This document shows positions 1-34,798 of a DNA stretch of 34,798 bases, piece after piece. The DNA lies in contig VBGM01000036.1 in the NCBI GenBank assembly GCA_005880855.1, forward strand, positions 1 through 34,798, given 5' to 3'. Both the position numbers and the translations under genes were made by a program. Under the pieces are notes generated by a model, which did not search any database, had not been told where the DNA came from, and saw only the letters and a list, made by a program, of their open reading frames with translations. This DNA comes from Chloroflexota bacterium (GTDB lineage Bacteria; Chloroflexota; Dormibacteria; Dormibacterales; Dormibacteraceae). Each line of letters starts with the position of its first letter. Within the stretch, counting starts at the first letter, position 1.

Positions 1-198
1 TGTGTGGTTGCGGGCTGGCTCGCCGCAGCCGCGTGGTCGAAGTCGTACTGGGGCGCGGCGATGGCCCGTCAGATCGCGACATGGCGCCAGATCGCCGACG
101 CGATCTTTGCGTGGCTGGAGGAGGCGCAGTTGCCGGCCGACGCCCTGCAGCGTCTCAAGAGGTCGCTTGACGAGGTGGTCCCGCACCGCACCGCCTGA
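1..198 (+). CDS. C-terminal end of an unidentified protein (cut by window edge)
   Basis: An open frame enters from the left edge and stops at 198. About 65 residues are visible: a short Ala/Trp-rich hydrophobic start, then a probable amphipathic helical tail rich in Ala, Leu, Arg and Glu that ends VVPHRTA. I do not recognise a family. The next gene, on the same strand 69 bp away, is a polytopic membrane protein that could be a transporter permease, so this may be an upstream operon partner. The short, partial sequence gives no functional evidence. Confidence 0.45.
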   Translation, partial: CVVAGWLAAAAWSKSYWGAAMARQIATWRQIADAIFAWLEEAQLPADALQRLKRSLDEVVPHRTA

Positions 199-267
199 CA
201 GTCGACCGCTGCTGCTCGCGCGTCTTCTTTATATACGCAGCCGCCAAACCCTATCGTTTGACCGGCA

Positions 268-1176
268 ATGAACGGCACGTCTCTCGACCGGGGAAATCAA
301 CGCGCAACCGGCTTTGGCGATGAGATTCGGGTCGCCTGGGGCCGCACCTGGGGCCGGCGCCTGCTGCCAATGCTTCTGGCGGGCGTCGCGTTGTTGGTGG
401 TGGTCCAGCGCCTGGTGACGCCGGCGCCCTCAGGCGTCGTCCACGGCGAGCTCGGACGGCTCGCGACCGTCAATGAGACGATCGGTTTCGCGCTGATGGT
501 CGGTGCGTTGGTCAGCGCGTACGGGCTGCTGTCCCCCGACCTGAGCTCCGAGTTCGAGAGCATGAGCTCGCGCGGCAGGTCGGGCCCGCTCGCGTTCATG
601 GCGGGCCGGTTGGTGGTCGGCGTCGGCGGCCTCGCCCTGGCCGCGATCGTGCTGGGTCTTTTGGTCGAGGTGCTCGACTTCGGCGGGCGGTACCAGGGAG
701 AGGAGGCTTTCCATGTAGCCGTTCTGTTTGTGAACGCGGTGCCGCTCCTGATGCTGGCCATCGTCCTGACCTGCACCTTCGGACGCATCGTGGGCATGAT
801 CGCGTCGGTCGTCATGCTCAGCCTCGGCGCCGACGCCGCATACCAGCGTTCGGCGCTTGGCGACGGTTTCATAGCGCCGAGCGGGCTCTATTCCATCGAA
901 CAGGCCGTCGCCTGGCTGCTGCCTCGGCCGCTCGTCGATCCCTTCACTGGAATCGTGTTGATGGACCAGAGCGTGGCGCTGCAGCAGTTTCCGGTGCGGC
1001 AGGGGAGCGGTGTCTGGGGCTGGGACCTCATCCAGGTGTCGGGAGTCGCCGACATCGCGCTTTTCGCGGGTTACCTGATCGCGCTGGCGGCGCTGCTATA
1101 CCTGTCGTGCAGGTGGCGGGCAGCCCAGGCGCACAGCCGCTTCGTTCCCGTGGCGGGATGGTTGGAGGACCGCTAG
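268..1176 (+). CDS. Polytopic membrane protein, ABC-2-permease-like
   Basis: A 302-residue protein with about six hydrophobic segments, near residues 32-50, 70-90, 110-135, 148-170, 172-188 and 262-285. A basic N-terminal cytoplasmic stretch comes before the first segment and a short basic tail follows the last. Size and spacing resemble the membrane subunit of an ABC-2-type exporter, but I see no diagnostic motif and no ATPase gene lies in the window, so the call is tentative. ATG start at 268; the ribosome binding site is weak. A TATA-rich stretch at about 228-236 could be promoter sequence. It is convergent with the polymerase gene that follows. Confidence 0.6.
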   Translation: MNGTSLDRGNQRATGFGDEIRVAWGRTWGRRLLPMLLAGVALLVVVQRLVTPAPSGVVHGELGRLATVNETIGFALMVGALVSAYGLLSPDLSSEFESMSSRGRSGPLAFMAGRLVVGVGGLALAAIVLGLLVEVLDFGGRYQGEEAFHVAVLFVNAVPLLMLAIVLTCTFGRIVGMIASVVMLSLGADAAYQRSALGDGFIAPSGLYSIEQAVAWLLPRPLVDPFTGIVLMDQSVALQQFPVRQGSGVWGWDLIQVSGVADIALFAGYLIALAALLYLSCRWRAAQAHSRFVPVAGWLEDR

Positions 1177-1192
1177 AGCTCCTGATAAGGCT

Positions 1193-1250
1193 CGTTTGGC
1201 GCCAGAAATGCCGAATACCAGGCAGGCAAGGACCCCTCTGGCGTCAAACG
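1193..1250. repeat. Imperfect inverted repeat between convergent genes
   Basis: Arms at 1193-1205 (CGTTTGGCGCCAG) and 1238-1250 (CTGGCGTCAAACG) are complementary at 12 of 13 positions. The one exception would be a G-U pair in RNA. The spacer is 32 nt. It lies between the stop of the membrane protein (1176) and the stop of the convergent polymerase gene (1278), so a bidirectional terminator is possible, although no U-tract follows either arm. Confidence 0.5.
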
Positions 1251-1277
1251 TGCGGAATCGCTCGGCTGACCTTCAGG

Positions 1278-2531
1278 TCACTTTTCTTCCGGGTGGCCTG
1301 TGTTGCCGAATGCAATGCGATCCCGCACCACGGGCGCCCGGCCGAGGAGGCGAGCTCGCTGCACCGCGTCCTCGCCGAACCGATCGCGGATCGCGTCCAT
1401 CGCCACCTCGAGCCGCTCCCGCCGCGGCGGTGACGAACCCGCGAACAGATCCAACTGGCCGTCGCCGGCATTGCTCAGCCCCGCCAGCCCCACGCCCAGC
1501 GTGCCGACCGCGCGCCGCACGTCGCGTCCCGCGAGCAGCGCGAGCGCCGCGGAGTAAATCTCTTCGCCTGTCGCAATCGGGATGTCGAGCGTCGCCTGCC
1601 TGGAGAAACGATCCGTGTCCGGGCGGTAGACGACGCTAACCGAAACGACACGGCCGCGCCGGTCGGCCGCCCTGAGCCGGCGGCCCACCATCTCGGATAG
1701 GCGCATCAGCAGCTCCTCGAGCTCGCGTTGCGAGCTCGTCGATCGCGCGAGCACGTGCGAGTGGCTGTAGCTCTTGCGCGCGGGACCTTCGAACGCCCCG
1801 ACCTCGAATCCTCTCAGCCGCCGCAGCCAGGCATCGGCGACCGGTCGCTGAATGCCGGCGAAGAGCAGCTGCTCAGGGCTCGAGCGCAGGAAGTCAACCG
1901 GAGTACGGATTCCCGCCTTCAGCAGGCGACGTGCGGTGGCATCGGCGATGCCGGACAGGTCGGTCAGCCGTAGGCGCTCGAACACTGGGACCAGGTTGGT
2001 GTGGTCGATACGCTCTAGACCATCTCGCTTGTTAAGGTTCGATGCCTGCTTCGCCATCCAGATCGACGTGGAGATGCCGACTGAGCAGGTGATGCATTCG
2101 CCCACCTCGCGCCGCAGGGCGCGCTTGATGGAGCGGCCGACCTCCTCCGGCCCCAGCTTGACGAGGTTGGGGGTGCCCGCAAGGTTCAATGACGCCTCGT
2201 CTATCGACATACGCAAGACGTCAGGACTGTGCCTTCCCATGATGTCGACCAGCTGGTCCGAGACGATCCGATAGCGGGGCGGGTTCGGCTCCCGGATCGC
2301 GATCTGCGGATAGATCGCCTTCGCTTCGAACACCTTCATACCTGTCTTGATCCCCAGGTCACGGGCCTCCCGGGAGGCCGACACGATGGTCGCCGCATCC
2401 GTGGCGTACGCAGCGATCACCAGCGGGCGGCCGCGCAGGCTGGGATCGTGCTGCTGCTCGATCGAGGCGAAAGCGCAGTTCAGGTCGACCACCAGGGTCG
2501 TCGGGTCGTCGGTGTTCAGGCCGCTCTCCAC
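1278..2531 (-). CDS. dinB: Y-family DNA polymerase (DinB/Pol IV type)
   Basis: Error-prone translesion DNA polymerase, 417 residues. The palm begins with VVDLNCAFASIEQ, where Asp16 is the first metal ligand and Phe21 the likely steric gate. SIDEASL carries the catalytic Asp111-Glu112 pair. A helix-hairpin-helix region (DLSGIADATARRLL) and little-finger domain follow. A beta-clamp-binding motif, QLDLF, sits at residues 359-363. I chose GTG 2531 because a GGGAGAG ribosome binding site lies 5 nt upstream; an in-frame ATG at 2594 lacks one and would abut the divergent gene. A LexA-like palindrome at 2543-2556 sits just upstream of the ribosome binding site, implying SOS control. The second Asp of the usual DMD motif is Asn here. 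An ImuB-like role is less likely because the catalytic residues are present. Confidence 0.9.
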   Translation of the reverse strand: MESGLNTDDPTTLVVDLNCAFASIEQQHDPSLRGRPLVIAAYATDAATIVSASREARDLGIKTGMKVFEAKAIYPQIAIREPNPPRYRIVSDQLVDIMGRHSPDVLRMSIDEASLNLAGTPNLVKLGPEEVGRSIKRALRREVGECITCSVGISTSIWMAKQASNLNKRDGLERIDHTNLVPVFERLRLTDLSGIADATARRLLKAGIRTPVDFLRSSPEQLLFAGIQRPVADAWLRRLRGFEVGAFEGPARKSYSHSHVLARSTSSQRELEELLMRLSEMVGRRLRAADRRGRVVSVSVVYRPDTDRFSRQATLDIPIATGEEIYSAALALLAGRDVRRAVGTLGVGLAGLSNAGDGQLDLFAGSSPPRRERLEVAMDAIRDRFGEDAVQRARLLGRAPVVRDRIAFGNTGHPEEK

Positions 2532-2542
2532 GCTATCTCTCC

Positions 2543-2556
2543 CAAACAAATGTTTG
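2543..2556. promoter_or_regulatory. Putative LexA (SOS) box upstream of the Y-family polymerase
   Basis: CAAACAAATGTTTG consists of perfect 5-bp inverted arms (CAAAC/GTTTG) around AAAT. It matches the Gram-positive LexA consensus CGAACRNRYGTTYG at 13 of 14 positions. It lies between two divergent starts, directly next to the polymerase ribosome binding site, where a bound repressor would block transcription. Function is inferred from the match and the gene it precedes. Confidence 0.65.
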
Positions 2557-2594
2557 CACAGTTCGCAATCCAGCGGGAGGAGACAATTCGACAT

Positions 2595-3737
2595 GTGAAG
2601 ACGAAGGCCACCGATAACCTGCCTGCCGGCACCCTGATCGACGGGCCGGACATCACGCTGCAGGAGCTCCAGCTGGCGGTGCGCAACCACTCGATGCCGC
2701 TCGAAGCGCTCCAATTTCCAGTCACGCCCGTCGGTCTCCACTATCTCTTGATCCACTTCGACGTTCCGGCCGTGGACCCGGCGACCTGGGCGCTGACCAT
2801 CGGGGGCCGTGTGCGCCGCCCGATGCAGCTCGGCCTCGAGCAGCTCAGGGCCAGGCCGGCGAAAACGATCACGGTCACACTCGAGTGCGCGGGCAACGGC
2901 AGGGCCCGCCTGTCACCCCGGCCGTTGAGCCAGCCGTGGCTGGCGGAGGCGGTGGGAACGGCCGACTGGACGGGAACGCCTTTAGGCGCACTGCTCGACG
3001 AGGCCGAGCCGCTCGCGCAGGCGGGCGACGTGGTGTTCACCGGGATGGACCGCGGCATCCAGGGCGATATCGAGCAGCAGTACGAGCGCAGCCTCCCCCT
3101 CGCCGATTGCCGCCGCGACGAGGTCCTGCTCGCGTACGAGATCAACGGACAGCCGCTCCCGCCGCAGCACGGCTTCCCGCTCCGGCTGATCGTCCCTGGC
3201 TGGTACGGAATGGCGCACGTCAAGTGGCTTCGCGGCATCACCTTGCTGGATGGCGGCTTCCATGGCTACCAGCAGGCGACGGCATACCACGTCCGACTCT
3301 CCGACGACGATGCGGGCGTCCCGGTGACGAGGATGCTGCCGCGAGCCCTGATGGTCCCGCCCGGAATCCCCGACTTCGCGTCGAGACTCCGATTGGTCGC
3401 GCCTTCGCGTCAGATGCTGGCCGGCCGAGCATGGTCGGGGTATGGCGAGGTCACGAAGGTGGAGGTGAGCGTGGACGGCGGGCTCACATGGGATTCCGCA
3501 TCTCTGGGCGACAGCCTCTCCGAATACGCGTGGCGCCCATGGAGCTTCGAGTGGGATGCGCACGAGTCCGGCGAACATGAATTGTGCGTCCGCGCGACAG
3601 ACGCCGCCGGCAATATTCAGCCCACCACGCAGAGTTGGAACCGCGAAGGCGTACAGAACAACGCGGTCCAGCGTGTGCGTGTCGTTATCACCGAGTCCGC
3701 CGGGCTCGTGCAGAAGGCGGCCGACCAGCACCCTTAG
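2595..3737 (+). CDS. Sulfite-oxidase-family molybdopterin oxidoreductase
   Basis: A 380-residue protein of the sulfite oxidase superfamily. The molybdopterin-binding domain spans roughly residues 40-240 and contains the molybdenum-coordinating Cys98 in VTLECAGNGR. The C-terminal Mo-co dimerisation domain (about 250-370) contains KVEVSVDGGLTW and the AWRPWSFEW region. There is no heme domain, Tat signal or other export signal, so it is predicted to be a soluble cytoplasmic enzyme, closer in layout to plant-type sulfite oxidase. The substrate is unproven. GTG 2595 was chosen because a GGGAGG sequence ends 14 nt upstream; longer in-frame extensions run antisense through the polymerase gene and are unlikely. 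It needs molybdenum cofactor, as does the xanthine dehydrogenase encoded downstream. Confidence 0.85.
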   Translation: MKTKATDNLPAGTLIDGPDITLQELQLAVRNHSMPLEALQFPVTPVGLHYLLIHFDVPAVDPATWALTIGGRVRRPMQLGLEQLRARPAKTITVTLECAGNGRARLSPRPLSQPWLAEAVGTADWTGTPLGALLDEAEPLAQAGDVVFTGMDRGIQGDIEQQYERSLPLADCRRDEVLLAYEINGQPLPPQHGFPLRLIVPGWYGMAHVKWLRGITLLDGGFHGYQQATAYHVRLSDDDAGVPVTRMLPRALMVPPGIPDFASRLRLVAPSRQMLAGRAWSGYGEVTKVEVSVDGGLTWDSASLGDSLSEYAWRPWSFEWDAHESGEHELCVRATDAAGNIQPTTQSWNREGVQNNAVQRVRVVITESAGLVQKAADQHP

Positions 3738-3791
3738 CGCGCCCATTGATGGTGCCGTGCGATCCTTGTCCGCCTTGGGAGCTGAATCCCC

Positions 3792-4691
3792 GTGACCCGT
3801 CGCGGCCTGCTGCTGTTCGCGGCGATGTGCGTGATCTGGGGCATCCCATACCTGTTCATCCGCATCGCCGTAGGCGAGCTGACCCCCGCGACGCTCGTGT
3901 TCCTGCGCACGTTAGTCGCCGCCCTGGTGCTGCTGCCCATCGCCGCACGGCTGGGTGCGGTTCGCCCGGTACTGGTCCGCTGGAGACCCTTGCTCGTGTT
4001 CGCCGTGATCGAGATCGCCATTCCGTGGTTCGCCCTTTCCAGCGCGGAGCAGCGGATCTCCAGCTCGCTCACCGGGTTGTTGACGTCTGCCGTTCCACTC
4101 GTCGGCGTCGCGGTAGCGCCATTGTTCGGCAACCGCGAAGGCATCAGGCGCATGAATCTCGCCGGCCTGCTGGTCGGTCTCGCCGGGGTGGCTGCGATCG
4201 TGGGCCTGGACGTTCGTGCCACGGGTTGGCTCCCCCTGGCGGAGATGGCGGTGGTCGCGGTCTGCTACGCGGTTGGCCCGGCGATCCTCTCGCGCTTCCT
4301 GTCCGGGCTGCCATCCGTGGGCGTGATCGCGGCCGCGTTGGGGGTCTGTGCAGCCGGATATGCTCCCGTCGCGGTCGTGCAATGGCCGCGAACCATACCG
4401 AGCACCGGCGTGTTCGCATCGGTCGGGGTGCTCGCGCTGATCTGCACGGCGCTCGCGTTCCTTGTCTTCTTCGCGCTCATCGCCGAGATCGGTCCGGTGC
4501 GCGCCACCGTGATCACCTACATCAACCCCGCGGTGGCGGCCGTCGCCGGCGTCCTGGTGCTGCACGAGATGTTCACCGCCGGGATGGGTATCGGGTTCGT
4601 CCTGGTTCTGATCGGTTCGACGCTGGCTACACGCAGGGCGCGAGCTGCCTCACCGCCCGAGCCGGCGACGCCAAAAGTCACCGTTCGCTAG
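3792..4691 (+). CDS. EamA/DMT-superfamily transporter
   Basis: A 299-residue integral membrane protein with about ten hydrophobic segments arranged as two EamA repeats, typical for drug/metabolite exporters. The N-terminal GIPYLFIRIAVGELTPATLVFLR segment (read as two halves, GIPYLFIRIA and VGELTPATLVFLR) and the C-terminal ATVITYINPAVAAVAGVLVL segment are characteristic. The substrate cannot be predicted. GTG start with a GGGAG ribosome binding site about 9 nt upstream. It follows the molybdo-enzyme by 54 bp and precedes the purine operon by about 115 bp, so it may belong to either unit. Confidence 0.85.
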   Translation: MTRRGLLLFAAMCVIWGIPYLFIRIAVGELTPATLVFLRTLVAALVLLPIAARLGAVRPVLVRWRPLLVFAVIEIAIPWFALSSAEQRISSSLTGLLTSAVPLVGVAVAPLFGNREGIRRMNLAGLLVGLAGVAAIVGLDVRATGWLPLAEMAVVAVCYAVGPAILSRFLSGLPSVGVIAAALGVCAAGYAPVAVVQWPRTIPSTGVFASVGVLALICTALAFLVFFALIAEIGPVRATVITYINPAVAAVAGVLVLHEMFTAGMGIGFVLVLIGSTLATRRARAASPPEPATPKVTVR

Positions 4692-4806
4692 GAACAGGGG
4701 CCGGCCACGCTTCACCATGCGCTCGTTTGATGCCCGCCGGATCGCGCGGCTCGCTTGCGGAGTCATCCGTACGAGTGCTGAACCTTTGCGAGGCGGGGCC
4801 TTATCC

Positions 4807-6501
4807 TTGACCCTCATCGACGCGCATTGGATGGCTGTCGCGCGGGGTGACGAGCCGGCCGACCTCGTGCTGGCGGGCGGCAAGGTGCTCTCGGTGTTCA
4901 CCAAGGAGTGGCTGGAGGTGGACGTCGCCATCAAGGACGGCCACGTGGTCGGGCTCGGACGCTACGAAGGCAATACGCGTCAGGACGTTTCCGGCGCCTA
5001 CCTCGTGCCCGGCTTCATCGACGCCCACATGCACATCGAGTCGTCCAAGCTGATGGTCGACGAGTTCGCCCGGGCGGTCTTGGCCCATGGCACGACTGCG
5101 GTCGTCGCCGATCCCCACGAGATCGCCAACGTGCTCGGCACCGACGGCATCCACTGGCTCCTCGACTGCTGCGCCGACCTTCCGCTCGACGTGTACGTGA
5201 TGGCCTCCTCGTGCGTGCCGGCCTCGCGCTTCGAGTCGCCGCGGCGGCCGTTCACGACCGGCGACATCGAGAGCCTGCTGCGGCGCCACCGCACGATCGG
5301 CATCGCCGAGATGATGAACTTCCCAGGGGTCGTCGCCGGCGACGAGGCGGAGGTGGCCAAGCTCACGACCGGCCTCACCGACCACGTCGACGGCCATGCG
5401 CCCGGCCTGCACGGACCCGCGCTCAACGCCTACCTGGCGGCGGGCATCCGCTCGGATCACGAAGCCACCACCTATGAGGAGGCGCTCGAGAAGAGGCGGC
5501 TGGGGATGTGGGTGATGCTCCGCGAAGCCTCGATCGCGCGCAACCTGCGAGACCTCCTGCCGCTCGTCAAGCAGCATGGCAGCGACTGGTGCATGTTCTG
5601 CACAGATGACCGCGAGCCGAGCTTCATCGTCGAAGAGGGCCACATCAACCAGATGGTGCGAGTGGCGGTCGAGGAAGGCATCAGCCCAGAGGACGCGATC
5701 GTCATGGCGACGATCAATCCCGCCACCTATCACCGGCTCTGGCGTCTGGGCGCCGTCGCACCGGGCCACCAGGCCGACATTGTGGTGCTGAACGATCTCG
5801 TCTCGTTCCAGCCTCGCCAGGTTCTCAAGCGGGGCGCCCCGCCACGCTTCACCAAGCTCGAGGTCCCGGAGTGGGTCCGGCAGACGGTTCACCTGGCGCC
5901 TGTCTCCGCCGAGTCGTTCCGAGTCCCGAGCGGGCCCGCGCGCATGCGCGTGATCAAGGTCATCCCCGGCCAGCTGCTGACCGCGACCGACGCGGTCCAG
6001 CCCATGGTGCGAGACGGCGCCATCGTGGCCGACCCCGCGCGCGACCTCGTGAAGATTGCGGTGCTGGAGCGCCACCACGCCAGCGGGCGTATTGGCCTTG
6101 GGTTCGCGACGAACGTCGGGCTGCGGCGCGGCGCCTTTGCATCAACCGTGGCCCACGATGCCCACAACATGGTCGTGCTCGGAGTCGACGACACTGACAT
6201 GGCCGCGTGCGCGTGCAGGCTCGCCGAGATCGGCGGCGGCATCGTGATCGCCGATGGCGGCCGCATCGTCGAGGAGCTGCCCCTGCCGGTCGCGGGTCTG
6301 ATGAGCGACCAACCCCTCGCGCATGTGCACGAGAAGCTCAGGTCGATGGAGCGCCGGCTCGCGGGTATGGGCGTCTTTTTGGCCGCACCCTTCATGAGCG
6401 TGAGCTTCCTCGCGCTGTCGGTCATCCCCGAGCTGAAGATCACCGACCAGGGGCTGGTGGACGTCCGCCGATTCGAGCTGGTGCCGCTGGGTCTTGAGTG
6501 A
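4807..6501 (+). CDS. ade: Adenine deaminase
   Basis: Converts adenine to hypoxanthine and ammonia. About 564 residues, the usual length for the Ade family of the amidohydrolase superfamily. Visible motifs are ARGDEPADLVL near the N-terminus, metal-binding PGFIDAHMHIESS, DPHEIANVLG, the FCTDDREPSFIVEEGHI segment, and the C-terminal adenine deaminase domain with a VAHDAHNMVVLG motif. I prefer TTG 4807 because GAGGCGGGG lies about 8 nt upstream and the protein then starts like other Ade proteins; an in-frame ATG at 4717 would add 30 residues unlike the family. First gene of an eight-gene operon; its TGA overlaps the next start (GTGA). Confidence 0.93.
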   Translation: MTLIDAHWMAVARGDEPADLVLAGGKVLSVFTKEWLEVDVAIKDGHVVGLGRYEGNTRQDVSGAYLVPGFIDAHMHIESSKLMVDEFARAVLAHGTTAVVADPHEIANVLGTDGIHWLLDCCADLPLDVYVMASSCVPASRFESPRRPFTTGDIESLLRRHRTIGIAEMMNFPGVVAGDEAEVAKLTTGLTDHVDGHAPGLHGPALNAYLAAGIRSDHEATTYEEALEKRRLGMWVMLREASIARNLRDLLPLVKQHGSDWCMFCTDDREPSFIVEEGHINQMVRVAVEEGISPEDAIVMATINPATYHRLWRLGAVAPGHQADIVVLNDLVSFQPRQVLKRGAPPRFTKLEVPEWVRQTVHLAPVSAESFRVPSGPARMRVIKVIPGQLLTATDAVQPMVRDGAIVADPARDLVKIAVLERHHASGRIGLGFATNVGLRRGAFASTVAHDAHNMVVLGVDDTDMAACACRLAEIGGGIVIADGGRIVEELPLPVAGLMSDQPLAHVHEKLRSMERRLAGMGVFLAAPFMSVSFLALSVIPELKITDQGLVDVRRFELVPLGLE

Positions 6502-6983
6502 TCGCTCGCTTCAATGAAATGCCCGCCGAGGAGGCCGTCAGCAACCTCCATGAATGCTTCGCGTCGCGGCCATGGGCCGAGCGGGTTGCATCGGGGCGGC
6601 CGTATCGCGATTTCGAAAGCCTTATCGCCGCCTGCGATACCGCGTGGTCGGAGCTGGCCCCGTCCGACTGGCTGGCGGCCTTCGCGGCTCATCCGAGGAT
6701 CGGCGAGAGCGGTGGCCACGCGCCCGAGTCGTCGGAACGCGAGCAGGCCGGCGTTCGTTCAGCCTCTCCCGAAACCATGGCCGCGCTGGCCGATGAGAAC
6801 CGCCGCTACGAGGCGCGCTTCGGCCACGTGTTCCTCATCTCGGCCTCCGGCCGCACTGCCGATGAGATCCTCGTGGAGCTGCATCGGCGCATGCAAAACG
6901 ACTCCGCAACGGAGGTCGCCGTCGCGGCGGCCGAGCACCGCAAGATCACACGGATCCGGCTGGAACGCATGCTGAGCGAATGA
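6498..6983 (+). CDS. uraD: OHCU decarboxylase
   Basis: 2-oxo-4-hydroxy-4-carboxy-5-ureidoimidazoline decarboxylase, the last step from urate to S-allantoin. 161 residues, normal length. The HPRIGE motif (residues 65-70) carries the catalytic histidine, and FGHVFLISASGRTADEIL (about 108-125) is the second family signature. GTG start overlaps the adenine deaminase stop by 4 nt, and its own stop overlaps the next start (ATGA), so translation is probably coupled. Cytoplasmic. No anomalies seen. Confidence 0.95.
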   Translation: MIARFNEMPAEEAVSNLHECFASRPWAERVASGRPYRDFESLIAACDTAWSELAPSDWLAAFAAHPRIGESGGHAPESSEREQAGVRSASPETMAALADENRRYEARFGHVFLISASGRTADEILVELHRRMQNDSATEVAVAAAEHRKITRIRLERMLSE

Positions 6984-7315
6984 GCATCTCCACGCATGTG
7001 CTTGATATCGGTCGCGGCCGCCCTGCCGGCGGCATGGCGGTCATGCTCAGCCGGCGCCAGGCCGGAGGTCCGTGGTCAGTGGTCGGCCGCGCCGTCACCG
7101 ACTCCGACGGCCGCGTCAATGAGCTCTCGAGCGTGCCGCTCGAGGCGGGTGAGTATCGGCTGGACTTCGCCGCGGGTGAGTACTTCAAAGGGTCGGGAAC
7201 CCATGCCTTCTATTCGGAGGTGTCGGTCGTGTTTGTGGCCGCCGACGGCGATACGCACCTACATGTGCCCCTGCTGCTCAGCCCGTTCGGCTACTCGACG
7301 TACAAGGGTCGATGA
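6980..7315 (+). CDS. uraH: 5-hydroxyisourate hydrolase (transthyretin-like)
   Basis: Hydrolyses 5-hydroxyisourate, the product of urate oxidase, to OHCU. 111 residues, matching the family. Catalytic residues can be placed at His6 (STHVLD), Arg45 (SDGRV) and His95 (HLHVPLLLSP). The C-terminal signature is YSTYKGR, close to the usual YSTYRGS that separates the enzyme from vertebrate transthyretin. It has no signal peptide. Start and stop both form ATGA overlaps with its neighbours, so it sits in the expected order between uraD and uricase. Confidence 0.95.
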   Translation: MSISTHVLDIGRGRPAGGMAVMLSRRQAGGPWSVVGRAVTDSDGRVNELSSVPLEAGEYRLDFAAGEYFKGSGTHAFYSEVSVVFVAADGDTHLHVPLLLSPFGYSTYKGR

Positions 7316-8184
7316 CGATCGTCCTCGGCGACAACCAGTACGGCAAGGCCGAAACGCACCTGGTCCGGGTGAGCAGAGACGGCGAGACCCACCGAATCAA
7401 GGACCTGGTGGTCAGCATCGCCCTCGCCGGCGACTTCGGTGCCAGTCACCTTGCCGGAGACAACAGCAAGGTGGTGCCCACGGATACACAGAAGAACACC
7501 GTGTTCGCATTCGCGAAGGAAGCTCCGGTCGGCGAGAGCGAGGAGTTTGCGCTCCGCCTGGCCCGTCACTTCGCCGCCGACTTCGTCTCCGTCCATCGTG
7601 CGCGGGTGACCATCGAGGAGCATGGGTGGTCGCGCATCGAGGTTGGCGGTCGCCCGCACCCGCATGCCTTCGCCAGCGCCGGCGCGGAGAGGCGCTTGAC
7701 CACGGTCACCTCGACAAAGGACGCGGCGTGGGTCGTGTCAGGCCTCAGCGATCTCGTCCTCCTGAAGTCGACCGGCTCGGAGTTCTGGGGCTATCCGAAG
7801 GATCGCTACACGACCCTCGAAGAGACGCGTGACCGGGTGCTGTCGACGGGTGTTCTGGCCAGGTGGCGTTACGGCCGGCTCGATGTCGACTGGGCCACGG
7901 CGTTCACTCGGGCGCGGGGCGCGCTCGTCGAGGCGTTCGCATCGAAGCACAGCCTCGCGCTCCAGCAGACGCTGTATGCGATGGGCTCAGCGGCTCTCGA
8001 GGCCTGCTCGGACTTAGCAGAGATCCGCCTGTCGCTGACCAACAGGCATCACTTCGCGGTGGACCTCTCGCCGTTCGGGCTCGAGAACGCCAACGAGGTC
8101 TTTTACGCGCCGGACCGGCCGTATGGAGCTATCGAAGGGACCGTGACCCGAGACGATGCGCCGGAGCCTGGCCTGGCCTGGTAG
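7312..8184 (+). CDS. uox: Urate oxidase (uricase)
   Basis: Oxidises urate to 5-hydroxyisourate with O2, without a cofactor. 290 residues, typical. Active-site residues are visible: Lys12 in NQYGKAETH, Thr57-Asp58 in VVPTDTQKNT, Phe158 region (SEFWGY), and the NRHHF motif at 244-248 supplying the conserved His. The uricase signature LQQTLYAMG is at 217-225. ATG start overlaps the uraH stop. It works directly with the two upstream gene products. No peroxisomal-like tail, as expected in bacteria. Confidence 0.95.
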   Translation: MTIVLGDNQYGKAETHLVRVSRDGETHRIKDLVVSIALAGDFGASHLAGDNSKVVPTDTQKNTVFAFAKEAPVGESEEFALRLARHFAADFVSVHRARVTIEEHGWSRIEVGGRPHPHAFASAGAERRLTTVTSTKDAAWVVSGLSDLVLLKSTGSEFWGYPKDRYTTLEETRDRVLSTGVLARWRYGRLDVDWATAFTRARGALVEAFASKHSLALQQTLYAMGSAALEACSDLAEIRLSLTNRHHFAVDLSPFGLENANEVFYAPDRPYGAIEGTVTRDDAPEPGLAW

Positions 8185-8188
8185 CCGG

Positions 8189-9058
8189 ATGGAGTTCCTG
8201 CAACCGACGACGTGGCACGAGGCGCTCGAGATGAAAGCCGCCCACCCCGAGGCCCTTCCCATCGCAGGGGGCACAGATGTGATGGTCGAGATCAACTTCG
8301 ACCGTCAGCGGCCGGCGGCCGTCATCGACCTGACCAGGGTCGCCGAGCTCGAGGAGTGGAGCAGCGAAGGATCGATGCTCCGCGTCGGCGCGGGCGTGAC
8401 ATACGCGCGGATCATCGAGGAGCTCAGCGATCGCCTTCCCGGGCTGGCACTGGCCTCCCGCACAGTGGGCTCGCCGCAGATTCGGAATCGCGGCACTGTG
8501 GGCGGCAACCTGGGGTCGGCATCCCCCGCCGGGGACGCGCACCCCCCTTTGCTGGCTTCTGCCGCGCTGGTCGAGCTGGCCTCGATTCGAGGCAGCCGGC
8601 GTGTTCCCGTACGCGACTTCTATGTCGGGCCCAAGCGCAACGTGATGAAGGAAGACGAGCTGATCGCGGCCTTCTTGGTGGAGCCCGCAAGGGGCCCGCA
8701 GCAGTTCTCCAAGGTCGGCACGAGAAACGCGATGGTCATCGCCGTGTGCTCCTTCGCGATCGCGCTAGACGTGGGACGTAAGCACGTCGGGACGGGAATC
8801 GGTTCGGCCGGGCCAACGCCGCTACGGGCGACTGAGGCGGAAGCATTCATTGCAGGCGTGCTCGACGAACAGGGTCTATGGGAGCAGCCGGCGGCTGTGG
8901 CTTCGACGGCGGTGGCGCGTTTCGGTGAGCTCGTCGCCGCAGCGGCGCGGCCCATCGACGACGTGCGTGGCACAGCCGCTTATCGCATACATGCGCTCGC
9001 GGTGCTCGCGCGCCGAACCTTCGCTTGGGCATGGGACGAGCACCGGCGGTCGGCGTGA
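8189..9058 (+). CDS. pucC: Xanthine dehydrogenase, FAD-binding subunit
   Basis: Medium subunit of a three-subunit molybdenum hydroxylase, 289 residues. It passes electrons from the iron-sulfur subunit to its acceptor through FAD. FAD-binding motifs are PIAGGTDVM near residue 22 and TVGSPQIRNRGTVGGNLG (about 92-109), followed by a CO-dehydrogenase-flavoprotein C-terminal domain. I chose ATG 8189, 4 nt after the uricase stop, which gives the family-like start MEFLQPTTWHEAL; an ATG at 8156 would overlap uricase by 29 nt. Its TGA shares one base with the next ATG. Confidence 0.92.
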   Translation: MEFLQPTTWHEALEMKAAHPEALPIAGGTDVMVEINFDRQRPAAVIDLTRVAELEEWSSEGSMLRVGAGVTYARIIEELSDRLPGLALASRTVGSPQIRNRGTVGGNLGSASPAGDAHPPLLASAALVELASIRGSRRVPVRDFYVGPKRNVMKEDELIAAFLVEPARGPQQFSKVGTRNAMVIAVCSFAIALDVGRKHVGTGIGSAGPTPLRATEAEAFIAGVLDEQGLWEQPAAVASTAVARFGELVAAAARPIDDVRGTAAYRIHALAVLARRTFAWAWDEHRRSA

Positions 9059-9528
9059 TGAAGATCACCTGCACCGTCAACGGCAAGCCGGCAAGCGCCG
9101 ACGGCGCGTGGGCAGGGGAGAGCTTGCTCTATCTGCTGCGTGAGAGATTCGGCCTTTTCGGGTCCAAGAACGCCTGCGAGCAGGGCGAGTGCGGCTCGTG
9201 CTCCGTGTACCTCGACGGGACGCTGGTCTGCGCCTGCCTCGTGCTCGGCGCCCAGGCCGAAGGTCGCGAGATCGTCACGGTGGAAGGCATCGGCTCGGCA
9301 AGCGCGCTCCATGCCGTGCAGGAGGCCTTCGTGGAGGCGGGCGCCGTCCAATGCGGTTTCTGTACGCCTGGATTGGTCGTGGCCGCCCACGATTTGCTGA
9401 AACGAACCCCTGAGCCAACCACGGTGCAGATCCGCGAGGCCCTGGCGGGGAACATCTGCCGCTGCACCGGCTACGCCAAGATCATCGCGGCCGTACACCT
9501 GGCAGCCGCAAGGGTGGTCGCGTCATGA
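9058..9528 (+). CDS. pucE: Xanthine dehydrogenase, [2Fe-2S] subunit
   Basis: Small subunit carrying two [2Fe-2S] clusters that link the molybdenum centre to FAD. 156 residues. The plant-ferredoxin-type cluster uses Cys40, 45, 48 and 60 (ACEQGECGSC...CAC). The second uses Cys99, 102, 134 and 136 (QCGFCTP and ICRCTGY). ATG 9058 begins inside the previous stop codon (TGATG); an upstream in-frame ATG at 9025 would add eleven residues that do not fit the family. Its stop overlaps the start of the molybdenum subunit (ATGA). Confidence 0.95.
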   Translation: MKITCTVNGKPASADGAWAGESLLYLLRERFGLFGSKNACEQGECGSCSVYLDGTLVCACLVLGAQAEGREIVTVEGIGSASALHAVQEAFVEAGAVQCGFCTPGLVVAAHDLLKRTPEPTTVQIREALAGNICRCTGYAKIIAAVHLAAARVVAS

Positions 9529-11852
9529 CGGCAAACCCGAAGCTCGCCCCCGCCGCGATTGTGAGCGGCCGCGTCGGCGAGGCCGTACGGCGCCCCGACG
9601 GTGCGCTCAAGACGCGCGGCGACTTCCCGTACTCCTCCGACCTGCAGGTTGACGGGATGCTGTGGGGTGCGACCGTGCGCAGCCCGCACCCCTACGCGCG
9701 GATCGTGTCGATCGACATCAGCGAAGCGCGCTCGATGCCCGGGGTGCAGGCGGTCCTCACTCACGAAGATGTGCCGGGACGCAAGGTGTACGGCCTGGAG
9801 ATTCCCGACCAGCCGGTTTTGGCGGTCGACGTCGTCCGCTACTGGGGCGAGGCGGTCGCGCTGGTGGCGGCCGACCACCCTGAGCAGGCGAGGCGTGCAA
9901 CACAGGCGGTGCACGTCGAGTTCGAGGTTCTCGCGCCGCTGACCGACCCAGAGCTCGCGCTCACTGAGGGCGCCCCGCGCCTGCACCCCGACGGCAACCT
10001 CACCCGCGGCATCAAGATTCGGAAAGGCGACCAGCACCCCCACGCCGATGTCGTGGTGACCGGCGAGTTCGAGGTGGGCATGCAGGATCAGGCGCCCCTC
10101 GGTCCTGAATCAGGGCTGGCGATACCCGACGGCGCGGGCGGTGTCGACCTGTACATCGCCACGCAATGGCTCCACATCGACCGAGAGCAGCTCGCCAGCG
10201 TGCTCGCGCTGCCGCCTGACGCGGTCAGGCTGACCATGGCGGGCATTGGCGGCGCCTTTGGGGCCCGCGAGGACCTGTCGATGCAGGCGCACGCCTGCAT
10301 GCTCGCGCTGAGAACCGGACGGCCCGTGAAGATGTCGTACTCGCGCGCTGAATCCTTCGTCGGCCATGTGCACCGGCATCCGGCCAGGATGCGCTACGAG
10401 CACGGCGCCACTCGTGAGGGCAAGCTCGTCTACGTGAAAGCCCGCATCCTTCTCGACGGTGGCGCATACGCATCCAGCTCGACCGCCGTCATCTCCAACG
10501 CATGCTGCTTCGCGGTAGGTCCGTACGAGTGCCCAAACGCGACCATCGACGGCTGGGTCGTATACACGAACAACCCGCCCTGCGGCGCCATGCGCGGGTT
10601 CGGCTCCGTGCAGAACTGCTACGCGCACGAGGCTCAGATGGACAAGCTCGCCGCCGCGCTCCGCATGGACCCGGTCGAGCTGCGCATCCGCAACGCGATG
10701 GAGACGGGCAGCACGCTGGTCACGAGTCAGGCCGTGGACGGTCCCGTCCCGGTAGCCGAGCTTCTGCGCCGCATCAAAGCGATGCCGATGCCAGCCGCAG
10801 TGCGGGGCGATCTCCTCGACCTCACCCAGATGCCGGGTGGCGTGTCCAACACGACGCACGGAGAGGGAGTGCGCCGCGGTGTCGGCTACGCGGTGGGTTT
10901 CAAGAACGTCGGCTACTCGGAAGGCTTCAACGATTATTCGACTGCCCGAGTTCGGCTTGCGGTGGCGGGCGGGCGGCCGCGCGTGGAGGTGCACACGGCG
11001 GGCGCGGAGGTCGGCCAGGGCCTGGTCATGGTCCAGGCCCAGATCGCGGGCACGGTGCTCGGCGTGCATGACGTGGTCGTGCTCGGCGCCGACACGCAGG
11101 TCGGTTCGTCCGGGTCGTCGTCGGCGTCGCGGCAGACGTACATCACGGGCGGTGCGGTCAAGGCCGCGTCCGAAGCCGTGCGGGAGCGCGTGTTTGCGCT
11201 CGCGGAGTCGGAGCTAAGTGGGCTCGGACGCGACGGGCCCGGCGAATTGGGCGGATGGCGGCTGGAGGGAGATGCGATCGTCTCAGCGGATGGCGGCGTG
11301 GTGATCACCCTCGCCACCCTCCTCGGCGAAGAGGTGATCGACGAGACGCGCGAATACCGCCCGCGCGGCACGTCGCGCCTTGATGGCGAGACCGGACAGG
11401 CCAGAGCGCACATGCAGTTCGCGTTCGCGGCTCACCGGGCCGTCGTCGACGTCGATGTCGAGCTCGGGCTGGTCAAGGTCGTTGAGCTGGCGACCGCGCA
11501 GGACGTGGGCAAGGCGATCAACCCGCAGGCGGTGGAGGGCCAGCTCGAGGGCGGAGCCGCCCAGGGCTTGGGGCTTGCGGTCATGGAGGAGATCCAGGTC
11601 AAGGACGGGGTGATCCGGAATCCTTCCTTTACCGACTACCTTCTTCCGACCACCCTGGACATGCCCCCAGTTCGCATGGACATCCTCGAGCTGGGCGACC
11701 CGAACTCTCCGTTCGGCCTCAAGGGGGTCGGCGAGCCGCCGACGATCTCCTCAGGCCCGGCCATAGTCGCCGCCATCCGGGCCGCGAGCGGTCGCCAGCT
11801 CACGCGGGTGCCGGTCCGCCCGCACGACCTCGTCGACACTCCGTTGCAGTGA
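9525..11852 (+). CDS. pucD: Xanthine dehydrogenase, molybdenum-binding subunit
   Basis: Catalytic large subunit, 775 residues, that hydroxylates hypoxanthine and xanthine to urate. Recognisable motifs are GEAVRRPDGALKTRG at the N-terminus, GGAFGAREDLSMQ and GAMRGFGSVQ around the molybdopterin site, and GLKGVGEPP near the C-terminus with the catalytic glutamate. It completes the FAD/FeS/Mo set in B. subtilis puc-like order. Substrate specificity is inferred from the operon: adenine deaminase supplies hypoxanthine and uricase removes urate. Its last codon overlaps the start of the deaminase gene (GTGA). Maturation factors such as XdhC are not in the window. Confidence 0.93.
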   Translation: MTANPKLAPAAIVSGRVGEAVRRPDGALKTRGDFPYSSDLQVDGMLWGATVRSPHPYARIVSIDISEARSMPGVQAVLTHEDVPGRKVYGLEIPDQPVLAVDVVRYWGEAVALVAADHPEQARRATQAVHVEFEVLAPLTDPELALTEGAPRLHPDGNLTRGIKIRKGDQHPHADVVVTGEFEVGMQDQAPLGPESGLAIPDGAGGVDLYIATQWLHIDREQLASVLALPPDAVRLTMAGIGGAFGAREDLSMQAHACMLALRTGRPVKMSYSRAESFVGHVHRHPARMRYEHGATREGKLVYVKARILLDGGAYASSSTAVISNACCFAVGPYECPNATIDGWVVYTNNPPCGAMRGFGSVQNCYAHEAQMDKLAAALRMDPVELRIRNAMETGSTLVTSQAVDGPVPVAELLRRIKAMPMPAAVRGDLLDLTQMPGGVSNTTHGEGVRRGVGYAVGFKNVGYSEGFNDYSTARVRLAVAGGRPRVEVHTAGAEVGQGLVMVQAQIAGTVLGVHDVVVLGADTQVGSSGSSSASRQTYITGGAVKAASEAVRERVFALAESELSGLGRDGPGELGGWRLEGDAIVSADGGVVITLATLLGEEVIDETREYRPRGTSRLDGETGQARAHMQFAFAAHRAVVDVDVELGLVKVVELATAQDVGKAINPQAVEGQLEGGAAQGLGLAVMEEIQVKDGVIRNPSFTDYLLPTTLDMPPVRMDILELGDPNSPFGLKGVGEPPTISSGPAIVAAIRAASGRQLTRVPVRPHDLVDTPLQ

Positions 11853-13201
11853 CGGCTTCGCTGCTGGTACGCGCCGGCCTCCTGTACACCGGACATCGCG
11901 AGATCGAGGGCGGCTGGGTGTTGGCCCGCGACGGGATGATCTCCGAGGTCGGGTCGGGCGATGCCCCGCCCGCCAGCGAGGTGATCGATGCATCCAACTG
12001 TGTCGCCGTACCGGGCCTGGTCAACGCTCACGACCACATGTACCAGTGGGCGACGCGCGGCTATGCACCAGACGGCACGCTTTTCGAGTGGCTGCGCGCT
12101 CTCTACCCGGTGTGGGCGCGCATCGACGCCGACATCGTTCGCGTCGCGGCGCGGGCGGCGATCTCGCGGTTGCTCCTGTCCGGGTGCACGCTGTCGACAG
12201 ACCACCACTATGTGTTTCCGCGCGGCCGGCCTGGCATCTTCGATGCCCTCGTCGACACAGCCCGTGAGCTAGGGCTTCGATTCCATCCCTGCCGGGGTTC
12301 GATGTCGCTCGGCGAATCGAAGGGCGGCCTGCCTCCCGACAGCGTGGTCGAGGACGAGGACGCGATCCTCGCCGACACGGAGGCGACCATCAAGCGCTAC
12401 CACGACCCTGAGCCCGGCTCGATGTGCCGCGTGGCGGTCGCGCCGTGCTCACCGTTTTCCGTGACGCCGGAGCTGATGAAGGAATCCGCGTCCCTCGCTC
12501 GGCGCCACGGGGTGCGGCTCCACACGCATCTCGCGGAGACCCTCGATGAGCAGCGCTTCTGCCTGGAGCGCTTCGGCCGCAGACCGCTGGAGCTGATGGA
12601 AGACGTTGGCTGGACCGGCGAAGACGTGTGGTATGCGCACGGAGTCCACCTCAACGATGCGGAAGTGGACCGCATCGCCGAAGCCAGGACGGGAATCGCA
12701 CACTGCCCCTCGAGCAACATGCGGCTCGGCGCCGGTGCGTGCAGGGTGGCAGACCTCGTTGGGGCGGGCGCCCGGGTCGGTCTTGGCGTGGACGGCTCGG
12801 CCAGCAACGAGGACGCCAACATTGCGGTGGAGATCCATCAGGCCATTTACCTTGCCCGCGCCAGGGCGGCAATGCTTGGCGATGAGACCGCGCGCAGGGG
12901 GCTCGACGCACGCGGCGCATGGGGGCTCGCGACCAAAGGCGGCGCGGAGTGCCTGGGTCGAGAGGACTGCGGAACCCTCGAGGTGGGGAAGTGCGCCGAC
13001 ATCGCCTTGTTCCGTGTTGACGACCTGGCGCACGCGGGCGTGGCGGACCGGCTGGCCGGCCTGGCGCTCGCGCCGCCATCGCGCGCGGCGATCGTGATCG
13101 TCAACGGGCGGGTCGTGGTGTTCGACGGGAGGCTCTTGACAGCCGACGAGGACGAGATCGCGCGTGAGATCGCAGCTACGAGCGCGCGGCTGGCCGGATG
13201 A
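11849..13201 (+). CDS. 8-oxoguanine deaminase (amidohydrolase)
   Basis: A 450-residue amidohydrolase of the ATZ/TRZ/8-oxoguanine deaminase group, predicted to convert 8-oxoguanine to urate and ammonia. Metal-site residues are His61 and His63 (NAHDHMYQ), His227 (HTHLAET), His264 region (YAHGVHL) and Asp315 (GVDGSASNE). The PCRGSMSLGESKGGLPPDS segment near 147-165 resembles the signature of this subgroup. It could instead be a guanine or related deaminase; either feeds the pathway. GTG start overlaps the previous stop. Its 3' end overlaps the convergent allantoinase gene by 26 bp. Confidence 0.85.
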   Translation: MTASLLVRAGLLYTGHREIEGGWVLARDGMISEVGSGDAPPASEVIDASNCVAVPGLVNAHDHMYQWATRGYAPDGTLFEWLRALYPVWARIDADIVRVAARAAISRLLLSGCTLSTDHHYVFPRGRPGIFDALVDTARELGLRFHPCRGSMSLGESKGGLPPDSVVEDEDAILADTEATIKRYHDPEPGSMCRVAVAPCSPFSVTPELMKESASLARRHGVRLHTHLAETLDEQRFCLERFGRRPLELMEDVGWTGEDVWYAHGVHLNDAEVDRIAEARTGIAHCPSSNMRLGAGACRVADLVGAGARVGLGVDGSASNEDANIAVEIHQAIYLARARAAMLGDETARRGLDARGAWGLATKGGAECLGREDCGTLEVGKCADIALFRVDDLAHAGVADRLAGLALAPPSRAAIVIVNGRVVVFDGRLLTADEDEIAREIAATSARLAG

Positions 13202-14453
13202 GCTTACCGATCGCGGCGCCGCCTCGAACCAGGGTAGTGACCGTTCTACCTCTGATTTTCTGGCCTTCGTGCGGGCTGAATGGGTTGCGATAGAGCAGGT
13301 CTTCCCGGCGTACGACAGCGTCGTGCGACAGGTCCACCAGCCACAGGTCCGCGTCGAATCCAGGAGCGATGTCTCCCTTGCCCGTCAGCCCGAACCGCGC
13401 GGCGACGTTGGTCGCGGTGACCGCGGCGATGCCCTCTAGCTCCAGGTCAGTGTTCGCCAGCAGCAGGCGCCGCGTCGTCTGGCAGCCTGAGATGCCTCCC
13501 CAGACCTTGAAGAAGTCATCGCCCTGTTTGAGCGCGAGGGTGCTGGGCGAGTGGTCGGAGACGACCATCGGCAGGCGGCCGTCGCGCAGCATCCGCCGCA
13601 GACGCTCGCGGTCGAGCGCGGTGCGGAAGGGCGGCGCGCATTTGGCGATGCCGCCAAGGCGCTCCATGTCGTCCTCGACATAAAGAAGGTAGTGGGGGCA
13701 GGTCTCGCCACTCACATCGATGCCACGCTGCTGGGCCTCGGAGATGATCTCGGCGCCGCTCGCAGTGCTCACGTGCACGATGTGCAGCCGGCAACCCGCG
13801 GCACCGGCCATATCGATCGCGAGCGAGATCGCCTCCAGCTCGGCGTCGGCTGGGCGTGACCAGATGAAGTCTCGCGCGCTGGTTCCGGCCGGCGTGCCGA
13901 GGCGTGAGGGGTCCTCGGCATGGACCAACAGGATCGAACCCAGCTCGGCGATCCTCGCCATACCCTCGCGCAGCGTCGCCGTGTCGCATGCCGGGAACTC
14001 GTCGATCCCGCTTGGGCACATGAACGCCTTGAAGCCCATGACCCCGCGCCGGAGCAGGGGCTCCAGGCGGTCGAGGTTGCCTGGCACCAGCCCGCCCCAC
14101 AGTCCGAAGTCAACCTTCGACGAGCGCTTCATCGCCTCGAGCTTCAGGTCGAACGCGGCGACGTCCGTAGTCACGGGGAGATTGTTTAGAGGCATGTCGA
14201 TGAAGCTCGTGTACCCGCCGGCGGCCAGCGCCGCCGACCCGTGCGCGATGTCCTCCCACTCGGTCCGGCCGGGCTCGTTGAAGTGAACGTGCGAGTCGAT
14301 ACCGCCCGGAAACACATGCAGGCCGGAGGCTTCGATCTCTTCGCCGTCATCGGTAAGGTTCAGTCCGACTGCCGCGATCTGGTCGCCGGCGATTGCGACA
14401 TCGGCCTTCTCGACCCCGCGTGATGTCACGACCGTGCCGCCGCGGATGATCAT
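13176..14453 (-). CDS. allB: Allantoinase
   Basis: Cyclic amidohydrolase that opens allantoin to allantoate. 425 residues, family length. Binuclear metal-site residues are His55 and His57 (DSHVHFNEPGRTEWED), carboxylatable Lys142 (GFKAFM), His178 (LVHAED), His227 (LHIVHVST) and a later Asp in VVSDHSPS. FNEPGRTEWE favours allantoinase over dihydroorotase or dihydropyrimidinase. Last gene of the minus-strand operon; its ATG overlaps the stop of allantoate amidohydrolase (ATGA). It converges with the plus-strand purine operon, whose final gene it overlaps by 26 bp. Confidence 0.93.
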   Translation of the reverse strand: MIIRGGTVVTSRGVEKADVAIAGDQIAAVGLNLTDDGEEIEASGLHVFPGGIDSHVHFNEPGRTEWEDIAHGSAALAAGGYTSFIDMPLNNLPVTTDVAAFDLKLEAMKRSSKVDFGLWGGLVPGNLDRLEPLLRRGVMGFKAFMCPSGIDEFPACDTATLREGMARIAELGSILLVHAEDPSRLGTPAGTSARDFIWSRPADAELEAISLAIDMAGAAGCRLHIVHVSTASGAEIISEAQQRGIDVSGETCPHYLLYVEDDMERLGGIAKCAPPFRTALDRERLRRMLRDGRLPMVVSDHSPSTLALKQGDDFFKVWGGISGCQTTRRLLLANTDLELEGIAAVTATNVAARFGLTGKGDIAPGFDADLWLVDLSHDAVVRREDLLYRNPFSPHEGQKIRGRTVTTLVRGGAAIGKLIRPAARS

Positions 14454-15652
14454 GCGGTGGCCAGGAGCTCGAGAGCTCGGCCGAGCACATCGATGGCGAC
14501 CCCGACGTCGGCGGTCTCGACAGACTCGGCCGGGTTGTGGCTGACGCCGCCCTTGCAGCGGACGAAGAGCATGGCCACGTCAGTCAGCGCCGACATCGCC
14601 ACGGCGTCGTGTCCAGCTCCGCTGGCAAGCTCGACGACCGGATGCCCGAGCTCGCGCACCGCCTGCGAGAGCGTGGCCACCAGGTTCGGCGAGCACGGGA
14701 CGGTGGCGCTCTCGCTGAGCTGGCGGGTGTTGAGGTGGATGTTTCTTCGCTTCGCCATGTAAGCGGCGCCCTCCAGCAGCCGGCGTGCAGCTGCAACGCG
14801 CTCGGAGTCACCGGGGTGCCGGACGTCCAGGCTCACGGTCACCTCGCCGGGCACCACGTTTGTGGCTCCCGGCTGCACGGCAACCTGCCCGACGGTGGCG
14901 ACCAGCCCGGGTAGCGTCCGCGCTTCGGTCTCGACGGCGAGTACGAATTGGGCAGCGGCGACGAGCGCGTCCCGGCGGCGATCCATCGGCACCGTGCCGG
15001 CATGCCCCGCCTCTCCCTTGAATGTCAGGACGTACCGGTTCTGCCCGGCGATGGCCGAAACAATTCCTACCGGCGCGCCGCGCGACTCGAGCACGGGCCC
15101 CTGCTCGATGTGGACCTCCAGGTAGCCGAGCGGCCGCGCTGCGGTCCAGCGGTCACCGCCGATGCGATCGGGGTCGCCGCCGAAACGCCGCATCGCGGCG
15201 CGCATCGAAATTCCGTCGGCGTCGATGCGATCGAGGTCCGCGGCATCGAACGTCCCGGCCAGCGCCGCGCTACCGAGGTAAGTGGAACCGAAGCGCAATC
15301 CTTCCTCATCGGCGAACGCCAGCAGCTCGAGAGCGAAGGGGAGGCGCTTCGCGCTGTCGTGAAAACGTTGCACGACCTCGATTGCGACGATCACCCCGAG
15401 CGGGCCGTCGTACTTGCCTGCATCGCGAACGCTGTCGAGATGAGAGCCGACCAGCAGAGTCGGCCCGCCGACACGCGAGCCCTCGAAGCGCCCGCGGAGG
15501 TTGCCGACGTTGTCCTGGCGCACGGCCATTCCGGCTGCGCGCATCCAACCGGCAACATGCTCGTTGGCGCGGCGCATCGACTCCGACGCATACGACCTGG
15601 TCAGCCTGCCTGCCTCCTGGCTCAGTGTGCCCAGGATGTCCAGCCGTTCCAT
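14450..15652 (-). CDS. allC: Allantoate amidohydrolase (M20 family)
   Basis: Hydrolyses allantoate, releasing ammonia and CO2 and giving ureidoglycine. 400 residues from ATG 15652. M20 metal ligands are visible: His71 (VGSHLDSV), Asp82 (KYDGPLGV), Glu116-Glu117 (FADEEGLRFG), a His in LEVHIEQGP, and the C-terminal GGVSHNPAE. The HIEQGP motif marks the hydantoinase/carbamoylase group that includes AllC. N-carbamoyl amino acid hydrolase is the alternative, but the adjacent allantoinase favours allantoate. The frame stays open for 58 more codons upstream, but those overlap the DUF3830 gene. Confidence 0.9.
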   Translation of the reverse strand: MERLDILGTLSQEAGRLTRSYASESMRRANEHVAGWMRAAGMAVRQDNVGNLRGRFEGSRVGGPTLLVGSHLDSVRDAGKYDGPLGVIVAIEVVQRFHDSAKRLPFALELLAFADEEGLRFGSTYLGSAALAGTFDAADLDRIDADGISMRAAMRRFGGDPDRIGGDRWTAARPLGYLEVHIEQGPVLESRGAPVGIVSAIAGQNRYVLTFKGEAGHAGTVPMDRRRDALVAAAQFVLAVETEARTLPGLVATVGQVAVQPGATNVVPGEVTVSLDVRHPGDSERVAAARRLLEGAAYMAKRRNIHLNTRQLSESATVPCSPNLVATLSQAVRELGHPVVELASGAGHDAVAMSALTDVAMLFVRCKGGVSHNPAESVETADVGVAIDVLGRALELLATA

Positions 15653-15674
15653 GGCCGTCGACGCCGGCGACCGG

Positions 15675-16091
15675 TCAGTCGTCGCCTGCCGCCTCGAAGG
15701 TGATGGCCTGCGCGCCCTCCCACAGGACCTTTCGCCCCAGCGCGGCCAGGTGGTCGTTGCCCTCGTAGATCGTGGCGAAATGGTTGCCTGCGAGCTGGCC
15801 CGCCTTGCTCGCGAACCTCGTCGCACCGTACGGAAACAGGATCTCGGTCTCGCTGAGCCCTCCCGGGTACAGGAGGAGCTGGCCGGCGGCGGGGTAGCTG
15901 GTGTGGTTCTCGTAGCCGATGTCCAGCGCGAGGTCGCCGAAGGGAATCCAGCATGACTCTCCGCTCCACCGGGCCTGGATCAGCTTCGCGCTGAGGGGCA
16001 GCATGGCTCGGAACTTCACGCAGCTCTTGGGCGCGCGCTCGGTCTCGAGACGCGCCGCGAATGTGAAGCCCCCGACGGTGATTCGGATCAC
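15675..16091 (-). CDS. DUF3830 (cyclophilin-like) protein
   Basis: A 138-residue protein that I recognise as the DUF3830 family, reported to have a cyclophilin-like fold. Characteristic blocks are IQARWSGESCWIPFGD, ENHTSYPAAGQLLLYPGG, and SETEILFPYGATRFASKAGQ. No biochemical function is established to my knowledge. GTG start overlaps the TGA of the cytosine-deaminase-like gene by 4 nt, and the stop lies 22 nt before allantoate amidohydrolase, so it is firmly inside a nucleobase-degradation operon. A role in handling a cyclic ureide or pyrimidine intermediate is plausible but inferred only from position. Confidence 0.85.
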   Translation of the reverse strand: MIRITVGGFTFAARLETERAPKSCVKFRAMLPLSAKLIQARWSGESCWIPFGDLALDIGYENHTSYPAAGQLLLYPGGLSETEILFPYGATRFASKAGQLAGNHFATIYEGNDHLAALGRKVLWEGAQAITFEAAGDD

Positions 16092-17362
16092 AGCGCCTGC
16101 GAAGGCTTCAGGAAATCGACCGGCTCCTCGCGTCCGTCCCAGAACACGGTTGTGCGCGCCGGCTCGGTGCGCGCGACCACCTTGCCCGCGCGAAGGACGA
16201 GCTTGCGCGGTGCAACGAGCCTGATCGCGTCCATGGCGGTGGGCGCCGCAAAGGCGCACAGGTCGGCGCGGCATCCGGGCAGAAGCCCGTAGCCTTCGAG
16301 TCCCAGTGCGCTGGCGGGGTTGAATGTGATCATGTCGATCAGAGTCCTCAGCTCGCTGTGGCCCGACATCTGGCCGTAGTGGGCAAGCACGAACGCGGCC
16401 TGGAGCGGGTCGCCGTAGCCCAACGGATACCAGGGATCCATAACCGAGTCATGGCCGACGCACACATTGACTCCCGCCGCCAGCAGCTCCTTGACCCGGG
16501 TGTGGCCGCGCCGGATTGGGTAGGCGTCAAAGCGTCCCTGCAGCACCGAGTTGTCGAGCGGGTTGGTGACCATGTGCATCCGCGCCCGCTTCAGGTTGTT
16601 GATCAGCCGGTAGGCGTAGGCGGCGTTGTAGGAATGCATGGCGGTGGTGTGGCTGGCGGTGACGCGCCCGCCCATCCCGAGCCGGATCGTCTCGGCCGCC
16701 ATCACCTCGACGAAACGCGAGTGGTCGTCATCGGTCTCGTCGCAGTGGATGTCGACCCGCAAGCCCTTGTCCGCGGCCAATGCCATCGCGAACTTCACGG
16801 AGCGCTCGCCGTACTCGCGCGTCAGCTCGAAATGCGGAATGGCGCCGACCACATCGACGCCCAGATCGACGGCGCGCTTCATCAGCTCCTCGCCGCCTTC
16901 GAACGACATGATGCCCTGCTGTGGGAATGCGACCAGCTGCAGCGTCATCTGGTCCCCGATCTCCTTGCGTAGCTCGAGGAGGGCGCGCACCGCGCGCAGC
17001 TCCGGGTCGCAGACATCCACATGGCTGCGCACGAACTGGACCCCGTTGGCCAGCTGCCATCGAAGAACGGTCCGAACGCGTTTCTTGACGTCATCGACGG
17101 TGAGCTGCTTGACGCGCTCACCCCAGATGGCGATGCCTTCGAAAAGGGAACCGCTCTGGTTATGCCGAGGCTCGCCGACGGTGAGCACCGCGTCGAGGTG
17201 GATATGGGGCTCGACCAGCGCCGGGGTCACGAGCGCGCCGCCCAGCTCGATGACCTGGCGGGCCTCCGGCTCCGGCTCGGCGATGCGGCCTTCCCGGATC
17301 CCGATCTCCCTGGTGTCCGACTCCCCCGCGATGCGGGCGCCCTTCAGGAGAAGATCGAGCAT
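16088..17362 (-). CDS. codA: Cytosine deaminase-like amidohydrolase
   Basis: A 424-residue amidohydrolase resembling E. coli CodA, which deaminates cytosine and isoguanine. Metal and catalytic residues are His53/His55 (EPHIHLD), His206 and Glu209 (VDIHCDETDDDHSRF), His238 (TASHTTAMHSYN) and Asp305 (VGHDSVMDPWYPLG). The residue after the metal-binding Asp is Ser306, where E. coli has Asp314, a position known to affect substrate preference, so the natural substrate may differ. First gene of the minus-strand operon, divergent from a nucleobase permease 67 bp away. ATG start, with an AGGAGAAG-like region falling inside the gene rather than upstream. Confidence 0.85.
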   Translation of the reverse strand: MLDLLLKGARIAGESDTREIGIREGRIAEPEPEARQVIELGGALVTPALVEPHIHLDAVLTVGEPRHNQSGSLFEGIAIWGERVKQLTVDDVKKRVRTVLRWQLANGVQFVRSHVDVCDPELRAVRALLELRKEIGDQMTLQLVAFPQQGIMSFEGGEELMKRAVDLGVDVVGAIPHFELTREYGERSVKFAMALAADKGLRVDIHCDETDDDHSRFVEVMAAETIRLGMGGRVTASHTTAMHSYNAAYAYRLINNLKRARMHMVTNPLDNSVLQGRFDAYPIRRGHTRVKELLAAGVNVCVGHDSVMDPWYPLGYGDPLQAAFVLAHYGQMSGHSELRTLIDMITFNPASALGLEGYGLLPGCRADLCAFAAPTAMDAIRLVAPRKLVLRAGKVVARTEPARTTVFWDGREEPVDFLKPSQAL

Positions 17363-17429
17363 CGACGGGAGGCTAGCAGAGACCTAAACTCTGCGCAGCA
17401 CCGGCGGTACGTTTCATGGGGGAAGGCCA
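17363..17429. promoter_or_regulatory. Divergent promoter/operator region between codA-like gene and permease
   Basis: 67 bp separate two divergent start codons. A perfect inverted repeat, GCAGAG-N7-CTCTGC (17376-17394), is centred on CCTAAACT, which contains a TAAACT hexamer that could be a -10 element. The permease ribosome binding site GGGGGAAGG follows at about 17417-17425. One regulator bound here could control uptake and degradation together. The site is seen; its use is inferred. Confidence 0.5.
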
Positions 17430-18890
17430 ATGCAGACTGCTGACGAGGTAGAAAAGCACGTCCCGGTTCGCGAGGGGGACTATGGGGAGAGGGTCGCCAC
17501 CGTCGAGCCGGGAGGGGTCGAGTACATAGCCCTCAAGGAGAGGCACGGCAAGCCCATCGACCTGTTCTGGACGTGGCTCTCCCCGAACCTGGAGTTCGCC
17601 ACCATCTTCATCGGCGTGATCGCGGTCGCGTTCCTGGGCCTGAACCTGTGGCAGGCGGCGCTGGCCATCATCATCGGGACCGCGCTCGGGTCCATCACTC
17701 ACGGCGTCCTGTCTTCGTGGGGTCCCAAGTTCGGCGTGCCGATGATGGTTCAGAGCCGCGGAGCGTTCGGATTCCTCGGCAACATCCTGCCCGCGGCGTT
17801 GAACGGCCTGACGGCCTCGTTTGGCTGGTTCATCGTCAACAGCGTGAGCGGAGCTTTCGCATTGCAGGCTCTGATCCCCGCCCTCAACAACACCTTCTGG
17901 CTGGCCTTCCTGGTCATCGTCGTGGTCCAGGTCCTGGTCGCCACCCTGGGACACAACCTCATCCACGTGTTCGAGCGCTGGGCGCTGCCAGTCCTGGGCA
18001 TCGTTTTCATCGTCGCGTGCTTCTACATCTTCACCAAGGGCAACTACGGGTACTCGCCGCAGCAACCTGTCCCGGGCGGATGGCTGCTCGCATTCACAGC
18101 CGCGTTCGGCTACGCGGTCGGCTGGAACCCGTTTGCCGCCGACTACACGCGCTACCTTCCTCCAACGATCAATCGGACCATGGTCGGGTTCTGGGCGGGT
18201 TTCGGCGTCTTCCTCTCCTGCATCGTGCTCGAGCTGGCAGGCGCGGTACTCGTGACCGCTCCCGGAACAGACTTCTTCAAAGGGATACCGACGGCGCAGC
18301 TTCAGAAGGCGATGCCGGATCCCGTGTACTACCTCGCGCTGCTCTGCATCGCTCTCGGAGCCGTGGCTGCGAACGCGATCAACATCTACAGCGGCACCAT
18401 GTCGCTCGTCTCCCTCGGTATTCGAGAGATGGGTCTCACGTTGCGGCAGCGCCGCGCCGCCCTTGCGATCATCGTCGGTGTGATCGGTTTCCTGTTGGGC
18501 ATCATCTTCCAGGCGCAGGTCGCACCGGGCAGCAAGTACGAGTTTTTCCTGCTGCTCATCAGCTACTGGATCGCTCCCTGGCTCGCGGTGGTCTTCGTTG
18601 ATTACTGGCTTCGGCGGGGCGACTACGGTGACGAAAGCATTTTCTACAACACCGGATACAACCGCTGGCAGGGAGTGGTTGCGATGGCGGTTGGGCTGGT
18701 CGTGTCCATCTCCCTTTTCGCGAACGACTTCGGCGTCTATGTGGGCCCAATTCCCACCAACAACCCGAACGTTGGCGACATCACGTTCATCGTCGGATTC
18801 GTGATCTCCGGCGTTCTCTACTACGTGCTCAACCTCGGGCTCCGCAAGCAGACCACCGATACCAGGGCCACACTCGGCTCGAGGGCTTAG
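17430..18890 (+). CDS. NCS1-family nucleobase permease (cytosine/purine type)
   Basis: A 486-residue inner-membrane transporter with about twelve hydrophobic helices after a roughly 50-residue charged N-terminus. NPFAADYTRYLP, preceded by a GYAVGW turn, is typical of purine-cytosine permeases, as are the SRGAFGFLGN segment and IDLFWTWLSPNLEFAT before helix 1. It probably imports cytosine, purines or allantoin with a cation. It is divergent from the deaminase gene, which fits a supply role for the degradation operons. ATG 17430 has a GGGGGAAGG ribosome binding site 4-5 nt upstream. Confidence 0.9.
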   Translation: MQTADEVEKHVPVREGDYGERVATVEPGGVEYIALKERHGKPIDLFWTWLSPNLEFATIFIGVIAVAFLGLNLWQAALAIIIGTALGSITHGVLSSWGPKFGVPMMVQSRGAFGFLGNILPAALNGLTASFGWFIVNSVSGAFALQALIPALNNTFWLAFLVIVVVQVLVATLGHNLIHVFERWALPVLGIVFIVACFYIFTKGNYGYSPQQPVPGGWLLAFTAAFGYAVGWNPFAADYTRYLPPTINRTMVGFWAGFGVFLSCIVLELAGAVLVTAPGTDFFKGIPTAQLQKAMPDPVYYLALLCIALGAVAANAINIYSGTMSLVSLGIREMGLTLRQRRAALAIIVGVIGFLLGIIFQAQVAPGSKYEFFLLLISYWIAPWLAVVFVDYWLRRGDYGDESIFYNTGYNRWQGVVAMAVGLVVSISLFANDFGVYVGPIPTNNPNVGDITFIVGFVISGVLYYVLNLGLRKQTTDTRATLGSRA

Positions 18891-18900
18891 ACCGAGCAAT

Positions 18901-19572
18901 TTGGCAGGCGCCGCTGCCCCCAAACGCAGCGGCGCCTACTTTCGGGGCGGGCTCCTGCTAATAGCGCTTCTGTCTGCGGTCCTGGTGGCTGCGCTCACCG
19001 TTATCGTCTATACGAATCCAAGGCTCGCGATCGACGCCGCGGTCGCGCGGGCGTTGCAGTCGGTCGACCTTGGGCCATTGTCACCACTGCTCGACTTCTA
19101 CAGGCAGATCGGGGGACCCTACGCCGTCGAGGCGGAGGCGGTCGTATTCGCGATCATCCTCACCCTCAATCGCGCGTCGTGGCGCTTGCTGGTCTCTGGC
19201 GCGCTTGTTAGCGGCTGGTATTTCCTGCTGGTGAGGCTGATATCGAGGCCCCGGCCCACGGTGCCTGACGTCCTCCATGTGACGGAGCACCCCGGCGCCT
19301 CGAGCTACCCGAGCGGCCACATGATCCTGTTCGCCTTTTACGCCGTGATCCTCATGACCTGTCTTGGGTTGAAGTTCATCCCCCGGCGCTGGCAGCCCCT
19401 CGGATGGGCGATCGCATTCGTTTTCGTCCTGGTCGGCGCTTTCAGCCGCATCTATTCCGGCGCCCACTGGCCCACCGATGTGCTGGGCGGCATCTTGATC
19501 GCGATCGCCTGGCTCAGCTTCGTCATGTCGATCAGATGGATATCCGATCCCGTGCTCGACCAGCCAAGCTAG
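18901..19572 (+). CDS. PAP2-superfamily membrane phosphatase
   Basis: A 223-residue integral membrane protein with about six hydrophobic segments. PAP2 motifs are SRPRPTVPD (motif 1), YPSGHM (motif 2) and SRIYSGAHWPTDVLGG (motif 3, with catalytic His and Asp). It may dephosphorylate a lipid phosphate such as phosphatidic acid or undecaprenyl pyrophosphate. The usual motif 1 lysine (KxxxxxxRP) appears to be Val, with an adjacent Arg that could compensate. TTG start 10 bp after the permease stop, so it may be cotranscribed, though no functional link to nucleobases is evident. Confidence 0.85.
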   Translation: MAGAAAPKRSGAYFRGGLLLIALLSAVLVAALTVIVYTNPRLAIDAAVARALQSVDLGPLSPLLDFYRQIGGPYAVEAEAVVFAIILTLNRASWRLLVSGALVSGWYFLLVRLISRPRPTVPDVLHVTEHPGASSYPSGHMILFAFYAVILMTCLGLKFIPRRWQPLGWAIAFVFVLVGAFSRIYSGAHWPTDVLGGILIAIAWLSFVMSIRWISDPVLDQPS

Positions 19573-19729
19573 AGGCACACCGCCGGCTCGGCCATCCGCC
19601 GAAGGCGCTCGGTTTCGTCCGTTGTCTCCGCCGGACGTGGGCGGGTCCTCCGGCTGGTCACGTGAGACCAATCATGTCGAGGGCCGACTGTGACCGGCAG
19701 GTCGGCCCGATGGCGCTTAGGATGGGCTC

Positions 19730-20362
19730 GTGCCAAACGCGCCTGCGAACAGGATCCCGAGACGTGGATCAAGGACCGAAAACGCGCCGTTCGCGGTGGT
19801 GGCCATCGCTGCCTCGGCCGGTGGGCTGGGCGCCCTAACGCTCATCCTCAGCCGCCTGCCGGCAAAGTTCACGGCCCCCATCGTCGCCGTCCAGCACCTC
19901 GATCCTCGCCACCGCAGCCTCATGGCCGAGATCGTCGGGCGGCGCTCGGTCCTTCCCATCCACCAGGCTATTGCCGGCTCGCATGTGCAGGTGGGCCACG
20001 TGTACCTGGCGCCGCCGGACCATCACATGCTCATCAACCGCGACGGCAGCATCAGCCTCACACAGACCGAGCTCGTCAACTTCGTGCGTCCGTCGGCAGA
20101 CCTGCTGTTCGAGTCGGTCGCCGCCTCGTACGGCAAGCGCGCAATCGCAGTCGTGCTGACCGGCACGGGCCACGACGGTTCCATCGGCGTGACCGCTATC
20201 AAGCAGCGGGGCGGCACAGTGATAGCTCAGGACGAGGCCTCGTCGGAGTTCTTCGGCATGCCGTCGGCGGCGATCCGAACAGGCGCCGTCGATTTCGTGC
20301 TATCGCTGGAGGAGATCCCCGGCGCGCTGCTGAGCCTGCTCGGCAGCGCGGAGCGCGATTGA
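19730..20362 (+). CDS. CheB-type methylesterase domain protein without receiver
   Basis: A 210-residue protein made of a single CheB catalytic domain. The catalytic triad can be placed at Ser29 (ASAGGLGAL), His56 (QHLDPRHRS) and Asp149 (GTGHDGSIG). The N-terminal receiver of chemotaxis CheB is absent; about 20 basic residues come before the domain. It is followed by a CheR-PAS protein, an arrangement usually seen as one CheB-CheR-PAS fusion. With no CheA, CheW or chemoreceptor in the window, a non-chemotaxis signalling role is likely. GTG start at 19730; no strong ribosome binding site. Confidence 0.88.
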   Translation: MPNAPANRIPRRGSRTENAPFAVVAIAASAGGLGALTLILSRLPAKFTAPIVAVQHLDPRHRSLMAEIVGRRSVLPIHQAIAGSHVQVGHVYLAPPDHHMLINRDGSISLTQTELVNFVRPSADLLFESVAASYGKRAIAVVLTGTGHDGSIGVTAIKQRGGTVIAQDEASSEFFGMPSAAIRTGAVDFVLSLEEIPGALLSLLGSAERD

Positions 20363-20396
20363 CACTCGACAGCCCCACGAACTTGACCCCACAAAG

Positions 20397-20460
20397 TCAG
20401 AGGCTTCGCCGTAACTTCGCGGGGACCCCTATTTCAGAGGCTTGGCCGTGAGTTCGCGGG
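20397..20460 (+). repeat. Imperfect 27-bp direct repeat at the cheB-cheR junction
   Basis: Copies at 20397-20423 and 20434-20460 match at 24 of 27 bases; each begins TCAGAGGCTT and ends TTCGCGGG. The second copy contains the AGAGG ribosome binding site and the GTG start of the cheR-like gene (20448). The first has GTA at the equivalent point and so no start. This is a local duplication of a translation-initiation region. Confidence 0.7.
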
Positions 20461-22328
20461 CACAACAATTACAGGCCGGCAAGCCTTTCGAAGTCCTGCT
20501 CCAGTACCTCCGTGAGAACCGTGGCTTCAACTACTCAGGGTACAAGCGAAACACGATCGTGCGGCGCATCGGCAAGCGCTGCGCCGAGCTCGGCTTGACC
20601 AGCTTTGGCGCCTACCAGGATTACCTGCAGGTGCACGCCGACGAGTTCGCCGTTCTCTTCGACAAGATCCTCATCAACGTCACCACGTTCTTCCGGGACC
20701 CGCCAGCCTGGGACTACCTCGCCAGAGAGGTCGTCCCGAAGATCGCAGCGAAGACCGGGACCATTCGCATCTGGAGCGCAGGCGCGGCCTCAGGCGAGGA
20801 GGCGTATTCCGCGGCCATGCTCTTCTGCGAGGCGCTCGGGCAGGACATGTTCCTGCGCCGCGTCAAGATCTACGCCACCGACGTCGACGAGGACGCCCTG
20901 AACAAGGCCAGATCCGGTTACTCGGAGAAGGACCTCGAGCCGCTGGATCCAGGCCTGCAATCGCGCTACTTCGAGTCCTCGGGCGGGCGGCTTGCCTTCA
21001 AGACGGCTCTGAGGCGGGTGTTGATTTTCGGGCGCCACGATCTCATGCAGGATGCGCCCATCTCGCGCCTCGACCTGCTGATCTGCCGGAATACCCTCAT
21101 GTACTTCACGGCGGAGACCCAGGGCAGGGTGCTCGCCCGCTTCCATTACGCGCTCGAAGACGAGGGCTACCTGTTCTTGGGCCGAGCCGAGATGCTGCTC
21201 ATGCACGGGTCGATCTTCGAGCCGGTCGAGCTCAAGCACCGGGTGTTCAGGAGGGTGCCGCGGCCGCCGCTGCGTGAACGCCTGATGATCCTGGCCCAGA
21301 CGGGCAATGCCGACGCGAGCGACCAGGTGTCGAAGCAGATCCGCCTACACGAGATGGCCACCGAGGGGTCCCCTTATCCACAGATGGTGGTCGATCCGCT
21401 TGGAAATCTTGTGCTCGCGAACCTGTCTGCGCGCCGGCTGCTCGACATTCGCGTCACGGACATCGGCCGGCCCCTCAAGGACCTGGAGCAGTCATATCGC
21501 CCAGCGGACCTGCGCGGGCCGATCGACCAGGTTTTTCGTGAGCGCCGATCCATTGGACTCGCGAGCGTCGATCACGCCGACATAGACGGCACCATGCGGC
21601 GTTTCAACCTCCAGTTCGCTCCGCTGTTCGACGACGGGTCGACGATCGCGGGCGCCAGCGTGACCTTCATCGAGGTCACGGGCGAGGTCGCGCTCCGCAC
21701 GGAGCTGGAGCGGGCGAAGCAGGAGGTGGAGACCGCCTATGAGGAGCTGCAGTCTAGCAACGAAGAGCTCGAGACCACCAACGAGGAGCTGCAGTCGACC
21801 GTCGAGGAGCTGGAGACCACCAACGAAGAGCTGCAGTCGACCAACGAAGAGCTCGAAACGATGAACGAGGAGCTGGAGTCCACCAACGCCGAGCTGCAAG
21901 GAATGAACAATGTGCTCCAGGAGCGCACCGAGATCGCCAACCGGCTCAACACTTTCATGCACGCCATCCTCGGCAACATCCGGTTGGGCGCTGCAGTCCT
22001 CGATGCCGACCTCGACGTACGGGTCTGGAACGATCGCGCAGCCGACCTCTGGGGCTTGAAGGCTGAAGAGGTCTTGGGCACGCCGTTCTTCGATCTGGAC
22101 ATCGGGCTGCCGACCAAGGAGCTGCGGACGATGATCCGTTCAGTTCTGCGTGGGAACCCGATTCACCAGGAGATGGAGGTGGAGGCGGTCACGAGGCGAG
22201 GCAAGCGCATAAGGTGCAACGTGGCCGCCACTGCGTTGGCAGGCCGGGGCCGGGCAGGCGGTGTCGTAGTCGTGATGGAGGAGGTGAAGGCGCCTCACGG
22301 AAAGGGGTCGGTCGGGTCAGGCCGCTGA
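20448..22328 (+). CDS. CheR methyltransferase fused to PAS domains
   Basis: A 626-residue protein. The N-terminal CheR domain (about residues 10-60) precedes a SAM-dependent methyltransferase domain (about 75-270) with IWSAGAASGEEAYS, KIYATDVDE and LLICRNTLMYF. A PAS-like domain follows at about 295-410, then a long coiled coil of seven-residue repeats (about 430-490), then a second PAS domain (about 500-610). This is the CheR-PAS half of the common CheB-CheR-PAS hybrid, and no kinase domain follows. I chose GTG 20448, 7 nt after AGAGG; an in-frame TTG at 20442 is an alternative. Its stop overlaps the convergent small gene by 12 bp. Confidence 0.9.
   Translation: MSSRAQQLQAGKPFEVLLQYLRENRGFNYSGYKRNTIVRRIGKRCAELGLTSFGAYQDYLQVHADEFAVLFDKILINVTTFFRDPPAWDYLAREVVPKIAAKTGTIRIWSAGAASGEEAYSAAMLFCEALGQDMFLRRVKIYATDVDEDALNKARSGYSEKDLEPLDPGLQSRYFESSGGRLAFKTALRRVLIFGRHDLMQDAPISRLDLLICRNTLMYFTAETQGRVLARFHYALEDEGYLFLGRAEMLLMHGSIFEPVELKHRVFRRVPRPPLRERLMILAQTGNADASDQVSKQIRLHEMATEGSPYPQMVVDPLGNLVLANLSARRLLDIRVTDIGRPLKDLEQSYRPADLRGPIDQVFRERRSIGLASVDHADIDGTMRRFNLQFAPLFDDGSTIAGASVTFIEVTGEVALRTELERAKQEVETAYEELQSSNEELETTNEELQSTVEELETTNEELQSTNEELETMNEELESTNAELQGMNNVLQERTEIANRLNTFMHAILGNIRLGAAVLDADLDVRVWNDRAADLWGLKAEEVLGTPFFDLDIGLPTKELRTMIRSVLRGNPIHQEMEVEAVTRRGKRIRCNVAATALAGRGRAGGVVVVMEEVKAPHGKGSVGSGR
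21741..21908 (+). repeat. Eight 21-bp tandem units encoding a heptad coiled coil
   Basis: Eight consecutive 21-bp units, mostly of the form GARGAGCTSSAG plus nine bases ending AAC, encode seven-residue repeats such as EELQSTN and EELETTN. They lie inside the CheR-PAS gene and form the coiled coil between the PAS domains. Similar repeats are a hallmark of CheB/CheR/PAS hybrids, so this is expected in type. Near-identical units could allow copy-number change in steps of seven residues. Confidence 0.85.
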
Positions 22329-22733
22329 GGCGAGAGCCGGACGGCCCTTGTGCCGCCACTGCCCGATCAAGATCTGAAGGCCCTCGATCTCGATGGCAAG
22401 GTCGAGCGTGTCTCGCGCCGACTGGCCGCCGATCGTGTCGAGCAGCTCGACCACCAGCGACTCGGCGAGGTCGGCGAGAGAGCTATACGCGATCAGTCGG
22501 AACTCTAGGGAGGTCGCCTGTCCCCAGGTCAAGACGGCCGCTCTATAGGTGCGATGGGCGTTGTCGGTCTCGTCGCGTATGCGCTCCGCCCGCTTGCGCA
22601 ATTCCTCGCCGCCGCGCAGTTGCGACCGCCGTTCGAGCGAAGTCAGCATCAGCCGCTTGGATTGGGCGATCAGCTGGCGCGAGGCGACGATCGAATCGCC
22701 TACGGTCGGCGCAGCGCCTTCAGGAGTGCCCAT
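22317..22733 (-). CDS. Small helical protein of unknown function
   Basis: A 138-residue protein from ATG 22733. It is predicted to be mostly alpha-helical, with charged heptad-like stretches (RLMLTSLERRSQLRGGEELRKR, read as two blocks: RLMLTSLERRSQ and LRGGEELRKR). No family is recognised and there is no membrane segment. The start lies 14 nt inside the end of the winged-helix gene on the same strand, so the two are probably cotranscribed and coupled and may act together. The stop overlaps the convergent CheR gene by 12 bp. An in-frame ATG at 22787 would add 18 residues and overlap more. Confidence 0.65.
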   Translation of the reverse strand: MGTPEGAAPTVGDSIVASRQLIAQSKRLMLTSLERRSQLRGGEELRKRAERIRDETDNAHRTYRAAVLTWGQATSLEFRLIAYSSLADLAESLVVELLDTIGGQSARDTLDLAIEIEGLQILIGQWRHKGRPALASAA

Positions 22734-23286
22734 CAATGCTCGACCGGGGCGGCTCTGCGCCATTCGGCTTGGGCAGCTCCGCACCATATCCTCGATTGCG
22801 GACGATGGTGATGAGGCCTTCCAGGGCGACCTCTCGCAGGCGCCGGCGCAGCCGCATCATGTAGGTCCGCACCTGCGCATCGGACAGGCGGGAGTTCTGC
22901 CATGCCAGTACGGTCAGTTGCCGGGTGGTGAAGTGCCGGCCTGGGTGCCGGACGAGGAAGTCCAGCAGGTCGGCCTCGCGCCGAGTGAGCTTCAGGTAAC
23001 GGCCGCCGTACGTAAGCGAGTGGTCCTTGCGGTCGATGGTCACCCCGGCCAGCGCCTGATGACGATCGCGCCAAAGAGTCAGGCGGTCGTCGACGAAAGC
23101 CAGGTTGCGGCGGAACGCGGTCGTGCCGTCGCCGTCCCCGTCTCCATCCATGCGCGAGAGCACCAGGCGCAACACCGAGGACAGCTCTTCGTATATGGCG
23201 ATCCAACTCGCCACCTCGGGTAGCGCCAGCGTGGTGTGATCCTCGCCAGGCAGCGGACGAAATGCCTGCGGGGCAGGCTCTATCAA
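22720..23286 (-). CDS. Winged-helix (OmpR-type) DNA-binding regulator lacking a receiver
   Basis: A 188-residue protein. The C-terminal half (about residues 85-180) is an OmpR/PhoB-type winged helix: YLKLTRREADLLDFLVRHPG, then VRTYMMRLRRRL and IVRNRGYG. The first 80 residues are not a phosphorylatable receiver; they are helical with an acidic DGDGDGDG loop near 47-54 and may sense or dimerise. TTG 23286 is supported by AAGGAG 7 nt upstream. An AT-rich stretch at about 23325-23365 probably holds its promoter. The target is unknown; the downstream small protein is a likely partner. Confidence 0.8.
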   Translation of the reverse strand: MIEPAPQAFRPLPGEDHTTLALPEVASWIAIYEELSSVLRLVLSRMDGDGDGDGTTAFRRNLAFVDDRLTLWRDRHQALAGVTIDRKDHSLTYGGRYLKLTRREADLLDFLVRHPGRHFTTRQLTVLAWQNSRLSDAQVRTYMMRLRRRLREVALEGLITIVRNRGYGAELPKPNGAEPPRSSIDGHS

Positions 23287-23382
23287 ATCGTCTCTCCTTC
23301 TGTCACTCTACACCGTTCGGGCCCATGTAGATACCGAATTTTTGACGACCAAAGTTGCGCTTTAGCGGTTACTTTCCGTTGA

Positions 23383-23652
23383 GTGGCTGGAGGGAGGCGC
23401 CGTGGGGCTCGTGACGGGGTGGGGAGCGCGGGGGTAGCGTTAGTCCCGTTCGCGATCGATTGGCAAGCAGCTCCTGTGCCCTCCCTTCCAGCCGGACCAC
23501 CTCTCCCTGACGCCCTCACGGACATCTGCGACTGGCTCGGTACCTATCGGGAGCGGCTTCGCGTCGCGAGAGATGATGAGCGGGAGCAGATCGGTGTCCT
23601 GATCGGCAGGATGTCGGCCCGTTATCACTTGCGGCGGGCCGAGCTGGCCTGA
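23383..23652 (+). CDS. Possible small protein upstream of the NarL-type regulator
   Basis: A short plus-strand frame of 89 residues from GTG 23383, or about 77 from GTG 23419. The last 50 residues (DICDWLGTYRERLRVARDD...SARYHLRRAELA) are charged, helical and protein-like. The first 20 look like GC-rich noise, so the true start may lie downstream. It ends 44 bp before the response regulator start. No family recognised. If it is not a gene, 23287-23696 is a 410-bp divergent intergenic region with an AT-rich promoter-like section near 23325-23370. Confidence 0.4.
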   Translation: MAGGRRRGARDGVGSAGVALVPFAIDWQAAPVPSLPAGPPLPDALTDICDWLGTYRERLRVARDDEREQIGVLIGRMSARYHLRRAELA

Positions 23653-23696
23653 GCTCGGCGTCGCGCGCGTTCGCCGAGCGGGGGCGCGCGATCCAG

Positions 23697-24314
23697 GTGG
23701 TCATCGTCGACGACCATCAACTGGTCTCCGACGGGCTCGGGATGCTGCTCGACGGCGAACCCGACATGGAGGTTTGTGGCTACGGGCGCACAGTGGCCGA
23801 GGCCATTCGCCTGGCCCACCAGACGGACCCGGACCTCGTGGTGATGGACTTCCATCTCCCCGACGGCACGGGCCTGGATGCGGCCATCGCCATCCGCCGG
23901 GTGCGGCCGGACATGCGCTTCGTCTTCCTTACCAGGGACGACAGCGTGACCGCCCGTGTCGCGGCAGTCGAGGCCGGCGCCGGGGCGTTTGTTCACAAGT
24001 CGCGCGCCGCATCCGACCTGATCGAGGCGGTCAGGCAGGTTGGCAATGGCGCGTCGTTGATCTCGCCGTCGATGATCGCCTCGCTGCTCAGCCGCAACGG
24101 CCAGCTCGGGGTCAAGCGTGACAGCCTGACCGCACGTGAGCGCGAGGTGTTGAGGCTCATGGCAGAAGGCGCATCAAGCCGTGAGATCGCGGACCGGCTG
24201 GGCATCAGCTACGCCACGGTGCGCTCGCACATCCGAAGCTTCGATACGAAGCTGGGCGTGCATTCGAAGATCGAAGCGGTCGCGGCGGCGCGAGAGATGA
24301 ACATCATCGAGTGA
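23697..24314 (+). CDS. NarL/FixJ-family response regulator
   Basis: A 205-residue two-component response regulator. The receiver has the acidic pair Asp5-Asp6 (VIVDDHQ), phosphoacceptor Asp51 (VVMDFHLPDGTG), a Thr in FLTRDD and Lys at about 100 (FVHKSR). The LuxR-type helix-turn-helix occupies about 138-200 (LTAREREVLRLMAEGASSREIA; cited as LTAREREVLRLMAEG and SSREIADRLG). GTG 23697 is the first usable start in frame but trims the first beta strand; a CTG at 23649 would give a fuller domain. No cognate kinase is adjacent. It is followed 45 bp later by cydA, whose expression it might control. Confidence 0.88.
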   Translation: MVIVDDHQLVSDGLGMLLDGEPDMEVCGYGRTVAEAIRLAHQTDPDLVVMDFHLPDGTGLDAAIAIRRVRPDMRFVFLTRDDSVTARVAAVEAGAGAFVHKSRAASDLIEAVRQVGNGASLISPSMIASLLSRNGQLGVKRDSLTAREREVLRLMAEGASSREIADRLGISYATVRSHIRSFDTKLGVHSKIEAVAAAREMNIIE

Positions 24315-24359
24315 GCCGCGGGCGCCTGCGCCAAGCGCCCGGCTAGTAGTCTCGAGCTG

Positions 24360-25685
24360 TTGGACAACGCGACTCTCGCTCGAGCCTCGATGGGCACCTC
24401 GTTGGGTTTCCATATCGTGTTCGCTGTCCTCGGCGTCGGCATGCCGCTGCTGATGGCGACCGCCGAGGGTATCGGATTGTGGCGTCGTGATGCGGCCTGG
24501 ATCGCACTCGCCCGCCGCTGGTCTTCCGCATTCGGCGTCCTGTTCGCAATCGGCGCCGTATCGGGCACCGTGCTTTCCTTCGAGCTGGGGCTGCTCTGGC
24601 CAGGCTTCATGGCCTTCAGCGGCAGCATCATCGGCTTGCCGTTCTCGGCCGAAGGATTCGCGTTCTTTTTGGAGGCGATATTCCTGGGTTTGTACCTGTA
24701 CGGATGGGACCGCCTGCGCCCGGTGCAGCACTGGCTTGCCGGCTTGCCGGTGGCCCTGAGCGGCGCGGCCTCGGCGGTATTCGTTGTCATGGCCAACGCC
24801 TGGATGAACTCACCCTCCGGTTTCACGCTGGCGAACGGACGGCTCGTGTCGGTCGATCCGGTGGCGGCGGCGTTCAATCCCTCCACCCCGACCGAGACGG
24901 TTCACATGCTGGTCTCGGCATACGTCGTCACGGGTTTCGTGGTTGCCGCCGTATATGCGGCCGGCATGCTTCGCGGCCGCTTCGACGTCCACCATCGTCA
25001 CGGCCTCCTGCTAGGGATGGCCATGGCTGGGATTGCGATCGTGCTCGCCGGGATCACCGGCGACACCAGCGCGCGCTTCGTCTACGGCGCGCAGCCGGTC
25101 AAGTTCGCCGCCATGGAAGGCCTGTACACGACCATGCGTGGAGCTCCGATTCACCTGGGCGGGATCCCCAGCAACTCGGAGCACCGGGTCCTGTACGCGA
25201 TCGAGATCCCATACGGCCTCAGCATACTGGCCGCGTTCGACCCCAACGCCGAGGTCCGCGGCCTCGATTCGTTTCCCTTCGACGTGCGCCCGAACCCGAT
25301 CGTCGTGCACCTGTCGTTCGACACGATGGTCGGTCTCGGAACAGGGCTTGGGCTGCTGGCTCTCGTCTTCTGGGCCAAGGTGTTCCGGTCGCGACGGCTG
25401 CCGAGGAACCGACTCCTGCTCTGGTGTCTCGTCGCCGGCGGTCCAGCCGCGGTAGTCACGATGGAAGCCGGCTGGTTCGTGACCGAGTTCGGGCGCCAGC
25501 CCTGGGTTGTCTATGGAATCATCCGCACAGTTTCGGCCGCCACCCCGGCCCCAGGCCTTGCCATCGTCTTCATCGTGTTCACGGCGATCTATGTCGCCCT
25601 TGCCGTGACCCTCGCACGCCTGCTCCTCCGGCTTGCGACGCACAACCGCGAACTGGCCGAGCCCGCGCAGGTGCCCCAAGCATGA
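24360..25685 (+). CDS. cydA: Cytochrome bd-type quinol oxidase subunit I
   Basis: A 441-residue membrane protein with about nine helices, catalysing quinol oxidation and O2 reduction to water. Heme ligands are visible as the early His in LGFHIVFAVLG (about residue 18), the His in TVHMLVSAYVVTG, and a Met near VTMEAGW. The Q-loop is short (KFAAMEGLYTTMRGAPI supplies Lys and Glu for quinol binding), and the motif is GRQPW. Both features fit the short-loop or cyanide-insensitive group. TTG start without a clear ribosome binding site. Its stop overlaps cydB (ATGA). Confidence 0.93.
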   Translation: MDNATLARASMGTSLGFHIVFAVLGVGMPLLMATAEGIGLWRRDAAWIALARRWSSAFGVLFAIGAVSGTVLSFELGLLWPGFMAFSGSIIGLPFSAEGFAFFLEAIFLGLYLYGWDRLRPVQHWLAGLPVALSGAASAVFVVMANAWMNSPSGFTLANGRLVSVDPVAAAFNPSTPTETVHMLVSAYVVTGFVVAAVYAAGMLRGRFDVHHRHGLLLGMAMAGIAIVLAGITGDTSARFVYGAQPVKFAAMEGLYTTMRGAPIHLGGIPSNSEHRVLYAIEIPYGLSILAAFDPNAEVRGLDSFPFDVRPNPIVVHLSFDTMVGLGTGLGLLALVFWAKVFRSRRLPRNRLLLWCLVAGGPAAVVTMEAGWFVTEFGRQPWVVYGIIRTVSAATPAPGLAIVFIVFTAIYVALAVTLARLLLRLATHNRELAEPAQVPQA

Positions 25686-26686
25686 ACGCGGCCGACGCTT
25701 CGGCAGCGCTGCTGTGGCTGAGCCTCACCGCCTACGCGGTGCTGGGCGGCGCTGACTTCGGCGGTGGTGTCTGGGACATCTTCGCCTCCGGGCCGCGGAA
25801 GCAGGCCCAGCGGCGGGCGGTCGCCGGCGCGATGGGCCCGGTCTGGGAGGCCAACCACGTTTGGCTGATCTTCATGATCACTGGGCTCTTCACGACCTTT
25901 CCCATCGCGTTCAGCTCGCTCGCGATCGCCCTGTACGTGCCGGTGACGATCGCGCTGCTGGGCATCGTCCTCCGTGGTGCCTCATTCGCGTTTCGGGCTC
26001 ATGGTCGCGAGGCGGTGGGGCCGACGGCTCCCTGGGGGATCGTCTTCGGCGGCTCGAGCATCGTGACGCCCTTCTTCCTGGGGACCGCCGCCGCTGCCGT
26101 CGCGACCGGCGCGATACGGATCACAGAGGGCAGGGTCGTCAGCGGATTTGGCGCCGGCTGGACGACTGTGTTCGCAATCGTGATCGGTTTGCTGGCGGTG
26201 GCTCTTTGCGCCTATCTGGCGGCGGCCTACCTGATGGTCGAGACAGAGGACGACCCTGCGCTGCAGGCGGACTTCCGCGCGCGGGCCCTTTTCGCGTCGG
26301 TCGCCTCAGGGGGGCTGGCGCTGCTCGGTCTTGCACTGGCTTATGCCCAGGAACCGCGCGTGTGGACGGGCCTCACCGGCAACGGCCTCCTGTTAACGCT
26401 TCTGGCCCTGATCAATGGACCCGTCGCGCTGTGGGGGGTATGGCGGCTGCGCCCTCGCGTAGCGCGCGTGGCGGTAGCGGCCCAGATGGTGCTGGTGCTG
26501 TGGGCGTGGGCCGCCGGCCAGTGGCCCTACCTGGTGCCGCCCGACCTCACGATCACGGCCGCAGCCGCACCTTCGGGCACGCTGCGCGCTTGGCTGGTGG
26601 TGGTCGGCGCAGGAATGATCCTGCTGCTGCCGTCACTGGCATTGCTGTTCCGCCTGTTCAAGGCTCGAAATCCGGCCGCCGCTTGA
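25682..26686 (+). CDS. cydB: Cytochrome bd-type quinol oxidase subunit II
   Basis: A 334-residue membrane protein with about eight or nine helices that pairs with CydA. Family signatures are GGADFGGGVWDI at about residues 22-33, PVWEANHVWLIF at 53-64 and GQWPYLVPPDLT near 280. ATG 25682 overlaps the cydA stop, giving coupled translation. No cydX or cydCD assembly genes follow; the gene ends 3 bp before the end of the convergent regulator gene, so any accessory genes lie outside the window. Confidence 0.93.
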   Translation: MNAADASAALLWLSLTAYAVLGGADFGGGVWDIFASGPRKQAQRRAVAGAMGPVWEANHVWLIFMITGLFTTFPIAFSSLAIALYVPVTIALLGIVLRGASFAFRAHGREAVGPTAPWGIVFGGSSIVTPFFLGTAAAAVATGAIRITEGRVVSGFGAGWTTVFAIVIGLLAVALCAYLAAAYLMVETEDDPALQADFRARALFASVASGGLALLGLALAYAQEPRVWTGLTGNGLLLTLLALINGPVALWGVWRLRPRVARVAVAAQMVLVLWAWAAGQWPYLVPPDLTITAAAAPSGTLRAWLVVVGAGMILLLPSLALLFRLFKARNPAAA

Positions 26687-26689
26687 ATC

Positions 26690-28075
26690 CTACGCGGCTC
26701 CGGATGGACCGGCTGATTGCTTCAACTCAGCCGCGGGCGCTCCCATCCACTTGACGCCCAGGCTGGCCAGCCTGCCGATCTCGGCGGCCCGCTTCCAGTG
26801 GTGGTACGCGGCCGAGACGTCCTGGCGGGCTTCTAGAAGCTCCGCGTACTCCATGTGCGCGTCGCGTAGGCGGTCGGGCATGCCCAGCTCTTCGAGGATC
26901 CGGATGGCGCCTTCGAAACGGCCGTCGGCCAGCGCGCAGTTGCCCCGTCGCTCCTCGACCTGGCCGAGCAGAACGTTCACGTTGGCGACGACCACCCGCT
27001 CGTTGATCGATTCGGCGGCCTGCAGTGCTTGCCCGAGGTATTCATCGGCCTTCGATAGGTCGCCTCGACGCAGGTAGACCTCGCCAAGGTTCGCGAGGAT
27101 GAAACCGCGGCCCCGGCGATCCATGTGCAGGTTGTTGGAGCCCATGAGGGCTTTGAGCATGTGCTCTTCGGCCGAGTCGAGCTTGCCCTGTTCGAGCATC
27201 AGGTCCCCTAGATCGTTCTCAACCCGGTATACGGAGCTCAGGTCGGATTCGATGGAGTAGAGGGCCAACGCCTTGTCGTAATGCTGGCGCGCAGTGGACG
27301 GCTGCTGCATGGACTGGTAGGCCCTGCCCAGGCCATGGTGCATCTTGGCCAGTTGCAGCAGGTCCTTCACGCCTGTCGCCGCTGCCACCGCTGCATCGTA
27401 GTAGCGAACCGCTAGCACCCACGAGTGGGCGACCACGTACATGCCAGCAATGTGGCCGAGGATCCTGGCCTCGGTCTGGGGAGCCTTCGGATCCAGCCGC
27501 CGGCAGCGCTCGAGCGCTTCGTTGGCCATTGGCAAGGCGTCGGGATCGTCGAGAAGTCCGAGCGAGCTCGACTCCCAGTCCAGCGTTTCGATGGTCATCC
27601 ACTTGTCGCCCATGCGCTCGAACTCCTGCCGCGCGGCCCTGAGGTGGGGCAGCGCTTCGGTGGGCCGAACGAGCCGGCAGAATGCCTGGCCGAGCGAGAA
27701 GTGGATGATCGCGGCATCCTCGGCGCTCCACTGCTGGCCCAGCAACGAGCTGCCCATCTCGAGCACCTTCTCCAGCTCCCGAGCCGCGCTCAGGCGCTCC
27801 AGCTCCCGGAGCTGCGCCTGCCGTTCGGTCAGGGCCGTTGCGGCGTCTGGCTCCAGGAAGAAGTCGATGGGCTTCCTGGTTTGGCGCGCGATCTGCTGCA
27901 GGGTTTCCATCGAAGGCTTCGTGCGGCCCTTCTCGATAAGGTGGATGGCGGTCCGTGTGAATTTGCCACCGGCCACCTGCGCCAGCGTCAGGCGGGCCTC
28001 CCGGCGCGCCTGCTCGACGGCCCCGGGACGGACGGCCACGCCCTTGCGACGGCCGCGATACCTGCTGCCGAGCAT
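26690..28075 (-). CDS. XRE-HTH/TPR regulator, putative peptide-pheromone receptor
   Basis: A 461-residue cytoplasmic regulator. Residues about 20-72 form an XRE helix-turn-helix (LTLAQVAGGKFTRTAIHLIEKG, cited in part as FTRTAIHLIEKGRTKPS, then PIDFFLEP). The rest, about 85-440, is helical with multiple TPR-like repeats, for example GRAYQSMQQPSTARQHYDKA and LGEVYLRRGDLSKADEYLGQA (in part GEVYLRRGDLSKADEYLGQ). HTH plus C-terminal TPR is the layout of the RRNPP receptors (PlcR, PrgX, NprR), which bind short imported peptides. A 32-codon signal-peptide gene lies 56 nt upstream on the same strand. ATG 28075 sits inside an inverted repeat (28073-28096), suggesting autoregulation. Many HTH-TPR proteins have no known peptide, so the receptor role is inferred. 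Confidence 0.85.
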   Translation of the reverse strand: MLGSRYRGRRKGVAVRPGAVEQARREARLTLAQVAGGKFTRTAIHLIEKGRTKPSMETLQQIARQTRKPIDFFLEPDAATALTERQAQLRELERLSAARELEKVLEMGSSLLGQQWSAEDAAIIHFSLGQAFCRLVRPTEALPHLRAARQEFERMGDKWMTIETLDWESSSLGLLDDPDALPMANEALERCRRLDPKAPQTEARILGHIAGMYVVAHSWVLAVRYYDAAVAAATGVKDLLQLAKMHHGLGRAYQSMQQPSTARQHYDKALALYSIESDLSSVYRVENDLGDLMLEQGKLDSAEEHMLKALMGSNNLHMDRRGRGFILANLGEVYLRRGDLSKADEYLGQALQAAESINERVVVANVNVLLGQVEERRGNCALADGRFEGAIRILEELGMPDRLRDAHMEYAELLEARQDVSAAYHHWKRAAEIGRLASLGVKWMGAPAAELKQSAGPSGAA

Positions 28076-28096
28076 GGCGGTGAGTGTACCGCCGTG
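28073..28096. promoter_or_regulatory. Inverted repeat over the regulator start codon
   Basis: Arms CATGGCGGT (28073-28081) and ACCGCCGTG (28088-28096) pair at eight of nine positions around a 6-nt spacer; the inner 6 bp are perfect. The left arm includes the regulator start codon on the minus strand. It could be an operator for autoregulation, or an mRNA hairpin that masks translation initiation, since no clear ribosome binding site precedes the ATG. Confidence 0.5.
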
Positions 28097-28108
28097 CCCG
28101 GCTTTTAG

Positions 28109-28130
28109 GTCGCTGACTTAACGAAATGAC
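28109..28130. promoter_or_regulatory. Direct-repeat motif between peptide gene and regulator
   Basis: On the minus strand two AAGTCA hexamers are separated by TTTCGTT, the second continuing as AAGTCAGCGAC (28109-28119). Nearly the same element, AAGTCAGCCGAC, occurs upstream of the peptide gene at 28261-28272. Paired copies around a small circuit suggest a shared binding site. No experimental support. Confidence 0.4.
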
Positions 28131-28131
28131 T

Positions 28132-28230
28132 TTACTTGGGCGTCGGGCCGATTCCGTCCGCGAGGACCGGGCCGATCGAGAGCGCCAGGGCCATTACCGA
28201 CAGGAACAGGGAGAGAAAAAGCTTGCGCAT
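28132..28230 (-). CDS. Small secreted peptide with signal sequence, putative pheromone precursor
   Basis: A 32-residue product, too short for most gene finders. It has a basic start (MRK), a hydrophobic core at about residues 4-20 (LFLSLFLSVMALALSIG), and a signal-peptidase-I-type VLA site at 22-24. The predicted mature tail is the octapeptide DGIGPTPK, ending at TAA. There is no Cys, so it is not a lipoprotein. The start is strongly supported: GGAGGT lies 6 nt before ATG 28230, and a TTGACA hexamer lies at 28281-28286. It is 56 nt upstream of, and on the same strand as, the HTH-TPR regulator with no terminator between, so the two are probably cotranscribed. Export, trimming and re-import to bind the regulator is the inferred role. 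Confidence 0.75.
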   Translation of the reverse strand: MRKLFLSLFLSVMALALSIGPVLADGIGPTPK

Positions 28231-28257
28231 TTGCGCACCTCCAGGTTTGATGTCGCG

Positions 28258-28286
28258 AGTGTCGGCTGACTTGACTGCCCTGTCAA
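28258..28286 (-). promoter_or_regulatory. Putative promoter and operator of the peptide gene
   Basis: On the minus strand, a consensus -35 TTGACA (28286-28281) is followed after 17 nt by GACACT (28263-28258), a weak -10. The -35 lies within the inverted repeat TTGAC-N6-GTCAA (28271-28286), and the spacer holds AGTCAAGTCAGCCGAC, which shares AAGTCAGC(C)GAC with the site after the peptide gene. A protein bound here would control the promoter. Confidence 0.5.
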
Positions 28287-28315
28287 CTCAAGCCGTCCGC
28301 AACCCTGGAGGGGTC

Positions 28316-28347
28316 GGCCCGCCCGGCGGGTAGATGCCAGGCGGGCC
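28316..28347. terminator. GC-rich inverted repeat after the phosphatase-family pseudogene
   Basis: GGCCCGCC (28316-28323) and GGCGGGCC (28340-28347) are perfectly complementary with a 16-nt loop. The repeat lies 18 bp past the stop of the minus-strand pseudogene and before the peptide promoter, so a terminator is reasonable, but no U-tract follows in the minus direction. Confidence 0.35.
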
Positions 28348-28365
28348 AGCGTCGAAAAGAGGCGT

Positions 28366-30003
28366 CTAGTCGTCCAGCGGGAGGGCTCGTGTGTGCTCGA
28401 TCTGCACCGCCAGCAGGGCATTCGGGTTCAACCCGAGCAGCCTCGCGATCGTGGGCGCGATCGAGGTCGTCTCGACCATCGAGGCGTTGACCTCGCCGTC
28501 GCCGATCCCGGCGCCGGAGACGATCAGGGGAACCGCGCGATCCTGGGGATTGGCGCCGCCGTGCTCGGCAATCTTGCCCTTTCCGCCCGTGTAGACGACG
28601 CCGTACTGGGACACGCCGAAGACGTCGGGGACCCTCGCATCACCGACCGCAACGTGGAAGTACGCGGCCGCATCGGCGCCCGCGAGCACGTTCTTGAGCC
28701 CCGACGCTGTGTAGGCCTTGGGGTTGCCGTTGATGTCGTTGCCGGCGCCGGCGTGGTTGAGCAGGAAATTCCTGGCGAAATCCGTTGCCGTCCTCGAGCG
28801 GTCGCTCAGCCAGACCAACATGCCATCGTCATTGATGGAGAAAGCCACCAGGGGAGCCGTTGCGGAAGGATTGGCTGCGGCCCAGGCAGCATTGAGCGCG
28901 TCCATGATCGGGCCGTCGGGAATCCTCGTCAGCGCCGAGGGTGTCTGGGGCGACTGGCCGTGCTTGGCTGACAGGATGATCACGGTGTTGCCCGCAAGGT
29001 GGCGGTCATTGATCGCCTCAACCATGGCGCCGATGTTGGTGTTGATGTAGTTCAATGCGCGGACCAGCAGCGGTCCGGGGGTCACGCCGTCGGCGAGATA
29101 TCCGCCGGGCAGGCCATTCGACCGGGGCAGCTTCTCGGCGGTGGAGACGGTTTGAAAGTTCATGCCGAAGATCGCGGGCGTCCCGACGCGGTCTGTGCCG
29201 CTGTGCTCGAATCCGTTGATCTCGTTGAGGACCGCCTGGACCTTGTAGCTGTCGTACTGATTGTCAGGGCGTTGTCCTTCGTCCAGTCGATCGATGACCC
29301 CAGGGTGGGGGCGTCACTGTTGATCTCGGGCGTGAAGAGGTCCTGGATGCCGGCGCCCGATGGGCCGTTGAGGACTTCGTATGCGGCGTGCTTGTCCGAC
29401 CACGCGGTTCGCGGGCCCGCGGCGCGGGCGACCTCGAACACGGTGTTGAACTTGATGTACTGATGCGGATCGACCGGCTTGCAGGTCGCGGGATCGACTG
29501 GCAGCTGGGCCGGGTCGATGAGGGATGTCGCGTTGCCCGTCAGCTTGAGGATGGTGCCCGGCAAGCCTGACAGGCCGGCGCCCGAGTCGATGGAGCGAGG
29601 GCACGGGCGGCCTGCTCGAAGTACGTCACCTCGGCGCCCGGCGCGACGCCCAGGCAGCTCGTGGTGCCTGCCGGCAACAGCGCGGTGTTCTGACTGTCGT
29701 CGTAGTAGATGCCGGTGCTCGACGGGTTGCCGCCGGTCACCTGGCCGACCATGCCGGGAAATGAATCTGACGGCACCGGTGTCAGCGCGTGGGTGAACTC
29801 GGCCCCGTTCCTGACCAGGCGCGCCAGCGCCGACCCCGGGTGGTGCTCGACATACCACGCCAGGTCCGTCTGGTGCAGCCCACCGACGGAGATGAGCAGG
29901 ACATGTTTGGCCGGCGACTCGCCGGCGCTCGCGGGCTGGGCCGCGAAGGTGAGTCCCGCGAGCAGGCGCGGGTTCCAGCCATCCGAAATCGTGGTCAAGT
30001 CAT
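28366..30003 (-). pseudogene. Alkaline-phosphatase-superfamily phosphodiesterase, frameshifted
   Basis: Remains of a type I phosphodiesterase/nucleotide pyrophosphatase-like protein of about 540 residues with a weak N-terminal signal sequence (AGLTFAAQPASA). The coding signal changes frame near 29590-29600 (after TYFEQAARALA) and near 29265-29270 (before DNQYDSYKVQ). A third shift may occur at the start, where AAGGAG precedes ATG 30003 by 6 nt but that frame stops after two codons, and coding resumes from TTG 29998. Each shift equals loss of one base. LLISVGGLHQTD has Gly where the family normally has the metal-binding Asp. Other motifs persist: PSDSFPGM, ILSAKHGQSP, AEHGG. Neighbouring genes are intact, so decay is likelier than sequencing error. 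Confidence 0.75.
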
Positions 30004-30134
30004 AAGTTGCTCCTTCCGTTCCAGCTGCACGCCTGCAGCCATCCCGGCCGGCGACCGATCCACCGTAGGCGTGCCTAGTTATCGGACCGCCAAGGCTCGC
30101 TTAAGGAACGGTTATTCGCTCGGGGTATCGGTGA

Positions 30135-30986
30135 CTAGCTGCTCCCGAGGAGCCGAGCCCAACGGGCGAGCGCAACTGAGTGGAGGCCAAGGGCGATGAA
30201 ACCGAGAGCGACCACTGCGAGGAACAAGTGGCCATACGGCTGTGACAACAGGAAGATGAATGCCCCGCGGTAGCCATGCGCGCCGGAGGGGTCGCGATGC
30301 AGCCCGGCCTGGAGGACGAACCAGCCCACGAGCGTGAAGGTGATGCCGCGGGAGAACATCCCTAGCCGGCCCAGCCACCGTGATAGCTTCCTCACGGCCG
30401 GCGGCATCTCGTGCTCCTTGACCCCCTTCTGCACGAAGTCCGAGCGGGCTTCGGCGAACTGGCCGATACCCACCCCAATGGTCACCACCCCGATCGCAAC
30501 CGCCACGAGCCTGCCGGCGGGCAGAGTCAGGATCGAGCGCACCGCGGCCTGCGTGCTGTCGCCTGCCGATTTCCCGCCGCCGGCCAGGAGGTTGAGGGCG
30601 AACAGGGTTAGCGAGGCATAGGCGAATCCACTCCATGCGTAGCCAAGCCTCTGCGCGATTCCAGTTGGATCGGTGCCGCGACGCCAGGGGTCGAAGATCG
30701 CGCGTACGAATCCCCAGACCGAGTAGGCGCCGAGGCCAACGACGACCGCAATCAACAGAGGGCGTCCCAGTGGGCTCCCCGCGAGGACGACGACACTACC
30801 GGCCGGGTCGGTGGCGGCCCCGGCCCGGCTCATGGCGAGCCCGAGCGCGAGGTATCCCATGAGCGCATACACGACCCCGCGGACGACGTAGCCCAACCTC
30901 TCCAACGCTTCCAGCCACGGCTGGGTGGCGGCGTGCCTGGCAGCGGATTGGGCGCTATGGGCGCCGGCGCGGGCGTGCGTCGACAT
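30135..30986 (-). CDS. DUF1206 membrane protein
   Basis: A 283-residue integral membrane protein with six hydrophobic segments in three repeated pairs. Each repeat begins with a motif like LERLGYVVRGVVYALMGYLA (about residue 30), LGYAWSGFAYASLTLFAL (about 125) and LGMFSRGITFTLVGWFVL (about 215), characteristic of DUF1206. Function is unknown; the family is common in Actinobacteria and related groups. ATG 30986 was chosen because the preceding in-frame residues are not protein-like. It stands 41 bp downstream of the receiver genes on the same strand and may be the last gene of that unit. Confidence 0.85.
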   Translation of the reverse strand: MSTHARAGAHSAQSAARHAATQPWLEALERLGYVVRGVVYALMGYLALGLAMSRAGAATDPAGSVVVLAGSPLGRPLLIAVVVGLGAYSVWGFVRAIFDPWRRGTDPTGIAQRLGYAWSGFAYASLTLFALNLLAGGGKSAGDSTQAAVRSILTLPAGRLVAVAIGVVTIGVGIGQFAEARSDFVQKGVKEHEMPPAVRKLSRWLGRLGMFSRGITFTLVGWFVLQAGLHRDPSGAHGYRGAFIFLLSQPYGHLFLAVVALGFIALGLHSVALARWARLLGSS

Positions 30987-31027
30987 ACAAGGGGAACGCC
31001 GGGCCGCCTCGGCCGACCCGCGCAGTC

Positions 31028-31408
31028 TCAGCCGTTGGGGGCCAGGAACTCCTCGATACGGGCTGAAAACGTGCGCACGTCGATGGGCTTCGAGATGAAG
31101 CCCACACACCCCGCCTGGAGGGCGTCAGTCCTGGCCTGCAGGTTCGTGTGCGCGGTCAGCGCCACCACCGGTATGGCGGTGGTGGGAGACATGCTCTTCA
31201 GCAGCCGGGTCAGCGAGAGGCCGTCCTTCCCGGGCAGCTCGACGTCCATGAGGATGAGCGCCGGCGTGAACGTTTTGAGGCGGTCGAGGGCCTGGCTCGC
31301 TGTGCTCGCGACCTCGACCTGATAGCCGGCCTGCTCCAGCACCTCGCGGGCGAGCATCTGGTTGGCCGCGTTGTCTTCGACGACGAGTATCAGCGGCTTA
31401 CCCTTCAC
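31028..31408 (-). CDS. Single-domain response regulator (receiver) 2
   Basis: A 126-residue stand-alone CheY-like receiver. The acidic pair is Glu11-Asp12 (VVEDNAANQ), the phosphoacceptor Asp55 (LILMDVELPGKDG), with a Thr in VVALTAH and Lys in FISKPID. No output domain. It overlaps the preceding receiver gene by 4 nt (ATGA) and is closely similar to it, so the pair looks like a tandem duplication. It probably acts as a diffusible phosphoacceptor for the hybrid kinase encoded upstream in the operon. Confidence 0.92.
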   Translation of the reverse strand: MKGKPLILVVEDNAANQMLAREVLEQAGYQVEVASTASQALDRLKTFTPALILMDVELPGKDGLSLTRLLKSMSPTTAIPVVALTAHTNLQARTDALQAGCVGFISKPIDVRTFSARIEEFLAPNG

Positions 31409-31830
31409 GTGCCGTTTAGTTTGGCATCAGTCCTCGCGGGACGGGCGTCCTGCGCTGGGCGCGACAGAAACTCGCGCACCTGCCCCGCGAACGAGCGGGT
31501 GTCGATCGGTTTGGAGATGTAGCCGGCGCATCCCGCCGCAAGCGTCTGCTCGCGGTCGCCGGTCATCGCATGGGCTGTCAAAGCCACGATTGTGATCTGC
31601 GCGGTGGCGGGATTGGCTTTCAACCGGCGCGTCAGCGCCAGACCGTCCATGCCGGGAAGCTGCACGTCCATGAGGATGAGCTCAGGAGTGCGTTCGCGAA
31701 GACGTTCCATCGCCTGGGTCGAATCGCCGGCGAGGTCGACGATGAAACCTTCGCGCTCCAGCACGGACGCGGTCAGGAGCTGGTTGACCTCGTTGTCCTC
31801 TACGACGAGGATCAAAGGCTGCGCGCTCAA
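31405..31830 (-). CDS. Single-domain response regulator (receiver) 1
   Basis: A 141-residue CheY-like receiver with the acidic pair Glu11-Asp12, phosphoacceptor Asp55 (LILMDVQLPGMDG), Thr in IVALTAH and Lys in YISKPID, then a short basic tail of about 18 residues absent from its neighbour. It overlaps both the hybrid kinase gene and the second receiver by 4 nt (ATGA), so the three are translated as a coupled set. A phosphorelay partner of the kinase is the natural reading; no DNA-binding or enzymatic output is present. Confidence 0.92.
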   Translation of the reverse strand: MSAQPLILVVEDNEVNQLLTASVLEREGFIVDLAGDSTQAMERLRERTPELILMDVQLPGMDGLALTRRLKANPATAQITIVALTAHAMTGDREQTLAAGCAGYISKPIDTRSFAGQVREFLSRPAQDARPARTDAKLNGT

Positions 31831-34442
31831 GCCTCGGCCGCCTCATCGCCAATCGCCTGTCGCAGCATGCTGAGCAGGTCCGAGGCGCCGGTCGTGCCGC
31901 GCTGGAGAATGCTCGACACACGTCCGTTCAGCTGCCGCTTGTCGGCCTCGGTCAGGTCTTTCGCGGTGAGCACCATGATCGGGGTCTTCGACGTTGTGCG
32001 ATCCGAGCGGAGCGCCTCGACCACGTCGAAGCCCGACACCTCGGGCATCAGCAGGTCGAGCAGGACCAGGTCTGGGCGCTGTGCCCGCGCGAGCTCGATG
32101 GCCTCGCGACCGCCGACGGCCGAGATCACGCCGAAGCCCGCCGGCTCGAGAATCTCCTTCAGCCAGTCGCGGTTGGCGCGCTCGTCGTCGACGACCAGCA
32201 CCTGCGTCTTCACACCTGACCCGTTGGCGCCGATCTTGAAGCGGCGCAGGCGGCCGATGAGCTCCCTGGCCGGAACCGGCTTGACGAAGTAGTCGACGGC
32301 ACCGAGCGCGATTCCAAGCTCGGGATTGTCGACGACGCTGATAACGATCACGGGGATCGAGCTCGTGGCCTCGTCGTGCTTCAGGCGCGTGAGGACCTCC
32401 CAGCCGTCGATACCGGGCAGCAGGATGTCGAGCGTTATCGCTGCCGGCTTCCGCTGCCGAGCCCGAGCCATCACGTCGGAGCCGCTGCGAACGACCTCGG
32501 TCCTGAAACCGGCGCGCTGCAACTGGCGCGAGAGCAGCTCGCTCGCCGGAGGGTCGTCTTCCACGATCAGAACCAGCGGCAGGGCCGCGTCCCCGTTGGA
32601 GTGAGCGATGCCTTCTATCGCCTCGACTGCCGGCTCATGGGTCACTGCGATCAGCGGCATGTGGATAGTGAATACGCTGCCCTTGCCCGGCTCGCTTGCG
32701 ACGCGGACGTCACCGCCATGTAGGCGGGCGAATCGCCGCGTGAGGGTGAGACCGAGGCCGGTGCCTTGCTGCTGCCGGTCGATGCCGGCGTCGACCTGCT
32801 GGAACTCGTGAAAGATCCGGGATTGGTCCGCCGGGGCGATGCCGATTCCGGTGTCGGAGACCGAGACCTCGACGGCATCGACGAGCCGCACGGCGGAGAT
32901 GCGCACCACGCCGCCCGCTGGCGTGAACTTGATGGCGTTGGAAACGAGGTTCAGCAGCATCTGCTTGAACTTGCCTGCGTCCGCCTCGATGTCGCCGGCT
33001 CCAGCGACAGCGGTCTCGAGGCGGATCTGTTTCTGCGCCACCAGCGGCTCCGCGATGTTGCGCACCTGCTCGGTGACCTCCGCGACCGCCACCTGCTGAA
33101 GGCGAAGCTCCATCTGGCCGGCCTCGATCTTGGAGAGGTCGAGGATGTCGTTGATCAGCCCGAGCAGATGCTGTCCGCTCGTATGGATCTGCTGCAGGAA
33201 GCGCAGCTGCGTCTCCTTCTTGTTCTGCCCATCGGGCGCGTCGATCAGTAGCTCTGAGAAGCCGAGGATCGCGTTCAAGGGTGTCCTCAGCTCATGGCTC
33301 ATGCTCGCCAAGAAGACGCTCTTGTGCTTGTTCGCCTCCTGCAGCTGAGCGTTGGCCTCCTTCAGGCTGTCGAGCAGTCGGGCGCGGTCGAGCGCGGCCG
33401 CAACCGCGGTCATGAACTGCTGCACGCGGCTGATCTCATCGGAGCCGAAGCCGGGAGTGAACGGCCCAGCCAGAACCGCGAGGCGGCCCGCGTCTTTGGT
33501 GCCACCGACCTGCAGGAGCAGCAGCGAGGTGTCGGCGCCGTCCAGCTCCACGCGATGCACGCCCTGGGGCAGCGGCTCGATCGCTTGTTGGACCTGTATG
33601 ACCTGCTCGTTGTTCAGGCCTCTGGCCGCCAGCACGGCATCGTCATCCTCTACGGCCACGGCGGACGCGCCGCCTGCCAGCCTCATCGCCCACTCGAGAG
33701 CGCGGTTGGCGAGGGCGGCCCGATCCTCTCGCAAGAGCAACAGGTCCTGCATGAACGCACGGAGGCCTTCTTCTTCTGACGCGCGCCACTGCCGGCGCAG
33801 CCACGAAGGGGGCGCGAAGCTGACATAGAGGAGCGGGACGATTCCGAGCACGATCACCTGGATCGCCAGCTGGGCGATCTGGCTGGTGCCGGCGGCGCTC
33901 GCGCCCAAGGCGAACACCAGAATGAGGACGATGCCCGCGAATCCGATGCTCAGCGACCGCAGCCGCCAGGCCTGCACGGCCGGCAGCCCGCGGGCCAGAA
34001 CCCAGAAGCGGACGATCGGCTCGACCACGATCGCACACCAGATGAGGATGAATGCGATCGCGGCCCCGGCCTTGACGCTGGTCGGGACCGCACCGGCGAG
34101 GTACGTGAGCACCAAGAACAGACCACCGGCAGCCGCCACGGCCACGGCCGCAGCGGCATGCCAGCGGTTGGGAAGGGGGATCAACGAGGCTCGATAGCGA
34201 AGGAGCGCGTATGCGCAACCTACGAAGGCCGCCAGGCTGACCTCCGTCAACAGCGGCGGCGTGAAGTGAAGCAATGCCGGGATGCGCCCCAACAGCGATA
34301 CCGATGACAAGAGAACGATGGCGAGGGCGAGGTAGCCGGTAGAGCGGTCCCGGCGCCTCGCCCAGCCGATTCCAACCGCGACACCAAGAAGGATGAACGC
34401 GACCGCGTCGGCGTTCTGCATGAAACCGACCACGCTCTTCAC
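31827..34442 (-). CDS. Hybrid sensor histidine kinase with two receivers
   Basis: An 871-residue membrane kinase. Residues 1-210 hold about seven hydrophobic segments, 225-360 a GAF-like domain, then a short coiled coil. The HisKA domain has phosphoacceptor His383 (SMSHELRTPLN). The ATPase domain has the N box (LLNLVSNAIKFTP, about 496-508), G1 (VSDTGIGI) and G2 (GTGLGL). Two receivers follow, with Asp672 (LDILLPGIDG) and Asp796 (LLDLLMPEVSG). The ligand sensed is unknown. It starts 10 bp after the HD-GYP gene and overlaps the first free receiver gene, giving a phosphorelay operon with four receiver domains. Confidence 0.92.
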   Translation of the reverse strand: MKSVVGFMQNADAVAFILLGVAVGIGWARRRDRSTGYLALAIVLLSSVSLLGRIPALLHFTPPLLTEVSLAAFVGCAYALLRYRASLIPLPNRWHAAAAVAVAAAGGLFLVLTYLAGAVPTSVKAGAAIAFILIWCAIVVEPIVRFWVLARGLPAVQAWRLRSLSIGFAGIVLILVFALGASAAGTSQIAQLAIQVIVLGIVPLLYVSFAPPSWLRRQWRASEEEGLRAFMQDLLLLREDRAALANRALEWAMRLAGGASAVAVEDDDAVLAARGLNNEQVIQVQQAIEPLPQGVHRVELDGADTSLLLLQVGGTKDAGRLAVLAGPFTPGFGSDEISRVQQFMTAVAAALDRARLLDSLKEANAQLQEANKHKSVFLASMSHELRTPLNAILGFSELLIDAPDGQNKKETQLRFLQQIHTSGQHLLGLINDILDLSKIEAGQMELRLQQVAVAEVTEQVRNIAEPLVAQKQIRLETAVAGAGDIEADAGKFKQMLLNLVSNAIKFTPAGGVVRISAVRLVDAVEVSVSDTGIGIAPADQSRIFHEFQQVDAGIDRQQQGTGLGLTLTRRFARLHGGDVRVASEPGKGSVFTIHMPLIAVTHEPAVEAIEGIAHSNGDAALPLVLIVEDDPPASELLSRQLQRAGFRTEVVRSGSDVMARARQRKPAAITLDILLPGIDGWEVLTRLKHDEATSSIPVIVISVVDNPELGIALGAVDYFVKPVPARELIGRLRRFKIGANGSGVKTQVLVVDDERANRDWLKEILEPAGFGVISAVGGREAIELARAQRPDLVLLDLLMPEVSGFDVVEALRSDRTTSKTPIMVLTAKDLTEADKRQLNGRVSSILQRGTTGASDLLSMLRQAIGDEAAEA

Positions 34443-34452
34443 CTCGACGCGC

Positions 34453-34798
34453 TCAGGCAGCCCCGGAACGATGGAGCACGGGGATCTCGCCTGTGAGCAG
34501 GCTCACGAGCTGCGGGTCCCACTGCCTGCCCGCGCCACCGGCCAGGATGGCGATTGCCTCCCGCTCGGAGAGACGGGCCCGGTAAGGCCGGTCGTTGGTC
34601 AGGGCGTCGAACGCATCGCAGACAGCGACGATCCTCGCCAGCAGCGGGATCGACGTGCCCCGTAGCCCGTCCGGGTAGCCGTGGCCGTCGAAAGCCTCGT
34701 GGTGGTGGCGGACTATCGGGAGGAGATTGGAGCCGGTGTGCAGTGGGCGGACGATGTTCTCCCCGATCTCGGGATGCGCGCGCATCAACATCAGCTCG
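34453..34798 (-). CDS. HD-GYP domain protein, C-terminal part (cut by window edge)
   Basis: About 114 residues from the end of an HD-GYP phosphodiesterase, the class that degrades cyclic di-GMP. Visible signatures are HPEIGENIV, VRHHHEAFDGHGYPDGL with the GYP motif, IPLLARIVAVCDAFDALTND and DRPYR. The HD motif and any sensory or receiver domain lie beyond the right edge. It ends 10 bp before the hybrid kinase, so it is the upstream member of the same operon and could be its output enzyme. Confidence 0.88.
   Translation of the reverse strand, partial: ELMLMRAHPEIGENIVRPLHTGSNLLPIVRHHHEAFDGHGYPDGLRGTSIPLLARIVAVCDAFDALTNDRPYRARLSEREAIAILAGGAGRQWDPQLVSLLTGEIPVLHRSGAA

Follow-up and report, generated by a model that had tools for sequence, protein, structure and literature searches.

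The window, i.e., the whole stretch of 34,798 nt analysed here, is contig C72 of a 3.24-Mb MAG consisting of 255 contigs, whose host belongs to Chloroflexota, probably to the Dormibacteria. The first-pass annotation had reported a 32-codon ORF with a ribosome binding site, a signal peptide, and the tail DGIGPTPK lying upstream of an HTH-TPR regulator gene, and we confirmed all of these elements, with a strong ribosome binding site (Table 1). The propeptide stop codon is separated from the regulator ATG at 28075, on the same strand, by 56 nt. The signal peptide was called from its charge, hydrophobic core, and AxA-type site. A24 of the propeptide is invariant among 42 homologues, and the predicted cleavage leaves 7–9 residues after the AxA-type site in most clades. 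A GGAGG-type site is also present 5' of the orthologous small ORFs.

Table 1. Features of the propeptide–regulator locus (positions in the window)
Feature	Positions	Strand	Remarks
HTH-TPR regulator, 461 aa, proposed cytosolic receptor	26690–28075	(-)	HTH_3 at residues 21–73 and several TPRs (Pfam)
Inverted repeat GGCGGTACACTCACCGCC adjoining the regulator ATG	28076–28093	(-)	Conserved in orthologues
Propeptide gene, 32 codons, MRKLFLSLFLSVMALALSIGPVLADGIGPTPK	28132–28230	(-)	Signal peptide 1–24 and tail DGIGPTPK 25–32
Region coding for DGIGPTPK, the predicted exported peptide	28135–28158	(-)	Core IGPTP conserved; putative cleavage after A24, AxA-type site
Shine-Dalgarno sequence GGAGG	28238–28242	(-)	7 nt 5' of the propeptide ATG
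Candidate promoter, TTGACA (28281–28286), 17 nt, GACACT (28258–28263)	28258–28286	(-)	Conserved in nine orthologues
Palindrome TGAGTTGACAGGGCAGTCAAGTCA, core TGAGTTG-N10-CAAGTCA, candidate operator	28267–28290	(-)	Conserved in nine orthologues; flanking upstream DNA not conserved

The DNA 5' of the nine orthologous peptide genes is unconserved except for TGAGTTGAC-N6/7-GT(C/T)AA(C/G)TCA, followed by CGACACTC. The palindrome core (TGAGTTG-N10-CAACTCA) overlaps the -35 element TTGACA, from which GACACT is separated by the 17-nt spacer in the window. The exact palindrome site occurs as one copy in the host's own genome, that at 28267–28290, and a regulon search of this genome found no second exact operator. 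Autoregulation at the own promoter is the usual logic for HTH regulators, and our analysis suggests that the promoter of the peptide gene is most likely bound by the regulator. A near match to the TGAGTTG-N10-CAACTCA palindrome is located at G000:C173:8159-8182 (1501–1524 of locus L237), before the gene for a 131-residue membrane protein; three other genomes of the genus have retained it, as well as the promoter DNA around it. Because this promoter DNA is conserved along with it, the near-palindrome is regarded as a possible target only. The regulator ATG has no obvious ribosome binding site and directly follows GGCGGTACACTCACCGCC; judging from the sequence, TACACT could be the -10 element of a leaderless transcript.

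Elsewhere in the window, a phosphodiesterase/sulfatase-like gene at 28366–29998 on the (-) strand appears to be broken across several frames, being either a frameshifted pseudogene or an assembly error. The long gene run at 4717–17362 resembles purine/ureide degradation; its ORFs, named by eye only, include amidohydrolases, xanthine-dehydrogenase-like subunits, and urate-oxidase-like and allantoinase-like proteins.

Conservation of the gene pair and diversity of the peptide tails

Regulator homologues are present in 40 of the 42 genomes of the host's family. By regulator sequence, the closest named relatives are 'Chloroflexi bacterium' CF_93 (87% identity), 13_1_40CM_65_17, CF_115, and UBA10874, together with two MAGs named Ca. 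Dormiibacterota / Dormibacteraeota. The first-pass annotation had made its proposal dependent on two predictions, namely retention of the upstream signal-peptide ORF in orthologues and coding conservation of that ORF, and both held. The ORF is kept, at a gap of 53–56 nt, in all nine orthologues whose gene start is intact, and the tails are DGIGPTPK (twice), GGIGPTP, GPIGPTP, SEIGPTP, ETIGPTPK, AGIGPTP, SSIGPTP, and DSIGPTGR. In the tenth orthologue (L013), the alignment starts at residue 88, and the HTH part and the ORF are both lost. Comparison of the small ORF in the window with that of the 87%-identical orthologue (CF_93) revealed ten synonymous differences and one non-synonymous difference. 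Across the nine orthologues, the IGPTP core is under strong purifying selection, with a pN/pS of 0.08, compared with 0.41 for the tail as a whole and 0.49 for the signal part. The tail core is thus what selection keeps and, because it is the best-kept part, a mere membrane anchor or leader is unlikely.

A small-peptide profile was searched against all six frames of the 42 whole genomes (E<1e-5), and the positions were compared with the regulator lists. Forty-eight of the 49 matches immediately precede an HTH-TPR gene; the 49th (G020:C154:40-126) is at the end of a contig, which truncates the following gene. Since adjacent ORFs had served to train the profile, the telling part of this result is that there are no matches elsewhere in about 120 Mb. 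In addition, a strict ORF test demanding a ribosome binding site, an uncharged hydrophobic core, a cleavage-like site, and 24–40 codons was passed by 45 of the 77 upstream windows of the family f1 regulators. The same test applied to both strands of a control sequence gave 12 ORFs in 1.02 Mb (about 0.006 per 500 nt), six of which are genuine divergent copies beside other regulators.

The tails diverge together with the receptors. A co-directional propeptide accompanies 62 of the 118 regulators in the tree, and the tail motifs are distributed according to receptor clade: IGPTP, STGPG(V/I), a PCC group, WPP, and, in f4, WPN. Paralogues, and distant homologues from other families of Chloroflexota, are accompanied by a signal-peptide ORF of their own, whose 7–9-residue tail differs. 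The host's own genome contains a second pair (L002), whose regulator is 37% identical and whose ORF ends in GPVPHCC, and a third regulator, which lies behind pheA without an ORF. A clade of 27 f1 receptors includes three that keep the ORF and 24 without it. Twenty of these 24, including L003, L024, and L027, adjoin pheA (PF00800, prephenate dehydratase), and three of the other four are at contig starts. The pheA-linked clade has lost its propeptide, leaving possible orphan receptors that, we infer, were perhaps adopted for the control of amino-acid synthesis. At L035 (G031:C9), two propeptide–receptor pairs are arranged in tandem on one strand, with the tails DSIGPTGR and DSTGPHI. A signal-peptide ORF ending in DYIGPHVPTS, on the complement of about 172–276 of L134, lies about 1.25 kb away from any recognised receptor and may possibly be a solo peptide or have a missed partner.

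Arrangements in other Chloroflexota families

Other ARRANGEMENTS comprise tandem-core propeptides in f4 and divergent ORFs in f4 and f21. Four f4 propeptides upstream of HTH-TPR receptors contain two or three repeats of a WPN core: GEAWPNA..AEMWPNL..DDIWPNN (L142), GEIWPNG..AVIWPNS (L140), GEIWPNA..AVIWPNS (L144), and AVIWPNG..ADIWPND (L141). For six further f4 receptors, the ORF is divergent, at a distance of 123–157 nt, and its tail is, for example, ADSFPSPR or ADIWPGPR. The separate Chloroflexota family f21 has the receptor in 57 of 107 genomes, with 42–75% identity to the G211 receptor, and a divergent signal-peptide ORF is present at 26 of the 30 loci read. The f21 tails closely fit [DG]GGxx[FYIWL]P[HKRQ] or end in MPWP[KR]. 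A strict same-strand scan had left these distant Chloroflexota receptors without peptides, a result that was overturned by the divergent-strand ORFs in f4 and f21.

With a looser test, which 15 of 42 windows passed against a background of 0.12 per window, scattered candidate ORFs were found in f11, f32, and f45, each represented by few members. No convincing signal-peptide ORF was found upstream of the f17, f38, and f19 receptors, with one doubtful case in f19. In f32, the co-directional signal-peptide ORFs of L232 and L235 end in ACDPTDTGGLC and ACDPETQGFC, in which two cysteines flank 7–8 residues and would perhaps close a disulphide ring. Beside the HTH-TPR gene of L231, a divergent ORF encodes a signal peptide and contains a tandem repeat (ADPIVVTDPVVAPADPIVVTDPV). 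There is no sign of mobility, since phages yielded no homologue and plasmids yielded only generic TPR proteins with 24–29% identity.

Predicted fold of the regulator, proposed mechanism, and alternative explanations

The AlphaFold2 model of the regulator, built from eight sequences (pLDDT 82.7, pTM 0.69), consists of the HTH part, predicted with low confidence, and a TPR superhelix extending up to residue 438. The model was overlaid (VIA-align) on RapI (4i1a; Z 29.1, 352 residues aligned, 4.5 Å), RapJ with its peptide CSF (4gyo; Z 28.0, 348 residues), NprR (5dbk; Z 27.5, 348 residues), and NprR-NprX (4gpk; Z 25.2, 339 residues). The eukaryotic TPR protein LGN gave a Z of 31, and the TPR fold is not discriminating because LGN matches as well as Rap and NprR. 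The predicted fold therefore fits a Rap/NprR-type peptide receptor without proving kinship. In sequence-profile comparisons of the regulator, generic TPR proteins ranked first, and Rap proteins were matched weakly. The Pfam and NCBIfam libraries contain RNPP/Rgg-type models; scans of both assigned the regulator to HTH and generic TPR families only, with no named RRNPP-family model.

We consider that the two genes constitute a peptide-signal/receptor unit working like the RRNPP systems of Firmicutes, with a probability of about 0.75. The propeptide would be transcribed from a promoter probably controlled by the regulator, exported by the general secretory pathway, as the known biology of such parts suggests, and cut after A24 by signal peptidase to give DGIGPTPK, perhaps slightly trimmed. 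This peptide may then be re-imported through an oligopeptide permease; the host's own genome has 13 matches to SBP_bac_5 (OppA-type binding protein), which are candidate binding proteins. Inside the cell, it would bind the concave groove of the TPR domain and alter the action of the HTH domain at the palindrome that covers the promoter of the peptide gene. The presumable outcome is a feedback loop, possibly with control of a few other genes.

Among the alternatives, an unlikely one is a secreted effector role of the peptide, bacteriocin-like or acting on the envelope, with the HTH-TPR protein regulating its production upon another cue. The export signal, the short tails rich in Pro, Gly, Trp, or Cys, the frequency of Cys-Cys tails, and the many paralogues per genome would suit such an effector. 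However, the tails have only 7–9 residues, their diversity tracks the receptor tree, tandem short repeats in a precursor suit a signal, and the modelled TPR fold of the receptor is of the peptide-binding kind. Since the neighbouring genes were read in part, modification enzymes may lie nearby. It is still less probable that the small protein, repressed by the HTH protein, is a toxin or a stress peptide of the membrane, belonging to a type I-like or two-gene toxin-antitoxin system. Its size (about 31 residues), its hydrophobicity, the tight linkage to an HTH repressor-like gene, and the operator-like palindrome on the promoter are compatible with a toxin, whereas the hydrophobic part is more variable than the hydrophilic tail core, an AxA-type site occurs at the same place in homologues, some tails are in tandem, and the whole TPR superhelix on the regulator would be left unexplained.

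The near-constant gap in the window's orthologue group and the conserved inverted repeat at the regulator start might also indicate a leader peptide or upstream ORF controlling the regulator by translation or attenuation. In f4 and f21, however, action in cis as a leader is excluded because the ORF is divergent from the regulator, and the tail core is kept at the amino-acid level while synonymous sites are free to change; we rejected this very improbable explanation on these two grounds. Short ORFs are frequent in high-GC DNA, so that a chance ORF beside an ordinary regulator might be envisaged. This was likewise rejected, its probability being negligible in view of the position of the profile matches beside HTH-TPR genes, the pN/pS constraint, the tails tracking the receptor tree, the rate in f1 windows against the control sequence, and the f21 loci.

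The signal/receptor interpretation, which the first-pass annotation had advanced for a single candidate pair outside Firmicutes, is supported and applies to much more than one pair in Chloroflexota. It fits the pairing, the coding conservation, the tail diversification, the tandem precursors, the operator-like palindrome, and the Rap/NprR-like TPR fold of the model, and an RRNPP-like exported-peptide signalling family in Chloroflexota is the best reading of these observations. Because dozens of relatives keep the pairing with different tails, peptide signalling of the RRNPP kind probably extends well outside Firmicutes. It appears fairly probable that the family is Chloroflexota's own and widespread, with the clade codes IGPTP, STGPG, PCC, WPN, and GGxxFPH, precursors that are single or tandem, gene orders that are co-directional or divergent, and orphan receptors that have been domesticated, and that its origin is independent of, or split very early from, Bacillota RRNPPA.

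Comparison with known peptide-signalling systems

Cytosolic peptide-receptor quorum sensing has been described as a Bacillota trait. Co-diversifying peptide/receptor pairs in uncultivated soil Chloroflexota would extend the trait beyond that phylum, provide readable candidate signals for hard-to-grow organisms, and open the origin of RRNPP signalling to testing. With a length of 7–9 residues, the predicted peptides are amenable to immediate synthesis and testing. Surveys of RRNPPA are devoted to Bacillota (PMC10075063, PMC9765709, PMC12700828), and the main texts of these three contain no word beginning with 'Chloroflex'; we found no reports of such systems in Chloroflexota in the open-licence literature. 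In common with RRNPPA, the regulator has a C-terminal TPR domain and an N-terminal HTH domain (Pfam and the AlphaFold2 model), and a propeptide gene with an export signal adjoins the receptor gene in the window and in relatives. Occurrence in Bacillota and their mobile elements is not shared, the host being a member of Chloroflexota. We do not claim RRNPP membership, since the named models are unmatched, the fold test is non-discriminating, and the host is outside Bacillota; there is a sizeable chance of an origin independent of Bacillota RRNPPA.

Like the window pair, NprR-NprX of the Bacillus cereus group combines an HTH and TPR regulator, on which our model overlays, with an adjacent small Sec-exported propeptide. 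In contrast, it belongs to another phylum, sequence identity is low, and the window regulator matches no named RRNPP-family model. The Rap-Phr systems of Bacillus and its phages share the full-length TPR overlay and, as predicted for the window pair, a short C-terminal signal after a signal peptide, whereas Rap has no DNA-binding HTH and the peptide gene is downstream of rap. The pheromone gene is placed downstream in Bacillales systems, and other gene arrangements occur in Lactobacillales systems (PMC9765709); the Chloroflexota peptide gene is upstream or divergent, unlike that of Bacillales. Tandemly duplicated propeptides are described for RRNPPA (PMC11343458). The WPN tandem-core precursors resemble known multi-copy pheromone precursors. 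PlcR-PapR, Rgg-SHP, and ComR-ComS consist of an XRE-type HTH regulator and a signal of 7–8 residues, a combination also predicted for the window pair. They have no recognisable sequence relation to it, and the window protein differs in its clear canonical TPRs and its Chloroflexota host.
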